Assembly (NCBI RefSeq): GCF_900102545.1
Contig: NZ_FNBN01000001.1
Location: 1,256,221 to 1,320,220, forward strand
Reading direction: 5' to 3'
DNA: 64,000 bases
DNA from: Chitinophaga filiformis
GTDB lineage: Bacteria; Bacteroidota; Bacteroidia; Chitinophagales; Chitinophagaceae
Position 1 is the stretch's first letter, and the number at the start of each line of letters is the position of its first letter. The notes under the pieces are model-generated. The model was not told the origin of the DNA. It saw only the letters and a list, made by a program, of their open reading frames with translations, and ran no database searches. Made by a program: the position numbers and the translations under genes. Shown here piece after piece: positions 1 through 64,000 of this stretch.

Positions 1-303
1 GTCATTCATTTCACGGGCCAGTTCCTGCAGCTTACGGGCATAAGCGAAAGCTGAATCATATTTGAAAACCTTGAACTGTTCATATAACTGCTGGCAAATG
101 TCAAACTGCTGCTGCAGGGGTAAATGCCTCGCTGCTGCAAATGCCTGCCTCAGAGTATGTATCTGTTTCAGTTTTTCTGCATCATATATATGTGCATTTT
201 CTATTGTCAGATTCAGTTTCTCCAATAAACTATCCCCGGCAGATCCGGCAAATGACAATTTACATGCAACTAGCAATAACAAACAAATAAGCTTCGATTT
301 CAT
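1..303 (-). CDS. DUF6377-like protein, N-terminal part (cut by window edge)
   Basis: This reading frame starts at an ATG at 303 and runs off the left edge, so only about 101 residues are visible. They begin with a hydrophobic signal peptide (MKSKLICLLLLVACKLSFA). A charged helical region follows, with the pattern of the Bacteroidota DUF6377 family: DSLLEKL near the start and later YEQFKVFKYDSAFAYARKLQELA. DUF6377 proteins are TPR-like membrane-anchored proteins, often annotated as regulators; the rest lies outside the window. The ATG overlaps the stop of the WYL regulator gene upstream (ATGA, 300-303), so the two are probably translationally coupled. Family assignment is from memory of the N-terminal pattern. 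Confidence 0.7.
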   Translation of the reverse strand, partial: MKSKLICLLLLVACKLSFAGSAGDSLLEKLNLTIENAHIYDAEKLKQIHTLRQAFAAARHLPLQQQFDICQQLYEQFKVFKYDSAFAYARKLQELAREMND

Positions 304-1340
304 TTTTCAGTTTTGTGGAATAGTAGCGGGTCGCTGTAATTGATCACCCCCTGCTGCATCTTTTTCTGCATTCTGGCTACCAGGTTTGCCGGCGACAGAA
401 CCGTCATTCCGTCTCCGTATCCGAGGATTTCCCTTTCCAGCTCAAAATTCAGTTGGACCTTCAGGCTAATAACGATGCCATCTTCCCGGGTCTCTATCAG
501 CTCCTGGGTATGATGCATTGGTTTTGTGAGAATGTATGGCGCGTGTTCATGACTGACAAGTATTTTTACATGCTGGGCCCGCAGATTAGTAGAAACTGTC
601 ACTCCCACTACATCCCTATAATAGGTTGCCGGCTCCATATCATCATTTTCGATATATAAAGGTGTGTCCAACAGTTCCAGTTCATGTATCCTGTCCAGCG
701 CCAGGTGGGTAATTACCATACCTTTTCCCTTTACCCCCACTGCAAACCACCTGTTTTTAAACTCCTTCAGCCACCAGACATGGTATTCAAAAGTGTTGCC
801 ACTCTTTGCACGAAAAGACTGATAGGTGATCTTCACCACTTTTCTTTGTATCACTGACTGATACAGCAGCTCCAGGTGCTCCAATCCCTTCAGCCGCTCA
901 TTCTTTTCAAAGTCAATAACTGACCGCGTATTGTGAGAGGCTGCGTACACATGATCCTCCAGTTTCTGCACTACCTCATTCAGACTACTGAAATGAGAGA
1001 AGCCTTTGAATTGTTTAAGCACTTCCACGGCTTCATTCATACGACTCAGGTCAACGTCGTTCAAAGGAATTTTAGTGATACTGTAGTCCGGATCTTCATA
1101 CGTGTAATATTTCTTGTCCACGACAATGATCGGCGCACTATATCCCAGCTTATCACTCCGCATGGCCTGCAGGTCCATCTGGATGGCACGCCGGCTGATC
1201 CCTTTTTCAACGCCCTCATATTCGTACAATGCATCTCCTACTGCGTTAATAAGATCTTGTAACGTCCATTTCCGTAAACGGTTCCGGAGACAGGAATCTA
1301 TAGTTCTGTAACGGATAAGGGCATTCTTATTAACAGGCAT
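300..1340 (-). CDS. WYL-domain transcriptional regulator
   Basis: The protein has 346 residues. The N-terminal ~90 residues form a winged-helix region (WTLQDLINAVGDAL, then ISRRAIQMDLQAMR as the probable recognition helix). The middle part (about 160-235) is a WYL domain and the C terminus a WCX-like extension. The signature is degenerate: W-F-A in NRWFAVGVK where W-Y-L is usual. WYL proteins are transcription factors whose Sm-like WYL domain is thought to sense nucleic acid or nucleotide ligands, and they often control defence and RNA-repair loci. The gene is divergent from the tRNA-like RNA and slipin region, and a paired TGCGCA motif sits between them. It is the likely regulator of that unit. 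The start at 1340 is the only ATG that includes the whole HTH. Confidence 0.85.
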   Translation of the reverse strand: MPVNKNALIRYRTIDSCLRNRLRKWTLQDLINAVGDALYEYEGVEKGISRRAIQMDLQAMRSDKLGYSAPIIVVDKKYYTYEDPDYSITKIPLNDVDLSRMNEAVEVLKQFKGFSHFSSLNEVVQKLEDHVYAASHNTRSVIDFEKNERLKGLEHLELLYQSVIQRKVVKITYQSFRAKSGNTFEYHVWWLKEFKNRWFAVGVKGKGMVITHLALDRIHELELLDTPLYIENDDMEPATYYRDVVGVTVSTNLRAQHVKILVSHEHAPYILTKPMHHTQELIETREDGIVISLKVQLNFELEREILGYGDGMTVLSPANLVARMQKKMQQGVINYSDPLLFHKTEK

Positions 1341-1377
1341 CAGGATATTTTTTCAAAAAGTAAAAAAAATATTCTAA

Positions 1378-1413
1378 TGCGCAAAAAAAGTGCGCACATG
1401 ACTTTCACCTTTG
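1378..1413 (+). promoter_or_regulatory. Candidate promoter and operator between WYL gene and tRNA-like RNA
   Basis: Two copies of the self-complementary hexamer TGCGCA (1378-1383 and 1391-1396) are separated by a 7-nt A-rich spacer. Just downstream is CACCTTTG (1406-1413), close to the Bacteroidota -7 consensus TAnnTTTG. The paired hexamers lie where the -33 region would be. A dimeric regulator bound there could control the rightward transcript and autoregulate the WYL gene, which starts 38 bp to the left. Binding by the WYL protein is inferred. Confidence 0.4.
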
Positions 1414-2000
1414 TATTGTCATCGCCGATGACACAGTTACAAAAGGCTGCGGTGGACCCGACGAGGGTTTCTGAATGGCCCCGTAGTATTGCCACGATTC
1501 GCTGGTAATATGCTGCTGCCGCAAGTGTTTGTTACTATATCTATATGTGCGTAGGTTCGATTCCTGCTCCTCTGAAAAAGGATAGCTCAGCTGGTAGAGC
1601 AATAGACTTTGAACCTGAAAAGTTCAAACCTGGACTTGAAATCCAAACTCCAGCAGATGGCAAACTGCTTTAACAACTGCCGTTTCTAACTAAGACAGGG
1701 TAGCAGCCCGGCAGAGAAGCAAAAGGCTTCTTCTCCATCTGCAACCGCCTTGAAAAAGGCAGATACCGCTGTTGAACGTGCAACTGCTCTCAGGCCGGGT
1801 ACCTGGTTTATACCTATACCGGTATCCCTGTACCTTGCGTAGCCCACCTGGCACCATGGCCGGGAACATGTTTCACCGACAACAACTCAAGCCCGCTTCC
1901 GCAGGTAACAGAAATGGTAGCTACCCTACAGATACACCACTCCCCCGGGAGTCTTTATATAATTATAATTTACTAATCCCTAAACCGAAACGATAGATTT
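1414..2000 (+). other. Long non-coding leader between promoter and slipin gene
   Basis: About 590 bp without a convincing gene. It contains the permuted tRNA-like domain annotated separately and several further hairpins: ACCC/GGGT near 1456-1468, TTTGAAC/GTTCAAA at 1608-1628 with loop CTGAAAA, AGAAGC/GCTTCT near 1715-1730, and GCCTT/AAGGC near 1747-1760. CTGCTG (1513-1518) could pair with CAGCAG (1651-1656) around the tRNA-like domain. The richness in short stems suggests a structured RNA that may form the 5' part of the slipin transcript. A 74-codon open frame from 1772 to 1996 has no recognisable features and is not accepted as a gene. Confidence 0.5.
1540..1606 (+). ncRNA. Circularly permuted tRNA-like RNA domain
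   Basis: All tRNA helices can be drawn here, but in permuted order. The 3' half of the anticodon stem is TCTAT (1540-1544), followed by a 6-nt variable region. A canonical T-arm comes next: GTAGG, loop TTCGATT, CCTGC (1551-1567). A short acceptor-like stem TCCT/AGGA (1568-1571/1579-1582) is capped by the 7-nt loop CTGAAAA instead of ending in CCA. Then come T1583 and A1584, matching tRNA positions 8 and 9. The D-arm is GCTC, loop AGCTGGTA, GAGC (1585-1600). A1601 and the anticodon-stem 5' half ATAGA (1602-1606) pair exactly with 1540-1544. The chain therefore opens in the anticodon loop and closes at the acceptor end. Bacterial Y RNAs carry a tRNA-like module, and Band-7 repair loci have been reported to encode a tRNA-like RNA. 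This one lies directly upstream of a Band-7 gene. The pairing was worked out by eye. Confidence 0.72.
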
Positions 2001-3107
2001 ATGATAACACGTACAAAAGTAGCAGCATATACCAAGGCATTGGTGTTCAGAAACAATCGCTACATTAAGACGCTGGAAGAAGGTACTCACTGGGTGAAGT
2101 CTGCCGAGCAGGTGATGCTTTACGATATGACAAAGGCATTCCAGCCTTCTATCGACCTGAATATTCTATTACAGCATACAGAACTGGCAGAAGCGCTGGA
2201 AGTGATCACTGTAAAGCAGCAGGAAATCGCCCTGCTGTATGAGAACGGCTTGTTCAAGTCTGTATTGACTTCCGGAAAACACGCGTACTGGAAGGGCATA
2301 GCTGAGTACAGCGTTACGCTTATAGACCTTTCAAAGTATGAGATCACCGAGCAGGTGGAACGCGCCATCCTGGTAAGACCGGAATTACAGCCTTATGTGA
2401 GGTTCTACACCATAGAATCCTATGAAAAGGGATTACTGTATGTAGATGGAAAGTTCAACAAAGCGCTTGAACCGGGTATACATTATTTCTGGAAGAATCC
2501 AGTTGCACTGACAGTATACAAAACAGATATCCGGCAGTTGCAGATGGAGATCAACGGACAGGAGATCCTGACAAAGGATAAGGCCAATATCCGTATCAAC
2601 TTCACTGTACGTTACAGTGTGGCCGACATCTACAAACTGGTGGAAAATAAGGAATATGATAAGCAACTGTATGTATTGCTGCAGCTGGCGCTAAGAGAAC
2701 AGGTGGCAGTGTATACGCTGGATGAACTGCTGGATAAAAGAGACGAGATCTCTCCAATGGTGATGAATACAGTAGCAGAGAAGGCGCTTCACCTGGGGGT
2801 GCAGCTGCTGGATTGCGGTATCCGCGATATCATATTACCAGGTGATGTGAAGGAGATCATGAACCAGGTACTGATAGCTGAAAAGAAGGCGCAGGCCAAC
2901 AGCATCATGCGAAGAGAAGAAACAGCAAGTACCCGCAGCCTGCTGAATACAGCAAAGCTGATGGAAGAAAATGAAATGCTGTTCAAGCTGAAGGAGATGG
3001 AATATGTGGAAAAGATAGCAGACAAGATCAGCAACATTACGCTTAGTGGTGGTGGAGACATTGTAGGACAACTGAAGCAAATATTCGTACCAGCAAAGAA
3101 GGGGTGA
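2001..3107 (+). CDS. Slipin / SPFH (Band-7) family protein
   Basis: The protein has 368 residues and no obvious transmembrane segment. The N-terminal half contains three related segments of about 40 residues, starting near 12, 75 and 141, each with the pattern (A/G)L(L/V)(Y/F)x-N/D-G followed by GxHxxWK. The second half is the SPFH/Band-7 core: NGQEILTKDKANIRINFTVRYSVAD, then ALREQVAVYTLDELLDKRDEI and VQLLDCGIRDIILPGDVKEIMNQV. A charged, probably coiled-coil tail (AEKKAQANSIMRREETASTRS) follows. SPFH proteins form oligomeric scaffolds, and slipins of this type recur in bacterial RNA-repair gene clusters. The gene follows a non-coding region holding a tRNA-like fold, and a hairpin overlaps its stop codon. 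A scaffold role for RNA repair is inferred from context. Confidence 0.88.
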   Translation: MITRTKVAAYTKALVFRNNRYIKTLEEGTHWVKSAEQVMLYDMTKAFQPSIDLNILLQHTELAEALEVITVKQQEIALLYENGLFKSVLTSGKHAYWKGIAEYSVTLIDLSKYEITEQVERAILVRPELQPYVRFYTIESYEKGLLYVDGKFNKALEPGIHYFWKNPVALTVYKTDIRQLQMEINGQEILTKDKANIRINFTVRYSVADIYKLVENKEYDKQLYVLLQLALREQVAVYTLDELLDKRDEISPMVMNTVAEKALHLGVQLLDCGIRDIILPGDVKEIMNQVLIAEKKAQANSIMRREETASTRSLLNTAKLMEENEMLFKLKEMEYVEKIADKISNITLSGGGDIVGQLKQIFVPAKKG

Positions 3108-3128
3108 CAAGGGTCATCCCTTCTTCAT
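3096..3128 (+). terminator. Probable terminator after slipin gene
   Basis: A 13-bp stem (AAGAAGGGGTGAC with GTCATCCCTTCTT, one G-U pair) and an AAGG loop overlap the slipin stop codon and are followed by a T-rich stretch. A second small hairpin, CCCTG-TTTT-CAGGG, lies near 3140-3153. Confidence 0.6.
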
Positions 3129-3187
3129 TTATAAAACCCCTGTTTTCAGGGATTATATTTTCTCCCGATCAGCGCTATTTTTAACGC

Positions 3188-3706
3188 ATGCTCAAATACA
3201 GCATCACCATCTTTATTGTAATTGCCTCTGCTATATGCGGTTATTTCCTGTTTGCTTACAAATTGGATACAATCGTATTGTATGATCGTACAGACGCCTA
3301 TACTTCAATTACCCCTTATCTTTCTGCGGTACCCGAATTCCTTATCAACGGCGAGAATGAACTCAATGTAGTCCTCAATTTTGAGGATATAAGGGATACC
3401 GTTTACCTCCATAATCTTGAAATAAATCTATCTCCTGCCAATGCTACTCCACTCATGCCCGTTGCTGTCAGGAATGACGCAGGTATGTGTGAGGCCCACT
3501 CTTACCAGGAGCTACCCTGTAAGGCTAAAATGCTGCAACCATTGACAGAAGATCAACATTTTACCTTCACCTTCAATACCAGCCATACGCATACCAAACG
3601 CTACCTGGTGACCATTAAGGGAGATATTGAAGCAGGCGCTTACAGATCTTCCTTCCGTAAACAAATAAGGATCCAGGAAAAAGCATTGTTCCTCGAGCGC
3701 AATTAA
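3188..3706 (+). CDS. Membrane-anchored hypothetical protein
   Basis: The product has 172 residues. It starts with one N-terminal hydrophobic segment (ITIFIVIASAICGYFLFAY) that should anchor it in the inner membrane. A region rich in beta-strand-like patterns and aromatic residues follows (ELNVVLNFEDIRDTVYLHNLEINLSP, YLVTIKGDIEAGAYRSSFRKQIRIQEK), suggesting an Ig- or C2-like beta sandwich outside the membrane. I do not recognise the family. It lies 35 bp upstream of the DUF5690 transporter-like gene in the same direction and may be co-transcribed with it. Confidence 0.65.
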   Translation: MLKYSITIFIVIASAICGYFLFAYKLDTIVLYDRTDAYTSITPYLSAVPEFLINGENELNVVLNFEDIRDTVYLHNLEINLSPANATPLMPVAVRNDAGMCEAHSYQELPCKAKMLQPLTEDQHFTFTFNTSHTHTKRYLVTIKGDIEAGAYRSSFRKQIRIQEKALFLERN

Positions 3707-3741
3707 TTACTATTTTTAGCAGGTACCATCAACCTGTTTAT

Positions 3742-5019
3742 TTGCGTCAACCAATATCCAATCGTTTCTCTGCCCGTCAGCTCAGCGTAGCCGTCTTTTC
3801 TGCATCGATCGTCTTTGCTGCATATACCTGCATCTTTGCTTTTCGGAAAGCTTTTAATGTGGCCGCCTATGAAGGGTATACCATCCTAGGACTGGATTAT
3901 AAGATCGTACTGGTCATAACCCAGGTATTGGGATATATGAGCAGTAAGTTCTATGGCATACGATTTATCTCAGAAATGAAACGGGTAGGAAGAGGACAAC
4001 TGATACTCCTATTAGTGGGAATATCCTGGGCCGCCTGGCTGCTGTTTGCGCTGATACCTCCGCCTTATAATGCCTGGTGTCTGTTCTTTAATGGTTTTCC
4101 TCTTGGCATGATATGGGGTATTGTATTCTCTTATGTAGAAGGCCGGCGCACCACTGACCTTATCAGTGCCGCCCTCGCAGTCAGTTTTATCTTTGCTTCC
4201 GGATTGGCTAAATCTACGGCGCAATGGGTCATGCAATTCCTCAGCGTAAACGAGTTCTGGATGCCGTTTACTGTCGGCGCCCTGTTTGCACTCCCGCTAT
4301 TACTATTTATATACCTGCTGGAAAAGATCCCGCCTCCCGATGAAGAAGATAAAGCATTGCGTATGCACCGGCTGCCGATGTCTGCCGAAGAAAGGAAAAA
4401 ACTATTAGCCAGGTTCCTTCCAGGCCTGGTAACACTGATCATTATTTATATACTCGTCACTATACTAAGAGAAGTAAGAGACAGCTTTATGGCTGATATG
4501 TGGCGGGCTTCCGGTGAGCCCTTTGACGCCAGCGTATTTACCCGGACCGAGACTATCATTTCCCTGATCATACTGATAGTGATCGCCGCTATGATATTTC
4601 TTCAGAACAATTATCACGTCTTCATCCTGACACAGGTTATCATGTTATTGGGGTTTATTATTTCCCTGGGGGCAACGGTATGCTACCTTCAATCCGGATT
4701 GTCATTATATCTATGGATGATATTGGTGGGATTAGGTTTGTTCATGGTCTATATTCCTTTCAATAGTATACTATTTGACCGTTTCATTGCCACTTTCCGC
4801 TTTTCCGGTAATGTGGGATTTCTCATTTACCTCGCAGATTCCTTTGGCTATCTTGGAAGTGTAGGCGTATTGCTTACAAAATCCCTGTTCCACATCCAGG
4901 CAAATTGGTTGCAGTTCTATACGCAACTGGTGCTGATAACAGGATGCGCGGGTATTATTGGCACTGGTATCAGCATCGTTTATTTTATCAGGAAATACAG
5001 GTCTGAGATGAAGGCTTAG
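3742..5019 (+). CDS. DUF5690 family MFS-like membrane protein
   Basis: This 425-residue polytopic membrane protein has about 12 hydrophobic segments. The N-terminal pattern AYTCIFAFRKAFNVAAYEGYTILGLDYKIVLVITQVLGYMSSKFYGI matches what I recall of DUF5690, a major-facilitator-like family of Bacteroidota. A charged cytoplasmic loop (about 200-225) separates the two halves. The substrate is unknown. No ATG fits: the frame opens with TTG at 3742, and the next in-frame Met lies after the first conserved helices, so TTG is the probable start. Its stop codon overlaps that of the convergent PhyH gene (5016-5019). Confidence 0.8.
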   Translation: MRQPISNRFSARQLSVAVFSASIVFAAYTCIFAFRKAFNVAAYEGYTILGLDYKIVLVITQVLGYMSSKFYGIRFISEMKRVGRGQLILLLVGISWAAWLLFALIPPPYNAWCLFFNGFPLGMIWGIVFSYVEGRRTTDLISAALAVSFIFASGLAKSTAQWVMQFLSVNEFWMPFTVGALFALPLLLFIYLLEKIPPPDEEDKALRMHRLPMSAEERKKLLARFLPGLVTLIIIYILVTILREVRDSFMADMWRASGEPFDASVFTRTETIISLIILIVIAAMIFLQNNYHVFILTQVIMLLGFIISLGATVCYLQSGLSLYLWMILVGLGLFMVYIPFNSILFDRFIATFRFSGNVGFLIYLADSFGYLGSVGVLLTKSLFHIQANWLQFYTQLVLITGCAGIIGTGISIVYFIRKYRSEMKA

Positions 5020-5732
5020 TTAGGCAATAGTTCCGACCACTGCAGATGCGCAGGCAATTCCTGGTTGCTGAATTCTATATGAACCACCCTACGTTTATGA
5101 TTATTGGTCGTTCTGCTGGAAGCGTGCAGTAGCAGCGGACGCATAATCATCATTCCTCCTTTACGCACATTACATGAAACTTCCGTTTCCTTAGACCAGT
5201 CGATCGTCTCGGGGCGATAAATACCTTTGCTATGAGAACCGGGCACTACTCGTAAAGCCCCGTTGTGCTCATCAGTATCATCGAGGTGGATGCGGATGGT
5301 AAAATTATTTTCCAATATTGACAATGGCGGCTGTACAGCATATTGCTGTTGTTTTACCGTCCAGGGGCCAAATCCCGGAACATCGGCTTTTTCCTTAACG
5401 GAAATAGTAAGGTCCTGATGATAGGACACAAACCAATTGGAATCGCCAGGTTTATCAAAATAAATAGATTTTACCGCCCGGTAGCCCTCTCCGAAAAGCG
5501 CATTGATCTTTGCTATCAATACAGGTGTAAAGATAGCGGGAACTGCATCGGGCACCTCTTTCAGAAATTGCCGGATTGCAAACAGGTCTTTCGTTTTACG
5601 AAAGGTTGCATTAGAGCTGTCTGCCTGCTGAATAAGCGCAATCAGTGAATCTACTTCTCTATCTGTGAATACATTCTCTATCACTGCAAATCCATTCACA
5701 GCTATTTGCTGCTCGTATGTTTCCCCGTTCAT
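5016..5732 (-). CDS. PhyH-family Fe(II)/2-oxoglutarate dioxygenase
   Basis: The product has 238 residues. The facial triad is visible: H105 and D107 in SYHQD, and H203 in LLLHASS. An Arg pair at 214-215 (HKRRVVHIEF) is placed to bind 2-oxoglutarate. The fold corresponds to the phytanoyl-CoA dioxygenase family, whose members hydroxylate small molecules, lipids or amino-acid side chains. The start overlaps the stop of the upstream nucleotidyltransferase gene as ATGA (5729-5732), and that gene overlaps the next in the same way. This dioxygenase is therefore made as the last cistron of a tightly coupled three-gene operon with two nucleotidyltransferases. That context suggests an RNA- or nucleotide-related substrate, which is inference. 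Confidence 0.85.
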   Translation of the reverse strand: MNGETYEQQIAVNGFAVIENVFTDREVDSLIALIQQADSSNATFRKTKDLFAIRQFLKEVPDAVPAIFTPVLIAKINALFGEGYRAVKSIYFDKPGDSNWFVSYHQDLTISVKEKADVPGFGPWTVKQQQYAVQPPLSILENNFTIRIHLDDTDEHNGALRVVPGSHSKGIYRPETIDWSKETEVSCNVRKGGMMIMRPLLLHASSRTTNNHKRRVVHIEFSNQELPAHLQWSELLPN

Positions 5733-6805
5733 ATATGCTGTTTATAGAACTGTTCTCTTATGCTTACAAGAATAGCTTCCGCTTTATTGATATCTGGTGT
5801 TTCCGGCAGGCCAGAACGCTCGTAAAGCTCGTCCATCCTCTCCAGCTTTTCATCTACCATCTTCAGAAGGTCGTCGTATTCGAACTCTCCACTTTTGATC
5901 CTCAGCAGAAAGTCCCTGTCCTTTCTTTGTACAATCACCTTACGCTCCACAGCTATCTCTTCTGCCATACTTAACAGACGAAAAGTATGCATCATGTTTT
6001 TGGCATCGTAGTTCTTACCATGCGTCAGGGTGTTCTGGTACCTGGTGTCATTACGTTTTTCCACCCATTCCCAGTATTCAAGATATTCCCTGCAATAGAC
6101 AGAATAACCATCCTTGTTGAAATTCATAACAGCCAGGTGGGGGATGCCTACAGGAATGGAACTTAGCTGTACATCGTTGGCAGCTTCCCCGGATACAATA
6201 CCTTTCAGGAAGCTATTATCCGTTATCTGGTGCTGATGGAACAGCAGATAAACATCCCTGAAGTGGGGCACCTGCGTCAGACCACAATCCTTCTGTGAAT
6301 AGCCCTGACTATCCAGCCATTGCTGAAGGGGAATACTGCCATTGCCGGCAATGACATAGCAGAAATCCAGTACAGATTTACGCTTTTCATCTATCGGACG
6401 ATGAATTTTCTTATTCAGTCCTTTTGCCTTTTTTATCTGCGATGCCGCGTAGCCAGCGAAGGTGTCTTTACATAATTTCGACAGGAAATCTTCCGGCCGG
6501 ATCTGATCCATGAGGGTATGACGAAACAATACACAATCGGTCGGAGTGCTCAGAAGTTCAACAATGTTAGGATTATTCTTACTCAACAGATCTATAAATC
6601 TGCCTATTTCAAAATAGACCTCATCATTTGTACTGTTGGAGATTTGTGGGGTATAGGTCAATCCATACAGCTCACTCGGCGGCAACACAAAGATCCCTTT
6701 AATGTCTGTATCAGATGTAGGGGAGTGCAGATGTTGTGCCCTGCTGCCTCTGATGCATTTCAGCAGCAGGTGTTGGGTACCGGATTGCAATTCTTCTAAA
6801 GTCAT
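5729..6805 (-). CDS. YcgL-type predicted nucleotidyltransferase (first paralogue)
   Basis: The protein has 358 residues. The DNA polymerase beta-like nucleotidyltransferase motif is at the N terminus: G20-S21 in IRGSRAQHL, followed by SDTDIKGIFV with D32 and D34 as metal ligands. The family is the COG3541 (YcgL) group. A long alpha-helical C-terminal region follows, including DEKRKSVLDFCYVIAGNGSIPLQQW and a charged tail. The substrate is unknown. Such enzymes occur in predicted RNA-repair clusters, where they may add nucleotides to RNA ends. The start overlaps the stop of the upstream paralogue (6802-6805) and its stop overlaps the PhyH start, so translation is coupled on both sides. It differs strongly from the second enzyme, so this is not a recent duplication. 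Confidence 0.85.
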   Translation of the reverse strand: MTLEELQSGTQHLLLKCIRGSRAQHLHSPTSDTDIKGIFVLPPSELYGLTYTPQISNSTNDEVYFEIGRFIDLLSKNNPNIVELLSTPTDCVLFRHTLMDQIRPEDFLSKLCKDTFAGYAASQIKKAKGLNKKIHRPIDEKRKSVLDFCYVIAGNGSIPLQQWLDSQGYSQKDCGLTQVPHFRDVYLLFHQHQITDNSFLKGIVSGEAANDVQLSSIPVGIPHLAVMNFNKDGYSVYCREYLEYWEWVEKRNDTRYQNTLTHGKNYDAKNMMHTFRLLSMAEEIAVERKVIVQRKDRDFLLRIKSGEFEYDDLLKMVDEKLERMDELYERSGLPETPDINKAEAILVSIREQFYKQHI

Positions 6806-7560
6806 TGGGCATTTATATGTTTTCTGAACAGTGTATTCAGTTCAGTAGTGTTATGTTGTACTGCCGGCAGGAGTGAGGCCTGCTCTTTACAGTAAGCGAT
6901 CATCTTTTCAATCCAATCCTGCAACAGCAGCACCGGTGCGATAGTCGTTTTTTCGTCAGATACCTTCTTTCGTACCAGCAGATCATCCGTAGCCGCGTTC
7001 CACGCTTTATCATTAATAAGCGTTCTCAACTCCTTAAATGTAATAGGCGGCACCGTCTTTCTCTCAATGATCCACAAGGCCGCCAATACAGGTCGTAATG
7101 CATAGAAATACTTCTTGATCCTCACCTGCTCTCCCTGCAAATCATGCTCAAAGGTATTCCTTGCCATGGAAATATAGTGATGACATCCTGCACGTCCGGA
7201 AAAATATGTCCCTGCCAGTTGCAATAACTCACTTCTGAAATTACCCTGTTCTTTATATACAATGGGTGATTGCAGCCATTCGTATAAAGGGGGATTTGAT
7301 TTCAGGAAGAGCTGTAATACTTTTCGTATATCCCATCCACTAATGTCCAGCACTTCATTGACAGGCAATTCTATCACATCTTTTCTCTCTTCTATACTGA
7401 GATAGTTATCAGCAGGTTGTGCATAAATGAATCGTACATCGTAGTCACTATCTGGTGATGCGAAGCCCCAGGCACGGCTTCCGGACTCACAGGCATAGAG
7501 CATCCTTACATTCTTTTCCTGCTCTATTGTTAGCAATTTCTCAATGATAATATCATTCAT
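6802..7560 (-). CDS. YcgL-type predicted nucleotidyltransferase (second paralogue)
   Basis: The protein has 252 residues, shorter than its neighbour. The nucleotidyltransferase motif is complete: G27-S28 in CESGSRAWGF and the acidic pair D39/D41 in SPDSDYDVRFIY. Residues about 90-250 are helical, with SGRAGCHHYISMARNTFE and KKYFYALRPVLAALWI, as in COG3541 proteins. It is the first gene of a leftward operon with ATGA overlaps to the next two genes, so equimolar synthesis of two nucleotidyltransferases and a dioxygenase is likely. The ATG at 7560 faces the promoter of the divergent small-ORF region. Action on RNA 3' ends is inferred from the surrounding tRNA-like elements. Confidence 0.87.
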   Translation of the reverse strand: MNDIIIEKLLTIEQEKNVRMLYACESGSRAWGFASPDSDYDVRFIYAQPADNYLSIEERKDVIELPVNEVLDISGWDIRKVLQLFLKSNPPLYEWLQSPIVYKEQGNFRSELLQLAGTYFSGRAGCHHYISMARNTFEHDLQGEQVRIKKYFYALRPVLAALWIIERKTVPPITFKELRTLINDKAWNAATDDLLVRKKVSDEKTTIAPVLLLQDWIEKMIAYCKEQASLLPAVQHNTTELNTLFRKHINAQ

Positions 7561-7618
7561 TGTATATAGGGTTATAATTCAACGTAACATTAAATTCATA
7601 AAAAAACTTATCCCGGAA

Positions 7619-7651
7619 TTTGTTATTATCCGAAAAATAGTTTCATCTTTG
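7619..7651 (+). promoter_or_regulatory. Candidate Bacteroidota promoter for small-ORF/tRNA region
   Basis: TTTG at 7619-7622 and CATCTTTG at 7644-7651 match the -33 (TTG) and -7 (TAnnTTTG, one mismatch) elements with 21 bp between them. Transcription would start near 7658 and run rightward through two micro-ORF/terminator units toward the tRNA genes. Confidence 0.5.
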
Positions 7652-7679
7652 CATCGCAAAACAAAAATACAACAATATC

Positions 7680-7772
7680 ATGTTACGCATACAGCTACAT
7701 TCAAAACCACAAAGTTTCTACTGCCTGATTGATGGCAATAGCGCTTGCGGAGCATGTTATGCTACAGAATAG
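7680..7772 (+). CDS. Possible 30-residue peptide with Cys-rich end
   Basis: An ATG 22 nt after the predicted transcription start opens a 30-codon frame (MLRIQLHSKPQSFYCLIDGN and then SACGACYATE). The end carries three cysteines, two of them in a CGAC motif. The A-rich upstream sequence is usual for Bacteroidota start sites. It lies alone between a promoter and a strong terminator, so the unit is either a micro-protein gene, a leader peptide or a small RNA. I know no homologue. Confidence 0.35.
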   Translation: MLRIQLHSKPQSFYCLIDGNSACGACYATE

Positions 7773-7801
7773 TTGATAATAACTGATTCAATATAACACA
7801 G

Positions 7802-7828
7802 GCCCCGCAAGCAATTGCGGGGCTTTTT
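7802..7828 (+). terminator. Strong rho-independent terminator
   Basis: A perfect 9-bp GC-rich stem (GCCCCGCAA with TTGCGGGGC) with a GCAA tetraloop is followed by five T. It ends the first small unit, or acts as an attenuator ahead of the downstream tRNA genes. Confidence 0.85.
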
Positions 7829-7848
7829 CTTTTACCTGAAATTACGCC

Positions 7849-7992
7849 ATGCAGCAAATACAAATATCACCCATACGATTTAAACAGCTCAGTGCAGGAT
7901 TATTATCATGCACAGGCCATAGTCATGCGTGGATGTATGCAGGTATTGATCTATGCCCTATTTTTCAACGACCCAATTATAGTCTGATTTAG
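7849..7992 (+). CDS. Possible 47-residue peptide
   Basis: A frame of 47 codons (starting MQQIQISPIRFKQLSAGL, ending QRPNYSLI) lies between two strong terminators, starting 20 nt after the first and ending 26 nt before the second. It has no recognisable domain, no signal peptide and no good ribosome binding site. It could be a micro-protein or chance coding in a small RNA. The repeated layout of small frame then terminator is what makes it worth listing. Confidence 0.25.
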   Translation: MQQIQISPIRFKQLSAGLLSCTGHSHAWMYAGIDLCPIFQRPNYSLI

Positions 7993-8017
7993 CGTACGCT
8001 CATCTCAGTTACATATA

Positions 8018-8048
8018 AACCCGGTCGTTTATCGCGACCGGGTTTTTT
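8018..8048 (+). terminator. Second strong rho-independent terminator
   Basis: A 10-bp stem (AACCCGGTCG with CGACCGGGTT) and a 7-nt loop are followed by a T run. It lies only 18 nt before the first tRNA, so tRNA transcription needs either read-through or a promoter hidden in or just after the hairpin. Confidence 0.85.
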
Positions 8049-8066
8049 ATTGTTTGTTACCCACAT

Positions 8067-8139
8067 TGGCCTGTAGCTCAATGGTGAGAGCGACTGCCTT
8101 ATACGCAGCAGGTTGCCGGTTCAAATCCGGCCAGGCCAA
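8067..8139 (+). tRNA. tRNA with UAU anticodon (Ile-type codon AUA)
   Basis: A full cloverleaf of 73 nt: acceptor TGGCCTG/CAGGCCA (perfect), T8 A9, D-arm GCTC/GAGC, anticodon stem ACTGC/GCAGC (outer pair A-C mismatched), loop CTTATAC giving anticodon TAT, variable loop AGGTT, and T-arm GCCGG-TTCAAAT-CCGGC. The discriminator is A, with no encoded CCA. U33 is present, so it looks able to decode. A UAU anticodon is rare in bacteria, where AUA is usually read by tRNA-Ile(CAU) modified to lysidine. This tRNA is therefore either a specialised isoacceptor or a non-translational tRNA kept in this cluster. Confidence 0.85.
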
Positions 8140-8145
8140 CAATTT

Positions 8146-8220
8146 TTCCGGGTAGTGTAATGGTTAACATATCACACTTTGACTGTGATGTTCTCAGTTC
8201 GAATCTGAGCCCGGAAACCA
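8146..8220 (+). tRNA. tRNA-Gln (anticodon UUG), CCA encoded
   Basis: A cloverleaf with acceptor TTCCGGG/CCCGGAA, T8 A9, D-arm GTGT/ACAT, perfect anticodon stem TCACA/TGTGA, loop CTTTGAC (anticodon TTG), a 4-nt variable region and T-arm CTCAG-TTCGAAT-CTGAG. The discriminator A is followed by a genomically encoded CCA (8218-8220), unlike its two neighbours. It begins 6 nt after the preceding tRNA. Confidence 0.88.
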
Positions 8221-8222
8221 AA

Positions 8223-8300
8223 TGAGCTGTAGTTCAATGGCAAAACGCCCGGGCCCCGCAAAAGCCTTGGAGTTGGAGGGTTCGACTCCCCCTGGCTCAC
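8223..8300 (+). tRNA. tRNA-like gene with enlarged anticodon arm
   Basis: The acceptor TGAGCTG/TGGCTCA (two wobble pairs), T8 A9, a weak D-arm (GTT/AAC) and a T-arm GAGGG-TTCGACT-CCCCC (one mismatch) are recognisable. The central arm is abnormal: 23 nt instead of 17, best drawn as CCCGGGC/GCCTTGG (one mismatch, one G-U) with a 9-nt loop CCCGCAAAA. There is no U33 and no normal anticodon. It cannot be assigned an amino acid and may be a pseudo-tRNA, decoy or substrate RNA. It is followed 44 nt later by the YkuK-like gene. Confidence 0.65.
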
Positions 8301-8344
8301 AAACTATTTTAAATAAATGGTATCAGTAAAAACATGACATAACA

Positions 8345-8830
8345 ATGCAACAGATCAACAAATGGAGACGGTTGAATGGTGAGAAGATTAACATGCCGAT
8401 AGCTGATGAAATCAGCAACATGCTCGCTGCAGAAAGGGAAGCAGGTAATGAACTGAAGGTGTGTATCGGTACCGATAGCCAGGTAAAGGGCAGGGTTACC
8501 GAATTCGCTACGGTGATTGTTTTTATCCGGAAGGGTAAGGGCGGATTCATGTACATCCATGCTGACAGCACACTGCGCAAAATGAGTATCAAGGAACGGA
8601 TGCTTGAAGAAGTAGGCAAGAGTATCGAAGTGGCCTATTCACTGTGCAACATCTTTACCAGGTACAATGTGGACATGGAAGTGCATGCTGACATCAACAC
8701 CAACCCTAACTTCAGGAGTAACGATGCATTGAAAGAAGCAATGGGGTACATCATGGGTATGGGTTTCACCTTCCGGGCAAAGCCATATGCATTTGCGAGT
8801 ACTTCCTGCGCAAACAAAATAGTTCATTAA
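8345..8830 (+). CDS. YkuK/DUF458-type RNase H-fold protein
   Basis: The product has 161 residues and matches the usual length of the YkuK (DUF458) family, predicted to have the RNase H fold. Acidic residues in typical strand contexts are D44 in CIGTDSQVKG and D116 in VHADINTNP. The C-terminal part (NDALKEAMGYIMGMGFTFRAKPYAFASTSCANK) is also typical. Enzymatic activity of this family is not established to my knowledge. It lies directly downstream of three tRNA genes on the same strand, so it is probably co-transcribed with them. A role in processing or degrading those RNAs is a reasonable inference. Confidence 0.82.
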   Translation: MQQINKWRRLNGEKINMPIADEISNMLAAEREAGNELKVCIGTDSQVKGRVTEFATVIVFIRKGKGGFMYIHADSTLRKMSIKERMLEEVGKSIEVAYSLCNIFTRYNVDMEVHADINTNPNFRSNDALKEAMGYIMGMGFTFRAKPYAFASTSCANKIVH

Positions 8831-8844
8831 AAATTTTTGATTGT

Positions 8845-9042
8845 ATGGTTTATGTAAACAGCCTGCGGGCCACTGAACTGACAAGAGACAACAATATTAC
8901 CAACACAGCACTCATCTCCGGTTTTCAAGAAACTGTGATGGTCGCAACAAGAATGTACCGGGGTGCATGTCTTGTTGATAATGTTGATGAGCCGATTATA
9001 ACAGGCGTAAGGGCCTTGCCTGAACTTGAAAGAGATGATTAG
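8845..9042 (+). CDS. Small hypothetical protein after YkuK-like gene
   Basis: A 65-residue frame (MVYVNSLRATELTRDNNITN and following) starts 14 nt after the YkuK-like stop and ends inside the left arm of a long hairpin. There is no signal peptide, membrane segment or known motif. The C terminus is acidic (ELERDD). Operon-like spacing supports it, but composition alone does not prove that it is expressed. Confidence 0.45.
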   Translation: MVYVNSLRATELTRDNNITNTALISGFQETVMVATRMYRGACLVDNVDEPIITGVRALPELERDD

Positions 9043-9078
9043 CACCAGTTGTTCAATGCAATGAACAATTGGTGCTAA
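9039..9078. terminator. 17-bp hairpin overlapping a stop codon
   Basis: The arms TTAGCACCAGTTGTTCA (9039-9055) and TGAACAATTGGTGCTAA (9062-9078) pair over 17 bp with one G-U pair and a 6-nt loop. The left arm contains the stop codon of the 65-residue frame. Only a weak T stretch follows, so it could be a terminator, an RNA-stability element or a processing site. Confidence 0.5.
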
Positions 9079-9522
9079 TTACCAATTTTCCAATAAACCG
9101 TCCCCCTCTCTCTGCGCAAGCCCCTATGTAGCAACTCCATTTCCTCCCGGCTTTCTTCCGGATATATAATATCATTAAAAGGAATGCCTCCTTTATCTTA
9201 TATTGTAACACATTTAAGTTTGTCTTTTCGTCCATTACCGAAGAGATCTCATACTAAGGCAAGTAAAATTAACTGGTTGTAATGTTTCACGGGAAAACAT
9301 AAGTCCGGCATTCAAGACTGTAGCATTAAAATAAAAGGTCCAACGTTCGAATAATTCACTAACCGACAAATAGCACCACTTAACCATCAGTTTGGTGAAA
9401 TAACGATATATCGTTACACCCCGTTTATTTAAAAACACATACGGTTAATAATCAATGAATTAATAATTGGCACGGAATTAAGGATCGTTAGACACCACAA
9501 AAAATTTAGTATATCAACCTAT
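9079..9522. other. Non-coding stretch upstream of LytTR regulator
   Basis: No gene was found in these 444 bp. They contain a perfect 16-nt palindrome, TAACGATATATCGTTA (9400-9415). Just before it TTTGGTGAA (9390-9398) resembles the core of the 20-bp element found at 10252 and 12588. The palindrome is a candidate operator for the gene starting at 9523. Confidence 0.4.
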
Positions 9523-10218
9523 ATGATCGCACTTATTATTGATGACAATGCCATTGCACGTAGCACACTCCAGGAACTGGCCAGCCAGATTAAAGGCGTT
9601 GTTGTTGCCTGTGAATGCGGAAATGCGCTTGATGCTTATAATTATCTGCAGGATAACCCTGTAGACCTACTCCTGCTGGATATTGAAATGCCAGGAATGT
9701 CCGGCCTCGAATTAATAAAGAACCTTGGTACTAAAAGGCCTGTGATCATCTTCACTACCTCCAAGAAAGAGTATGCTGTAGAGGCATTTGAGCTGAATGT
9801 GGCAGATTATCTCGTTAAGCCCATTACTCCCGGCAGATTTATTCAGGCCATAGAAAAGGTTCGTCAGATCCTGGACAGTAATAAAGAGGAAATGCGCTGG
9901 GAAAATGACGAATTCATATTTATCCGCGACTCCAACATTGTAAGGCGGCTGAAGCTGGAAGAGATCCTTTATGCAGAGGCCATGGGGGATTATGTAAAGA
10001 TCTTTACTGCAAAGAAGTTTTTCGCTATCCATGTGCCCCTGCGGGTACTGGAAGAACGCTTGCCGGCTGCCCGCTTTCTGAGGATACACCGCTCTTATAT
10101 GGTAGCGATTGATAAAATAGACACCCTGCAGGACGGAGCCGTACTGATAGGAGATAAGTCACTTCCGGTTGCCGATGCTTACCGCAAGGTACTTAACAAA
10201 CGGATGAACGTACTCTGA
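9523..10218 (+). CDS. LytTR-family response regulator
   Basis: The product has 231 residues. The receiver domain (1-120) has the acidic pair D7-D8, phospho-acceptor D53 in LLLLDIEMPG, T79 and K99 (LVKPITP). The LytTR DNA-binding domain (about 130-231) contains YAEAMGDYVKIFT and FLRIHRSYMVAIDKID. Such regulators bind direct repeats upstream of target genes when phosphorylated. No sensor kinase of the usual LytS/HisKA_7TM type lies next to it; the hybrid kinase 100 bp downstream is a possible functional neighbour. Confidence 0.92.
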   Translation: MIALIIDDNAIARSTLQELASQIKGVVVACECGNALDAYNYLQDNPVDLLLLDIEMPGMSGLELIKNLGTKRPVIIFTTSKKEYAVEAFELNVADYLVKPITPGRFIQAIEKVRQILDSNKEEMRWENDEFIFIRDSNIVRRLKLEEILYAEAMGDYVKIFTAKKFFAIHVPLRVLEERLPAARFLRIHRSYMVAIDKIDTLQDGAVLIGDKSLPVADAYRKVLNKRMNVL

Positions 10219-10231
10219 TCCTCATCCGTTT
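10198..10231 (+). terminator. Hairpin at end of response-regulator gene
   Basis: AAACGGATGA (10198-10207) pairs with TCATCCGTTT (10222-10231), spanning the stop codon of the LytTR gene and followed by TTAAA. It may act as a weak terminator between the regulator and the kinase. Confidence 0.45.
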
Positions 10232-10251
10232 TAAAGGGACTCCCGGCTATC

Positions 10252-10271
10252 GTTTTTGCCCATTTGGCGAA
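10252..10271 (+). promoter_or_regulatory. 20-bp shared element, copy 1 (before hybrid kinase)
   Basis: GTTTTTGCCC-A-TTTGGCGAA occurs 47 bp before the kinase start. The same 20 bp with a single substitution occurs at 12588-12607. It contains an imperfect inverted repeat, TTTGCC/GGCGAA, as expected for a dimeric regulator. The regulator is unknown. Confidence 0.5.
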
Positions 10272-10318
10272 AGCGGTTAACCGATATGACGGCGGCAAAT
10301 GACCTTTATTGATTGATA

Positions 10319-12511
10319 ATGAATAACAATCGCTTTACATACCTGATCCTGATTGCCTTTCTTGCCGGTACTCTTGTGCTGGCATTTGTGCAATATAATT
10401 CCTCCAGGAACATTGATCAATTGATTACGGGCAACCAAAAGCTACTCAAAGAGCTACAGACAGGCAACAAGTTACGCGAACTGGAGCGGGATATTATCTG
10501 GGTGGAAAGCCGTATCCGTGCTGCTATTGCTACCGACGATACTTCACATATAGAGGGTGTAGATGCTAAAATTGCTGAAGTAGAAGCTTTTGTCGATACT
10601 CTGAAACATATCAATACGGACGATAGCGCCGCCATGTATATCAAAAGGTTAGAATATCTGGCCGGCCAGAAGCTTCACAATAAGAACCAGCTGATGCATG
10701 AGTTTTTCCGGACAGGGAAAATGGACGACACCAGCCTGATCGCCAATCCACGTGCCCGGGAAATTTCCAATGAGATCAGCACCATCACCCGTAAGATCTA
10801 TGACAGCCGCCAATCGGTGATGACAGCGCTTAGTAACAACATTAATGAAAGCAGTCGCAGGGCCAGGAACTGGGGCATCATCCTCATCTGCCTGATACTA
10901 CTGACTGCGGGTGGTGTACTATGGTTCGTTATGACCAGGATACGTCAGCAACAACAACTGATCCTGGAACTGGACAGGTCTGAAAAGAAAGTGCGGGAAA
11001 TTGCCATGATCAAGGAGAATTTCATGACCAATATGAGTCACGAAATCAGAACACCCTTAAATGCGATATTGGGATTTACCAATCTCCTGAAGGTCAGAAA
11101 GCTGGATGAACCCTCAACTGAGTTCGTCAATTCCATACAGAAAGCAGGCGAGAATCTGCTTACCATCATAAACGATATTCTTGACCTGTCCAAGATTGAA
11201 GCCGGAATGGTGAGGATTGAAGCCAATCCTTTCAGTGTAAGGGGACTACTCCATTCCATTCAGACACTCTTTAGCGAGAAGGTAAAGGAAAAAAAACTGG
11301 TATTACAGGGAGAAATATCGCCTTCAGTGCCAGATACCCTGATAGGGGATGCCACCCGCCTGACACAGATACTTGTCAACCTGATAGGGAATGCGCTCAA
11401 GTTTACCGAGAAAGGAGGCATCATCATTTCAGTAGATAATAAACAGAGCGACAGCAATACGATACAGCTCGGATTCACTATTACCGACACAGGAATCGGT
11501 ATTGAACCTTCCAAGCTCTCTTCCATATTTGATCGCTTTCATCAGGCAGAAGATTCTATCACCCGTAAATACGGCGGTACCGGGCTGGGGCTATCCATTG
11601 TGAAAGATCTGGTTATGTTGCAGGGAGGAGATATCAGCGTTGAAAGTCAGCCAGGGAAGGGTACCACTTTCAGATTTTTCATTCCTTACACCATTGCATC
11701 CCGGCAAGTACCAGTACCTGAAACGATAGACGTCAGCCAGTTTAAGATTACAGCAAACCGTTCCGTAAAAATATTAGTAGTAGATGACAACGACATGAAC
11801 CGTAGCCTGATGAGGCATCTGCTTACTGAATGGGACTTGTCTTTTGATATGGCCAGCAACGGGACAGAGGCCCTCGATTATCTGAAAAAAGACCGGTATG
11901 ACTTGATCCTGATGGACATCCAGATGCCGGAGATGGATGGGTATACTGCCACCCGCCTGATCAGGAGGGAACTGCAGCTGGACGTGCCCATAGTTGCCAT
12001 GACGGCGCATGCACTTGCAGGAGAACGGGAAAAATGTCTCAGTAATGGCATGAACGAATACATTTCGAAGCCGATCAATGAAAGGGAATTATATCAGCTG
12101 ATCAGCCGGTTTGCCTCTATTTCTGCTATTAAAGAACGGCAGTACACGCAGGCAAAGCCAGTTACGCCGGATTACCAGTTCATCAACCTGGATTATATGA
12201 AAGAGATCAGCCGGGGAAATAAAGCGTATGAGAAAAAAGTGACCAGACAGTTCATTGAGGCGATGCCCGGGGAGATTTCATTACTCGAATCGGCTTTTCA
12301 TAACAACGATATTAAAACATTAAGAAGTACAGCCCATAATATGAAGACCACTATTTCAATTATGGGACTAACGGAGCGCTTATTTCCCACGCTGGACGAA
12401 CTTGAATCCGCTACAGAGATCGCTCCTCCGTTACTTATACATATTGATATGCTAAAATCATTTACAGATAATGCCCTCCGGGAGGCGGAAGATTTTTTCT
12501 CACAGGTGTAG
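10319..12511 (+). CDS. Hybrid sensor histidine kinase (HisKA-HATPase-REC-Hpt)
   Basis: About 730 residues from the ATG at 10319; a TTG two codons upstream is also in frame but less likely. A transmembrane helix (about 5-25), a 160-residue helical extracytoplasmic sensor and a second helix (about 187-206) are followed by HisKA with phospho-acceptor His near 241 (MSHEIRTPLN). The HATPase domain shows NLIGNALKFTEKG, DTGIGI and GGTGLGLSI. A receiver domain (VVDDND, LILMDIQMPEMDG) and a C-terminal Hpt domain (TAHNMKTTISIMG) complete a phosphorelay. It sits between the LytTR regulator and an AraC regulator. The 20-bp element upstream is shared with the AraC unit, so all three may belong to one circuit. 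Confidence 0.93.
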   Translation: MNNNRFTYLILIAFLAGTLVLAFVQYNSSRNIDQLITGNQKLLKELQTGNKLRELERDIIWVESRIRAAIATDDTSHIEGVDAKIAEVEAFVDTLKHINTDDSAAMYIKRLEYLAGQKLHNKNQLMHEFFRTGKMDDTSLIANPRAREISNEISTITRKIYDSRQSVMTALSNNINESSRRARNWGIILICLILLTAGGVLWFVMTRIRQQQQLILELDRSEKKVREIAMIKENFMTNMSHEIRTPLNAILGFTNLLKVRKLDEPSTEFVNSIQKAGENLLTIINDILDLSKIEAGMVRIEANPFSVRGLLHSIQTLFSEKVKEKKLVLQGEISPSVPDTLIGDATRLTQILVNLIGNALKFTEKGGIIISVDNKQSDSNTIQLGFTITDTGIGIEPSKLSSIFDRFHQAEDSITRKYGGTGLGLSIVKDLVMLQGGDISVESQPGKGTTFRFFIPYTIASRQVPVPETIDVSQFKITANRSVKILVVDDNDMNRSLMRHLLTEWDLSFDMASNGTEALDYLKKDRYDLILMDIQMPEMDGYTATRLIRRELQLDVPIVAMTAHALAGEREKCLSNGMNEYISKPINERELYQLISRFASISAIKERQYTQAKPVTPDYQFINLDYMKEISRGNKAYEKKVTRQFIEAMPGEISLLESAFHNNDIKTLRSTAHNMKTTISIMGLTERLFPTLDELESATEIAPPLLIHIDMLKSFTDNALREAEDFFSQV

Positions 12512-12529
12512 CGTTAACCCGGTCATTCA

Positions 12530-12562
12530 AAAAGAGCAGTCCAATGATTGCTCTTTTTTTTT
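12530..12562 (+). terminator. Terminator after hybrid kinase
   Basis: The stem AAAAGAGCA/TGCTCTTTT, with a 10-nt loop, is followed by a run of T. Confidence 0.85.
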
Positions 12563-12587
12563 GCTTAAGCATCCCCTCACAGCGACA

Positions 12588-12607
12588 GTTTTTGCCCGTT
12601 TGGCGAA
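12588..12607 (+). promoter_or_regulatory. 20-bp shared element, copy 2 (before AraC unit)
   Basis: GTTTTTGCCC-G-TTTGGCGAA is identical to the copy at 10252-10271 except for one base. It lies 86 bp before a possible 32-codon leader frame and about 200 bp before the AraC gene. Confidence 0.5.
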
Positions 12608-12693
12608 CGACACTTCTTCCCGCTTTTCAATTAAGGTAGTTTTACAACAGCAACTATAACAGATCAATTCTGAAAAATCTAAATCCACCGGTT

Positions 12694-12792
12694 ATGCTAC
12701 AGCCTATATTCAACGCAGCCCGTGACCATTACCAGGGTGAGCCCGTTGGCTCCGGTGGAGTTGCTCAAGTATTTCGCCTCCTTAACGCTTAA
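12694..12792 (+). CDS. Possible 32-residue leader peptide upstream of AraC gene
   Basis: A short frame (beginning MLQPIFNAARDHYQG, ending AQVFRLLNA) stops 11 nt before the AraC start codon. The close spacing fits either a leader peptide that couples translation or a real micro-protein. No homologue is known to me. Confidence 0.35.
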   Translation: MLQPIFNAARDHYQGEPVGSGGVAQVFRLLNA

Positions 12793-12803
12793 ATATTGAT
12801 GCT

Positions 12804-13640
12804 ATGAATACCACCAAACCATTTTTTGAGATCCATACGTTCGACGAGATTGCAGGTAATAATCAATTCAACAACTGTGCGCCGCATACACATGACCTTA
12901 TTGAGATTATCTGGGCCGTTTCCGGTACATGCATGCTGAAAGTCGACATGCAAACTTATTCTCCCAAAGGTGACCAGGTATTCGGCATCATGCCTAATCA
13001 ACGACATCAGTTTACGGCGGACAGTAATGCTGAGGGGTATATCATCCGCTTCAATGAGCTTTTCCTGCAGGAGTATAACTCCGTTTATCATGCGGATCTG
13101 CTCCTGGTACTGATCCAGTCAGCGAACGTCAGCTATAGTGAAGAGATCCGCCATGAGATGAAGGCGATTATGGATAAGCTGATCCAGGAGTATTCCCGTC
13201 AGCAGATCTACAGCTCAGATATATTAAGCCGGTACCTGAATATCCTGTTCATTCACATGTCCAGGCAGTCACATACCGCGCCTTCCACCAATCAGCAGAA
13301 TCATAACATCAGACAGGCGAAACGGTTTATTCAATTAGTCGATCAGCAATTCAAGGCATACAAGAGGGTATCTGAATTTGCAGATCTTATGTGCGTGACT
13401 CCCAGTTACCTGAATGAAGCTATAAAGAAGACCACGGGGTATACCGCAGGTCACCATATCCGGCAACGTGTCATACTGGAAGCTAAGCGATATGCTGCCT
13501 ATTCAGACAGCAGCATGAAAGAGGTTGCGTGGGATCTAGGTTTCACGGACATCTGTTATTTCAGCAAATTATTTAAGAAAGAGACAGGGTATAATTTTAC
13601 GGATTTTAAGAAACGACAGGAGAGAGTTTTAGCTGTGTAA
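12804..13640 (+). CDS. AraC-family transcriptional regulator
   Basis: The product has 278 residues. The N-terminal half resembles the cupin-like sensor of AraC proteins (CAPHTHDLIEIIWAVSGTC, FGIMPNQRHQF). The C-terminal 100 residues carry two helix-turn-helix motifs: VSEFADLMCVTPSYLNEAIKKTTG and MKEVAWDLGFTDICYFSKLFKKETG. The ligand is unknown. A terminator directly follows, so it is transcribed alone or with the preceding 32-codon frame. Confidence 0.9.
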   Translation: MNTTKPFFEIHTFDEIAGNNQFNNCAPHTHDLIEIIWAVSGTCMLKVDMQTYSPKGDQVFGIMPNQRHQFTADSNAEGYIIRFNELFLQEYNSVYHADLLLVLIQSANVSYSEEIRHEMKAIMDKLIQEYSRQQIYSSDILSRYLNILFIHMSRQSHTAPSTNQQNHNIRQAKRFIQLVDQQFKAYKRVSEFADLMCVTPSYLNEAIKKTTGYTAGHHIRQRVILEAKRYAAYSDSSMKEVAWDLGFTDICYFSKLFKKETGYNFTDFKKRQERVLAV

Positions 13641-13645
13641 CAGAT

Positions 13646-13688
13646 AGGAGCACAACGGCGCTGTGGCTGGTGTGCTCCTTCTTTTTTA
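13646..13688 (+). terminator. Terminator after AraC gene
   Basis: The arms AGGAGCACA and TGTGCTCCT are followed by TTCTTTTTT. Confidence 0.8.
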
Positions 13689-13785
13689 TCCTACCCCTTA
13701 CAACGGAAAACCCGGTCCCCGAAAGCAGCAGCTACCTTTTTTGTCAAACGCGTTGATTCCCGCCAACACATATAGATATTTATTC

Positions 13786-13793
13786 TATATTTG
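13786..13793 (+). promoter_or_regulatory. Perfect -7 promoter element
   Basis: TATATTTG matches the Bacteroidota -7 consensus TAnnTTTG and ends 20 bp before the start of the secreted protein gene at 13814. No -33 TTG is found at the ideal distance. Confidence 0.45.
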
Positions 13794-13813
13794 TTGCCTC
13801 TATCCCTTTATTT

Positions 13814-14410
13814 ATGAGATTATTCCTATTGATTGTTTGCTCCCTGCTGATCAATGTTGCAGCAGGACAAGTGTTGGTTAACGGTCCTTCTACTGTATTT
13901 TCAGCGAATAGTATAAAGAGTGCCAATGATCAGTGGCCGAAAATTAAGCCTGCCTATAAGATTATATACATGCCGGTATTGTCTCTTTTGCAGCCTCTTG
14001 AGCCTATAGCAGATAACATCCCTGTTCAGCAATTGCTTGAGCAACAGGCGGCTAACGATGCAAAAGCCCTACAAACTGCTTTTGACGCGAAACAGGCAGA
14101 GATACTGGCTAATGCGCAGACAGAATTCGATAAGCAAAAGGATAAGACGCACACTATTGTAGTAATAGACAATTTTGCCAACACGACAGACCGGGCAGGA
14201 AAGCCGAAATATCTGTCGGGCAGGAAGTTCATTTTTGGAAGTGATGTAACGCCTGTTGTAAAAACGATCGTTGAAGGTTACACACTTAGTGCCAAGATGG
14301 ATTTTACAGATAACAGCCTGGTAAAGAATGACGCATATTTGAAAGAGTATGCTAAATACCTTTCATCGATAGTGAAAACAGCTGGTACAGGAAAGAATAC
14401 ATGGCAATGA
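13814..14410 (+). pseudogene. Secreted protein, 5' part of a probably frameshifted zincin gene
   Basis: This 198-codon frame starts with a clear signal peptide (MRLFLLIVCSLLINVAAGQ) and continues with an Ala/Gln-rich helical region (QQLLEQQAANDAKALQTAFDAKQ). It ends abruptly with KNTWQ and TGA. The +1 frame is open across the same point and continues for more than 230 codons with a similar lysine-rich, low-complexity style. Removing one base near 14408 would join both parts into one protein of about 435 residues. That suggests a frameshift mutation, a sequencing error or programmed frameshifting. No function is recognised for this N-terminal half. Confidence 0.6.
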
Positions 14411-14423
14411 GAAAAGAACGTTA

Positions 14424-15125
14424 TTGAATGCGTCCAAGGATCAGTCAGTAGAAGGTAAAGCTAACGCCGAATCAGTTCTGCAGAAAATAGCTTTAACCAA
14501 TAAGGACAAAGCGGAAAGCATTAGAAAAAGCATCGCCTTCAGCAATCTTACCGATGCAGACTTTAAAGATTTGAACTTGTCAGGAGATGATGTTGCCATA
14601 TTGACAAAGGCATCAGCCGCAAAAACGGAAGGCAAAGTAGCAGCGGATCCTATTGTTGAAAGAATAGGTAAGAGAGACGCGGATATGGCAAAAAAACTGC
14701 ATCAGCTTGTATATGATGGACTATTGAAAGAAGAGGATTTCCAAAATCTCTATGAGATCGTCCCCGATGATCTTAGTGTTTTATCCCTTTATACCGGAGT
14801 AAGGACCAGCAGGAAATTACTGTATCTTAACTATGATGCTATAACTCAAACAGTTAATCCCGATATTAAACCACAGGATAAATTCACAGGCATTACCGCG
14901 CATGAAATGATGCATATTTACTTTGGCTATCAGAACAGTTTTTCAAGCCTCAAATGGGCCGTAATAAGGGATAAACTGGGTGCAGATAAATCTGTGCTCG
15001 GCACCAGCAGGTGTAGCGCAGGCACCGGACACGAGTACTATAACAAAGAAGACGAGGCAACCTGTGATGAACAAAAAAAGTTTTATAACGCAGACCTGGA
15101 CAAACCAAAAAATGCATTCCCATGA
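14424..15125 (+). pseudogene. Zincin-like metallopeptidase, 3' part of frameshifted gene
   Basis: The frame gives 233 residues if started at TTG 14424, but it is open further upstream (from about 14372) and lacks its own good start. It carries a zincin motif, H160-E-M-M-H164 in ITAHEMMHIYFGYQ. A later Glu- and Cys-containing stretch (YYNKEDEATCDEQKKF) could supply the third zinc ligand. Combined with the preceding signal-peptide-bearing part, it would form a secreted metallopeptidase. Its stop overlaps the ATG of the next gene (ATGA, 15122-15125), so the pair is translationally coupled and may work together, for example as a peptidase and its partner. Confidence 0.6.
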
Positions 15126-16078
15126 TAAAATGGCTTTCGATGATGTTCGCTGGTTTTCTAACTACCAGTACTTTATATGGACAACAAGTCAACAACGGAA
15201 ACCAAATTCCTGACAGCATTCGTCGCCGGATTGTGTCAGAGATAAGCACCGCTATTCTGCGATACAGGGTAGATTATAATCCGGCTTTAAAGGAAAGCGA
15301 CAAAATATTCAAAAAGGTAGGGAATGAAACCTGGTATAAAAGTCCTACCTGGATACTTTTTGAAGAGTCAGAAGAGTATGGTACCGTTGAGTTATTGCTG
15401 GATGTGACCCGCTGGCCGGAGGATAATCCTCTTCCCAACTATTATCTTGCTACAAAATGGGATAACCGTTTTGCTGTTAAGTATATTCATCCCCTGTATG
15501 GCAAAACCACAGATACCATCCGTTCTGCCAGGTATGATAGCTACAATAAACACTTTCCCAATGATGAGCGATTCCTTGTATACTATGATGACAAGGAAGG
15601 TATTATCAAGTTCATGAGCGGTAACTTCTTCCAAAGTGGGATAAATGGCCCCTGGTTTAAATATGGCACCACCCTCATTCCGGAAATCCGCCTGGCGCAA
15701 TACCCGGTGGGAGAGCCTAGCAATTTCCTTGATAAAGGGGATACCACCATTTTTGTAATGCCTCATGCCCGTACCATTACAGGTGATGATCCTGGTGTCA
15801 TTCTCGTAAAAGCGATAAATAAATACCCCTACAACTACATGGAGGTTATTTATTATAGCAACAGAGCGTCTCAAACCGGTGATAACGACAACACCCACTT
15901 TTACGAAATAAAACAGATCCGTGATTACAGCAGGGGGTATCCTTATACACCACAGGATCTGAAACCTGTTGTCCGCTTATTAAGCCAGGAAGAAATAGCG
16001 GCCCTGGAAGTTTATTATCATCAGCCTATTTACAAATTTGGCAGTATTGATGAATCTGGCGTTCCGGTTAAAAAGTAA
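15122..16078 (+). CDS. Secreted hypothetical protein coupled to zincin gene
   Basis: The product has 318 residues with an N-terminal signal peptide (WLSMMFAGFLTTSTLYGQQ). The rest is rich in aromatic residues and probably beta-structured: TWYKSPTWILFEESEEYG, ATKWDNRFAVKYIHPLYGK. I do not recognise a family. The start codon overlaps the stop of the zincin-like frame, so both are likely expressed together and exported. An inhibitor or substrate-binding role is possible but unsupported. Confidence 0.65.
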   Translation: MIKWLSMMFAGFLTTSTLYGQQVNNGNQIPDSIRRRIVSEISTAILRYRVDYNPALKESDKIFKKVGNETWYKSPTWILFEESEEYGTVELLLDVTRWPEDNPLPNYYLATKWDNRFAVKYIHPLYGKTTDTIRSARYDSYNKHFPNDERFLVYYDDKEGIIKFMSGNFFQSGINGPWFKYGTTLIPEIRLAQYPVGEPSNFLDKGDTTIFVMPHARTITGDDPGVILVKAINKYPYNYMEVIYYSNRASQTGDNDNTHFYEIKQIRDYSRGYPYTPQDLKPVVRLLSQEEIAALEVYYHQPIYKFGSIDESGVPVKK

Positions 16079-16151
16079 CAATTTTCAGCATCGGAAGCAC
16101 CTGTCTGTAATCTGGATGAAATAAGGATCTGTCTTCGATATGACGCCGTAT

Positions 16152-16217
16152 AAACAATGTTTTTTCCTATATCATCTACGTTCCGGAACATAGGATGGCA
16201 TAGGAGAAACATTGTTT
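16152..16217. repeat. Long imperfect inverted repeat with central palindrome
   Basis: AAACAATG and CCTAT on the left (16152 onward) match CATTGTTT and ATAGG on the right (ending 16217), giving about 24-nt arms with a few mismatches. The centre is the perfect palindrome GTTCCGGAAC. It lies between the convergent ends of the secreted-protein gene and the TetR gene and could act as a bidirectional terminator, though T runs are weak. Confidence 0.5.
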
Positions 16218-16279
16218 GTGCGGTACTTGTACCTGATTAAATCGAAGTTAATACCTTATCAGAAGGGGGGATTGTCTTA

Positions 16280-16864
16280 TTATTGATCGAGTAGGGACAG
16301 GGTAATTTTCGTTATTTCACGGAGAGTATCGTAATCAGGACGGTTACGTCCGGTAACACGAAGGCCCATTATGTTGTTGTACAGGTTTTTAGCCAATGCC
16401 TTGGCTGGAAATTTCTTCGAGATTTCACCAGTAGACTGTCCTTCCTTTATCCACATAGCGAACTGTTGCTCCATCTCCTCCATAGTGGTTAACGCCATTT
16501 CCGCCACTTCTTTATCTACACAGTTCAGCTCCATATTAGCGTTTACCATCATACAGCCTTTCCGCGTCTTGTCTGTGACAATATCGTTTATCATATAGTC
16601 AAATACAGCACGGATCTTCTTTTTATAACTGTCTGTTTTAGTGAACTGTTGCTGCATTGCCTTGTCCTGGGAAGCCTGGTAGTTTTCAAGCGTTTTCAGA
16701 AATAGCCCATGCTTGTCGCCAAATGTATCGTATATGCTACTCCGGCTCAACCCTGTTGCCTGAACCAGGTCGTCCATGGAAGTGCCGTTATATCCTTTTT
16801 CGTTGAACACCTTTTCGGCCTTTTTTAGCACTTCTAATTCATCAAATTGTTTTGCTTTCGGCAT
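16280..16864 (-). CDS. TetR-family transcriptional repressor
   Basis: The product has 194 residues. The N-terminal HTH is typical: GTSMDDLVQATGLSRSSIYDTFGDKHGLF, residues about 20-50. The C-terminal ligand domain resembles TetR_C subfamilies of YxaF/LmrA type (TRKGCMMVNANMEL). A 14-bp palindrome occurs just upstream of its own start (16877-16890) and two related copies precede the SDR gene. The protein is therefore probably an autoregulated repressor that also controls the SDR gene and perhaps the DoxX-like gene. Confidence 0.9.
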   Translation of the reverse strand: MPKAKQFDELEVLKKAEKVFNEKGYNGTSMDDLVQATGLSRSSIYDTFGDKHGLFLKTLENYQASQDKAMQQQFTKTDSYKKKIRAVFDYMINDIVTDKTRKGCMMVNANMELNCVDKEVAEMALTTMEEMEQQFAMWIKEGQSTGEISKKFPAKALAKNLYNNIMGLRVTGRNRPDYDTLREITKITLSLLDQ

Positions 16865-16876
16865 TCTGCATTATTT

Positions 16877-16890
16877 GGAATAATCGTTCC
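16877..16890. promoter_or_regulatory. TetR operator candidate, copy 1
   Basis: GGAATAATCGTTCC fits the palindromic pattern GGAAYRATCRTTCC (one asymmetric position) and lies 12 bp before the TetR start codon. Confidence 0.7.
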
Positions 16891-16969
16891 GAAGTTACCA
16901 CATTTTATGTAAAGCATGGCTGTAACGTACCCTCATGGCTTGTTATACCTCTGCAATTCCATACTAATA

Positions 16970-17013
16970 TACTATGGAGAATGCAGGTTCGATTCCCACA
17001 TTGCTCCATAGTA
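16970..17013. ncRNA. T-loop minihelix-like hairpin
   Basis: TACTATGGAG (16970-16979) pairs perfectly with CTCCATAGTA (17004-17013). Inside, AATG pairs with CATT and GG-TTCGATT-CC forms a tRNA-type T-loop. The whole element resembles a tRNA T-arm on an extended stem. It sits between the SDR stop and the TetR operator. It could be a small RNA domain, a remnant of a tRNA 3' end left by an integrative element, or a terminator of the SDR gene. It was not seen elsewhere in the window in this form. Confidence 0.45.
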
Positions 17014-17029
17014 CGCCTTAAACAATTGA

Positions 17030-17779
17030 TTATAATGTGATCATACCCCCGTCAGCGATCAATTCTGCACCTATTACAAAGCTACTGTCTTCAGAAGCGA
17101 AGAAGGTAGCTATACGGGCAATTTCCTCAGGAGTACCAAATCTTCCCATCGGTACCTGTCCCACGATACTTGCCTGAACGGCATCTGCCTGCTCTTTCTC
17201 AAAACCGAATTTATCATAAAGAGGTGTTCTGACAGGACCAGGGCTAATAGCGTTCACTCTTATCTTACGGGATAATAATTCCGTCGACAATGTACGTGCA
17301 AGGGTTATTAATGCTCCCTTACTGGCCGCATATAGGGTAGTATTGGCCATCCCTATGTGACTGTTGATGGATGTGTTGAGAATAATGGAACCACCATCAT
17401 TGAACAATGGTAATAACTGCTGAATAGTGAAGTAAGCGCTTTTTACATTGATATTAAACGTCTCATCGTACTGTGCTTCCGTCATCGTTTCAAAAGGCGC
17501 TAACTTGGCAACACCGGCATTGATAAACAATATATCCAGCGCTGGAAAAATAGCTTTTACATGCTGTTGCAGTTTAAACACATCTTCCATATTCGAAGCA
17601 TCGGAAAGTAATGTAAATGCATTCTCTCCTAAAGACTGTTTCGCCTCCTCCAGAGCGACAGCATTACGGCCTGTGATGATCACTTTAGCGCCCTGTTGAA
17701 TGAATTCTTTTGCAGTGGCAAAGCCGATACCGCTATTTCCGCCCGTAATGAGGGCTGTCTTATTTTCTAACTTTTTCAT
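17030..17779 (-). CDS. Short-chain dehydrogenase/reductase (SDR)
   Basis: The 249-residue classical SDR has a Rossmann motif (TALITGGNSGIGFATAKEF), an NAG-type motif (LFINAGVAKL), the catalytic Ser region (ILNTSINSHIG), YAASK and the C-terminal GAELIADGG. It reduces or oxidises an unknown alcohol or ketone with NAD(P). The gene is divergent from the DoxX-like gene and preceded by two TetR-type palindromes. With the TetR gene downstream on the same strand it forms an inducible detoxification or redox module. Confidence 0.93.
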   Translation of the reverse strand: MKKLENKTALITGGNSGIGFATAKEFIQQGAKVIITGRNAVALEEAKQSLGENAFTLLSDASNMEDVFKLQQHVKAIFPALDILFINAGVAKLAPFETMTEAQYDETFNINVKSAYFTIQQLLPLFNDGGSIILNTSINSHIGMANTTLYAASKGALITLARTLSTELLSRKIRVNAISPGPVRTPLYDKFGFEKEQADAVQASIVGQVPMGRFGTPEEIARIATFFASEDSSFVIGAELIADGGMITL

Positions 17780-17808
17780 GATTTAAATAGTTTGTGTGAC
17801 AGTCATTT

Positions 17809-17822
17809 GGAATGATCATTCC
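17809..17822. promoter_or_regulatory. TetR operator candidate, copy 2
   Basis: GGAATGATCATTCC is a perfect 14-bp palindrome located 30 bp upstream of the SDR start. Confidence 0.75.
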
Positions 17823-17842
17823 GATACAAAATTAGGCTATTA

Positions 17843-17856
17843 GGAACGATCATTCC
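17843..17856. promoter_or_regulatory. TetR operator candidate, copy 3
   Basis: GGAACGATCATTCC lies 34 bp (start to start) from copy 2, about three helical turns, so two repressor dimers could bind the same DNA face. Confidence 0.72.
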
Positions 17857-18010
17857 AAATAAAACACCCGGGAAAATCAAAATCTTAATCTAGATTAAGA
17901 GGGTCTTAAAACCCTGGCGACTGCAATTGGCTGGTTGGCCCCTCATTTTGTCTATTTCCGGAGAAAGCGCTGTTCCCGGCATTGGTTTTAAAACATCTTT
18001 GTGTCACAAA

Positions 18011-18031
18011 CAACAACAACAACAACAACAA
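18011..18031 (+). repeat. CAA trinucleotide microsatellite
   Basis: Seven uninterrupted CAA units lie in the leader of the DoxX-like gene, 16 bp before its start. Slippage here would change leader length and possibly expression. Confidence 0.8.
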
Positions 18032-18047
18032 CATAAAACCAAAGATC

Positions 18048-18443
18048 ATGAACACAAAGACAACAAAAACAATTTATTGGATAGGTGCGATATTCCTTTC
18101 ATTATGGTTTGGTGCCAGCGGCTTTTTTGAATTGATGAAAAATCCAATTGTATGGGACATAACAGTACAGTTAGGGTATCCTCCGCACTTCATTTATATT
18201 CTCGGCGTAGCTAAACTTTCAGGTGTTATCGTTCTGCTAACCCCAAACAGATTGCTCAGATTAAAAGAGTGGGTATTTGCAGGGATATTCTTTGATATCA
18301 TATTTGCTTTCTTCTCAAAGCTAAGCGTACTTGAGCCCTCAGCGGCTATTGATGCAGTAGTAGCGTTCATTGCTGTGACAGTAACTTATATAATGTTCAG
18401 GAAGCTGTATCCGGCAACGTATGACAACGTTAGTGTGGGATAA
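18048..18443 (+). CDS. DoxX-like small membrane protein
   Basis: About 131 residues from ATG 18048, with four hydrophobic helices. The first conserved region (YWIGAIFLSLWFGASGFFELMKNP) and LGYPPHFIYILGVAKLSGVIVLL match the DoxX/DoxX-like family of Bacteroidota. An upstream ATG at 17982 would translate the CAA repeat into a run of Asn and is less credible as the start. The function of such proteins is poorly defined and often linked to redox stress. The gene is divergent from the SDR and shares the intergenic region with two TetR palindromes. Confidence 0.85.
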   Translation: MNTKTTKTIYWIGAIFLSLWFGASGFFELMKNPIVWDITVQLGYPPHFIYILGVAKLSGVIVLLTPNRLLRLKEWVFAGIFFDIIFAFFSKLSVLEPSAAIDAVVAFIAVTVTYIMFRKLYPATYDNVSVG

Positions 18444-18459
18444 GATAATAGTGATGAAA

Positions 18460-18495
18460 ACAGCAAAGGCCTGCATTCCTGCAAGCCTTTGCTGT
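18460..18495. terminator. Bidirectional terminator
   Basis: ACAGCAAAGGC/GCCTTTGCTGT with an inner TGCA/TGCA stem lies between the convergent DoxX-like and DUF6055 genes. Confidence 0.8.
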
Positions 18496-18534
18496 CTTCC
18501 TGTTTTAAGGTTTCAAGTCCTCTTTTAAATCAGA

Positions 18535-19938
18535 TTATTTTATAAAGGACTTATTAATAGTTGTTCCCGTCAGCTTGATCTCATACGGCCACTGCTCATC
18601 ATTGCTGTCGTTATTATCATTTAAATGTTCCCAATGCTCTGTCGGTGCACCACTAACTACCAGCCACAGATAAGCGGTGTTTGCAGGTACAGTGAAGTTT
18701 ACATCTCCAGTGGCACTACTATAAGTATCACCATATACGCGGGAGCCGTCTGTCTTCACAGCCAGAAAGCCATATCTCCAGCCAGCTTTGTCAACTTTGA
18801 TGCTGCGAAATCCTGTTTGTCCGGCGATACCCTTAAACTGCAGCCTGACATTGGTACCGGCCGTTGGTACATCCAACCTGATAGCATTGTAGCCATAGTT
18901 CTGCGGACATACATCAGAACTGATCCTGTACCATCCATCAGCAACTGCGTTCACCTTAGAGATATGTTTGTTAGCATACTGTTTTGCCACAGCCTCTATC
19001 CTTGGCATATCCCAGGTTACAAACCTTCTGCTGGCATCGAACATTTCATCATTGAATGTCTTTTGATCTATCAGCGTAATCCGCTTATAGGTGGCAACCG
19101 GATCTTCGCCACGCTGAGCGCTTTTCCAAAGCTTCCCAACGAAATCCTTTCCACGTTTATTAGACCAATACTCCAATACATAAGGGGAGTGATACTGGTT
19201 GATCTCATGCAAAAAGGCATAATTGGTATACTGCATGAATGACTGCAGATGATAATTCTCAAAGGTCATCCAGGTAGGATATACCTGCCAGAGCATATAT
19301 TGGGAAGTCATCTCAAAGATGGTTTGACCATTACTTCCCTGCGGAGAAGAGGTATAGCCCCAGGCGCCATCTGCATGAACATAATATTGGAAAACATGCC
19401 CCAGTTCATGTGCTACAGCACCGAAAGGCTCTGTATTAATGCGGGGAGGAGTGACCCAGAGTATTCCTACTTTATTCTCGGCACCACCGCCGTACGCTGT
19501 ACCATCAGTAGAGTTGGTTACATATATGAGCGCCTTTAGCGTATCCGACACGGATCTTCCGCTTTGAACAAACTTTAATGTGTCTCTGTAATATTGGAAA
19601 AATCTTCCGCACTCCTGCAGTATCCGGGCTATATCAAATCTCTTATTAGGATCTGTATTGGTTGCCGGAGTAGCACCAAAGTCCTTCGCCCAGAAAGCTA
19701 CAAAATCATCTGATTCAGCCCTTCGCATATTGCTGTAAAGGCTTGCATCATTGTTGTAGTCATTGTTGTTCGGAATGTTCCAGATGACTTTTGGAATATA
19801 CACCTTCTTAGCAACCGCAAGCGCCCCGGGAGCTTTGGCAATAAGCGCTTTACCAGGCGGTTCCGAAGTGTCCTTTTTATTGCATGAACAAAAAATTGTA
19901 CTGGCAGCTACAGCCAGGCATAGGATAAATTTAGTCAT
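18535..19938 (-). CDS. DUF6055-type lipoprotein with HELGH zinc motif
   Basis: The product has 467 residues. A lipoprotein signal sequence (LAVAASTIFCSC) predicts anchoring to the outer membrane. The central part contains H177-E-L-G-H181 in VAHELGHVFQYY, as in zinc metallopeptidases, followed by a helical region. The C-terminal ~130 residues are beta-rich (VRLQFKGIAGQTGFRSIKVDKAGWRYGF, AYLWLVVSGAP). Overall it matches what I recall of DUF6055, common in Chitinophaga. Proteolysis of extracellular substrates is likely but unproven. Confidence 0.78.
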   Translation of the reverse strand: MTKFILCLAVAASTIFCSCNKKDTSEPPGKALIAKAPGALAVAKKVYIPKVIWNIPNNNDYNNDASLYSNMRRAESDDFVAFWAKDFGATPATNTDPNKRFDIARILQECGRFFQYYRDTLKFVQSGRSVSDTLKALIYVTNSTDGTAYGGGAENKVGILWVTPPRINTEPFGAVAHELGHVFQYYVHADGAWGYTSSPQGSNGQTIFEMTSQYMLWQVYPTWMTFENYHLQSFMQYTNYAFLHEINQYHSPYVLEYWSNKRGKDFVGKLWKSAQRGEDPVATYKRITLIDQKTFNDEMFDASRRFVTWDMPRIEAVAKQYANKHISKVNAVADGWYRISSDVCPQNYGYNAIRLDVPTAGTNVRLQFKGIAGQTGFRSIKVDKAGWRYGFLAVKTDGSRVYGDTYSSATGDVNFTVPANTAYLWLVVSGAPTEHWEHLNDNNDSNDEQWPYEIKLTGTTINKSFIK

Positions 19939-20176
19939 TTTGAGTTGGGTTAATGATTTAGTATGGTTTCAGTTGAGTACCAAGGTAGCGTTTATCAATG
20001 GCTAATTTTTCACCTTATTTAACTAAACATATCCAGATATTGACCCATTCTGCGTCCAACTTAGTTAGTGAGTTAATTTTTGCTTTTCATCGGTTAATAT
20101 GCGCATAAACAATGGTACTAATGGATGCTATTTTTATACGGAGTAGCTCAAATATCTTTAAACTGAACAATTTAGA

Positions 20177-22156
20177 ATGATTCAAAATAAACCTGTAAAG
20201 GGATTACTTGTATGGATGTGCTGTTTGTTTTACATTAACACATTTTCGCAATCTCCCATTTTACTTAAATCACCGGGTAATAATTTAACTATCGAAGTTA
20301 ATACAAAAGATAGCCTGTCGTGGAAACTCATTCAAAAGAATAAGACGCTGCTGAGCCATGCGGTAGCGGGCCTCGATATTGAGAATAAGCCCTATATAGG
20401 CTTTAATGAACAGGTAAAGTCTGTTGAAAAGGCTTCTAAAAATGATATTATATATCCTACTGTTGCCATGAGGCAAAAGGCAATCAGGGATATTTATAAT
20501 GAGCTGAAAATAACTTTCAAAAGCGGCAATGCAATTATCTTCAGAGCTTATGACAATGGCGTTGCCTACAGGTGGGTGACTCATTTCAAAGATTCTGTAA
20601 ATGTAAAAAATGAAATTGTCGACTACGCATTTCCCGAGAATAACAGGGTGTTTTGGGGTATTGAGGAGAACAAACAGTTCCTCTCACATTTCGAGTTATT
20701 ATTCAAGGATAGCACTATAGCCTCCTTTTCAAAAGAACAGCACTGCGGCCTTCCTCTTTATGTATCTTCTGCTTCAGGCGCAAAGATGCTGCTGACTGAA
20801 GCAGACCTGCTGGATTATTCCAATCTATTCTTCTTTGGCACCGGCAGCAACAAAATAACCAGTGGCTTTCCTAAGGTGATACTTAAAGAAAGCCTGGTCA
20901 GGGACAGAGGTACGAAAATAGAAAAAACGGCAGATTATATTGCCAGAACCAGTGGCTCCCGGCCATTCCCATGGCGTTTAGTCATGGTAGCTAATGAGGA
21001 CAAAGACCTGCTTGAAAACAACCTCGTTTTCCAACTTGCGTCACCCAATGTACTTACAAATACCGATTGGATCCTTCCGGGAAAAGTATCCTGGGATTGG
21101 TGGAATGACAACAATATATATGGGGTTGATTTCCGCCCAGGGATCAACAACCAGACCTACAAATACTACATCGACTTTGCTTCCCGGTTCGGATTACAAT
21201 ACATTATCCTGGATGAAGGATGGACGAAAACAACATGGGATATTACGCATCCCCGGGATTCCATCGATGTTCCTGAACTGGTAGCTTATGGTAAAACAAA
21301 GAATGTCGGTGTCATCCTATGGGCCCTTTGGCAGCCTATGGATAAGGACATGGAAAATGTACTGTCAACCTATGCGGAATGGGGTGTGAAAGGCGTTAAA
21401 GTCGATTTCATGGCACGTGCAGACCAATATATGGTTAATTTTTATGAGCGTTTATCGGCCAATGCAGCCAGGCACCATTTGTTAGTCGATCTACACGGTG
21501 CCTACAAGCCTACCGGCTTAAACAGACGATATCCCAATATCCTGTCTTATGAAGGTGTAAGGGGCCTGGAAAACTACAAATGGAGCGATGATGAGGCAAC
21601 ACCTCCGCATGAAGTCACCCTGCCATTTACCAGAATGGTACTGGGCCCGATGGACTTCACTCCCGGAGCCATGCGTAATGCAACCAAAAGGGACTTTCAT
21701 ATTAATTTTGATGCACCCATGAGTCAGGGAACACGGGCGCATCAGGTGGCAATGTATGCGGTTTACGAAAGTCCATTGCAAATGCTGGCTGATAATCCTT
21801 CAAACTATTTACGGGATACCGCTTGCACCGGGTATATAGCAGCGTTCCCTACAACATGGGATACAACAGTTGCATTGGAAGGAAAGATAAAAGAATACGT
21901 TGTTATTGCGAGGAAAAAAGGGAATCAGTGGTTTATAGGTGCTATGACGAACTGGAGTCCGCGGGATCTGACACTGCATTTAGCCTTTCTGGATGGAAAC
22001 AGGAAATACAAAGTAAAAATACTTTCCGATGGGATCAATGCTGACAGATTTGCGGAGGATTATCGTATTTCCTATGCGGAATGGGCGAAAGGGCAGGAGG
22101 TGTCCATTCATATGCAACCGGGAGGAGGGTGGAGTGCTATTCTGACCGAGGAGTAG
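20177..22156 (+). CDS. Glycoside hydrolase family 97 (alpha-galactosidase/glucosidase type)
   Basis: The product has 659 residues with a signal peptide (LLVWMCCLFYINTFSQS). The N-terminal beta super-sandwich (to about 290) is followed by a (beta/alpha)8 barrel with WDWWNDN, YIILDEGWTK and GVKGVKVDFMARADQ, and by a short C-terminal beta domain. Presence of Asp in KVDFM is the pattern of the retaining GH97 subgroup, in which this Asp is the nucleophile. The other subgroup (SusB type) is inverting and uses Glu. Conserved SYEGVRGLE and FTPGAM segments are also typical. It should release terminal alpha-linked sugars in the periplasm. No SusC/SusD pair lies next to it, so it is not part of a full polysaccharide locus here. 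Confidence 0.92.
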   Translation: MIQNKPVKGLLVWMCCLFYINTFSQSPILLKSPGNNLTIEVNTKDSLSWKLIQKNKTLLSHAVAGLDIENKPYIGFNEQVKSVEKASKNDIIYPTVAMRQKAIRDIYNELKITFKSGNAIIFRAYDNGVAYRWVTHFKDSVNVKNEIVDYAFPENNRVFWGIEENKQFLSHFELLFKDSTIASFSKEQHCGLPLYVSSASGAKMLLTEADLLDYSNLFFFGTGSNKITSGFPKVILKESLVRDRGTKIEKTADYIARTSGSRPFPWRLVMVANEDKDLLENNLVFQLASPNVLTNTDWILPGKVSWDWWNDNNIYGVDFRPGINNQTYKYYIDFASRFGLQYIILDEGWTKTTWDITHPRDSIDVPELVAYGKTKNVGVILWALWQPMDKDMENVLSTYAEWGVKGVKVDFMARADQYMVNFYERLSANAARHHLLVDLHGAYKPTGLNRRYPNILSYEGVRGLENYKWSDDEATPPHEVTLPFTRMVLGPMDFTPGAMRNATKRDFHINFDAPMSQGTRAHQVAMYAVYESPLQMLADNPSNYLRDTACTGYIAAFPTTWDTTVALEGKIKEYVVIARKKGNQWFIGAMTNWSPRDLTLHLAFLDGNRKYKVKILSDGINADRFAEDYRISYAEWAKGQEVSIHMQPGGGWSAILTEE

Positions 22157-22288
22157 TCAACAAAGAACATCAGTATCCAAATCCGGACAAGTGACAGCAC
22201 CAGTTTGATGGCGACAATATTTTGTTTAGTCATCATCAAAATGGTGCCTGTCTTCCTCCTGCTAACGGTCCTTCAGTCCGGTTGTAAT

Positions 22289-22663
22289 TCAGGAAACCTT
22301 AAAATGCGGATTATAAATCAAACCGATGATATTTCCCCAGGGGTCTTTTAATTTAGCCACAATGATATCTCCTCCTACATCCTGAGGCTGTTCATATTCC
22401 AAAGCACCCAACGTTACGAATCTGTTGAATACCGCATGAATATCCTCCACACCCCAATAAGCGACTACGCTTTCTGTTTTATCTTTTGATGGCTTCTCCT
22501 CTGGCTGGAGTCCCAATTCATATCCACCAATGTCAAAACCCACATAAAATGGCTCGTCAAAATAAGGTTGCACTTCAAACACTTTGGCATACCATTCCTT
22601 TGCACTATTAATATCCTCAACCTGGTAGATGGTTGTTCTGAGCCCTAAAATGGTTGTCTTCAT
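22289..22663 (-). CDS. VOC (glyoxalase/bleomycin-resistance) family protein
   Basis: The product has 124 residues built of two beta-alpha-beta-beta-beta units typical of the vicinal oxygen chelate fold: IYQVEDINSAKEWYAKVFEVQP, then VEDIHAVFNRFVTLGALEY and LKDPWGNIIGLIYNP. Such proteins act as lyases, dioxygenases or binding proteins; the substrate cannot be predicted. It is followed upstream by an AraC regulator in the same direction, 67 bp apart. Confidence 0.9.
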   Translation of the reverse strand: MKTTILGLRTTIYQVEDINSAKEWYAKVFEVQPYFDEPFYVGFDIGGYELGLQPEEKPSKDKTESVVAYWGVEDIHAVFNRFVTLGALEYEQPQDVGGDIIVAKLKDPWGNIIGLIYNPHFKVS

Positions 22664-22730
22664 ATTGTTGATGAGTTTTTAACAAAGTTATGTCAGGTGA
22701 GGCGTAGCCTGTTTGGAAAAAAACGACAAT

Positions 22731-23465
22731 TTAAATCAGGGAGGGCGTACTCCCGGTATAACGCTTAATTTCATTAGCCAGATGAGCATGGTCATAATAT
22801 CCACAGTCAAATGCTATTGACAATAAGCTCTCCTCTTGCCTCCTGTGCTTTATTTTTGAAAGGGCAGACCTGAAACGTACAATGTTTGCAAATTCTTTCG
22901 GGCTTATGCCGATGTATCGTTGAAAATTCCTTTCCAGCTGTCTTTGGGTTGTATGGTTTTGTTTTGCCACGTAGTCAATCGTAACCTGTCCATTTGCCAT
23001 CTCAATCGCCTTTATAATATCAAAAAGATTATGTTTAGGCCTTATTTGCCTGTTCAGAAAAAAGCTGTTGAGGTAGGAAATCGGAGATTGCCGGACTTTG
23101 CGCAGATCAGGAGCAAGTGACTGTTCAAATTCGATGATCTGGTCAGTTACTTCGTTCAGCGAAGTGAAGTTGTAAAATGATAAAAAGGCGGCTGGCTTAA
23201 ATCTGACACCTACCAGTCTATTATCCGGATGCAAAATTGATTCTTTTGCAGTGGTCATTGTTCCGACCAGGTAAAGCTTCCCTGATTGCATTGTTAAGAT
23301 GCCCTCGTCTGTTTTACAGTCGTCTCCCAGGTTAAAGATTAAATCAACACAGCCATCAGGTAAAATATTTGTTTTAATAGTTTGCTGTTCAACGCCTTCA
23401 ACTATCCAAAAGGCATCAATATAGTTGACTAAATCATTGTGTGGTTTAAATTGGTGATAACTCAT
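22731..23465 (-). CDS. AraC-family regulator with DUF6597-like N terminus
   Basis: The product has 244 residues. The N-terminal part (HNDLVNYIDAFWIVEG, ILPDGCVDLIFNLGD, VGVRFKPAAFLSFY) is the DUF6597 sensor seen in many Bacteroidota AraC proteins. The C-terminal HTH region contains QRQLERNFQRYIGISPKEFANIVRFR and IAFDCGYYDHAHLANEIKRYTGSTP. It probably controls the adjacent VOC gene, although no operator was identified. Confidence 0.9.
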   Translation of the reverse strand: MSYHQFKPHNDLVNYIDAFWIVEGVEQQTIKTNILPDGCVDLIFNLGDDCKTDEGILTMQSGKLYLVGTMTTAKESILHPDNRLVGVRFKPAAFLSFYNFTSLNEVTDQIIEFEQSLAPDLRKVRQSPISYLNSFFLNRQIRPKHNLFDIIKAIEMANGQVTIDYVAKQNHTTQRQLERNFQRYIGISPKEFANIVRFRSALSKIKHRRQEESLLSIAFDCGYYDHAHLANEIKRYTGSTPSLI

Positions 23466-23540
23466 TTCCTGTATTTATGGCAAGGTCCAATTGGAGACAT
23501 CGATGAATTATTTTACATGAAAGATACTATATAGGGTTTT

Positions 23541-23576
23541 AAAAGAAAAACAGCTTAACAGCTTTTGCTAAGCTGT
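23541..23576 (-). terminator. Terminator of aminotransferase gene
   Basis: On the minus strand ACAGCTTA/TAAGCTGT with an 11-nt loop is followed by TTTTTCTTTT. Confidence 0.7.
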
Positions 23577-23618
23577 CATTGGTGCTACTACCCAAATAAT
23601 TACTTTATTAATTTGAAA

Positions 23619-24854
23619 TCATCCCTGAGATTCTGACTTAACAATTCCGCGCATTGCATCTATAAACACATCAATTTCTTCAACAGTGTTGTAGTAATGC
23701 GGTGATGCGCGAATGGCCCATTGTGCTTGTTTTTCATCAAAATCAATAACGGCAAAATTACGGTAGCTGGGTACTACGTTTATTTTCCGTTCCTGCAATG
23801 CATCGGTAATTATCTTTGGCTGCAAGCCGGTAACCGTAAAGGTCACCAATCCACCTACTTCAGGCCCTCTGTCAAGTACTCTGATCTTATCAATACCAGA
23901 TAATTGACTGCGAATATAAGCCGACAGCTGTCTTACTTCCTGCCATATTTTATCTTCGCCGATCTGCAAGCAATATTCAATAGCTTTGGTGGCACCCAGT
24001 ACCAATGCATACGCGAATTCCCAGTCTTCATAACGCATTGCATCTGGTCGCTGCTTGTATTCGTCTTTTTCAATCCATTCAGCGCCGCGCATATCAATAA
24101 AAAGAGGTTCGAGTCCTGCTTCAAGCACCTTATCTGATACATACAAGAAGCCAGTGCCCCGTGGCCCCCTTAAAAACTTTCTTCCGGTTACACTCAGGAA
24201 ATCGCACCGTAATTCCTGCACATCTATTTTCATTTGCCCTATCGATTGGCAGGCATCCAGGATATACCATGTCTTACCAGGGTGTTTCTGCGTATATGAT
24301 TTATAAATGTCCGCAATCTGTTTAACCGGTTGAACAAGTCCTGAGTTGGTTGGAATATGCGTAATAGCCAGTAAGCGGGGTTGGAGCGTTATTAATTTTT
24401 GTTCAAGATCTTCCAGGTCAACACCTCCACCCGGTGCATTTTTTATTCTTACGATCTCGATACCAAATCGCTTCTTGCAGGACAGGAACTGTATCTGGTT
24501 CGAAATATAATCGTCGTTATCGGTAAGAATAATATCACCCTGCAAAAAGGGGATGGATGACAGTGCTCTTGTATACGAATCAGTAGCGCTTGCAGTAAAA
24601 GCAATGTTTGAGGGTTTACAGTTGATGAGCTTTGCCGCCTGTTCGTAAAATTGCTGAATAGCAGTATTACGCAAGGCAGATGCTTCATACCCGCCAATTT
24701 GTGATTCCAGCCTTATATGCTCCAAAACTGCCTGGGTTACAGGATTGGGCATAAGCGCTGCGCCCGCATTATTAAGATGAATAACATGGCTGCATCCATC
24801 CGTATCTCTTCTAAACGTAGCAAGTTCTTTATCTGAGAAAATTCTGTTTATCAT
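23619..24854 (-). CDS. Class V aminotransferase (cysteine desulfurase/isopenicillin epimerase-like)
   Basis: The product has 411 residues. The PLP-binding pattern of class V enzymes is present: HLNNAGAALMP near the N terminus, FTASATDSYTRALSS, WYILDACQSIGQMKID, and DFLSVTGRKFLRGPRGTGFLYVS, where the Lys of GRKF is the Schiff-base residue. It could act as an amino acid lyase, epimerase or desulfurase. The Lrp/AsnC-type gene is divergent and adjacent, which usually means amino-acid-responsive regulation of this enzyme. Confidence 0.9.
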   Translation of the reverse strand: MINRIFSDKELATFRRDTDGCSHVIHLNNAGAALMPNPVTQAVLEHIRLESQIGGYEASALRNTAIQQFYEQAAKLINCKPSNIAFTASATDSYTRALSSIPFLQGDIILTDNDDYISNQIQFLSCKKRFGIEIVRIKNAPGGGVDLEDLEQKLITLQPRLLAITHIPTNSGLVQPVKQIADIYKSYTQKHPGKTWYILDACQSIGQMKIDVQELRCDFLSVTGRKFLRGPRGTGFLYVSDKVLEAGLEPLFIDMRGAEWIEKDEYKQRPDAMRYEDWEFAYALVLGATKAIEYCLQIGEDKIWQEVRQLSAYIRSQLSGIDKIRVLDRGPEVGGLVTFTVTGLQPKIITDALQERKINVVPSYRNFAVIDFDEKQAQWAIRASPHYYNTVEEIDVFIDAMRGIVKSESQG

Positions 24855-25013
24855 TTGAGATATATGATTTTGTAATCCTGAATTTTTAAGTATTCCTATT
24901 ATTTTCTTTTAAATTATACTTGCAAATGTATTTGAGGTTACCCGCAGAATTTGTGCAAATAGCGTTAACATGAGCTTTTTTTAATCAATTATCCGACCAA
25001 AAACAGGAAAAAA

Positions 25014-25475
25014 ATGCAAGCCCTGGACGAATACGATAAAATGCTTTTAAGGCAACTACAACAAAATAATAAAATAACAGCAGATGAACTGGCCAGCGTT
25101 GTAAATTTAAGCGCAAGCGCTGTACAACGCAGACTGAAAAGATTGCGTGATGAAAAGATCATAGAAGCAGATGTTGCCATTATCTCCCCTGTTGTTGCCG
25201 GTATTTCCATTACCTGTATAGTGGAGCTGATATTGCTTGAAGGAAATTCAAAAGCAATAGATGGATTCAAGGCTAAGATGCAACAATGTACAGAGGTAAT
25301 GCAATGCTATTATGTAACCGGCACCTACGATTTTGTGCTTATAGTAAATACAACAGACATGAAGCATTATGAGGAGTTCTCCAAAAAATGGCTAATGGAC
25401 AATCCGAATGTGAAGCATTTTTACACACATGTAGTGATGGATAAGGTGAAAGTGGGGTATAGCGTTACCATATAG
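25014..25475 (+). CDS. Lrp/AsnC-family transcriptional regulator
   Basis: The product has 153 residues. The N-terminal HTH (YDKMLLRQLQQNNKITADELASVVNLSASAVQRRLKRL) and a C-terminal RAM/AsnC ligand-binding domain (VMQCYYVTGTYDFVLIVNTTDMKHYEEF) give the standard architecture and length. It is divergent from the class V aminotransferase gene, whose expression it probably controls in response to an amino acid. Confidence 0.93.
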   Translation: MQALDEYDKMLLRQLQQNNKITADELASVVNLSASAVQRRLKRLRDEKIIEADVAIISPVVAGISITCIVELILLEGNSKAIDGFKAKMQQCTEVMQCYYVTGTYDFVLIVNTTDMKHYEEFSKKWLMDNPNVKHFYTHVVMDKVKVGYSVTI

Positions 25476-25519
25476 CACCAACTACTACCCAATTTTTTAG
25501 AGTCTAACACTACGCATTA

Positions 25520-25945
25520 TTACTCCTGCAAACATACATTCATAGGCAGGTAGAACCTAACAGCTACTTTTCTGCCATCCTGCTTACCCGGTACCCATTT
25601 GGGCATTTTATCCAGCAATGCAATACCCTCCTTATCCAGCAAGGTATACGCTGATTGTTCTTTGCCCAGTATGCATTTATCTAACAGATTCCCTGCGGTA
25701 TCTACTACAAAGGAGAGATTAATTTTTCCCTGCAGGTCAACTTGTTCTTTTGGATATCTGATCTTACTCAGGTATTTGGCAAGGGCCTCCTCTCCACCTG
25801 GGAAAGCGGGTGGCTTTTCGACATAGTTATATACAAACATCTTCAAGCGGGAATCAAAGAGGACCTTGTTATTCTGAGCCTTAAGACAAATATTGGTCAT
25901 ACAGAAGAGGGGAAGCAGGAGCAACAGCTGTTTTCTCGTAAACAT
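25520..25945 (-). CDS. TonB C-terminal-domain periplasmic protein
   Basis: About 141 residues from the ATG at 25945, which opens directly on a signal peptide (FTRKQLLLLLPLFCMTNICLKAQ). The frame is open 18 codons further upstream, but that extension is not signal-like. The conserved part FPGGEEALAKYLSKIRYPKEQ...GKINLSFVVDTAGNLLDKCILGKE and VPGKQDGRKVAVRFYLPMNV is the TonB-C domain. Unlike true TonB it lacks a membrane anchor followed by a proline-rich linker, so it is more likely a periplasmic accessory than an energy transducer. Confidence 0.82.
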   Translation of the reverse strand: MFTRKQLLLLLPLFCMTNICLKAQNNKVLFDSRLKMFVYNYVEKPPAFPGGEEALAKYLSKIRYPKEQVDLQGKINLSFVVDTAGNLLDKCILGKEQSAYTLLDKEGIALLDKMPKWVPGKQDGRKVAVRFYLPMNVCLQE

Positions 25946-26003
25946 AGGTACAATATTATTGTTTAAACAACACACAAAGAAAAAAGGTCTGAAGGCCATG
26001 CGC

Positions 26004-26432
26004 CTATTTCTTCCAGAGCGGTTGAATGTAACATACTATTTCTAACGCGAGTAATAAAAATACGTCTAAAATAAAAATATCCAGAAAACGGTATTTAAAT
26101 GTCCAGCCTAATGGTGTCTTTTGATCCTTTGCCATCAGATAATCCATAAATATGTCAACCAACCTGACAGAGAAGAAATGTAATATCAGGAAGAGCAGGC
26201 TAGTGATCAGCAGATTTTGGATAATTTTTCCGGTAACAAAGAAATGAGCATACAGGAGCGCAGCGCCATATAATATCCAAAGTGTGCAGCTGTAAAATGG
26301 ATTCGAATCAATGAAATAGACCTCGGTTTTATACATCTGAACAAAAGATACTAGTATCCATGTCCAGATGGCGAGTAATATTAAATTGATGGTGATAACT
26401 TGTTGCTTTTTCATGGTAACGGATGTGATCAT
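26004..26432 (-). CDS. Four-helix membrane protein of unknown function
   Basis: The product has 142 residues with four hydrophobic segments (INLILLAIWTWILVSFV, FYSCTLWILYGAALLYAHFFV, NLLITSLLFLILHFF, FILDVFLLLALEIVCYI). The family is not recognised. Its ATG overlaps the TAA of the upstream TPR lipoprotein gene by one base (26432), so translation is probably coupled and the two may interact at the membrane. Confidence 0.7.
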   Translation of the reverse strand: MITSVTMKKQQVITINLILLAIWTWILVSFVQMYKTEVYFIDSNPFYSCTLWILYGAALLYAHFFVTGKIIQNLLITSLLFLILHFFSVRLVDIFMDYLMAKDQKTPLGWTFKYRFLDIFILDVFLLLALEIVCYIQPLWKK

Positions 26433-27112
26433 TATGGACGAATTACCTTTTGGTAATATTCCAGCGCCTCCTTATCTCCTAACTGCTGAGCTAACTCCAA
26501 TAACTTCTTTTCGATTCTACTATCGAGTTTATTGTACTCAAGGGCCATTGTCAAAACTGTGACAGAGAAGTGTTTGTAGTCTTTACCCTTTTCAATCTGA
26601 CCCTCTTTTTCATAAGATTCTCCATAAGAAAATGCCAGATCAGAAATGTCTTCCAAATCCCGAATCGTTATCGCCTTGATTTCGTATGATGTATCAAGAG
26701 AGAACGCTTTGTCAATAGCAAGTTTACCATCTTTTACTTCACCGATATTGATTTTGCAAAGCCCCAATTCCCGGTATGACATTGCTGTCTCTCCATTGGT
26801 CCTAATATCACCCTCAAAAACTGAGATTGCGCTTTTAAATTGTCTATCTATATATAGGCTATGTGCCAGGGCATTACGAACGAGAGGACTTGTTGAATCT
26901 ATTTGAAAAGCTTCCTGAAACCTGGCTATTGATTGTCTATTCAGGTCAGCAGCTTTTTCAAAATTACCATTATTCTGCGCTTCAATCGCATCAATATTAA
27001 GGGAAACTCCCTGATTAAATACTTTAAACACCTGCTCTTTCTTCGTAAGTTGATGTTTACAAGAACAAAATAATATGAATACAGCAGTAATACGGAGAGT
27101 ATATGATTTCAT
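26432..27112 (-). CDS. TPR lipoprotein
   Basis: The product has 226 residues. The N terminus is a lipoprotein signal (RITAVFILFCSC). The remainder forms TPR-like helical pairs, for example AQNNGNFEKAADLNRQSIARFQEAFQIDSTSPLVRNALAHSLY and YRELGLCKINIGEVKDGKLAIDKAFSLD. It is probably a periplasmic or envelope scaffold. It is co-translated with the four-helix membrane protein. Confidence 0.78.
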   Translation of the reverse strand: MKSYTLRITAVFILFCSCKHQLTKKEQVFKVFNQGVSLNIDAIEAQNNGNFEKAADLNRQSIARFQEAFQIDSTSPLVRNALAHSLYIDRQFKSAISVFEGDIRTNGETAMSYRELGLCKINIGEVKDGKLAIDKAFSLDTSYEIKAITIRDLEDISDLAFSYGESYEKEGQIEKGKDYKHFSVTVLTMALEYNKLDSRIEKKLLELAQQLGDKEALEYYQKVIRP

Positions 27113-27218
27113 AGATATTAGGTTGGCTTGCTAAAAATAGCGTTTAACAGCTATGGAAGCAAGAGAATATACGTAAATACCTGCTCAAATTTAACTGGAA
27201 GAGTTAATTTAGCAACAT

Positions 27219-27626
27219 ATGATATCTACAAAGTCAATTGAGCAACTGGAAAATGATTACTGGAAGGATATAGAATTTCCGACAGGACTGGTTGAGCGTT
27301 GTTATCGCTATAGAAGGATTCCCATTGGTAATCTCACGCCTGGGCAGATCAGAACACTCATTAGTCAGCAAATTGGTTTAACATTTCTAATGCCGCTAGC
27401 ATTAGAAATGTTGAGAAAAGATGTGTTAATTGAGACTGAATTATACGAGGGAGACCTGCTATCGGCAGTTCTAACGGCAGATATCTCATTCTGGAAACAA
27501 TATCCCGCTATTAAATCAGAGGTCTTTCAATTGATTGAGGCTAAGAAGCAATCACTTGTACTTGATCAATCTGAAGATGCGAAATACATTAATAAGCTTC
27601 TGGAAAAAATTAGTTCATCAGTATAA
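27219..27626 (+). CDS. CDI-type immunity protein (orphan)
   Basis: The product has 135 residues. The pattern SIEQLENDYWKD, LVERCYRYRRIPIGNLTPGQIRTLISQQIG, PLALEMLRKD and YEGDLLSAVL matches the contact-dependent growth inhibition immunity family, as I recall it (CdiI_2 type). Such proteins neutralise a cognate CdiA or polymorphic toxin C-terminal domain. No toxin gene is adjacent. It may therefore be an orphan immunity gene that protects against toxins of neighbouring strains, or its toxin lies elsewhere. Confidence 0.8.
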   Translation: MISTKSIEQLENDYWKDIEFPTGLVERCYRYRRIPIGNLTPGQIRTLISQQIGLTFLMPLALEMLRKDVLIETELYEGDLLSAVLTADISFWKQYPAIKSEVFQLIEAKKQSLVLDQSEDAKYINKLLEKISSSV

Positions 27627-27665
27627 CGCGGTTTTATCAAAAAGGGTCTTCTCCACATTACCTAC

Positions 27666-28199
27666 TTGACTGATATCAAACCAATTACATCCTTTACCAT
27701 TATATTGAGTATAATTGTATCTCAAACATACACATCCTTGATAAAAAAATTACAAACGCGGCCCTATCATTTATTGCTATTAATGGCAACCATCATGTTT
27801 GCAACGTCCTTCCGTTATTATTATGACCAAATAGATATTCATTTACATGACACTTACTATGTAATACCTGTTCCTCTTATTTTCTGGGCATTCACATTAT
27901 TTCTTTTGCTTTTCTGGGTTTCATACCATCTGACATTCCGGCTATTATTCAACAATGGGCTTATCTGGTTGCATATTATCAGCACTTTCTTCTTCTGGCC
28001 TCTGACAGTGTATATTTACGGATTTCCACTCATAGAAGACGCTACGATACTGCAATATAACTTTGCTACCTGGGAAGTCATCCAAAGACGTTTGCTTACT
28101 CAGGAAATTATTATGCTTGCGTTTACAGGGCTACAAGTCTTATATTTATTCAATCTTATTGGGGGCGTTATTAAAGTTGTTACTAAATCTTCTAAATAA
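27666..28199 (+). CDS. Small membrane protein with oxidase-like HDTYYV motif
   Basis: 177 residues if started at TTG 27666; no suitable ATG precedes the first helix. It has four hydrophobic segments. The sequence IHLHDTYYVIPVPLIFW resembles the HDTYxV motif of subunit I of haem-copper oxidases, but the other haem and copper histidines are absent. It is unlikely to be a working oxidase and could be a fragment or a divergent accessory membrane protein. The gene is 39 bp after the immunity gene on the same strand. Confidence 0.6.
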   Translation: MTDIKPITSFTIILSIIVSQTYTSLIKKLQTRPYHLLLLMATIMFATSFRYYYDQIDIHLHDTYYVIPVPLIFWAFTLFLLLFWVSYHLTFRLLFNNGLIWLHIISTFFFWPLTVYIYGFPLIEDATILQYNFATWEVIQRRLLTQEIIMLAFTGLQVLYLFNLIGGVIKVVTKSSK

Positions 28200-28299
28200 C
28201 TATTTAAAGCCCCTACAAGGAATCACCGTACAAGAATCTATCAGATACAATTATTTACCTTTAGGCTATTATTTAATATAAATAACCCATATAGTTAAT

Positions 28300-28989
28300 A
28301 TGGATAAGCTACCCTTAAAGGAGAACATTGGACTTGAAAACATTGATCCTCTCGATATAGACATGCTCCTGAAAAAATTAGAAATATCTTTCCATATTAA
28401 ATTTGACAGCCCAGAACTGAAACAAGTGATAACATTCGGTGATCTTTGCGACCTGATTGTCAATAAGGTTGAAGGACGGGATACAAACGACTGTACTACG
28501 CAACAAGCATTTTACAAAATCCGTAAGGCAATAGTCGAGGCAGGGCAATATGATAAAGAGGCTTTGAAAACAAACACACACCTGGAAGAATTGTTCCCTC
28601 GCGGACAACGGCGTCAGCAGGTAAAAAAATTTGAAAGTATTTTAGGGATTAAGACCGAAATATTACAAGCGAAAGGTTGGTTAGTGTTTTCACTTCTGTT
28701 GGCGTTTCTGGCATCCTTCGTTGTTCTATTCTTTTCCTGGCAGATCGGATTTGGAGGAATGGTACTTTCCTTTATCGGGATTCATATCTCCTATAAGCTG
28801 GGCAAAGAGCTCAATTTAAAAACTGTTGGACAACTTGCAAAGAAGATTTCAAGAGAGCACTATAATAAAGTAAGACGTAACCCTACGACCATAAACCAGA
28901 CAGAAATTATTCAAAAAGTAAAAGAGCTGTTTAAAGAATACTTAGATTTAGAAGATAAAGCACTTACAAAAGAAGCTCGTTTCTTTTGA
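28300..28989 (+). CDS. Membrane protein with acyl-carrier-like N-terminal domain
   Basis: The product has 229 residues. The first ~100 are helical and resemble an acyl-carrier fold (LDIDMLLKKLEISFHIKFDSPELKQVITFGDLCDLIVNKV) without the DSL phosphopantetheine site. Two hydrophobic helices follow (GWLVFSLLLAFLASFVVLFF, GGMVLSFIGIHISYKLG) and a charged C-terminal tail. I do not know the function. It overlaps tail-to-tail by 26 bp with the convergent zincin-like gene. Its position in a run with an immunity gene suggests a possible role in toxin-immunity or envelope functions. Confidence 0.65.
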   Translation: MDKLPLKENIGLENIDPLDIDMLLKKLEISFHIKFDSPELKQVITFGDLCDLIVNKVEGRDTNDCTTQQAFYKIRKAIVEAGQYDKEALKTNTHLEELFPRGQRRQQVKKFESILGIKTEILQAKGWLVFSLLLAFLASFVVLFFSWQIGFGGMVLSFIGIHISYKLGKELNLKTVGQLAKKISREHYNKVRRNPTTINQTEIIQKVKELFKEYLDLEDKALTKEARFF

Positions 28990-29740
28990 CCCTTGAAATA
29001 ACACCCATTTCCTCAAGTTGTCGCCTAAGATTTGCAGCATATCGATGGGCTAAGTTTTCCTTTTCAACAACAGGTATTGTATTGTAGAAGTTATAACGCT
29101 GTTCCCATAATGCCAGATCTTCATCTTCCAGTCCAGGTCGTTCAACTATAGTCAGATAGTGAACATAATGCCCAAATTCATGCAGAAGGGTCCTATACAA
29201 CTGAGTATTCCGTACATTCTCCGGCTCCATATCTGCTATCCAGTATTTGCCATTATTAATGAAGTTATGACCATCTTCTTTTAGTCTGTCAAGTTCCTTT
29301 TGACATTCTACTGAAAGCGACGTCTCCCATTTCATTTTCCTCGGATATTCTCCCGCCTCAAGAATAATCGCTGGGCAATAATCATTTTCAAATTCAAATG
29401 AATAAATAAGCCGTCCCCATACAGGCGATAATATCTCTTCTTTGCGTTTTGGCTGGCGCAATACTATTAATCTGAGGTCACCATAATCGTTAATAGGGAT
29501 GTGCGCTATAATCTGTTGAATATCTTCAATAGAACATGCATGCAATGAACCTTCCCTTGTTTCTTCTATAACAAAAACAAATTTGTGATCATTAATTTCA
29601 ACTTCCCGTTTTTGGTACTGGCCTAAAGATTCGAAATAGCTTAATCCAGCAACTCTTTGGGGTATGTTTAGTTTATTTTGCTGGCCATGCCCCTGCTTCG
29701 CTGTTCCAATATTTCTATTTCTTCTGGAAGGATTAAACAT
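28964..29740 (-). CDS. Zincin-like metallopeptidase domain protein
   Basis: The product has 258 residues without a signal peptide. The N terminus is polar and low-complexity (NPSRRNRNIGTAKQGHGQQNK). The motif H187-E-F-G-H191 (LLHEFGHYVHYL) identifies a zincin active site. Downstream acidic residues (EDEDLALWEQRYNFYN, KENLAHRYAAN) could include the third ligand. Related proteins are annotated as toxin-like metallopeptidases or housekeeping proteases; which applies here is unclear. The 3' end overlaps the convergent gene by 26 bp. Confidence 0.7.
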   Translation of the reverse strand: MFNPSRRNRNIGTAKQGHGQQNKLNIPQRVAGLSYFESLGQYQKREVEINDHKFVFVIEETREGSLHACSIEDIQQIIAHIPINDYGDLRLIVLRQPKRKEEILSPVWGRLIYSFEFENDYCPAIILEAGEYPRKMKWETSLSVECQKELDRLKEDGHNFINNGKYWIADMEPENVRNTQLYRTLLHEFGHYVHYLTIVERPGLEDEDLALWEQRYNFYNTIPVVEKENLAHRYAANLRRQLEEMGVISRVKRNELLL

Positions 29741-29864
29741 AAGGCATAATTTGGAGGTAAAAATAAAAAAGGATTTACCCGACTGACTTTTAATAGTTAT
29801 TGATGGTATTGATTAAACATCACTCAATCTTTATCATTGACCAACCTGGATAGCTTCACAGCAG

Positions 29865-31043
29865 CTATTCTCTATTCCACATGGGCGGCCATTTGTACTC
29901 TCTGGATATCGACCTTAAGTATTCACGGATTACTGCCGTACCATCGTTTGAGTTTGTCATAATGACTACACCTCGTCCTTTATTCGCAAAGGCAACTGCA
30001 TAACATGAAAATCCAGCGTTACCCCCACTATGTCGGTATCGCAGCGAATCGCCCCTTCCGTCAACACCAAAACCGAGCCCTCCTCCACCAGGAATCTTCT
30101 GCAGTACTTCCTGCGCGGTAGATGGCTTTAAAATACTATTTGAATCTACTCCTCTATATGAATCCCCGACGGCCAACATAAATCTCGCTAAATCTGAGGG
30201 CGTGGTCCATAAACCAGCAGCGGCTTGTTCGGGATAACGACGATATTCACCATCCACCATCTTATCAATAGAAAAATAGCCGGCAGCTGCATTCGCCTTC
30301 ATTCTGTCTGGTAATTGAATTGAGAACTGGCTATGCCGCATATCAACAGGCTTAATAATCAGCTCTTCCATAGCACTGGCGAAGGGCTTACCTGTTATTT
30401 CTTCAATAAGTAATTGCAAGATTGTAAAACCACCACCTGAATATGATTCTTTAATTCCCGGCCGAAGATAAACGCGTACTGGTTGAGAATTGGCTGGAGG
30501 ACTTCCATCCAGGATTTGCGTCAAATTTGGCAGAGAGTCCTGGGGGCGGTAGCCTGCAAACCCATGGACGGTTAGACCTGCCATATGACTTATAATTCTT
30601 CGGATTGTTACTTTATCCTGAGCAGTAAACTCATTCTCGGGAATTTTCCATTTTTTGAGATATTGATTAACGTCAGTATCGAGTGAAAAAAGGCCATTCT
30701 CCCATAGTCGTAACATAGCCATACTGGTTAGGGGTTTCGAAATGGATGCTGCCTGAAAAACAGTCGCACTATCAATTGCATCGTGTTCGTTTCTCAAACC
30801 GTAACAGCGAGTCCAGATGATTTTTCCCTCATCAAAGACAGCAACGCTCATTCCTTTTATTCCCAATGCAGCCATTCTTTGGGGAACGGTTTGCGCTGTT
30901 CCTGTCTCTTTTCCGCTGGCCGAAATGGTATAAAGGTGGTTCTCAATGTTGGTAATTGTGTTATTATAACTGGTCGATTTTCGTGTTGTAGAGCAGGAAA
31001 TTGAGAGAACAAAGGATAGGCAGACGAGAACAATTGGACGCAT
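29865..31043 (-). CDS. Beta-lactamase-family serine hydrolase (class C/AmpC-like lipoprotein)
   Basis: The product has 392 residues. The signal sequence ends in a lipobox (LSISCS). Motifs of the penicillin-binding beta-lactamase fold are visible: SxxK in QAASISKPLTSM, a tyrosine in ESYSGGGF and HSGG in YRHSGGNAG. Such enzymes are mostly esterases, amidases or D-peptidases on the cell surface and only sometimes beta-lactamases. No AmpR-type regulator lies nearby. Confidence 0.9.
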   Translation of the reverse strand: MRPIVLVCLSFVLSISCSTTRKSTSYNNTITNIENHLYTISASGKETGTAQTVPQRMAALGIKGMSVAVFDEGKIIWTRCYGLRNEHDAIDSATVFQAASISKPLTSMAMLRLWENGLFSLDTDVNQYLKKWKIPENEFTAQDKVTIRRIISHMAGLTVHGFAGYRPQDSLPNLTQILDGSPPANSQPVRVYLRPGIKESYSGGGFTILQLLIEEITGKPFASAMEELIIKPVDMRHSQFSIQLPDRMKANAAAGYFSIDKMVDGEYRRYPEQAAAGLWTTPSDLARFMLAVGDSYRGVDSNSILKPSTAQEVLQKIPGGGGLGFGVDGRGDSLRYRHSGGNAGFSCYAVAFANKGRGVVIMTNSNDGTAVIREYLRSISREYKWPPMWNRE

Positions 31044-31211
31044 TTTACAGGATGTTATCCTTTTTAAGGGCTAGCGCTGAATGCAGCAGATAGATAACTA
31101 ATGTAATATAATAAAAAAGCGCTCACTTATGTGACACCCTGGATTTAAGATTTCAATATGATCCACAATTTCTGTTAGGAACTATCGAACATCACTCAAA
31201 CAATCGAAAAC

Positions 31212-31244
31212 AAAAAAGGCCTGCATTTCTGCAAGCCTTTTCTT
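31212..31244 (-). terminator. Terminator of tRNA-Asn
   Basis: On the minus strand AAGGCTTGCA-GAAA-TGCAGGCCTT (one bulged position) ends in a run of T, directly after the tRNA. The hairpin core is almost the same as the one at 18460-18495. Confidence 0.8.
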
Positions 31245-31247
31245 TCG

Positions 31248-31321
31248 CTCCCCCTGCTGGACTTGAACCAGCGACCCTCTGATTAACAGTCAGATGCTCT
31301 AACCAACTGAGCTAAGGAGGA
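31248..31321 (-). tRNA. tRNA-Asn (anticodon GUU)
   Basis: A complete cloverleaf of 74 nt: acceptor TCCTCCT/AGGGGGA, D-arm GCTC/GAGC, anticodon stem TCTGA/TCAGA, loop CTGTTAA (GTT), T-arm GCTGG-TTCAAGT-CCAGC and discriminator G. CCA is not encoded. Confidence 0.97.
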
Positions 31322-31393
31322 GTGTTTTTCCCGTTTCGGGATTGCAAAAATAGACAATTTTTCATTTCTGCAAAATTCTTTTCATATTTTTTT

Positions 31394-32995
31394 TCAAAAC
31401 GAATCTACCAGTACCAGCAAACGCTTATCCACAGCAGCATCCCTTGTATAAAAATTCACAAATTGCAGGTCAAGTTTCGTCACCGGGAAGTGGGGGAAGG
31501 CATGTAATACCTTGCAATGATGCCCCTGAGCAACCAGCGAATCTTTCCACTGAGAAGTGGTATAGATCAACGACGGGCCCGGGGGTAATGTGTCGTATGA
31601 CAACTGCGGGGCATTCAGGTAATACGTCAGCGCATAGGAATGCGCCCTATAAAATCCAACAGCGCCTCCTTTAAGGTTTTCATTTGCATAAAAGGCAACC
31701 GCACTGCCACTCTGATAACGCAGCACATCCGGATAGAACAGTCCGTTTAAAAAAAGATTCAGTGCTGCACTCGCCAGACAGGTACGGAAGAACACACGTG
31801 CTATTCCTTTCAATGGCAGCCATATAAAAACGCCTATTATGATCGCGATCAGTATAACTGCCACAAAATTGATTTGAGGCCGGTAAAGCGCCCATAAACC
31901 CGGAATAGCAGCGGCTATAATCCCAATGATAATATACTGTGTAATACGGAATGTCTTTTCTTTCTTAATAGACAGGATATATTGCGCCGTCAGGATTGAA
32001 AAGAAAGGGAAAATAATATTCAGATAGTGCGGCAACTGAAACTTAGACAATGAGAATAACAGAAAGGTCACGAGCGCCCCGCTGATACAATAATATTCCC
32101 TGGCCTGGCGTCCTTTCCTGATAAAAGTGATCACCGCCACATACAGGAAAATGGACCAGGGCAGGAAAGCCCACAACACCGTATGCAGAAAGAATGACGG
32201 ATCTCCGCTGCCCTTGATCGGTCCGGAGTTCATGAAGCGCCCGAACTGGCTGTCCCAGAAAAAGAAGCGGATACCTGATACCCCGGTCTGTCCGAAAACG
32301 ACTTTCTCCGGATGAGCGTCAAACTGCTGGTACAAGGCATACAGCTCCGGCGTGATGAACACACAGACCAACAAAGCCACAATCAGCCAGCGCAGGTGAA
32401 ACAATTCCTTCCACTGCTTTGTGAATATAAATTGGCCGATTAATGCAAATCCTATCGGCACCAATGCAAAAGGGCCCTTAGTCATTACGGCCAGGGCAGC
32501 CAGTAATGCCCCCGGCAACAACTGCCGCTTGTACAAATGATATACACTTCCAATGATCAGGCCCGTGAGATAAGGCTCCGCACGGACATCCGTGCTGGAG
32601 ATAACAAGATGCTCTGCCGTCAGCAGGATACACACTGACCAGCGGGCGACCTGTTCTCCGTAAAGATCCTTTGCAAAACGGTAGGTATATACCACTCCCA
32701 GCATCAGGAATAAGAAGGCCGGAAGCTTGTAGGCAAACGTCGTAAACCCGAATAGATTATAGGAGAGAGCCGCCATCCAGAAAGGGAAATGAGGCTTATC
32801 CAGCCAATCCTGACCATCCACAAACAGGTTCAGGTAATCATGATGCTGCACCATGTGCTTGGCGATACCAGCATATAAAGCGCCATCAGGCTCCATAATC
32901 GTAACCGGCAGACCACTGATATGTACAAATACCAGCAGACCGATCATCCATAAGCTGACTTTTTTCTCTGAGACAGAAGATAGTGACATGCGCAA
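31394..32995 (-). CDS. Glycosyltransferase family 39-like (ArnT/PMT type) membrane protein
   Basis: The product has 533 residues with about 12 transmembrane helices. The first periplasmic loop carries the acidic motif EPDGALYAGIAKHM, and further on VDGQDWLDKPHFPFW, as in ArnT and related polyprenyl-phosphate-sugar transferases. A C-terminal soluble domain follows (SGSAVAFYANENLKGGAVGFYR). It should transfer a sugar from a lipid carrier to lipid A or another envelope glycan. The start could be Met 1 or Met 3. Confidence 0.88.
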   Translation of the reverse strand: MRMSLSSVSEKKVSLWMIGLLVFVHISGLPVTIMEPDGALYAGIAKHMVQHHDYLNLFVDGQDWLDKPHFPFWMAALSYNLFGFTTFAYKLPAFLFLMLGVVYTYRFAKDLYGEQVARWSVCILLTAEHLVISSTDVRAEPYLTGLIIGSVYHLYKRQLLPGALLAALAVMTKGPFALVPIGFALIGQFIFTKQWKELFHLRWLIVALLVCVFITPELYALYQQFDAHPEKVVFGQTGVSGIRFFFWDSQFGRFMNSGPIKGSGDPSFFLHTVLWAFLPWSIFLYVAVITFIRKGRQAREYYCISGALVTFLLFSLSKFQLPHYLNIIFPFFSILTAQYILSIKKEKTFRITQYIIIGIIAAAIPGLWALYRPQINFVAVILIAIIIGVFIWLPLKGIARVFFRTCLASAALNLFLNGLFYPDVLRYQSGSAVAFYANENLKGGAVGFYRAHSYALTYYLNAPQLSYDTLPPGPSLIYTTSQWKDSLVAQGHHCKVLHAFPHFPVTKLDLQFVNFYTRDAAVDKRLLVLVDSF

Positions 32996-33058
32996 AAGTT
33001 ACAGCATGACAGCCACTTCCACAAAGCTGCGGGGGAGTTTAATCGAAAATTAACAGGG

Positions 33059-33397
33059 TCACCAACCGAACAAACTGGATTTCTCAAATCCGATATACAT
33101 GCCATCTTCCCGCTGTTCCAGCGGATAGGTCTTCAGGTAGAAACCTTCACCACTGCTGTTGTACCCGTTCTTAATATTGAACCGGTACCTGTGCAGCGGA
33201 CATACAACATTACCGGCATCATCTATAAAACCATCTGCCATGATACCGCTTGCATGCGGACATTTATAAGCAAAGGCATAGAGCTGCTGCTCATACAGGG
33301 TATAACAGATCTTTTTGCCCTGGATCTCTACTACACCTATCTCACCCTCCCTTGCATACAGGTCTGATAAACGATGCCAGTTGTATTGTTTTGCCAT
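33059..33397 (-). CDS. Rieske [2Fe-2S] protein
   Basis: The product has 112 residues. Both cluster-binding motifs are present: CPH in KCPHASG and CPLH in VVCPLHRYRF, spaced as in Rieske ferredoxins of the NirD/BphA3 type. It is soluble and has no signal peptide, so it should be a cytoplasmic electron carrier. It lies six bases after the hflX stop on the same strand; no oxygenase partner is adjacent. Confidence 0.92.
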   Translation of the reverse strand: MAKQYNWHRLSDLYAREGEIGVVEIQGKKICYTLYEQQLYAFAYKCPHASGIMADGFIDDAGNVVCPLHRYRFNIKNGYNSSGEGFYLKTYPLEQREDGMYIGFEKSSLFGW

Positions 33398-33403
33398 GAA
33401 ATT

Positions 33404-34594
33404 TTAATAAAAATACTCGCTCTTGTATGGGTAACGTTCCCTGTACAGGGTGATAACTTTACTCAGGATAGTCTGACGCAATTCATCAATATTCTTACGC
33501 TCTAAAGCAGATATAAACACACAGTTGCCCTGGGTCCTGGTTTCCCAGTTCTCCTTCAGCTGGTTCAGGATGTCCTGTTTGATGTCGTCAGCCAACCATT
33601 TGTCAAATGTCTGCTGCTCATACAGGTCCATCTTGTTAAAGACCATGATGCTGGGCTTGTCGAATGCCTTCAGTTCCTGCAGGGTACGGTTCACGACTTC
33701 TACCTGATCTTCGTACTGCGGATGGGAAACGTCTACTACATGCAACAGAATATCACTTTCCCTGACCTCATCCAGCGTAGATTTGAAGCTCTCTACCAGG
33801 TGGTGGGGCAATTTGCGGATAAACCCAACAGTATCGCTCAGCAGGAAAGCCGTCTGGTCAAACACCACTTTACGGGTGGTAGTATCCAGGGTAGCGAACA
33901 GTTTGTTTTCTGCAAATACCTCACTTTTACTCAGGAGGTTCATGATGGTGCTCTTTCCCACATTCGTATATCCTACCAGGGCTACACGAATATATTCCCC
34001 GCGGTCCTTACGCTGGGTAAGCGACTGTTTATCAATCTCAGCCAGACGTTTCCTCAGCAGGGATATTTTATCCTTGATGATACGACGGTCTGTTTCAATT
34101 TCCGTTTCACCCGGACCACGGCTACCGATACCACCTCCCTGTCTTTCCAGGTGACTCCACATCCCTTTCAGACGAGGCAGGATGTACTGATACTGTGCCA
34201 GTTCCACCTGTACTTTCGCCTGCGCTGTACGGGCACGACGGGCGAAGATGTCCAGGATCAGATCACTACGATCTATCACCTTCACATTCAACACTTTCTC
34301 TATGTTGGCTATCTGGGAGCCCGTGAGCTCATCATCAAATATGACAAGATTGATGTTTCTGCCTGTAATAAAATCCTTAATCTCCTCCAGTTTACCCTTT
34401 CCCACAAAGGTGGCCCTGTCGGGATGGGATAACTTTTGGGTAAAACGCTTCACAGTAGTAGCACCGGCCGTTTCCGCCAGGAACACCAGTTCATCCAGGT
34501 ACTCCTGCACCTGGCGCTCCGACTGCTCCTTATGAATCAATCCCACTATAACCGCTCTCTCTTCCTGTTGTACGACTTGTTTCTTTTCAATCAA
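33404..34594 (-). CDS. hflX: GTPase HflX
   Basis: About 396 residues from a TTG at 34594. The frame is open to an ATG at 34657, but the extra residues (PCRIWGYGLIPYLCNK) look unlike the family, so the TTG followed by IEKKQVVQQ is preferred. Family signatures are clear: the glycine-rich linker QGGGIGSRGPGETEIETDRR, G1 GYTNVGKST, G3 DTVGFIRKLPHHL and G4 FNKMD. HflX binds the 50S subunit and rescues stalled or heat-damaged ribosomes by splitting them. Confidence 0.96.
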   Translation of the reverse strand: MIEKKQVVQQEERAVIVGLIHKEQSERQVQEYLDELVFLAETAGATTVKRFTQKLSHPDRATFVGKGKLEEIKDFITGRNINLVIFDDELTGSQIANIEKVLNVKVIDRSDLILDIFARRARTAQAKVQVELAQYQYILPRLKGMWSHLERQGGGIGSRGPGETEIETDRRIIKDKISLLRKRLAEIDKQSLTQRKDRGEYIRVALVGYTNVGKSTIMNLLSKSEVFAENKLFATLDTTTRKVVFDQTAFLLSDTVGFIRKLPHHLVESFKSTLDEVRESDILLHVVDVSHPQYEDQVEVVNRTLQELKAFDKPSIMVFNKMDLYEQQTFDKWLADDIKQDILNQLKENWETRTQGNCVFISALERKNIDELRQTILSKVITLYRERYPYKSEYFY

Positions 34595-34730
34595 AGTTTG
34601 TAATAATTTATTGCAAAGGTATGGAATTAGTCCATAGCCCCATATACGGCAAGGCATGGCCGTAATCCGCCGGTTCTTGCGTTACAAGTGACTATTTTAC
34701 CTACATTTAGCCTCCAAACAAAATCTAAAT

Positions 34731-36758
34731 ATGCATAAATCACTTTTGTTAACATCACTTTTAATATCAACTATGGCAGTGGCTCAGCAGAAAATGACGC
34801 CGGAGCTGCTCTGGCAATTGGGCAGAGTCAGCGGGGAAACAATTACAGCGGATGGTAAAACAGTTATCTATGGCGTTTCGCGATATAATATTGCGGAGAA
34901 TAAAAGCGAGAAGAACCTCTACGCTATCCCACTGGTGGGAGGAGCTGCTAAGCAGATCACTACGGAACCTGGTGCTGAAGGAGACGTGAGTGCTGTAGAT
35001 GGCCAAAAGATCAGGTATTCCTATAAAGGCCAGCTGTGGGAAATCAATGCTGATGGCACCGGCGCTACCCAGATCACCCATATTGAAGGTGGATTGCAGA
35101 ATATCCGTGTTTCTCCTGATGGTAAACATGTCCTGTTCTCCAAAGAAGTGAAGTTGAAAAAAGTGGCCGGCAGTGATTTTTATCCCGACCTTCCAAAATC
35201 CAACGTGCAGATATATGACAATCTCAACTACCGCCACTGGGATACCTGGGAAGACGGTAACTTCCAGCATGTATTTTATGCTACCTACGAGAATGGCCAG
35301 ATAGGCACTCCTGTGGATATTATGGAAGGTGAATTGTACGACTGTCCGCAGATGCCTTTCGGCGGTGCAGAAGATATGATCTGGAGCCCTGATGGAAAAA
35401 GCATCATCTATGTTACCAAAAAGAAGTTCGGTAAGGAATATGCTGTCAGCACCAACACTGATATTTATGAATACAACCTGGAAACCCGCACCACCAAAAA
35501 TCTTTCCGAAGGATTGGCTGGTTATGATGTAGCCCCTTCTTTCAGTCCCGATGGCAAATACCTGGCCTGGCTGGGTATGTCGAAAGATGGTTTTGAAGCA
35601 GACAAAAATGATATCATCATACTGGACCGCACCAGCGGTAAACGTACGAATCTTACCAAAGACTGGGACGGCACTGTTGCTTCCATCTATTGGACCAAAG
35701 ATGGCAAACAACTGCTTTTCCTGGCTGTGATAAAAGGTACTGAACAACTGCTGGAAATCAGTCTTCAGAAAGATATCGCAGCCACTACTGCTAAAAATAT
35801 ACGCCAGGTAACAGAAGGCGATTTTGACATCAACGGTATTGTTGGGCAGGTTGGAAACACACTTGTAGTATCCCGCACTGATATGAACCATGCTGCGGAA
35901 CTCTTTACTGTACAATTGCCTAAAGGCACTTTGCAACCACTCACTACGGTAAATAAAGAGACTTACGACAAGACCGGCATGTGTAAAGTGGAGAAACGCT
36001 GGATCAAAACTACAGACAACAAAGAGATGCTGGCCTGGGTAATATTCCCACCTGATTTCGATCCTGCAAAAAAATACCCGACATTATTGTATTGCCAGGG
36101 AGGCCCGCAGTCAGCACTTTCCCAGTTCTATTCTTACCGTTGGAACTTCCAGCTGATTGCCTCACAGGGTTACATTGTAGTAGCGCCTAACCGTCGCGGT
36201 ATGCCTGGGCATGGGGTAGAATGGAACGCATCCATCAGTAAAGACTGGGGTGGTCAGCCAATACGCGATTATCTCAGTGCCATTGACGCCGTAAGTCAGG
36301 AGCCATATGTAGATAAAAACCGCCTGGGGGCTGTAGGCGCCAGCTACGGTGGCTACTCCGTATATATGCTGGCAGGCGTGCATAACAATCGCTTCAAGTC
36401 ATTCATTGCGCACGATGGTCTTTTTGATCTGAAAAGCTGGTATGGCACTACTGAAGAACTCTGGTTTGCTAACTGGGATATCGGCGCTTACTGGGATGCA
36501 GCCAATGCAAAGGCTCACAAAGAATTCAATCCAAGTGAATACGCCAACAAATGGAATACACCAATCCTGATTATCCAGGGAGGAATTGATTTCCGTGTAG
36601 GCATTGAACAGGGTTTACAAGCCTTCCAGCTGGCACAGCTGAAAGGAATTAAAAGCAAACTGCTGTATTTCCCTGAAGAGAACCACTGGGTACTGAAAGC
36701 GCAAAACGCCCTGGTATGGCAGCGCGAATTCTTCCAATGGTTGAAAGAAACACTATAA
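34731..36758 (+). CDS. S9-family prolyl oligopeptidase (DPP-like)
   Basis: The product has 675 residues with a signal peptide (LLLTSLLISTMAVAQQK). The N-terminal ~400 residues form a WD40-like beta-propeller (repeats with SPDGKxxxF). The C-terminal alpha/beta hydrolase has the nucleophile S538 in GASYGGYS, D620 in QGGIDFRVG and H652 in EENHWVL. It should cleave short peptides in the periplasm, with preference for Pro or Ala contexts not predictable here. A strong hairpin ends the gene. Confidence 0.94.
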   Translation: MHKSLLLTSLLISTMAVAQQKMTPELLWQLGRVSGETITADGKTVIYGVSRYNIAENKSEKNLYAIPLVGGAAKQITTEPGAEGDVSAVDGQKIRYSYKGQLWEINADGTGATQITHIEGGLQNIRVSPDGKHVLFSKEVKLKKVAGSDFYPDLPKSNVQIYDNLNYRHWDTWEDGNFQHVFYATYENGQIGTPVDIMEGELYDCPQMPFGGAEDMIWSPDGKSIIYVTKKKFGKEYAVSTNTDIYEYNLETRTTKNLSEGLAGYDVAPSFSPDGKYLAWLGMSKDGFEADKNDIIILDRTSGKRTNLTKDWDGTVASIYWTKDGKQLLFLAVIKGTEQLLEISLQKDIAATTAKNIRQVTEGDFDINGIVGQVGNTLVVSRTDMNHAAELFTVQLPKGTLQPLTTVNKETYDKTGMCKVEKRWIKTTDNKEMLAWVIFPPDFDPAKKYPTLLYCQGGPQSALSQFYSYRWNFQLIASQGYIVVAPNRRGMPGHGVEWNASISKDWGGQPIRDYLSAIDAVSQEPYVDKNRLGAVGASYGGYSVYMLAGVHNNRFKSFIAHDGLFDLKSWYGTTEELWFANWDIGAYWDAANAKAHKEFNPSEYANKWNTPILIIQGGIDFRVGIEQGLQAFQLAQLKGIKSKLLYFPEENHWVLKAQNALVWQREFFQWLKETL

Positions 36759-36765
36759 AAAGTGG

Positions 36766-36803
36766 TCAGGCATTAAGTACCCGTAACGGTGCTTAATGCC
36801 TGA
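36766..36803. terminator. 16-bp hairpin after S9 peptidase gene
   Basis: TCAGGCATTAAGTACC (36766-36781) pairs with GGTGCTTAATGCCTGA (36788-36803), with one G-U pair and a 6-nt loop. The T run is poor. Confidence 0.6.
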
Positions 36804-36836
36804 TCGATAACTTCATTTTCTAAATTCCCCAACGTT

Positions 36837-37625
36837 ATGTTCACCTCTCTCTTATTAGATGTCAGTGAGGGCATTGCTACCATCACACTTAATCGCCCTG
36901 ACGTTTACAACGCTTTTGATGATCCACTGAGTTATGAATTACAGGATGCCCTTAAACAGGCAGAAAAAGATCCTTCCGTAAGGGTCGTAGTATTAACCGG
37001 CGCAGGTAATAAAGCTTTCAGCAGCGGACAGGATTTAAAAGCTGCGTTGAATGGGAATGGCGGCAAACGCGATCTTGGTGAATCGCTGCGTAAACGTTAT
37101 AATCCTATTATCAGGGCTATAAGAAATATGCCGAAACCTGTTATCTGCCAGCTGAACGGCATCGCCGCCGGCGCCGGTTGTTCCATTGCCCTTGCCTGCG
37201 ACATGATCATCGCCAGTGAAACCGCCGCAATGGTAGAGATATTTATCAATATAGCCCTGGTGCTGGACTCAGGATCATCTTATTTCCTGCCACGCACTGT
37301 CGGATACCACCGGGCCTTTGAACTGGCTACCAAGGCAACAAAACTATCCGCAGCAGAAGCGCAGCAACTTGGCTTTATCAATAAGGTTGTGAAACCGGAG
37401 GAACTGGAGGCCACTGTACGGGCCGAAGCATCTTTTTACGCCAATGCACCTACCAAGGCGATCGCCTTGCTGAAAAAGATGCTGACAAAAGGTATGACCG
37501 AAGACCTGGATGCTGTACTCGACTATGAAGCTTATTGCCAGGAAATTGCTGGTAACACTGCTGATAACACCGAGGGGATTCAGGCTTTCCTGGAGAAACG
37601 GAAGCCTGCTTTTAAAGGTAATTAA
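36837..37625 (+). CDS. Enoyl-CoA hydratase/isomerase family protein (PaaG-like)
   Basis: The 262-residue crotonase-fold protein has the oxyanion-hole segments AFSSGQDLKAAL and GIAAGAGCSIALACDMIIA, and the later region AMVEIFINIALVLDSGSSYFLPRTVG. The residue pattern is closest to PaaG (1,2-epoxyphenylacetyl-CoA isomerase), where Asp rather than two Glu is catalytic; here D in LVLDSG fits. No other paa genes are adjacent, so the exact substrate remains open. Confidence 0.88.
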   Translation: MFTSLLLDVSEGIATITLNRPDVYNAFDDPLSYELQDALKQAEKDPSVRVVVLTGAGNKAFSSGQDLKAALNGNGGKRDLGESLRKRYNPIIRAIRNMPKPVICQLNGIAAGAGCSIALACDMIIASETAAMVEIFINIALVLDSGSSYFLPRTVGYHRAFELATKATKLSAAEAQQLGFINKVVKPEELEATVRAEASFYANAPTKAIALLKKMLTKGMTEDLDAVLDYEAYCQEIAGNTADNTEGIQAFLEKRKPAFKGN

Positions 37626-37677
37626 CACTGTTCTCCTCTACGGCTTATCATAAGTTTCCAATGTTCAACATATCTAT

Positions 37678-37725
37678 AAAAGCGAAAAAGGGCATCTCTT
37701 CAATGAAACGCCCTTTTTCGCTTTT
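37678..37725. terminator. Bidirectional terminator
   Basis: A perfect 16-bp stem, AAAAGCGAAAAAGGGC with GCCCTTTTTCGCTTTT, lies between convergent genes with T runs for both directions. Confidence 0.92.
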
Positions 37726-37744
37726 AATATTTTGTATCAGCAGG

Positions 37745-38443
37745 TTATAAGCCGCTGATCATAAATCCGAAGGAATAAGGATTCACATCGTAAGTACCGT
37801 TGTCCTTGAATATACCGTTCAAAGCATAAGTACCATATAATGCGAAGTTACCGTAACCAACCCTTGCAGTACCCGCGAAACGCCATGTGTTAAAAAGACG
37901 TTTGCTGGCTTCTTTTTCAATCAGTTTTGAACCATTTACATTGGCTACTGAACGGGTATGTGCATTCAGCAGGTTACCTATTTTCAGACCCACACCTACC
38001 TTAAATCCTTTATTGGCATTCTCAGGCACCTGACGGTAGCGCAGCTCTAATGGCACTTCCAGGTAAGTAGCAGCCAGTTTGAACTTGCTGTAAGCATCTG
38101 TTTCCTGGAAATCCGGAACAGTAGATGCATTTCTTAAGTCCAGGCTCATTTTGCTCAGATGGTAATGATCAGAGCCTATTCCTAAACCTGCCGCAAGGCT
38201 GAAATTAGTTTTCTGCAAAGGAATATCGTACATAAATGCAATGTTGAGCTGGCGGTTAAATCCAGTATTGATAGCTCCAGCTCCCGTACCAGTCAATCCA
38301 ACATATCCCAACTGAATCACTAAGAAATCCTTGGAATGTGCGGCTGCTCCCATAGCTTTATTAGCAACTGCATTCTTGGCATCCTGTGCAAAAACGCCAA
38401 AAGAAGCGGCCATCAGTCCCAGCGAAAAGAATAATTTCTTCAT
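37745..38443 (-). CDS. PorT-like outer-membrane beta-barrel protein
   Basis: The product has 232 residues with a signal peptide (LFFSLGLMAASFGVFAQ). It then shows alternating beta-strand patterns (NRQLNIAFMYDIPLQKTNFSLAAGLGIGSDHYHLS, YLEVPLELRYRQVP, GFKVGVGLKIG) and a C-terminal aromatic strand (PYSFGFMISGL). This is typical of 8- to 10-stranded outer-membrane barrels in Bacteroidota. The ligand or role is unknown. Confidence 0.85.
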   Translation of the reverse strand: MKKLFFSLGLMAASFGVFAQDAKNAVANKAMGAAAHSKDFLVIQLGYVGLTGTGAGAINTGFNRQLNIAFMYDIPLQKTNFSLAAGLGIGSDHYHLSKMSLDLRNASTVPDFQETDAYSKFKLAATYLEVPLELRYRQVPENANKGFKVGVGLKIGNLLNAHTRSVANVNGSKLIEKEASKRLFNTWRFAGTARVGYGNFALYGTYALNGIFKDNGTYDVNPYSFGFMISGL

Positions 38444-38600
38444 GTTTAAGTATAAAGTCTTGAAAAAGAATATTAGGCAAATTTAATGGAATAGGAATAA
38501 AACAAAGGGTTAAAATATTTATAAAATTAGGCCCTGTTTATATCTCTATCCCACCTCTTTCCGAATACCGTTCTAAAGACATATCTTTCCACTGTATAAT

Positions 38601-39659
38601 ATGTTAAGACCTATGGAAGAATTTAGTAACCGCATAAACCTACGTGCAGCAGGCTGCGCTAAATGTCATAACCCCAGATATGAACGCGGCTATCAGGTAC
38701 GGCTTTGCAAGGACTGCCGGCGGGAATTATCCCGGTACCCGGTTACAAGAGAAGTGATCTGGGGCGCATTAGGGGTGAGCGTTATATTACTACTTGCCCT
38801 GTTCCGCTTACCCACTTACTTCAGGGCAGGGGTGGACTATATGAAGGCTATGGAATTCGCCAAAGAACGTAAATACGTCAGCGCAGAAAAGGGGTTCACA
38901 GCTACATTAAAACGATTTCCAGGGCATGTTGGCTCTATCGTACATCTTATTACGGCTTCATACTTCAATGACGACCAAACGAGAACGGATAGCCTGTATT
39001 CCGTACTGACAGCCACTCATACAACCTCGGATGACCAGGACCTGGTGGACGAACTCACCATTGTCACAGATAACAGCCGATACTTTAGTATCCAGGACAG
39101 CACGATAAGTAATCAACTGGATGCGTTAAGGGCAGATACCACTGCCTATTGTAAAGTACTGGAAGACTATCTGAAGAAGGCGCCCTATGACCTTGCGGCA
39201 GCGGTAAACCTGGCATATGCTTACCTTGAGCTCAAAAACTATAAAGGAGCTGATAGCCTGTGTAGAAAAGCAATACACGATGCACCACTGTTTAGGCCTC
39301 CCTATTTTGAATTACTGGCATCCCTGAAAGAGCAGGGGAGATATAAAGAAGGCCTTATCCTCACGCAGCAACTACTTGACCAAAACAAAGAAGCCCCGTC
39401 TGCACTTCTTACACTTTCCACCTTCCAGCTCAAACTGAAAAAAGATAAAGAAGCGCTCATTACAGCCCAACAGGCATTTCAATTGGAGCCGGAGAATCCG
39501 GATGTACTTACCACACTTTGCATGGCTTATCATTTTAATCACCAGCAGGTAGAATCCAATCGCCTTCTTACAAAACTGAAGGATATGCCGGGTAGCGATA
39601 GCAGCCATGTAGCAATGCTTCAGAATATAATTACCGATAAAACTCCCTACAGGGATTAA
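38601..39659 (+). CDS. Zinc-ribbon, single-TM, TPR protein
   Basis: The product has 352 residues; an alternative start is Met 5 at 38613. A zinc ribbon (CAKCHN ... CKDCRREL) is followed by one membrane helix (VIWGALGVSVILLLALFRL) and a TPR region with several 34-residue repeats (AAVNLAYAYLELKNYKGADSLCRKAI, RPPYFELLASLKEQGRYKEGLIL). The M50-like gene starts 12 bp downstream, so the two are probably translated together. The TPRs may present substrates or partners to that membrane protein. Confidence 0.8.
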   Translation: MLRPMEEFSNRINLRAAGCAKCHNPRYERGYQVRLCKDCRRELSRYPVTREVIWGALGVSVILLLALFRLPTYFRAGVDYMKAMEFAKERKYVSAEKGFTATLKRFPGHVGSIVHLITASYFNDDQTRTDSLYSVLTATHTTSDDQDLVDELTIVTDNSRYFSIQDSTISNQLDALRADTTAYCKVLEDYLKKAPYDLAAAVNLAYAYLELKNYKGADSLCRKAIHDAPLFRPPYFELLASLKEQGRYKEGLILTQQLLDQNKEAPSALLTLSTFQLKLKKDKEALITAQQAFQLEPENPDVLTTLCMAYHFNHQQVESNRLLTKLKDMPGSDSSHVAMLQNIITDKTPYRD

Positions 39660-39671
39660 AATATTTACAAG

Positions 39672-40214
39672 ATGATGATACCTGGCGTTTATATGGCCTT
39701 AATCACTTTTCCGGGCGTAGTGGTACACGAGTTTGCCCACCAGCTCTTCTGCCGCCTTTGCGGAGTGGCCATCTTCGATGTGAAATACTTCCAGATGGCC
39801 GATCCTGTAGGATATGTACAACATGAACCGGTAAAGAAACCTTTTCACCAATTGCTTATTAGTGTAGGCCCTTTCATTGTCAATAACATCCTTGCACTCG
39901 CCATTGCCTTTCCGGCTGCCATACCCGTATTCATGTTCAATGATGGTTCGCTCTTCGACTTCCTGTTGTTGTACCTGGGACTCTCCATCGCCATGCATGC
40001 CTTCCCAAGCACCACAGATGCAAAAGTGATGTGGGAAACGATCTGGCATGGAAAAAATGTACCGCTGTGGCTGAAGATCATTACTGTTCCGATCACGGGC
40101 CTGATCTATGCAGGCGCCATGGGTGCTGTGATGTGGCTTGACCTGGTCTGGGGAATGGGCGTCGCCTTCGGACTACCCATACTGATCGTTAAATTCCTCT
40201 CACAGGTGATGTAA
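39672..40214 (+). CDS. M50/DUF3267-like integral membrane metallopeptidase
   Basis: The product has 180 residues and about five hydrophobic segments. The first contains H19-E-F-A-H23 (VVVHEFAHQLFCRLCGV), the zinc motif of site-2-type proteases. A later NNILALAIAFP segment and SIAMHAFPS may complete the active site. Intramembrane proteolysis is possible. It forms a two-gene unit with the upstream zinc-ribbon TPR protein. Confidence 0.78.
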   Translation: MMIPGVYMALITFPGVVVHEFAHQLFCRLCGVAIFDVKYFQMADPVGYVQHEPVKKPFHQLLISVGPFIVNNILALAIAFPAAIPVFMFNDGSLFDFLLLYLGLSIAMHAFPSTTDAKVMWETIWHGKNVPLWLKIITVPITGLIYAGAMGAVMWLDLVWGMGVAFGLPILIVKFLSQVM

Positions 40215-40309
40215 TCCTGTTAAAAAATAAAAGAGGATATATCATAAATAAATGAGCCTTGTTAGAATCGCATAAAAAGCTACCCTGTTCCATCAGGTAC
40301 CTGAAAGAA

Positions 40310-40350
40310 AAGAGCCTGTATCTACTCTTTGATACAGGCTCTTCTCTTTA
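40310..40350. terminator. Bidirectional terminator
   Basis: AAGAGCCTGTATC/GATACAGGCTCTT, a 13-bp perfect stem with an 8-nt loop, lies between convergent genes. Confidence 0.9.
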
Positions 40351-40365
40351 TTAATAAGTCTTACT

Positions 40366-43300
40366 TTAACTAAATAGGTAAAGCACATCTTCTTTGGTGA
40401 GCTTCTTTACAAATCCTGAATCATCTGCAATGATCTCCTTCACTAACGATTTCTTACGCTCCTGTAATTGCAGGATCTTTTCTTCCACAGTATCCTTACA
40501 GATCATACGGTAAGCAAAGATATTCTTCGTCTGACCAATACGGTGAGTACGGTCGATAGCCTGTTGCTCTACCGCCGGGTTCCACCATGGATCCACTATA
40601 TATACATAGTCTGCCGCTGTCAGGTTAAGACCCACACCACCCGCTTTGAGAGAGATGAGGAATACCCTGCAATCGTCATTAGACTGGAAGTTCTGTATTG
40701 CGCGTTCACGTTCTGTTGCAGATGTGCTACCATCAAAGTATTCGAATGGTATCTTCATATGCTGCAGCTTCTCCCTGATCAGTCCAAGCATACCCAGGAA
40801 CTGGGAGAAGATCAGCACCTTATGGTTACTGATGTTCTCAGACATTTCACGGGTCAGCTCATGCAACTTCACAGAGTGGTTCGGATATTGTTCCGCTTCG
40901 TTGAGTATAGCCGGAGAATCGCATATCTGACGGAGTTTCATCAGACCCTGGAGGATGGTCAGCTGGGAGCGTTCCATACCCTGATCTTCGATTACACCCA
41001 ATATCTTGGAACGATAAGAATTCCGGTATGCGTCGTAAATATGCCGCTGCTCTGCATCCATTTCGCAGAAGATCACTGTTTCGATCTTCTCTGGTAACTC
41101 TTTCGCTACCTGCTCTTTGGTACGGCGTAGAATGAACGGATAGATCAGCTTACGCAGGTGATCCTTACGTTCTTCATCCTGGAACTTGTCTATCGGTGTG
41201 GCAAACTCATTCCGGAAGAAGTCTACACTTCCCAGCATACCCGGATTCAGGAAGTTCATCTGGGCATAAATGTCAAATGTATTGTTCTGCATCGGCGTAC
41301 CACTCAATGCCAGTTTGTTTTTGGTATTCAGCAGTTGCGCCGCTTTAGTTACTTTACTCTGCGGATTCTTGATCGCCTGGGATTCATCCAGCACTACATA
41401 GTCCAGGTCCATCTTCATCAGTGTCTGTACATCACTTCTCAGCGTACCGTAGGTAGTGATCAGGATGTCATACTTCAGCAGCTCTTCCACCGTCTTCAAA
41501 CGGGTAGGGCCGTGATGAATATGATAGGTCATGGTAGGCGTAAACTTCTTGATCTCATTTTCCCAGTTATAGATCAGGGTAGTGGGACATACCACCAACG
41601 CCAGGCATTTACCATCATGCTTATTCTTGTAATGTTGGATAAATGTAAGCGCCTGGATAGTCTTACCAAGACCCATATCATCTGCAAGGATACCTCCCCA
41701 CTTCACTTCATCAAGATAATTCAGCCATTGGAAACCGCTTTCCTGGTAAGGACGCAGTGTTGCGCGCAGGTTATGTGGCAGGGAAATATTACGGATCTCG
41801 TCAAACTGCAGCAACTTGCGTCGCTTCTGTTCCAGCTCCAGTAATATTGCATCATCATCAATGAACTCAAACAGTTCATCGATCACACTGAAATTGTATT
41901 TACTCAGCTTCAGTGCGCCTTTATCTTTTTCCTCCCCGATCTTGAACAACAGGGAGTATTTCTTTAACCATTCTTCCGGCAGCAATCCCAGGGAGCCGTC
42001 GGCCAGCTGCACATAGTTCTGTTTACCTGCCAGCGCCTGCTTGATATCCCTGATGCTTACCTTCTGATCGCCATACGTTACTTCGATCTGTGCATCGAAC
42101 CAGTCGATACCAGAACTGATCTGAAGGTTGGTAACCGGCTTATGAGCGCTGAACTTGAAGTTCTTCAGGTTCTCAAATCCGAATACCCGTACATTCATTT
42201 CTTTCAGCGTATCAAAGAAGAGGAAGAACCAGTTGTTCTTCAACGCCTCCTTGGCCTTCAGGAAAAAGTAGTTGTTTGAGTTCGGCTGTGAGAAATTGGT
42301 ATGCAGCGTACTCAGTTTATCTACAAACTGTTGTTCTGCTTCTTTATTCCGGTGGATGATCAGGACCTTATTTCCTTCCTGCACTGTTATCCTGCCATCG
42401 TCATTCCAATCAACTTCCTGTCCGTGATAAGCAAATCCCGGCTGAATGATAAAGGTTTCACCTACCTCACGCAGAAATACCCTGCATTCCGGCAGGATAT
42501 CATCCACTTCCGCCAGCAAAGAGTTGTCAAACTGTATCTGGTACTGCTTACTTAATGGTAGCAGGTAATCCTGCAGATAAGTACCCCACTGGTCGGCGGG
42601 GATGCGTATGCGTCCATTCTCACGGAATAATTCTACATGCAATGCATCCTGTGCATTTTCAAACAGGTAAAGCACATTGTTCTTCAGGAACAATATAGAG
42701 CTATCCCACTCATTATCAGAAACATTTACCAGTTCCCCTTCAATGAGAACATGGCAGGTCACTTCGATAACATCAGCAGAAGCGTGTGTTTTGAAAATAG
42801 GTTGTAGCCTGTCGCCAGCCAGATGGACAGGCAGCAGGTTCTTTGTTTTGAATTGCTGCCGGTTCGGTAACAGGAATAACAGGCCATGTGCCGCTATCTG
42901 CGGGAACAGTTTAGCCAGTTTAGGATGCAGGTATTCCAGCATCAGTTCCTTCGTTTCCGTTGGCAGGGCCGACTCATTATCATCATGGGTAATATTCTCC
43001 CAGATGCCGGCAAAAGGAGAGTTCTTGCTCAGAAACTTGCTCACCTCCATACCCTGCACCTTGCGGACAGGAGTAATCAGGTCGCGGTCAGCTTCTTTAT
43101 ACAGGTAAAAGTCTATGTATTTGGAAAGATCCAGTTTATTGACCAGGGACACAAAAGCGTCCTGCTCTTCATTTACCTCACCGCTTACCAGGTCTATCCG
43201 GAAGAAAGGATACAAGGGTTCATTGGCATTAAACACAACGCCTATGCGCTGAGTGATTGCCGCAGCTACTTCTGGCGCAGGGGGAGGAGCAGGCTGCCTG

Positions 43301-44109
43301 CTGGCAAGTGCACCGTCAACCCTTTTTATACTTGGATCGAGTACGCGGAGGAAAGGCTTGCCCTCCATATAGGAGAAGGTGAACTTCCCTTCCAGGTTAT
43401 CATCAAGCGAATAACCGTATAAGGACAGGAGTTTGTTCTTTTCCTTATCCCAGTTACGCAATGTATCAAAATAGTAAGGCCCCTGGCTGTTCAGCAGGTA
43501 GAGGAACAGGGCGGTCTTATGCTTACACACCGCATGTTCTGTTTCGTCGCAGGTGCAATGTGTATCAAAGAAACGCTCTTCATTCCGCTGTATGATCAAT
43601 GGATAATCCTGTCCTTCATATTTAAGGTTGGCTTCCACTTTCTCGTCTTTCGCGGCAATGATCTTGAAGCTCTTTGCAGATTTTGCTATTTTCTCAGCTT
43701 CTGTGAATATCTCATTGGAAGTGAGCAGTTTGAGCGATTTCAGGTCTATGAACTTCATTTTCACCAGCGTATGCTGCTGGTTATATTGCGTATCATAGCT
43801 TTCAAAATGATTTTTATCCAGCATTTCCTGTAGCTGGAACATAGCGGCAGCTTCATGCCGGCAGATATCTCCAAGGTTGTAGGGACACTGGCAACGGACA
43901 GACATATTGCCTGTCTCATGATATTTACTGATGGAAACGCGATAATAATTTGCATGGGTATCGCTCTTCACCCTGAAAGTGGCTGATTTGAGAATAGGAT
44001 CAGCTTCTAACAACTCCACACCTCCGGTCGCAAAGATGCGCTTTCCCCTACGGATCACCTCATCGGTTCCGTTATTATATACATATTTCAGTAGCTGGGG
44101 CAGCGACAT
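40366..44109 (-). CDS. SNF2-family helicase with two SWIM zinc fingers
   Basis: The product has 1247 residues. Two CxC...CxH SWIM motifs are seen near the N terminus: CQCPYNLGDICRH and CTCDETEHAVCKH. A long middle region is followed by the SNF2 ATPase: ILADDMGLGKT (motif I), VVLDESQAIKN (motif II), ALSGTPMQNN (motif III), and the helicase C part with FSQFLGML and QAIDRTHRIGQ (motif VI). Bacterial HepA/RapA-like SNF2 proteins remodel RNA polymerase or protein-DNA complexes. SWIM-SNF2 proteins also occur in some defence islands, but the flanks here look like housekeeping genes. Confidence 0.93.
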   Translation of the reverse strand: MSLPQLLKYVYNNGTDEVIRRGKRIFATGGVELLEADPILKSATFRVKSDTHANYYRVSISKYHETGNMSVRCQCPYNLGDICRHEAAAMFQLQEMLDKNHFESYDTQYNQQHTLVKMKFIDLKSLKLLTSNEIFTEAEKIAKSAKSFKIIAAKDEKVEANLKYEGQDYPLIIQRNEERFFDTHCTCDETEHAVCKHKTALFLYLLNSQGPYYFDTLRNWDKEKNKLLSLYGYSLDDNLEGKFTFSYMEGKPFLRVLDPSIKRVDGALASRQPAPPPAPEVAAAITQRIGVVFNANEPLYPFFRIDLVSGEVNEEQDAFVSLVNKLDLSKYIDFYLYKEADRDLITPVRKVQGMEVSKFLSKNSPFAGIWENITHDDNESALPTETKELMLEYLHPKLAKLFPQIAAHGLLFLLPNRQQFKTKNLLPVHLAGDRLQPIFKTHASADVIEVTCHVLIEGELVNVSDNEWDSSILFLKNNVLYLFENAQDALHVELFRENGRIRIPADQWGTYLQDYLLPLSKQYQIQFDNSLLAEVDDILPECRVFLREVGETFIIQPGFAYHGQEVDWNDDGRITVQEGNKVLIIHRNKEAEQQFVDKLSTLHTNFSQPNSNNYFFLKAKEALKNNWFFLFFDTLKEMNVRVFGFENLKNFKFSAHKPVTNLQISSGIDWFDAQIEVTYGDQKVSIRDIKQALAGKQNYVQLADGSLGLLPEEWLKKYSLLFKIGEEKDKGALKLSKYNFSVIDELFEFIDDDAILLELEQKRRKLLQFDEIRNISLPHNLRATLRPYQESGFQWLNYLDEVKWGGILADDMGLGKTIQALTFIQHYKNKHDGKCLALVVCPTTLIYNWENEIKKFTPTMTYHIHHGPTRLKTVEELLKYDILITTYGTLRSDVQTLMKMDLDYVVLDESQAIKNPQSKVTKAAQLLNTKNKLALSGTPMQNNTFDIYAQMNFLNPGMLGSVDFFRNEFATPIDKFQDEERKDHLRKLIYPFILRRTKEQVAKELPEKIETVIFCEMDAEQRHIYDAYRNSYRSKILGVIEDQGMERSQLTILQGLMKLRQICDSPAILNEAEQYPNHSVKLHELTREMSENISNHKVLIFSQFLGMLGLIREKLQHMKIPFEYFDGSTSATERERAIQNFQSNDDCRVFLISLKAGGVGLNLTAADYVYIVDPWWNPAVEQQAIDRTHRIGQTKNIFAYRMICKDTVEEKILQLQERKKSLVKEIIADDSGFVKKLTKEDVLYLFS

Positions 44110-44291
44110 AGTTTCAAATTGCCCGCTTTATAAACCAACCGGGTTAAAAGCTAAAATATTTAGCAGCTGGTGAAAAGGCAATTCACAAAAGTACGCAGAA
44201 AAATCCTAAAAAGCTAGAGCATAAGGAGCCTTAGTGCTACAATGTATCACTTCCAGAAACAAACACTTTATAAAAAGAAATTATCTTGCTA

Positions 44292-45020
44292 TTATTCCGC
44301 AGCCACCAGCTCTCCATTTCTATAAACAGGCAGTACGTTGGCCCCATCGGGTGTGAGACAATACTGAATATCTCTCTCCAGATCATACTTTGCCAGGCGC
44401 TTATAGTGTGACGCCTGCTTCATGATCTCATGGATGTTGTCTTTTGATACCTCGTACAATGTCTCTGCGGCAATAGCAGAATCGCAGTCTACTGTAAAAT
44501 GCTCCCTTATCCGGCTCACTACAGCTCCTGCAAACAGGGTGTCCTCCATATTAACACGATCTTTCCAGGCAGCACATCCCAGTATGACCGGTTTACCCTG
44601 TGCTACCAGGTAGTCACATACGGCAGAAAGGTTTGGAAATGAGCCCGTAATGATCTGAATGGCGTCTTTGGCCATATGCAACAGCTTGGTACCATTTGTA
44701 GTGGTCAGTACCAGTGTCTTGTCCTGTATAAATTCGCGGGGATATTCAAATGGGGAGTTTCCATGCAGCAAACCTTCCGCAATCCGTCCGTCCCGTTCAC
44801 CGGCTGTTATGGCACTGGCCCCCAGTTGTTCGCCGATACTGATACATTCCGGAACAGAAGCTACAGGTATCACCCTTGTGGCGCCGTTATATAATACTGT
44901 ACAAATCGTAGATGTTGCTCTCAATACATCAATAATCACCACAATACTGTTCTTCACATCATATAAGTGTAACAATGCCGGTGATAAACATACTTCTAAA
45001 GTCGGTTTCTGCTGTTCCAT
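44292..45020 (-). CDS. comB: 2-phosphosulfolactate phosphatase family protein (ComB)
   Basis: The product has 242 residues. Family signatures include VVIIDVLRATSTICTVLYNGA, AGERDGRIAEGLLHGNSP, LVLTTTNGTKLL and GCAAWKDRVNMEDTLFAGAVV. ComB hydrolyses 2-phosphosulfolactate to sulfolactate in coenzyme M synthesis in archaea. In Bacteroidota it probably serves sulfonate metabolism such as sulfolactate or sulfonolipid formation; that link is inferred. It is monocistronic or read through from the SRPBCC gene. Confidence 0.92.
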   Translation of the reverse strand: MEQQKPTLEVCLSPALLHLYDVKNSIVVIIDVLRATSTICTVLYNGATRVIPVASVPECISIGEQLGASAITAGERDGRIAEGLLHGNSPFEYPREFIQDKTLVLTTTNGTKLLHMAKDAIQIITGSFPNLSAVCDYLVAQGKPVILGCAAWKDRVNMEDTLFAGAVVSRIREHFTVDCDSAIAAETLYEVSKDNIHEIMKQASHYKRLAKYDLERDIQYCLTPDGANVLPVYRNGELVAAE

Positions 45021-45042
45021 TGCCCATATTTAAAAACAGCAC

Positions 45043-45099
45043 GAAGACCCGGAAATTGAATACAGGCATATTATGTCAATTCCCAATTTCCGGTTCTTC
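45043..45099 (-). terminator. Long hairpin between SRPBCC and comB genes
   Basis: GAAGACCCGGAAATTG (45043-45058) pairs with CAATTTCCGGTTCTTC (45084-45099) with one mismatch. On the minus strand a T run (TGTTTTTA) follows, as expected for a terminator of the SRPBCC gene. Confidence 0.7.
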
Positions 45100-45114
45100 A
45101 TCCTGATTATATCA

Positions 45115-45588
45115 TTAGTCTAGTATCACTCTCCACTTCTCGGTCTCCGCATAATCTTTGATCACCTGGTTCCGCAACAGCAGCAGGTTAGTCATGTGTT
45201 TGTACAGGTAAAACCGCTCAAACAACCTTCCCAGCCAGCCATAAGGTGTTCCGAATTCCATGATATCAATTGCTACAGTACCATTACCTATTTCCTTAAA
45301 ATGATGCTCATGTTTCATATAGGTAAAATCACCTTCCACCATCTCATCACAGAAGTACTCTGTTTTGCGCATTGCTGTAATGCGGGTGGTCAACTGCCTT
45401 AGCTTGCCAAAGTGTTTGGCCTGCCAGGTTACCGTTTCATCCAGTTCAATCAGTCCGGCCATACGACCCTTGATTGCTTCTTCCTGCATATGCGCCATAC
45501 TGCGCTTGTGCAGCGTAATGCTCCGGCTCAGGTCAAAGACCCGCTCCAGCGGAGCATGAATTACGGTTGTGATATGAATTGTAGGCAT
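45115..45588 (-). CDS. SRPBCC (START-like) family protein
   Basis: The product has 157 residues. The pattern HAPLERVFDLSRSITLHKRSM, then ETVTWQAKHFGKLRQLTTRI and FKEIGNGTVAIDIMEFGTPYGWLGRLFERFYLYKHM is that of the SRPBCC ligand-binding fold, in the subgroup often annotated as cell division inhibitor or cyclase/dehydrase. No catalytic residues can be assigned. It is 34 bp downstream of gcvT and may be co-transcribed. Confidence 0.88.
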   Translation of the reverse strand: MPTIHITTVIHAPLERVFDLSRSITLHKRSMAHMQEEAIKGRMAGLIELDETVTWQAKHFGKLRQLTTRITAMRKTEYFCDEMVEGDFTYMKHEHHFKEIGNGTVAIDIMEFGTPYGWLGRLFERFYLYKHMTNLLLLRNQVIKDYAETEKWRVILD

Positions 45589-45622
45589 AGAATAGATATG
45601 GTTTTTGCAATTATATGCTAAC

Positions 45623-46711
45623 TTAACTTAAGAATGGCACCTTTACAACTCTGGCTTTCAATAATTTGTCCCTTACTGCAATAAATATTTCTGAATCCTG
45701 GGTGGCAAATGCAGAATTTACATAGCCCAGGCCAATTGCTTTCTGCAGGGAAGGCGACTGTGTACCAGAGGTTACTTTGCCTATTACCTTGCCCGCGGCA
45801 TCCTTGATCTCGTAGTCGTGACGGGGAATACCCTTATCCACCATTTCAAAACCTACCAGCTTCCTGCTCAGGCCCGCCGCTTTCTGCTGCTCAAATTTAC
45901 TCCGGGAAGTGAATTCTTTCGTAAATTTTGTAATCCAGCCCAAACCAGCCTCCAGTGGGGAAGTGGTATCATCAATATCATTTCCGTAGAGGCAGAAACC
46001 CATTTCCAGGCGAAGCGTATCACGTGCACCCAGGCCGATTGGTTTCAGTCCTTTAGGACCACCTACTTCGAAAATAGCATCCCAGATCTTCTCGGCTGCA
46101 CCGTCTTTATCTTCAAAATAGATCTCAATACCACCTGCGCCTGTGTAACCTGTGGCGCTTACCAGTACGTTAGGAACGCCAGCAAATTCGCCTTTGGCAA
46201 AGGTGTAATACTTCAGGTTCACCAGTTCAATGCTGGTCAGCGGTTGCAGTATGCTGGCCGCATTAGGTCCCTGGATAGCCAGCAGACAGGTCTTGTCGGA
46301 AATGTTGTGCATTTCCACGCCTTTCGTATTGTACTTGCTGATCCAGTTCCAGTCCTTCTCTATATTGCTGGCATTCACCACCAGCATATATACTTTGTTT
46401 TCTTCGATACAGTATACCAGCAGATCGTCCACAATACCACCTTCATCGTTAGGCAGACAGCTATACTGTGCCTTTCCGGCGGTCAGTTTGGAAGCGTCGT
46501 TGCTGGTAACCCGCTGGATCAGGTCCAGCGCATTTTCCCCCTTCAGAATGAATTCACCCATGTGGCTCACATCAAACACCCCCGCATTATTCCTGACAGC
46601 CAGGTGTTCGTCATTAATACCTGTATAGGAAATCGGCATGTTATACCCTGCAAAAGGAGCCATCTTAGCGCCCAGCGCTACGTGTTTGTGTGTAAATGGT
46701 GTGTTCTTCAT
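45623..46711 (-). CDS. gcvT: Glycine cleavage system aminomethyltransferase (T protein)
   Basis: The 362-residue length is typical. Signatures include [29 protein letters not shown] near the N terminus, [43 protein letters not shown] and [21 protein letters not shown]. It transfers the methylene group from the aminomethyl-lipoyl H protein to tetrahydrofolate and releases ammonia. The other gcv genes are not adjacent. Confidence 0.97.
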
Positions 46712-46910
46712 AAATTTAATGATCGGTTCTGTTTTGGGTATGTTTTCAGGTTTAAGTTTTGTTTAAGCCCGGCAAAAATAGGCTGATTTTCCAAATTCGG
46801 CGGTCAAATAGTGATTTTGGTTCAATAATTGCCTCTCGGAATATTGAGCACCGCCAGCGAATCATCCTTACCAGCAACGGTATATGAACAACTTTGAGCA
46901 TGAAACTGTT

Positions 46911-46962
46911 ATTAGCAATCAGTACAATCATTGCTAATCAATTACTTAGATACGTATCTTTG
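46911..46962 (+). promoter_or_regulatory. Promoter with overlapping inverted repeat before M28 peptidase gene
   Basis: TTG (46931-46933) and TATCTTTG (46955-46962) match the Bacteroidota -33 and -7 elements with 21 bp between them. ATTAGCAAT (46911-46919) and ATTGCTAAT (46930-46938) form a perfect 9-bp inverted repeat whose right arm covers the -33 element, a classical repressor position. The remaining bases of the 306-bp gap between gcvT and the peptidase gene show nothing else. Confidence 0.6.
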
Positions 46963-47017
46963 CAACGAAGACCTGGTCTGCCGGCTCTTTCAGTAGACTT
47001 TTTAAAAAACAACAACT

Positions 47018-48640
47018 GTGAAGCATATTGCATGCCTGTTAGCGCTGTTATTACCCTTTACTCATGAGCTGAACGCCCAAAAGAAAGCAGATCGTAAGAC
47101 GCTGGGGAACCTTCAGGCCCATGTCACCTTTCTGGCCAGCGATAAACTCGAAGGCCGCCGCACAGGCACTCCGGGCGAACAACTGGCTGCGGAATATATC
47201 GCCACCCAGATGAAGCTGGCAGGCCTTACGCCAAAGGGCGACAGCGGCTACCTACAGACATTCCCCGTAAGCGAAGGCAAACTGATAGCCACTGCCTCAC
47301 ACCTCACTGTTAATAAAACCACCCTCACTCCGGGAGAACAGTTTATTCCCCTTCCTTTCAGCGCGCAGAAAAGCGCCAAAGGCGACGTACTACGCGATGT
47401 AAATGAACCGGAGAACATCTGGCTCTTCAATGTGAAGGATTTTGAGATGCAGCCACATGCAGATTCCCTGGAAATATACCGGCAAAATGCCCGGGAAGCG
47501 GCCAAGGCCGGTGCCACCGGCGTGATCTTCTATAATGGTGACGAAACACCAAAGGATGTCCAGAAATGGCTCTCCGTTGCGGTCGATCCGCTCACCATCC
47601 CCGTGATGTGGGTGAACAGCGAAACCAGCAAGCTGCTCTCAGAAACAGAAGATCTCCGGATAAATATGCAGGTCAGCTTCACCGCCGGCAGACGTACAGG
47701 TACTAACGTGGTTGGTTATATAGACAACAAAGCCGCCAGCACCATTGTGATTGGCGCTCATTTTGACCACCTTGGGCATGGAGAAGACCAGAATTCACTG
47801 GCGCCTAACGACAAGACCATCCACCATGGTGCTGATGATAATGCCAGTGGCACCGCTGCCCTCCTGGAACTCGCAAAACTGCTGAAAGCCTCCCACCTGC
47901 AAAAGTATAACTACCTGTTTGTGGCATTCTCAGGGGAAGAACTGGGACTGTTTGGCTCCAAATACTTTACCGAACACAGCTCCGTAGCACCCGGTTCCTT
48001 CAACTACATGATCAATATGGACATGGTAGGGCGACTGGACCCTGTTAAGGGACTACAGGTAGGAGGGATCGGAACTTCACCAGTGTGGCCGACACTGCTG
48101 CAGCAGACCATCCCGGCAGGTATTCATACCACATACGACTCCTCCGGTATCGGACCATCGGACCATACCTCTTTCTATCTGAAAAATGTGCCCGTGCTTT
48201 TCTTTTTCACAGGCACGCATAGCGACTATCACAAGCCATCCGACGAAGCTGCCAAGATCAACTATCCAGGGGAGTTGACCGTGATCAAGCTGGTATATAC
48301 ACTGGTTGAGAAAACCAACAATATGGACAAGCTGGCCTTCACCCGTACACGCGATAAACAGCCTTCCAGCACCGGTAGTCCCCGGTTTACCGTAACACTG
48401 GGCATCATGCCTGATTATACCTGGCAGAAACCAGGAGTAAGGGTAGACGGTGTAACTGATAACAAGCCGGCCAGTAAAGCGGGTATCCTGGCCAATGACG
48501 TGATCGTTGAACTTGGCTCACACGCTATCGTGAACCTGGAAGACTATATGCAGGCGCTTTCCACCTTCAAAAAAGGCGACAAAACCACTGTAAGAGTCAG
48601 GAGGGAAGACACTGAAAAAGTATTTGATGTCCAATTCTGA
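47018..48640 (+). CDS. M28-family aminopeptidase with PA and PDZ domains
   Basis: 540 residues from a GTG start at 47018, which opens directly on a signal peptide (HIACLLALLLPFTHELNAQ). A PA domain lies around 130-210. The M28 zinc ligands are in GAHFDHLGHG, HHGADDNASGTAALLE, SGEELGLFG and NMDMVGRL. A PDZ-like domain ends the protein (VDGVTDNKPASKAGILANDVIVELG). It should remove N-terminal residues from peptides in the periplasm or outside the cell. Confidence 0.94.
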   Translation: MKHIACLLALLLPFTHELNAQKKADRKTLGNLQAHVTFLASDKLEGRRTGTPGEQLAAEYIATQMKLAGLTPKGDSGYLQTFPVSEGKLIATASHLTVNKTTLTPGEQFIPLPFSAQKSAKGDVLRDVNEPENIWLFNVKDFEMQPHADSLEIYRQNAREAAKAGATGVIFYNGDETPKDVQKWLSVAVDPLTIPVMWVNSETSKLLSETEDLRINMQVSFTAGRRTGTNVVGYIDNKAASTIVIGAHFDHLGHGEDQNSLAPNDKTIHHGADDNASGTAALLELAKLLKASHLQKYNYLFVAFSGEELGLFGSKYFTEHSSVAPGSFNYMINMDMVGRLDPVKGLQVGGIGTSPVWPTLLQQTIPAGIHTTYDSSGIGPSDHTSFYLKNVPVLFFFTGTHSDYHKPSDEAAKINYPGELTVIKLVYTLVEKTNNMDKLAFTRTRDKQPSSTGSPRFTVTLGIMPDYTWQKPGVRVDGVTDNKPASKAGILANDVIVELGSHAIVNLEDYMQALSTFKKGDKTTVRVRREDTEKVFDVQF

Positions 48641-48677
48641 CCGTTTTATAATATCTTGCAGCCCTTAATATTGTTGT

Positions 48678-49079
48678 ATGAAGCCGGTTTTGTTCATATT
48701 AAGCGCTGCCATTTTTTGCTTTTCGTGTAATCAGGCACGTGACAAGGGAGAGGATACTTCCAAATATGATATCATTACAGAAAAGAGCTACGTGGTACGC
48801 AATGTGAAGCCGGTGAGCGGAGATCCACATGTGGACTCTCTCCTGCAACGTAAACAGGAACTGACGGGCTACCTGGAACGTCATGGCTTTGTACGTCACG
48901 TGGCCGCCAACGACAGCCTTCTGTTTCGCCGGAATAACAGGCAGGAAGTGGTGATAGAACTACCTCCACCAGCAACCACAGAAGCAGCGAACCTGATCAT
49001 TGCATTTGATCCGATGAAAAATCCCCTGTTCATTAATCTGAAAAAAGACACTACACAGGTAGAGAAATACATTAAATAG
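48678..49079 (+). CDS. Small lipoprotein of unknown function
   Basis: The product has 133 residues with a lipoprotein signal (LFILSAAIFCFSCNQ). The mature part is polar and about 110 residues long, without recognised motifs (DSLLQRKQELTGYLERHGFVRHV). It lies 37 bp after the M28 peptidase gene and is probably in the same transcript. Confidence 0.7.
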   Translation: MKPVLFILSAAIFCFSCNQARDKGEDTSKYDIITEKSYVVRNVKPVSGDPHVDSLLQRKQELTGYLERHGFVRHVAANDSLLFRRNNRQEVVIELPPPATTEAANLIIAFDPMKNPLFINLKKDTTQVEKYIK

Positions 49080-49123
49080 TGAGTATATGCCGGGATCACC
49101 ATAGCCGGCCATAACCTTTAGAA

Positions 49124-49816
49124 TTGGATTTGGAACCTAAGCAAAATATAAGACTTTGTGTAGACGCGGTAGTCTTTGGATATACCGCCAAAGAAAGCAT
49201 TTCCGTATTACTCATTAAACGAACCATTCCTCCTTTCATGCACCGCTGGGCTTTACCCGGAGGATTCGTGATCGATGGAGAAACACTGGAAGAAGCCGTA
49301 ACCCGCGAGCTACAAACCGAAGCGGGTGTACACATCAACTACCTGGAACAACTTTACACCTTTGGCCAGCCGGAACGTGACCCCCGGGGCAGGATAATAT
49401 CAGTAGCCTATTTCGGTCTGGTTAACCCAACTAACTTTAAACTAGCCGCCAGCTCGGACGCTGAAGATGCTAACTGGTTTGATATCAAGAAACTGCCCGA
49501 CCTGGCATTTGATCACTCAGCTATCGTGGAAGCAGCAGTGAAACGCTTAAGGGCGAAGATCCGGTATGAACCTATCGGGTTCGAACTGCTTGATCAGAAG
49601 TTTCCCATCTCAGATCTGGAGAAACTCTATGAGACGGTCCTCGACCGGCCTATTGACCGCAGGAACTTTCAGAAGAAGATCAATCACCTGGGTATCCTGA
49701 TGGGCCACAATGAAAAGCAAAAACATCCTTCTGCCGGAAGACCGGCTAAGCTCTATAGCTTTAACGAGGAACGCTATTTCCAACTGAAGAAAGAAGGGAT
49801 TACTTTCGAGATCTGA
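49124..49816 (+). CDS. NrtR-like Nudix-related transcriptional regulator
   Basis: 230 residues from a TTG at 49124. The N-terminal Nudix fold has GGFVIDGETLEEAVTREL followed by QTEAG, so the usual catalytic EE is TE, which should weaken hydrolysis. The C-terminal ~80 residues form the winged helix typical of NrtR (LYETVLDRPIDRRNFQKKINHL, GRPAKLYSF). NrtR proteins sense ADP-ribose or related NAD metabolites, or sugars in Bacteroidota relatives, and repress salvage or catabolic genes. An NAD salvage operon with a palindromic operator lies 3 kb downstream, which makes it a plausible target. Confidence 0.85.
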   Translation: MDLEPKQNIRLCVDAVVFGYTAKESISVLLIKRTIPPFMHRWALPGGFVIDGETLEEAVTRELQTEAGVHINYLEQLYTFGQPERDPRGRIISVAYFGLVNPTNFKLAASSDAEDANWFDIKKLPDLAFDHSAIVEAAVKRLRAKIRYEPIGFELLDQKFPISDLEKLYETVLDRPIDRRNFQKKINHLGILMGHNEKQKHPSAGRPAKLYSFNEERYFQLKKEGITFEI

Positions 49817-49855
49817 CCCCTTGCATTTCCACCCAGGACCGGCAGCACTGCACAT

Positions 49856-49880
49856 AAAAAAGCCCCACCTATGGCGGGGC
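49856..49880 (-). terminator. Terminator of FtsX/MacB permease gene
   Basis: On the minus strand GCCCCGCC-ATA-GGTGGGGC is followed by six T. Confidence 0.85.
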
Positions 49881-49901
49881 GGAATATTGATATGTTTCCG
49901 T

Positions 49902-52337
49902 TTATTCTGCTCTCAAACTTTTCACCGGGTTAGCCAGTGCAGCTCTCACGGCCTTGTACCCTACTGTCAGCCATGCTATGAACAAAGACAGCACGATCGC
50001 CAGGAAAAAGATCTCCCAACCCATATCTATATGATAGTAAAACCCCTGCAACCATTGCTGCATGAAATAGTACGCCACCGGCACGGATATCAGGAACGCT
50101 ACTCCCACTAAAATGGTGAACTCCTTTGAGAAGAGATATAAAATGCTCTGGATAGAAGCTCCCAACACTTTTCGGATACCCACTTCTTTCGTCTTCTGTA
50201 CCGCCATAAAAGACACTAACCCGTATAGTCCCAGGCAGGATATGAAGATCGCCAGGATAGCAAAGATCTCAAACAACTTTCCCGTCATCGCTTCTGCCTT
50301 GTAAAAACGGCCGATGTTATCATCCAGAAAGCTAACGTCGTATATGTAAGTCGGATAGATGCTGGTGAACATTCTCTCCACATCCTTCATGGTAGCATTC
50401 ACTTTATCAGGATGCAAACGTAAAGCCAATGTACCATAACCGTTATAATCCGACGTGATGACCACTGGGTTAATTGCGTCATGTAGAGAATTATCATTAA
50501 AATCCTTCACTACGCCAACGACAGGATAGCTTACCTCCTTACTAAATCCTAATGTTTTGCCTATGATCTCTTCTTTAGAACGCAGCCCCAGATTTTTTAT
50601 CAGTGTCTCGTTCACCACTACTTCCCGAATGGTATCACTTGGGAAGGGCAGGCGGCCTGCGGCCAGTTGCAGGCGAAAGGTGTTGAAATATCCCGAGTCT
50701 CCATACAGTCGTTTTACAGAAAATTGCTCTCTCTCCGAATTGTTATTAAAGTAAAGAGAAGTGAACTGTATAGAATAGGAAGCAGGCGCAGTCCAACACA
50801 GGCTGGCTGCTGCTACACCTGGTAGTTTTGATAGCTCTGCTTTCAGGTAGGGATACTTTACCTTCAGCGAACTATCACTGGGAAGATCAAGTAATACGAT
50901 CGCTTCCTTTTCAAAGCCCAGTGATTTATTCCTTACAAACGACATCTGCTTTATTACTACCAGCGTACCGATCACCAGCAACTGCGCAATGATGAACTGG
51001 AATACCACCAGGGCCCGACGCAGGGAAATGCCGCCTACAGATCTGTTACTGATCCTGCTTTTGATAGCGGTTAAAGGATTGAAGCCCGAAATTACAATAG
51101 CAGGGTAAAAGCCCGCCAATACAGTAACAACCACTCCTGTCACTAATAAAAAAAGCAGTATAGCAGGAGATCGTAGCATGTTCAGAGACAGACGTTTATC
51201 CATCAGGTCACTCAGATAGGGGACTGCCAACCAGGCCATCAGTATGCCTAATACCAGCGCCACTACGGTAATCAGCGCTGTTTCATTCAGGAATTGCTTT
51301 ATCAGTTGTGAACGATCGCTGCCCAATACCTTACGTACTCCGATCTCTTTAGCCCTGTTAACAGATTGTGCAGTTGCCAGGTTAATGAAGTTGATACAGG
51401 CTACGAGTAACAAAAAGATGCCGATAAATGCGAGCGTCAATAATTCTCCCGGCGTGAGGCTATTCCCCGTCAGCGTACCGAAGCGTTTATCAAGATGCAT
51501 TTCTCCCAGGGGTTGAAATGTAATGGAAGATCTTACCAGGCTTTTGTCCTCAACTTCTCTGAAATTGTTCTTTACAAAAGCTGGCGCCTGTGCCTGTAAT
51601 TTTTCGATCTGCTGGTGTTGTCCCAACAATACAAAACATGGTGAACCACTACCCATAGCATGCCAGTCCTCCCACTGCTCTTCTCCAACCAGCTTCCTAT
51701 AAGTCTTGTAAGAAGCGCCCAGCTTTATCGGAACATCTGTATTGTCTGGCAGATCTTTAAATACACCAGTTATACGCAATGGTATGCGGTAAGACCACAT
51801 TTGTATCGTTTTGCCAATAGCATCTTCAGGCTTTCCGAAAAAAGTCCTGGCCAGATGTTCATTTAGTACCGCTGTATTAGGCTCTTCCAGACCAGCGGGA
51901 GTACCCGCCAGCCAGGTGAAATCGAAAATATCGTACAAGCCAGGTTCTGTAAAATAGAGGCCATTTTCTTCCTTAAACTTCTTTTCTTCCGGTTGCCCTG
52001 CAACTTGTACATAGAACTGTGCAGCTCCTATGTCCTGTAAGGTGGCTACCTTTTCCAATGATGGATAGTAACGCCGGATGGCCTCTGCCAATGGCCTTGG
52101 TGTCATACTATGCATGTTAGCGATTCCATCATCACCGACCTTACGCTCAGTTGTAACTATTCTGAAGATCCGATCATGCCTGCTCTGGAAATTGTCGTAA
52201 CTCATTTCATAATGGATCACAAGAAAGATCAGCAAACTCGCAGCAATACCTACTGCCAATCCAAGGATATTGATCAGTGCAAATGACTTATTCTTCCAAA
52301 GTGTGCGGTAAGAAAGTTTGAAATAGCGGTTTAGCAT
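49902..52337 (-). CDS. ABC transporter permease, MacB/FtsX type
   Basis: The product has 811 residues, the size of the double FtsX permeases of Bacteroidota. A first membrane helix (SFALINILGLAVGIAASLLIFLVI) precedes a periplasmic MacB_PCD domain. It is followed by three helices (ELLTLAFIGIFLLLVACINFINLATAQSVNRAKEIGVRKVLGS), then the second periplasmic domain and last helices with TKEVGIRKVLGAS. No ATPase gene is adjacent. Such permeases are involved in export of peptides or signals or in envelope stress, and the substrate is unknown. Confidence 0.92.
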   Translation of the reverse strand: MLNRYFKLSYRTLWKNKSFALINILGLAVGIAASLLIFLVIHYEMSYDNFQSRHDRIFRIVTTERKVGDDGIANMHSMTPRPLAEAIRRYYPSLEKVATLQDIGAAQFYVQVAGQPEEKKFKEENGLYFTEPGLYDIFDFTWLAGTPAGLEEPNTAVLNEHLARTFFGKPEDAIGKTIQMWSYRIPLRITGVFKDLPDNTDVPIKLGASYKTYRKLVGEEQWEDWHAMGSGSPCFVLLGQHQQIEKLQAQAPAFVKNNFREVEDKSLVRSSITFQPLGEMHLDKRFGTLTGNSLTPGELLTLAFIGIFLLLVACINFINLATAQSVNRAKEIGVRKVLGSDRSQLIKQFLNETALITVVALVLGILMAWLAVPYLSDLMDKRLSLNMLRSPAILLFLLVTGVVVTVLAGFYPAIVISGFNPLTAIKSRISNRSVGGISLRRALVVFQFIIAQLLVIGTLVVIKQMSFVRNKSLGFEKEAIVLLDLPSDSSLKVKYPYLKAELSKLPGVAAASLCWTAPASYSIQFTSLYFNNNSEREQFSVKRLYGDSGYFNTFRLQLAAGRLPFPSDTIREVVVNETLIKNLGLRSKEEIIGKTLGFSKEVSYPVVGVVKDFNDNSLHDAINPVVITSDYNGYGTLALRLHPDKVNATMKDVERMFTSIYPTYIYDVSFLDDNIGRFYKAEAMTGKLFEIFAILAIFISCLGLYGLVSFMAVQKTKEVGIRKVLGASIQSILYLFSKEFTILVGVAFLISVPVAYYFMQQWLQGFYYHIDMGWEIFFLAIVLSLFIAWLTVGYKAVRAALANPVKSLRAE

Positions 52338-52683
52338 AACAAGGGTGTTACCAGACTATCTCACAAAAAACAGGTCAAAAGACAAACAACCTCATTACCA
52401 ATCAGATACGTTCAAAACTACTGTTATTTGTGTTCGCTTACAGCACAGATATTGTCCACTTCTGAACGTCAGTGTTAGCCAACGCCTGCTGGCAGTCCAC
52501 ATGAAGTTCAAATCTTCTCCGCTTGCAAGGAACTGCACATAGGCACTATCAATACTTTCATTCGTAATAAGCCCATTCAAAGTTTTTCCAGACCCAAAAC
52601 AACCAGTAATCCACGTAGTACATTCATTATCAATACTTTTTCCTTCACTTTATATTATTTGTGTAATTATTACGGAAAATATT
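52338..52683. other. Intergenic region upstream of permease and NAD operon
   Basis: No gene is recognised in these 346 bp between two divergent units. A single TTTGTGTA half-site (52658-52665) repeats the motif of the palindrome at 52711-52731. Confidence 0.4.
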
Positions 52684-52731
52684 TTGTTTATATGTTTAAA
52701 CCTGTATATATTTGTGTAGAAGATACACAAA
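52684..52731 (+). promoter_or_regulatory. Promoter and operator of NAD salvage operon
   Basis: TTG (52684-52686), exactly 20 bp, then TATATTTG (52707-52714) is a perfect Bacteroidota promoter. Overlapping its downstream edge is the inverted repeat TTTGTGTA-gaaga-TACACAAA (52711-52731), and a third half-site lies at 52658. A repressor at this site would block transcription initiation. The NrtR-like protein encoded at 49124 is the best local candidate. Confidence 0.7.
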
Positions 52732-52743
52732 AGAACACTATCT

Positions 52744-53655
52744 ATGACGACGCAAAAGCCAACCGGGGTAATAATCGCAAGGTTCCAGACACCCTCTCTA
52801 CATGAAGGGCACTTACAGCTGATCAGAGAAGTAAAGTCTAAACACAATCGCCTGATCATCATTTTAGGTGTCAGCCCAATCAAAGGTGGCCGTAAAAACC
52901 CGCTGGACTATTACACCCGTGAGCGGATGCTGAAACAACTTTTCCCCGATGTGATTGTGCTGCCGCTTAGCGATCAGGCTTCAGATAAAGTATGGTCCCG
53001 TAAACTGGATGAATTACTGGGCAACAACTTCAGTAATGAAACATTCATCCTGTATGGTAGTCGTGATAGCTTCATCCCATTCTATGCCGGTCGCTTTCCA
53101 ACCGTAGCACTCCCTCCGGTACAGGACTTTAACGCTACTGCACAAAGGGAAGCCGTTTCTGATAAAGTTTTTGATACAGAAGAGTTCCGGGCAGGTATTA
53201 TCTATAGTACTTATAATCTTTATCCTAAAGTATACCCTACGGTCGACATTGCACTATTCCGTAATAACCGCCAGGAATTGCTCTTAGGACGCAAACCGGC
53301 AGAAAATGCCTGGCGACTGCCCGGTGGTTTTGCTGATCCTGATGATATCAGCTTTGATGCCGCTGCTGCAAGAGAATTGCGGGAAGAATGCGGACAGATA
53401 GAAACAAGTCCCATGCAGTATGAAATGTCCCTCCAAATGGACGACTGGCGCTATCGTTCTGAAGTAGACAAAATCATCACCACCCTGTTCAGTGCTGACC
53501 TTTTATTTGGTGAACCAGCTGCCGACGATGACCTAAGCGCTATGCGCTGGATTAATGTGAATGCGATCCCTGAACTGATAGCACAGGGTGAAATCGTCTC
53601 TACTCACATCCCACTCCTGAAAAAATTAGCTGAAAAATATTCTACTAACGACTAA
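52744..53655 (+). CDS. Bifunctional NMN adenylyltransferase / Nudix hydrolase (NadM-Nudix)
   Basis: The product has 303 residues. The N-terminal nucleotidyltransferase has the HxGH motif in SLHEGHLQLI and GVSPIKGGRKNPLDYYTRERM. The C-terminal Nudix domain has the box GGFADPDDISFDAAAARELR followed by EECG, with all catalytic Glu present. The first domain makes NAD from NMN and ATP. The second probably hydrolyses ADP-ribose or a related nucleotide. It is the first gene of a two-gene NAD salvage operon, 10 bp before the NAMPT gene. Confidence 0.93.
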   Translation: MTTQKPTGVIIARFQTPSLHEGHLQLIREVKSKHNRLIIILGVSPIKGGRKNPLDYYTRERMLKQLFPDVIVLPLSDQASDKVWSRKLDELLGNNFSNETFILYGSRDSFIPFYAGRFPTVALPPVQDFNATAQREAVSDKVFDTEEFRAGIIYSTYNLYPKVYPTVDIALFRNNRQELLLGRKPAENAWRLPGGFADPDDISFDAAAARELREECGQIETSPMQYEMSLQMDDWRYRSEVDKIITTLFSADLLFGEPAADDDLSAMRWINVNAIPELIAQGEIVSTHIPLLKKLAEKYSTND

Positions 53656-53665
53656 ACGAAGAATC

Positions 53666-55081
53666 ATGACAAAGGAAAACCTCATTCTATTAGCTGATGC
53701 CTACAAATATTCCCACCACAAACTTTATATCCCAGGCACCGAATATATCTACTCCTACTTTGAAAGTCGCGGGGGCAAATTCGAGGAAACCGTTTTCTAT
53801 GGTCTGCAGTACTTCCTGATGGAATACCTGCAGGGCGCAGTTATCACCAAAGAAAAGCTTGACGAAGCGGAAGCAACATTGCTGGAAGTATTTGGCCGCA
53901 ATGACGTATTTGACCGCAGCCGTTTTGAATATATTATTGAGAAACATGGAGGACGCCTCCCTGTTCGTATCAAAGCTGTACCCGAAGGCACTGTAACCGG
54001 CGTGCGCAACGTGTTAATGAGTATTGAGAATACGGATCCTGCATGTTACTGGCTGACCAATTTCCTGGAAACCTTACTCATGCAGGTATGGTATCCCTGT
54101 ACCGTTGCCACCCTTTCCAGAGAGATCAAAAAAACAATAAAGAAATATTACTCAGAAACCGCCAGTGAAGCTGCTTTTGCAGGAATAGACTTCGTACTGA
54201 ACGACTTCGGTTTCCGTGGGGCCAGCTCTGTAGAAAGTGCCGGTATCGGCGGCAGTGCTCACCTGATCAACTTCTCTGGCAGCGATACACTGATCGGTTC
54301 CACTTTTGCCAAAAGATATTACCAGGCACCGGTTGCTCCCGGATTATCTATTCCTGCTACCGAACACTCCATTGTGACCCTGCTGGGTGAAGAAGGGGAG
54401 GTAGACATCTTCCGCCACATCCTCAATACTTTTCCTACAGGTACCGTTGCCTGTGTTTCCGATTCTTACAACATTTTCAGGGCCTGTAAAGAGTACTGGG
54501 GTACTGAACTGAAAGAACAGATCCTCAGCAGGGAGGGAACATTGGTGATCCGCCCTGATAGCGGAGATGCCATACAGACACTTCTGAAAGTATTTGAGAT
54601 CTTAATGGAAACCTTCGGTTATACCCTGAATGAAAAAGGTTATAAGGTACTGCCGCCACAGGTTAGAGTAATACAGGGCGATGGTATCAGTTACTCTTCT
54701 ATTCCTCCTATTTTTGAAGCATTAAAACAGGCAGGCATCAGCGCAGAAAACCTGGTACTGGGTATGGGTGGTGCTTTACTGCAAAGAGTCAACAGAGATA
54801 CACAGGAATTTGCCCTGAAATGTTCCTTTGCACAGGTGAACGGCAAAACGATCAATGTACAGAAGAATCCACTTGAGTTAGATGCCAATGGAAACACCAG
54901 GGTGTCTTTCAAAAAATCCAAATCAGGTAAACAAAAACTTGTACTGGACAATGGCACTTATAAATCCCTTCCTGAAAACGAAGCACCGGAACTCAAAGAT
55001 CAACTGGTCACAGTTTTCGAGAATGGTGAGATTAAAACAACGTACACTTTTAACCAGATAAGAAAGAACGCAATAATCTAA
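53666..55081 (+). CDS. nadV: Nicotinamide phosphoribosyltransferase (NAMPT)
   Basis: The product has 471 residues. NAMPT signatures include LADAYKYSHHKLYIPGTEYIYSYFESRGG at the N terminus, FVLNDFGFRGASSVESAGIGGSAHL, ACVSDSYNIFRAC, LVIRPDSGD and VIQGDGISYSSI. It converts nicotinamide and PRPP to NMN, which the preceding NadM domain turns into NAD. Together the two genes form a direct two-step salvage route from nicotinamide. A good terminator follows. Confidence 0.96.
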   Translation: MTKENLILLADAYKYSHHKLYIPGTEYIYSYFESRGGKFEETVFYGLQYFLMEYLQGAVITKEKLDEAEATLLEVFGRNDVFDRSRFEYIIEKHGGRLPVRIKAVPEGTVTGVRNVLMSIENTDPACYWLTNFLETLLMQVWYPCTVATLSREIKKTIKKYYSETASEAAFAGIDFVLNDFGFRGASSVESAGIGGSAHLINFSGSDTLIGSTFAKRYYQAPVAPGLSIPATEHSIVTLLGEEGEVDIFRHILNTFPTGTVACVSDSYNIFRACKEYWGTELKEQILSREGTLVIRPDSGDAIQTLLKVFEILMETFGYTLNEKGYKVLPPQVRVIQGDGISYSSIPPIFEALKQAGISAENLVLGMGGALLQRVNRDTQEFALKCSFAQVNGKTINVQKNPLELDANGNTRVSFKKSKSGKQKLVLDNGTYKSLPENEAPELKDQLVTVFENGEIKTTYTFNQIRKNAII

Positions 55082-55110
55082 CTTCTCGCCATCATTTGTC
55101 CCCCGTACCG

Positions 55111-55134
55111 GCCGTCCTATGTGACGGCTTTTTT
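55111..55134 (+). terminator. Terminator of NAD salvage operon
   Basis: GCCGTC-CTATGT-GACGGC is followed by six T. Confidence 0.9.
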
Positions 55135-55184
55135 CATTATCATTGTACCGAATGATTTACAAAAACTAAAAAAATCCCTTACTC

Positions 55185-56099
55185 ATGAAAAAAATGCTGT
55201 CAACGCTTGTGTTGACCATTCTGATTGTTTGTGCCCGGGCACAATCTCCCGAAAAAATATACTCTCTATGGGGAGCGAACCTCTCCACTGCATCCTGGGT
55301 AAAACTGGGTACATTGACCGCAAGTCAGGGGGGGGTATCATCAACAATAGTCGTATATGCGGGACAAGGATATAATGGATATAACAACCAGATGGGTTCC
55401 GTTGAATTATTTATCAGAACGAGCAATGGAGCGACTGTCGGACCTAACGGATACGGCTTTGGAGCGTATGCTACCCGTTACGGTGGCACACCAGATCTGT
55501 TTACCCGGATGAAAATCGTACCTAACAATACCGGTGCTACGGCCACTGCATATGACATATATGCTTACGTTTCGTCCTATATCGGTAGCGGTTACTATAC
55601 CGTAAAGGGGGATGGTGGATGGACTCCATCTATGACGGTTACAACAGAACCTGCCACCGCATATGAGGTGCCGTTCCTGTTCAAAATCCAATGTGATGCT
55701 TCGCTGGCAGGTGGAGCCCTTCTTGCCCAGGTTAGTACGGGTAACGTCGGTATTGGCACAGGTACGCCTACTGAAAAACTTTCTGTAAAAGGCACTGTCC
55801 TGGCCCAGAAAGTAAAAGTATCTACTGCTGCCGCCAATTGGCCCGACTATGTATTCGCCGCTGATTACAAACTACCATCCATCCTGGAACTGGAAAAATT
55901 TGTAAAAGAACATCATCATCTACCCGAAGTTCCTTCCGCAAAAGAAGTTGAAACAAATGGGCTTGACCTGGGCGAAACCAATAAACAATTATTGAAAAAG
56001 CTGGAAGAGCTGACGCTTTACATCATTGAGCTGAAGAAAGAGAACATCGCACAGCAGGCCGCCATCGAAACCCTGCAGAAAGAGCTGCCAAAGAAATAA
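55185..56099 (+). CDS. Secreted protein with tail-fibre-like C-terminal coiled coil
   Basis: The product has 304 residues with a signal peptide (MLSTLVLTILIVCARAQS). The middle part is Gly- and Thr-rich and beta-structured. It ends in the motif NVGIGTGTPTEKLSVKG and the segment DYVFAADYKLPSILELEKFVKEHHHLPEVPSAKEV, followed by a coiled coil. This C-terminal unit is very common in Bacteroidota secreted proteins and resembles phage tail-spike intramolecular chaperone regions. The N-terminal receptor-like part is unknown. It probably assembles as a trimer. Confidence 0.82.
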   Translation: MKKMLSTLVLTILIVCARAQSPEKIYSLWGANLSTASWVKLGTLTASQGGVSSTIVVYAGQGYNGYNNQMGSVELFIRTSNGATVGPNGYGFGAYATRYGGTPDLFTRMKIVPNNTGATATAYDIYAYVSSYIGSGYYTVKGDGGWTPSMTVTTEPATAYEVPFLFKIQCDASLAGGALLAQVSTGNVGIGTGTPTEKLSVKGTVLAQKVKVSTAAANWPDYVFAADYKLPSILELEKFVKEHHHLPEVPSAKEVETNGLDLGETNKQLLKKLEELTLYIIELKKENIAQQAAIETLQKELPKK

Positions 56100-56103
56100 A
56101 ATA

Positions 56104-56137
56104 AAATAAAAAGGGCCGGAGTAAGACTACTCCGGCC
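56104..56137 (-). terminator. Terminator of RND operon
   Basis: GGCCGGAGTA-agac-TACTCCGGCC is a perfect 10-bp stem. On the minus strand a T-rich run follows. It may also serve the convergent gene ending at 56099. Confidence 0.85.
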
Positions 56138-56189
56138 TGTTGCCTAAACCTACAACTGTTACACTATTAGTAACTAAACTCTTTATTGA

Positions 56190-59100
56190 TTAATTCAATG
56201 ATGTTTCTTCAATTTCTGCCGCATAAGGAGCCACCAGTCTTTGGCGGATCAAACGTTTAGCAGAAGGTTTGTTCCATCCGAAACGGTTCATGATACTGTC
56301 CACGATCCTGTACACTACCGGTACTACGATCAGGGTCAGGAACATGGAACTGATCAAACCTCCGATGATCACCCAGGCCAGACCATTCTTGATCGAAGCC
56401 ACACCACCGGTTGCCAGCGCGATAGGTAACATACCAATCACCATGGCAATGGTCGTCATCAGGATCGGACGTAGACGGGCATTGTTCGCATGTATTAACG
56501 CCTCATTAGTGCTCTGTCCCTGCTCTTTCATCTGGTTGGCAAAGTCAACCAGGATGATCGCGTTCTTCGCCACCAGACCTATCAACATGATGATACCCAG
56601 GATGGTGAAGATATTCAGGGTATTGTTGGTAAGCGCCAGTGCAAGCAAGGCACCAATAATAGCCAGCGGGATAGAGAACAACACCACAAACGGATAGATA
56701 TAGTTATCGTACAACGCTACCATGATGAGGTACACCATTACGATCGAGATCAGCAGGGCTGCACCCAGTGCGCCGAATGAATCGCCCTGGTTTTCCGCAT
56801 CACCTGCCCATACATAAGAAATACCGGTTGGCTTACGCAGCTTCTCAAGCGCCGTCGCAAATTCGGTCTGTACAGTACCACTTGGGCGACCTATCACCAG
56901 ACATTTTACAGATACAGAAGTGTTTTTATCCCTTCTTTCCAGACGGCTTGGACCAGAACCTTCTGTTACAGTAGCAAACTGTGACAAACGGATCAGCTGC
57001 CCCTGATTATTGAGGAACTGTATATTGGATACATCCTGCAGGCTCTTACGGTTAAAGTCATCAAAACGCAGGTTGATGGCATACTCATAATCACCCTGAC
57101 GGAATTTGATCTTAGAGTCATCAGCAGTTCCACTGAAAGCAGTCTGCATGGTACCACCTACATTTTCCAGTGTCAAACCCAGTGCAGACATTTTATCACG
57201 GTCCACCTGTACGTTGATCTCAGGGTTACCTTCTTCTACAGACAATTTCGCGTCGCTCGTACCGTCTATCTTTGCCAATACATTTCTTGCTTCTTTTGCA
57301 TACGCCATTACACTATCCAACTCTGTACCCATCACTACAAGCTCCACAGGCGCATTTTCCGCTGTGCCCAGGATACTTACGTTCATGGTCTTCACTTTCA
57401 CACCAGGCAGGATATCTCTTATCTCGGCCTTCATTTTCGCAGCATAGATATCAGAACCGTCTGCACGTTTTTCAGGATCTACCAACATTACTGTAATCTC
57501 TGATTTGTACGCGGTAGACTGGGAAGTACCCATACCGTCTTCACTGGTCTGACCAACAGTTGTGATCAGACGGGTTACTTCCGGCTTTTTAGACAGGTAT
57601 TGTTCTGCTTTACGTGTAGCCTGATTGGTCTGTTCCACAGAGGCGTCTTTCGGCATTTCCAATACCAGGATGAACTGGCCACGGTCACCTCTCGGGATGA
57701 ACTCTCCTCCAATATATCCTTTACCTAACAGCATAAAGGACAGGAACAATAAGCCAATAGCCACCACCAGGGTAATAAGTTTGTGGTTCAGCGCCCATTT
57801 CAGGATACCCGTCATCCAGTCGGTGAATTGCTGCAGCTGCCTTTCAAACCAGAGAATGAATTTCTCAAAGAAGTTCTTACCAGTGATATGCTCCAGTTTT
57901 CCGAAACGAGAGGAGAGCAGTGGTACGATCATAAAAGACGACAACAAACTGAGCATCGTGGAGACCATCACCACCACGCAGAATTCTCTCAGGATCTTGG
58001 AAACCAGTTCGTTCGTTAAAGAGATTGGCAGGAACACCACCACGATTACCAGGGTAATAGAGGTCACTGTAAAACCGATCTCTTTCACACCATCAAACGC
58101 AGCACGTACCCTGTTCTTACCCATCTCCATGTGACGGTAGATATTTTCCAGCACCACGATGGCATCATCCACCAGGATCCCCACCACAAGAGACAGACCA
58201 AGCAGAGACATCAGGTTCAATGAGAAGCCAAACAGCTTCATACCAATAAATGTCGCTATCAGCGATGCAGGAATGGAGATCATTACGAAGATGGCACTCC
58301 TGATACTGTGCAGGAACAACAGCATTACCGCGGCCACTAGTACGATCGCAATGATCAGGTCATGTATCACAGAGTCGGCAGATTCCAGTGTGAAGTCAGA
58401 AGAGTCGTTCGCAATGAAGATCTTGAGGTTATTGGCGGCATAGTCTTTTTCTACACGAACAATCGCTTTTTTCATTTCCTCACTCACCGTCACCGCGTTG
58501 GCATCCGTCTGTTTCTGCACCTGCAATGCAATAGCGCTTGTACCATCCACACGGGCCATACGTTCCACATCCTTCTGAGCATCCTGCACATCAGCCACAT
58601 CGCTCAGACGGATCTGTGTACCGTCTGCCGTTGTTGTAAGAACCAGGTTACGCAGTTGGTCCACATTCTTATACTTACCCGCCAGGCGGATCAGGATCTG
58701 CTGATCTGCTGTTTTCACTTTACCGGTAGGGAAGTCCAGGTTAGCGTTGGTAACGGTCTGTCTTACCTGGTTGATAGACAGTTTATATGCTTCTAATTTG
58801 TTTGGATCGATGTTCACCTGTATCTCACGCTCCTGTCCACCGATCAGGGAGATTTGCGCCACTCCCGGTAAACGGGATAATAAGGGCTGCAGCTTTTTGT
58901 CCACCAGGTCATAGAACTCCTTGCTATCCATGTTAGCGGTAGCAGACAAGGTCATGATAGGCAAATCTGAAAGGGAGAATTTCGTGAGCGATGGCGCCTT
59001 TGCGTCTGAAGGCAGATCTGACAGGATTGCATTCACCTTACGCTGCGCATCCTGCATGGCAAGATCAACGTTGGCGTCATTATTCAATTCCACGGTAACG

Positions 59101-59369
59101 GTAGACAAGCTCTCGGAAGATTTTGACATGATCTTCTTGATCTTCTCCATCGATGCTACCGCATCTTCTATCTTTTTAGTAATCGTGCTCTCCACCTCTT
59201 TCGGGGAGGCACCGGGATATACTGTTGCGATGGTCACTACCGGCGACTCAAACTTCGGCAACAGCTCATAGTTGAGCGATTGGTAGCTCATCACACCCAG
59301 CAATGTAAGGATGGTGAATATCACCACCACTATTGTGGGCCGTTTTATGGATACTTCTGTGATCTTCAT
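56190..59369 (-). CDS. RND efflux transporter inner-membrane pump (AcrB/MexB type)
   Basis: The 1059-residue length is typical. It begins with KITEVSIKRPTIVVVIFTILTLLGVMSYQSL. Further signatures are EVESTITKKIEDAVASMEKIKKI in the pore domain, LVVGILVDDAIVVLENIYRHME (TM4 with the proton-relay Asp pair) and GLVAKNAIILVDFANQM (TM10-11). It exports drugs or metabolites by proton antiport. It lies six bases after the membrane fusion protein gene, in one operon with the outer-membrane channel and two TetR genes. Confidence 0.96.
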   Translation of the reverse strand: MKITEVSIKRPTIVVVIFTILTLLGVMSYQSLNYELLPKFESPVVTIATVYPGASPKEVESTITKKIEDAVASMEKIKKIMSKSSESLSTVTVELNNDANVDLAMQDAQRKVNAILSDLPSDAKAPSLTKFSLSDLPIMTLSATANMDSKEFYDLVDKKLQPLLSRLPGVAQISLIGGQEREIQVNIDPNKLEAYKLSINQVRQTVTNANLDFPTGKVKTADQQILIRLAGKYKNVDQLRNLVLTTTADGTQIRLSDVADVQDAQKDVERMARVDGTSAIALQVQKQTDANAVTVSEEMKKAIVRVEKDYAANNLKIFIANDSSDFTLESADSVIHDLIIAIVLVAAVMLLFLHSIRSAIFVMISIPASLIATFIGMKLFGFSLNLMSLLGLSLVVGILVDDAIVVLENIYRHMEMGKNRVRAAFDGVKEIGFTVTSITLVIVVVFLPISLTNELVSKILREFCVVVMVSTMLSLLSSFMIVPLLSSRFGKLEHITGKNFFEKFILWFERQLQQFTDWMTGILKWALNHKLITLVVAIGLLFLSFMLLGKGYIGGEFIPRGDRGQFILVLEMPKDASVEQTNQATRKAEQYLSKKPEVTRLITTVGQTSEDGMGTSQSTAYKSEITVMLVDPEKRADGSDIYAAKMKAEIRDILPGVKVKTMNVSILGTAENAPVELVVMGTELDSVMAYAKEARNVLAKIDGTSDAKLSVEEGNPEINVQVDRDKMSALGLTLENVGGTMQTAFSGTADDSKIKFRQGDYEYAINLRFDDFNRKSLQDVSNIQFLNNQGQLIRLSQFATVTEGSGPSRLERRDKNTSVSVKCLVIGRPSGTVQTEFATALEKLRKPTGISYVWAGDAENQGDSFGALGAALLISIVMVYLIMVALYDNYIYPFVVLFSIPLAIIGALLALALTNNTLNIFTILGIIMLIGLVAKNAIILVDFANQMKEQGQSTNEALIHANNARLRPILMTTIAMVIGMLPIALATGGVASIKNGLAWVIIGGLISSMFLTLIVVPVVYRIVDSIMNRFGWNKPSAKRLIRQRLVAPYAAEIEETSLN

Positions 59370-59375
59370 AGTTGA

Positions 59376-60437
59376 TTATTTTTGCACCATTACCTTAACG
59401 CCATCTACCAGGTTGATTTGTCCGCTGGTAATAACAGTTTCTCCTTCATTCAATCCATCCCTGATTTCTACTTTATCTCCATAAATACGGCCAGCCACTA
59501 CCTTACGCAGTTTAGCAGTATTGTTCTCCATTACATACACCTGGTTACTGTTCACACCACCTACGAAAGCGGTACGTGCTACCAGGATAGTTGGTATTGC
59601 GTCTTTCATTTCGAAATGAGCGGTGCCATACATACCGGCTCTCAGTTGTTTGCCGGTGTTGTTCAGTACTTCCATTTCTACAGGGTAGTTCAGTGTATTA
59701 TCGCCCTTTGCAGCAATGAAGGTTATACGACCTTCATAGTTCATTTCGGGGAATACATTGGAGGTTACTTTCACCTTATCTCCCTCTTTCAGATTCACCA
59801 CCTGGAATTCCGGTACAGATACTGCCAGTTTCAGGCGGGATACATCTACTATATCAAACATCTTATTGCCAACAGAGAGATAAGCACCCTGCTCTATATA
59901 TTTTTTGTTGATCACACCGCTGATAGGAGCCTTGATATAAGTATCACCTACACGGCGACTGGCAGCTTCAACTTTTGTCTTCTGCAGTTCATACTGCAGG
60001 GTTACATCATCTACCTGTTTCTTCGTTACACCACCTGTTTTAAAGGCGGCTTCATATCTTTCTTTATCAACTCTCATCTGCTCCAGGTTGGTTTTGGCAG
60101 CAGTGAGGTCTGTACCGAGTATTTCACCATCTACATGCGCTATTACCTGTCCTTCGCGTACAACACTCCCTTCATCTACCAGCAGTTTATTGATACGGCC
60201 GGCAGTTTCAGCCAGATAGGTCAGTTCACGCACGGGAGTAAAGTTCCCGTTGGACTGGAAGCCCTGTGAAAAATCTGATTTTGCTACCTTTTCTACCAGT
60301 ACGGGTACATCACCGGCATTACTCTTTTTCACAAATTCCGTTTTGGCTTCATTTTCCTTTTTATTGGCGCCCAGCTTCCACATGATCAATACAACAGCTG
60401 CAATGGTCAGTGAACCCCAGATAAGAATCTTTTTCAT
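59376..60437 (-). CDS. RND efflux periplasmic adaptor (membrane fusion protein)
   Basis: The product has 353 residues. An N-terminal membrane anchor (KILIWGSLTIAAVVLIMWKLGA) is followed by the lipoyl-like half-motifs (AGRINKLLVDEGSVVREGQVIAHVDG and YIKAPISGVINKKYIEQGAYLSVGN) and a beta-barrel domain. A coiled coil (AKTNLEQMRVDKERYEAAFKTG) between the half-motifs contacts the outer-membrane channel. It links the pump encoded next to it to the TolC-like channel encoded upstream. Confidence 0.95.
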   Translation of the reverse strand: MKKILIWGSLTIAAVVLIMWKLGANKKENEAKTEFVKKSNAGDVPVLVEKVAKSDFSQGFQSNGNFTPVRELTYLAETAGRINKLLVDEGSVVREGQVIAHVDGEILGTDLTAAKTNLEQMRVDKERYEAAFKTGGVTKKQVDDVTLQYELQKTKVEAASRRVGDTYIKAPISGVINKKYIEQGAYLSVGNKMFDIVDVSRLKLAVSVPEFQVVNLKEGDKVKVTSNVFPEMNYEGRITFIAAKGDNTLNYPVEMEVLNNTGKQLRAGMYGTAHFEMKDAIPTILVARTAFVGGVNSNQVYVMENNTAKLRKVVAGRIYGDKVEIRDGLNEGETVITSGQINLVDGVKVMVQK

Positions 60438-60468
60438 ATAGTTTGGTATGCGGTTTTAGCGGTTTTAA

Positions 60469-61830
60469 TTAGTTCAGCAGGCTTTTCAGATTACCATTCG
60501 ATTTGATAATATCCAGTTCTGCCAGCTTATATTGTAGTAAGGCTTCGTTGTAGTTGTTCTGTGCGGAAGTGAGGGATGTTTCAGCATCCAGCAGATCCGT
60601 CAGGTTGGCGAGGCCCAGGTTATAGTTGTTCTGGGTAGAGTTGTATACTTCATTGGCCAGATCCACATTCTCCTTCTGCTCCTTAATAGTGGCCAGGTTA
60701 TTCTGTACCTGCAGTTTGGCGTTCTCATACTGCGTATTCAGGGAGAGGGTAGTAGCCTCCATATCTTTTCTTATCTGCTTTAAGGTCACATTGGCCTGGC
60801 TTACACGTGAGCGGCGCGCCCATCCATCGAAAATGGGGATCTTCAGTGTAAGGCTTACAGCCGCCATGTCATACCAGCTGGCAGTAGATCCGTTTGATTT
60901 AGATTTAAGCATGTCAAACTTGTTGCTGATGCCGTTGTAGGAGTAGTTGCCGGACAACGCCAGGGAAGGATAATATTCCGCCTTGTAGGCTTTCTTCTGG
61001 AACTCCTGCAGTTCTTCCTGTTTCTGTAGCAGGCGGTATTCGATCCTGTTATCGACATTCATACCACCAAAATCTGCTACAGTTGCTTTGCTTTCTATTT
61101 CTTTGAATGACGCGGAAGGCAGGCTCAGGGTAGTGCTCATAGGCATGCCCATTTGCTGTTTCAGCTGATTGGCCTGCACCAGGAACTGGTTCTGCGCCTG
61201 TGTACGTTGTGTTTTATAGTTGGTGAGGTTCACACGCATACGGTCAAGGTCTATCTTACGCGCCAATCCATTCTGTACCTGGGAAGAAGTAGTCTCTACC
61301 AGTTTAGTGAGCTTCTCGATATTGGCATCCAGCACGACCATCTTCTCGCGGGATACCAGTGTATTGTAATAAAGCTGTGTTACGTTATAAATTACTGTCT
61401 CTTCGCTCTGTGCTGACTGCATCTTATAGTATTCTTCGCCAGCCTTGGCAGCTCTCAGACCGGTAAATACGGACTGGTTGTATACTTCCTGTGTGATGGT
61501 ACCTGAAGCGGTCACATTATGTGTGGTACCTGCTTGCAGCAGGGTAGTAGTGCCGGGTGCACCACCTGTGATTTCGCCGGGAACGGCAAGCACCTGTTTC
61601 TTGATATTATTGGTGTACTGTCCCTGCGCATTTACCTGTGGTAAAGCCCTGGCTCTTACTTCACTGGTTTTAAAACGGCCCATATCTTCTTCCAGCCGGG
61701 TACGTGCCAGTTGCTGATTATTCGCGAGTGCATACTTCAGGCACTCCTGCAACGACAGTTCCGATTGCGCATAGGAGGTATATCCCCCTATTCCCATTAA
61801 GAGAATAAGCGTTAACATTATCCTTTTCAT
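60469..61830 (-). CDS. TolC-family outer-membrane efflux protein
   Basis: The product has 453 residues with a signal peptide (MLTLILLMGIGGYTSYAQS). The repeated outer-membrane efflux pattern is present: LSLQECLKYALANNQQLA near the N terminus, long coiled-coil helices, and VYNSTQNNYNLGLANLTDLLDAETSLTSAQNNYNEALLQYKLAELDI at the end. It forms the outer-membrane duct of the pump. The gene follows the TetR pair by 55 bp. Confidence 0.95.
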   Translation of the reverse strand: MKRIMLTLILLMGIGGYTSYAQSELSLQECLKYALANNQQLARTRLEEDMGRFKTSEVRARALPQVNAQGQYTNNIKKQVLAVPGEITGGAPGTTTLLQAGTTHNVTASGTITQEVYNQSVFTGLRAAKAGEEYYKMQSAQSEETVIYNVTQLYYNTLVSREKMVVLDANIEKLTKLVETTSSQVQNGLARKIDLDRMRVNLTNYKTQRTQAQNQFLVQANQLKQQMGMPMSTTLSLPSASFKEIESKATVADFGGMNVDNRIEYRLLQKQEELQEFQKKAYKAEYYPSLALSGNYSYNGISNKFDMLKSKSNGSTASWYDMAAVSLTLKIPIFDGWARRSRVSQANVTLKQIRKDMEATTLSLNTQYENAKLQVQNNLATIKEQKENVDLANEVYNSTQNNYNLGLANLTDLLDAETSLTSAQNNYNEALLQYKLAELDIIKSNGNLKSLLN

Positions 61831-61885
61831 CCGTATGTTTTACTTTGATTTTTTTAGTTGGCGGATATAGTTTTAAGCGGTAGTA

Positions 61886-62497
61886 TTAGTCTTCTTTAAT
61901 CTGTAGGTATTCAGCGGCCAGCTTACGTCCTTTCATTGTTGTCACTCCTAGTATAAAATGTGAGGCGATTTCTTTCATCACCTCCTGCATATTGAACTGC
62001 GTGGCTGGAAACGGTGATGGCTCAAAAGCCATATCCAGCTGTAGTAGCCGCGTACGTGCCATAATGTTCAGTTTAAGGTCTTTGCGGTAGAGGCCTTCCC
62101 GCATGCCCCGTTTAAGGTTGGCTGTGATAGCCAGCAACAGCCTTTCCTGTTTGAACACTTCCACGTGTTTCCAGATATCGGGGAGGTACTTCTGCATTTC
62201 AAACAACATCACGGGATTGATTGTATTTCCCACCTGTTCTATGTATTCCTCCTCTTTCAGCAGCTCTTCAATAGCGTTAGCAGATTGCTGACGAAAATCT
62301 TCCAGGTGCTGTTCATGCCTGTTCAGCAAAAAGCGCACCCCATCCTGTACCAGTTCTTCCTTGTCCTTAAAATGTTCGTACACCGTTTTCTTTGACACGC
62401 CACATTCCCTTGATATGTCGAACATTGTAACACTCTTAATTCCGTACGTCCTGAACATCCTTGATGCTGTTTCCAATATCCGAGCTCTGACTGGCAT
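61886..62497 (-). CDS. TetR-family regulator (second of pair)
   Basis: The product has 203 residues. The HTH is KSVTMFDISRECGVSKKTVYEHFKDKEELV, residues about 20-50. The C-terminal domain contains INPVMLFEMQKYLPDIWKHVEVFKQERL, resembling AcrR-type sensors. It starts 9 bp after the preceding TetR gene, so both are co-transcribed and head the efflux operon. Two repressors of the same family in one operon allow response to two different inducers. Confidence 0.92.
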   Translation of the reverse strand: MPVRARILETASRMFRTYGIKSVTMFDISRECGVSKKTVYEHFKDKEELVQDGVRFLLNRHEQHLEDFRQQSANAIEELLKEEEYIEQVGNTINPVMLFEMQKYLPDIWKHVEVFKQERLLLAITANLKRGMREGLYRKDLKLNIMARTRLLQLDMAFEPSPFPATQFNMQEVMKEIASHFILGVTTMKGRKLAAEYLQIKED

Positions 62498-62506
62498 TAC
62501 TCCTGT

Positions 62507-63118
62507 TTATCGTTTCTTGATTCCTCTGACGAAAATTTCCGTCAACAATTTCTGCTGTGCTACTATCTTATCAAATGCTTCTTTATCTAAATCGGGAATC
62601 GTTTCGGGAAGGCAGCTCATTCCGGCAAACCGCAATCCTTCCATAGCATCCCTATATAATTGTGCGATTTCTACAGGATCTTCAACATCAAATTCTCCTG
62701 AGGCCACACCTTTCTCTATGATCTTGGTGAGCATCTTCGTTTCCCGCTCATGAACAGACCGGATGATCTGTTGTATCTCTTCTGATTTATCATTGAGGAT
62801 CTTAAACAGCTCCAGGCGACTATAACGCTCAACGAACTGCTTTTTTATAGCGATAATATTGGTAAATATTTCTTCTGAGGAGATCTCCTTATCTGCTTCC
62901 AATTCCTGTTCCTCGAAGAATGTTTCCCCAATCTTCATTAACACGGCATTGTGCAATGCCTTTTTATCGGAAAAGTAATAGTACAACGAAGCCTTTGAGC
63001 AACGCAGATCGTCTGCAATCTCATTCATAGTGGTTTTAGATGCCCCGTAGTGCATAAACCTCTTAAGAGCTGCCTCCAGGATCTTCTCCCTCATTTCATC
63101 TTTGTTCTCAGCAAGCAT
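62507..63118 (-). CDS. TetR-family regulator (first of pair)
   Basis: The product has 203 residues. The HTH is ASKTTMNEIADDLRCSKASLYYYFSDKKALH. The C-terminal region (KKQFVERYSRLELFKILNDKSEEIQQII) is a helical ligand domain. It is the first gene of the efflux operon, and inverted repeats at 63124-63152 and 63207-63239 just upstream are candidate operators. Sequence identity with the second TetR is low, so it is not a recent duplicate. Confidence 0.92.
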   Translation of the reverse strand: MLAENKDEMREKILEAALKRFMHYGASKTTMNEIADDLRCSKASLYYYFSDKKALHNAVLMKIGETFFEEQELEADKEISSEEIFTNIIAIKKQFVERYSRLELFKILNDKSEEIQQIIRSVHERETKMLTKIIEKGVASGEFDVEDPVEIAQLYRDAMEGLRFAGMSCLPETIPDLDKEAFDKIVAQQKLLTEIFVRGIKKR

Positions 63119-63123
63119 TTACT

Positions 63124-63152
63124 TTTTGACTTTTTTAGTTTCCGAGTCAAAA
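63124..63152. promoter_or_regulatory. Inverted repeat upstream of efflux operon, site 1
   Basis: TTTTGACT and AGTCAAAA are separated by 13 nt, starting 6 bp before the first TetR start codon. It is a candidate operator. Confidence 0.5.
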
Positions 63153-63206
63153 TTAGGAAGATTTTGGAGAAAAGTGAAACGAGTTGACCATTTAACAATA
63201 GATTAA

Positions 63207-63239
63207 CTTTTCGACTATAAAAGTCAGATAGTTGAAAAG
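63207..63239. promoter_or_regulatory. Inverted repeat upstream of efflux operon, site 2
   Basis: CTTTTCGACTAT and ATAGTTGAAAAG form 12-nt arms (one mismatch) with a 9-nt spacer. The half-site GACTwT is shared with site 1. Confidence 0.55.
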
Positions 63240-63431
63240 TCAAAATATCAGCTTTCTTATTACTTGATAATAAGCTGATTATACATGTATCATTTCTTTA
63301 GAAAACATGAAAAGTCGGTTTTGTGTTCGGTTTGAATAGGTATTGATGCCGCTTTAGATTTGGCAATCCCTCGCCTGACGCCGGCCCTCTTTGGCATTTT
63401 CAGCCATCAAATAAGTAAGATCAGACAGTTC

Positions 63432-63478
63432 AACACCAGCATAGGAGTACGATAGGGCTGTATTCCTATGCTGGTGTT
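63432..63478. repeat. 15-bp perfect inverted repeat
   Basis: AACACCAGCATAGGA and TCCTATGCTGGTGTT enclose 17 nt. The neighbouring bases do not look like a classical terminator. It lies in a region without genes. Confidence 0.6.
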
Positions 63479-63525
63479 ATATCAGTTCGTTCGTTATCAT
63501 AACCCATTAATAAACCATTCTCAGG

Positions 63526-63627
63526 CCATATATAACCCATATATAACCCATATCCTTTTAGATATGGATTATATATGGGTCATATATGGCTTATATATGG
63601 CTTATATATGGGTTATATATGGGTTAT
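63526..63627. repeat. Inverted array of 11-bp repeats
   Basis: On the right side five units of the type ATATATGGGTT/ATATATGGCTT follow each other at 11-bp intervals (about 63570-63625). On the left side two to three units occur in reverse orientation (CCATATATAAC). The two halves can form a long AT-rich hairpin or cruciform. The period of 11 bp is close to one helical turn. Confidence 0.75.
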
Positions 63628-64000
63628 CTCACCGAATGCACTATGGTCAAAGCTTTACAAAGACTGTTTGAATACTTGACTATGTACTGATTTATGAAAG
63701 AATGGTTTTTGCAATAGCTAAATATGTTATATCTGCATTTGCATGGCATTTACAATGCCCGATGGCTAGTTCTACCGGGCAGACTCGGAAGGAACATTCG
63801 GGAACCCTTAGAGACATTCCCCGGGAAAAAGTGAACATTCAGGCTATTCCGGGGTTATTTAAAAGGTCGCGGGAGGACTAATGGCGCTTAGCGCAATTTC
63901 ATGCAGGAGTAAACGATCGGGGGGCATTACAGGATCGATTACTTACCGGCTGGTCTCAACATTCATGATTTTAGCCGACAAATTTTAGCCCTATATCTCA
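63628..64000. other. Non-coding end of window
   Basis: No gene could be supported in the last 370 bp on either strand. ACATTC occurs several times (for example in GGAACATTCGGGAACC and GTGAACATTCAGG) but without a clear regular spacing. Confidence 0.4.

Follow-up and report, generated by a model that had tools for sequence, protein, structure and literature searches.

What kind of RNA is held by the 660 nt that separate a divergent WYL regulator gene from a slipin gene in Chitinophaga filiformis, and what might it do for the protein encoded beside it? The window analyzed here is the whole 64,000-nucleotide stretch (contig NZ_FNBN01000001.1, positions 1,256,221 to 1,320,220), to which the positions below refer. 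A preliminary description proposed a circularly permuted tRNA-like body in this region, opened inside the anticodon loop and inserted into a longer RNA. All of the tRNA elements named there are present at 1540–1606 (module M1): one anticodon strand is followed by the T arm, a closed acceptor hairpin, U8-A9, and the D arm, and the other anticodon strand ends the series. Comparison confirms the permuted character of M1 and its opening within the anticodon loop.

300–1340, minus strand: divergent WYL-WCX regulator (profile match)
1540–1606, plus strand: M1, circularly permuted tRNA-like module, very probably of Y-RNA type (comparison, covariance model)
1540–1544 and 1602–1606, plus strand: anticodon-stem strands TCTAT and ATAGA of M1
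1545–1550, plus strand: V-like segment of M1
1551–1567, plus strand: T arm of M1 (GTAGG-TTCGATT-CCTGC)
1568–1582, plus strand: closed acceptor-like hairpin of M1 (TCCT/AGGA stem, 7-nt loop)
1583–1584, plus strand: TA, the U8-A9 equivalents of M1
1585–1600, plus strand: D arm of M1, with GG within the loop
1601, plus strand: equivalent of nucleotide 26 in M1
1939–1952, plus strand: terminator-like hairpin and T-rich tail, upstream of slipin (weak; one found versus 0.5 expected)
2001–3107, plus strand: slipin-like SPFH/Band-7 protein, 368 residues (Pfam Band_7, 5.3e-33)
5729–6805, minus strand: RlaP (RNA repair pathway nucleotidyltransferase), partial match
6802–7560, minus strand: RlaP, full-length match
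8067–8300, plus strand: three tRNA genes, Ile-TAT, Gln-TTG, and Cys-GCA (ARAGORN)
8345–8830, plus strand: RNase H-like protein PF04308, a recurrent neighbor at slipin loci

The proposed M1 fold is the minimum-energy fold (−14.8 kcal/mol); as a single-sequence energy this is unremarkable, with 26% of 500 mononucleotide shuffles folding equally well, and the minimum-energy fold of 1500–1700 loses the M1 anticodon and D helices. Single-sequence energy is thus uninformative, and the case for M1 rests on comparison. ARAGORN calls neither a tRNA nor a tmRNA at M1, and Rfam at the gathering level places three ordinary tRNAs elsewhere in the window with no match at M1.

The slipin structure model predicts three homologous SPFH1-type β repeats (residues 2–176), an SPFH core, and a long helix, and shows no N-terminal helix. 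The WYL-WCX protein is the probable regulator of the locus. RtcB was not found in the first 12 kb of the window. The tRNA trio is possibly a remnant of the tRNA arrays at other slipin loci; the order of tRNAs followed by the RNase H-like gene is that of those arrays, but here it lies ~5 kb from slipin.

Conservation and covariation upstream of slipin genes

The comparison comprised 80 slipin loci fetched from named genomes together with the window (81 in all), those closest to the window being from Chitinophaga. When the slipin strand was searched with a strict descriptor calling for a T arm, a linker hairpin that closes on itself, U-R, and a D arm, 67 of the 81 loci, the window included, had a module no more than 1 kb ahead of slipin; elsewhere the descriptor gave 20 hits in ~620 kb, ~16 of which resemble tandem tRNAs by eye. 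A looser parser, with covariance models R1 (run on 23 of the 80 loci) and R2 (run on 13), raised the count to 80 of 81, in agreement with the proposed link between the RNA and slipin. Four of these modules are weak (L033 and L060, 35 bits; L036 and L037, 23 bits) and score no better than the tandem-tRNA hits of the same R1 search, which reach 41 bits. The parser yielded no M1 candidate in 14 loci (L033, L036, L037, L054, L058, L060, L062, L068, L077, L083, L097, L100, L102, and L105), of which R1 later recovered all but L100, the sole locus without a module, whose contig begins 67 nt before slipin.

The M1 alignment (A2; 66 of 73 candidates, 65 of them distinct) excludes three misclassified second modules (L087, L090, and L107) and four near-duplicates (L043, L079, L082, and L091). 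In it 96.5% of cells are paired, versus 40%–53% in slid controls (33%–53% across the alignments of both modules), and 16 of 19 pairs are changed on both sides. Compensatory changes, which the preliminary description had named as support for its stems, are present in every M1 helix, including those at issue in homologous slipin loci: all five pairs are changed on both sides in the anticodon helix and likewise in the acceptor-like helix 3 (95.1% paired). Among 40 sequences picked to exclude Chitinophaga (alignment A5), 96.4% of cells are paired, again with compensatory changes in every helix, and the covariance model built from them (R2) finds M1 at 63.6 bits (E 8.7e-20 in 205 kb). Since the alignment rows were selected by a descriptor or parser that demands pairing, the percentages paired are inflated, and the pair types and the independent model constitute the stronger evidence.

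A second module, anticodon-like arms, and a pseudoknot

M1 is embedded in a longer structured RNA, as proposed, with flanking hairpins, a pseudoknot and, in relatives, a second module. The single tRNA-like body first described is therefore correct but incomplete: by the looser parser, at least 43 of the 81 loci carry a second module (M2) in which T arm, acceptor hairpin, and D arm precede a complete anticodon arm. In the M2 alignment (A3; 43 of 49 candidates), 94.4% of cells are paired and 18 of 21 pairs are changed on both sides. Neighboring T arms (n = 58) are spaced by 57–74 nt in 51 cases, 84–88 nt in three, and >300 nt in four; by the strict descriptor, 25 of 81 loci have two hits, with one spurious case. 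One locus (L067, 3006–3207) has three serial tRNA-like modules before slipin, two of M1 type and one of M2 type.

The seven-nucleotide loops of M2 (n = 42) present 20 different anticodons and follow much of the grammar of anticodon loops, with a pyrimidine at position 32 in 42 of 42, U33 in 35, a purine at 37 in 41, and A38 in 37. The real tRNAs of the same loci are stricter with respect to U33 (262 of 266), and G37 follows G36 in 11 of 12 M2 loops versus 18 of 101 real tRNAs.

An ordinary tRNA formed by the D arm of M1 and the T arm of M2 was considered and rejected, the median 13-nt linker being too short for an anticodon arm; the Rfam tRNA model scores about 29–38 bits at M1-M2 junctions. 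Across 42 pairs, pairing with the own partner versus cross pairing is 1.0 versus 0.32 for the anticodon strand and 0.96 versus 0.60 for the acceptor, a comparison biased because the parser chose paired options.

The consensus fold of a set of 20 loci, mostly Flavobacterium, shows an additional hairpin ahead of M1. After M2, a pseudoknot is identified by a strict descriptor in 29 of 75 loci, with 0.4 expected from mononucleotide shuffles and 3 found in 400 random segments. In the window, M2 is reduced, and M1, two anticodon-like hairpins, and the pseudoknot are retained:

1608–1628, plus strand: hairpin with a 7-bp stem (TTTGAAC/GTTCAAA) that varies in relatives, and a 7-nt anticodon-loop-like loop (CTGAAAA)
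1631–1645, plus strand: anticodon-stem-loop-like hairpin TGGA-CTTGAAA-TCCA, the counterpart of the M2 anticodon arm of relatives
1652–1681, plus strand: H-type pseudoknot (S1, 1652–1656/1665–1669; S2, 1659–1662/1678–1681)

The hairpin at 1608–1628 occupies the place of the M2 body in relatives, and by eye its stem differs in sequence in L031–L034 with pairing retained. In L032 both strands of pseudoknot stem S2 are altered (CGACA/TGTCG). A reduced M2 body with a retained anticodon-like hairpin is likewise found in several Chitinophaga loci.

Gene neighborhood and possible functions

tblastn searches of the 81 loci, the window included, identified RtcB at 27 (two at under 40% identity), an RNase H-like protein at 24, WYL at 23, RlaP at 22, an AAA ATPase at 15, and HEPN at one, where the HEPN (AbiU2) gene lies between RtcB and RlaP (L045, 6852–7553). 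None of RtcB, RlaP, RNase H-like protein, and HEPN was detected in 30 of the 65 loci with full flanks. The AAA ATPase recurs upstream of the RNA (L052, 2321–3397; L073, 1196–2272), and an apparently unrelated cobalamin riboswitch (86.1 bits) is found on the minus strand upstream of one slipin gene (L078, 2650–2838). Three or more tRNA genes are called by ARAGORN in 38 of 80 slipin stretches, a few of which calls may be modules themselves. Ten loci have 10–19 tRNA genes near slipin (L048, L052, L054, L058, L062, L068, L072, L083, L086, and L087), the largest set being the 19 genes of L048, and the arrays often immediately precede the RNase H-like gene PF04308. By analogy with the Anabaena trn operon, they could possibly be stress-induced sets of replacement tRNAs.

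Outside the Bacteroidota, nine records of the plasmid collection, from E. coli, Citrobacter, Burkholderia, Photobacterium, and Subdoligranulum, encode a slipin with query coverage of at least 80%. The gene complement is rtcR, slipin, and RlaP in Citrobacter; RtcR, slipin, and RtcB in Photobacterium; RtcR, slipin, RtcB, and RlaP in Burkholderia; and slipin and RlaP in the E. coli record, with no rtcR listed beside slipin. At least 80% of the E. coli slipin segment is present in 1,617 of 5,426 E. coli genomes, and with a related RNA-slipin-RlaP segment in ~30% of complete genomes of this species the system should be testable in a laboratory organism. The E. coli and Citrobacter RNAs are divergent, R1 recognizing only the T arm and closed hairpin (14.5 bits), and the enterobacterial leader represents a different architecture. 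A T arm and other G+C-rich hairpins are seen in these leaders (L159, ~7690–8000; L163, ~7655–7960), and an element, TGCGCAGT, is common to them and to that of Subdoligranulum (L161). In one Burkholderia unit a GAAA loop, by eye, replaces the anticodon loop. Of 50,697 phage records, none reaches 80% coverage of slipin; a relative is encoded by the viral contig L158, where 168 nt are present upstream. No PADLOC model matches slipin or RlaP at E 0.001.

A sigma-54-like element, judged by eye against the consensus, is present in E. coli, Citrobacter, and Burkholderia, and a weaker one in Photobacterium. The Bacteroidota promoter TANNTTTG was tried and rejected, occurring upstream of the RNA in one of 75 loci, and no replacement motif was found upstream of the slipin RNAs.

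We consider the best overall explanation, held with moderate confidence, to be that the RNA is a slipin-linked permuted tRNA mimic that serves an RNA-repair system instead of Ro60, as a tether. The tethering mechanism taken by itself is more tentative and is modeled on the Y RNA between Ro60 and PNPase. The RNA and slipin would be expressed together under the control of tRNA damage, exerted in Proteobacteria by RtcR together with sigma-54 and in the window probably by the WYL protein; slipin would oligomerize as other SPFH proteins do; and the tRNA-shaped modules would tether RtcB, RlaP, or damaged tRNAs to the slipin scaffold. The N-terminal repeats of slipin, the frequency of RtcB, RlaP, RNase H-like proteins, and tRNA arrays among its neighbors, the presence of RtcR in three proteobacterial loci, and the second module with its intact anticodon arm are consistent with this proposal. 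The terminator-like hairpin between RNA and slipin, itself weak, counts against it, as do the lack of an RtcB hit in the first 12 kb of the window, the full-flank loci in which none of the repair genes was detected, the limited R1 match of the E. coli and Citrobacter RNAs, the modules that score in the range of tandem tRNAs, and the lack of a reported effect of deleting PaFlo8 (below). In the available text of the respective studies, Anabaena TrcR represses slipin, RtcB, and a tRNA operon, such that in a trcR mutant RtcB is 77-fold up, slipin is 42-fold up, and the tRNA operon is activated (PMC10272220); PaFlo8 is an SPFH gene within the P. aeruginosa rtc locus, for whose deletion that text reports no effect on growth, swimming, biofilm, or oxidative stress (PMC13086221); the Salmonella rtcBA operon is regulated by damaged tRNAs (PMC7790460); and jumbo-phage ROT/TROVE is described as an RNA-repair platform with a tRNA-like partner (PMC7824862).

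A doubtful though concrete alternative is that tRNA-like bodies present their anticodon arms to anticodon nucleases as sacrificial decoys, the cleaved bait either occupying the nuclease or signaling through its 2′,3′-cyclic-phosphate ends to RtcR-type regulators. The anticodon-loop grammar of M2, its variety of anticodons, and the survival of the anticodon-like hairpin where the M2 body of Chitinophaga is reduced all point in this direction, and the Salmonella authors suggest, in the text available, that YrlA might competitively inhibit a nuclease, although by the same text YrlA fragments were undetected after DNA damage (PMC7790460). The looser U33 and the prevalence of G37 after G36 in M2 loops argue against the proposal, as does M1, which occurs in more loci than M2 and has its break within the anticodon loop. 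What nonetheless gives the bait hypothesis its definite form is the doubling of the module, with an anticodon arm that varies.

It is unlikely that the modules and pseudoknot form a cis-acting leader controlling slipin expression via tRNA-handling proteins or ribosomes. Such a role would fit the location of the module on the slipin strand wherever both strands were searched, the 330–689 nt between the last T arm and the slipin start codon (75 parsed loci), the terminator-like hairpin, and the pseudoknot; however, the module-slipin distance is loose, and the same module adjoins TROVE in the form of separate Y RNAs.

Equally improbable as a whole is a joint reading in which the locus encodes a soluble, vault-like bacterial RNP. 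An SPFH cage with N-terminal β repeats would surround an RNA core made up of permuted tRNA mimics strung together, one of which would present its anticodon arm as bait; the particle would be switched on when tRNAs are cut and would concentrate RtcB and RlaP with damaged tRNAs, the mimics having arisen from tandem tRNA duplicates by shortening of the acceptor loop, with Photobacterium as a possible intermediate. In its structure model, slipin resembles the major vault protein (MVP) of the vault particle, which also contains vault RNA, in having repeated small β domains before an SPFH domain and helix, and among the 50 matches listed for the full slipin model MVP accounts for all eight whose alignment begins ahead of residue 10. 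There are differences: no sequence match between slipin and MVP was found, the slipin repeats alone fit SPFH1 subdomains better and number only three, and the vault particle forms a cage, whereas slipin is known here from its gene and a structure model.

Permuted tRNA genes exist in algae and archaea, and RtcB, a neighbor at a third of the loci, could in principle ligate the cut RNA into a functional tRNA, for which M2 has a full anticodon arm and, by eye, a 7-bp acceptor stem in some loci; this is very improbable, as the acceptor hairpins inspected by eye lack CCA and many are <7 bp, anticodons differ between the close Flavobacterium loci L079 and L082, and the Chitinophaga L033 loop CTTTAAA would read a stop codon.

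That M1 is an artifact, the remnant of a T arm from one tandem tRNA gene and a D arm from its downstream neighbor, is scarcely credible despite the tRNA arrays near many slipin loci, since the linker closes as a short covarying hairpin, the anticodon strands covary across the module, and ARAGORN calls no complete tRNA beside M1 in the window. Tandem tRNA duplicates are nevertheless a general source of false Y-RNA hits. Their junction presents a T arm, two pairable acceptor strands, a D arm, and matching anticodon strands, and R1 scores them highly (up to 58.8 bits) because identical copies can pair across it. All 12 long-span R1 loci checked straddle two neighboring tRNA genes, 11 with the same anticodon, and an 81-nt R1 hit (52.3 bits) spans tRNA-Pro and tRNA-Arg; a single tRNA (Lys, Val, or Asp) is repeated in tandem in L122, L124–L126, L128–L131, and L136–L138. 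Such duplicates would offer a simple route to permuted tRNA mimics, and we infer that the module may derive from them by shortening of the spacer. The Photobacterium leader (L162, 7620–7848) is a candidate intermediate: its units before slipin look canonical, scoring 54.1 and 46.4 bits as tRNAs, and score 50.5 bits as a permuted module, the minimum-energy fold taking the permuted hairpin.

Relation to YrlA, Ro60, and RNA-repair operons

The topology of M1 had been thought to merit description. The permuted fold is real, but its topology is already that of the bacterial Y RNA YrlA (Rfam RF02553), whose structure (6CU1) superimposes on tRNA in circularly permuted fashion according to the available text (PMC11472068). 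At a permissive threshold the YrlA model matches 1525–1634 of the window (plus strand) over its whole length (1–114) at 37.1 bits (E 1.8e-6 in 660 nt; 5.3e-6 over the genome), so that Rfam does hold a matching family, although the score is under the gathering cut-off of 69 bits. In this genome the two Y RNAs linked to Ro60, at 40.2 and 38 bits, are also below the cut-off, which is exceeded in none of 195 family genomes. At E 0.001 the model matches 56 of these 195 and 6 of 14 control genomes, never above the cut-off; as control genomes also match, the YrlA match is support that would not alone settle the identity of M1.

In addition to the slipin-linked module, the C. filiformis genome (G000) encodes Ro60 and the Y RNAs that go with it, the two loci being separated by ~0.89 Mb on one contig:

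C9:371131–371940 of G000: TROVE (Ro60)
C9:372630–372697 and C9:372996–373062: TROVE-linked Y RNAs (R1)

Ro60-linked Y RNAs are likewise recovered by both R1 and R2. At E 0.001, R1 matches 197 of 198 Bacteroidota genomes, because tandem tRNAs match too. When the hits in these genomes are restricted to ≥50 bits and ≤80 nt, a span limit chosen after viewing the hit list, all 20 lie within 2 kb of a full-length slipin (seven) or TROVE (13); with direct checks of two missing cases added, the module is within 2 kb in seven of seven full-length-slipin genomes and 14 of 14 TROVE genomes. On these sequence comparisons, M1 is very probably a Y-RNA-type RNA of a slipin repair system. One RNA module appears with a second, unrelated protein partner, and its occurrence with slipin and Ro60 in one genome means that partner-specific and module-specific functions are separable.

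Burroughs and Aravind reportedly paired SPFH/Band-7 proteins with a novel tRNA-like RNA in RNA repair in 2016, probably the same slipin and tRNA-like RNA as here. The permuted topology was already known from YrlA, and the slipin link was reportedly proposed in that study. As far as the literature searched extends, the identification of the slipin RNA as a Y-RNA module, the partition between slipin and Ro60, M2 with its anticodon arm, the pseudoknot, and the tandem-tRNA route are new; no paper on the slipin RNA was found in that search, which lay outside subscription papers.

M1 and YrlA have in common the permuted T arm, closed acceptor hairpin, U8-A9, and D arm, an open end formed by the anticodon-stem strands, and linkage to RNA-repair genes. 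In YrlA, as described in the text available, the stem holds Rsr and the tRNA-like domain binds PNPase (PMC8394870). The slipin RNAs differ in that their partner gene is slipin rather than Ro60/Rsr, in that they may carry another permuted module whose anticodon arm is closed and, at certain loci, a pseudoknot, and in that no Ro-type basal stem was seen in the consensus folds of two sets of slipin loci, including double-module loci. The YrlA model aligns end to end with the window, many of the basal pairs being non-standard; of the Ro60-linked Y RNAs of this genome, one has a long predicted basal stem and the other folds differently in isolation. The gene arrangement is closest to the Salmonella RtcR-rsr-yrlBA-rtcBA operon, which in the available text likewise places a protein and a tRNA-like RNA beside RtcB under RtcR (PMC7790460); Burkholderia and Photobacterium differ from it in having slipin and its RNA in place of Rsr and Yrl, and Burkholderia also in having RlaP after RtcB.
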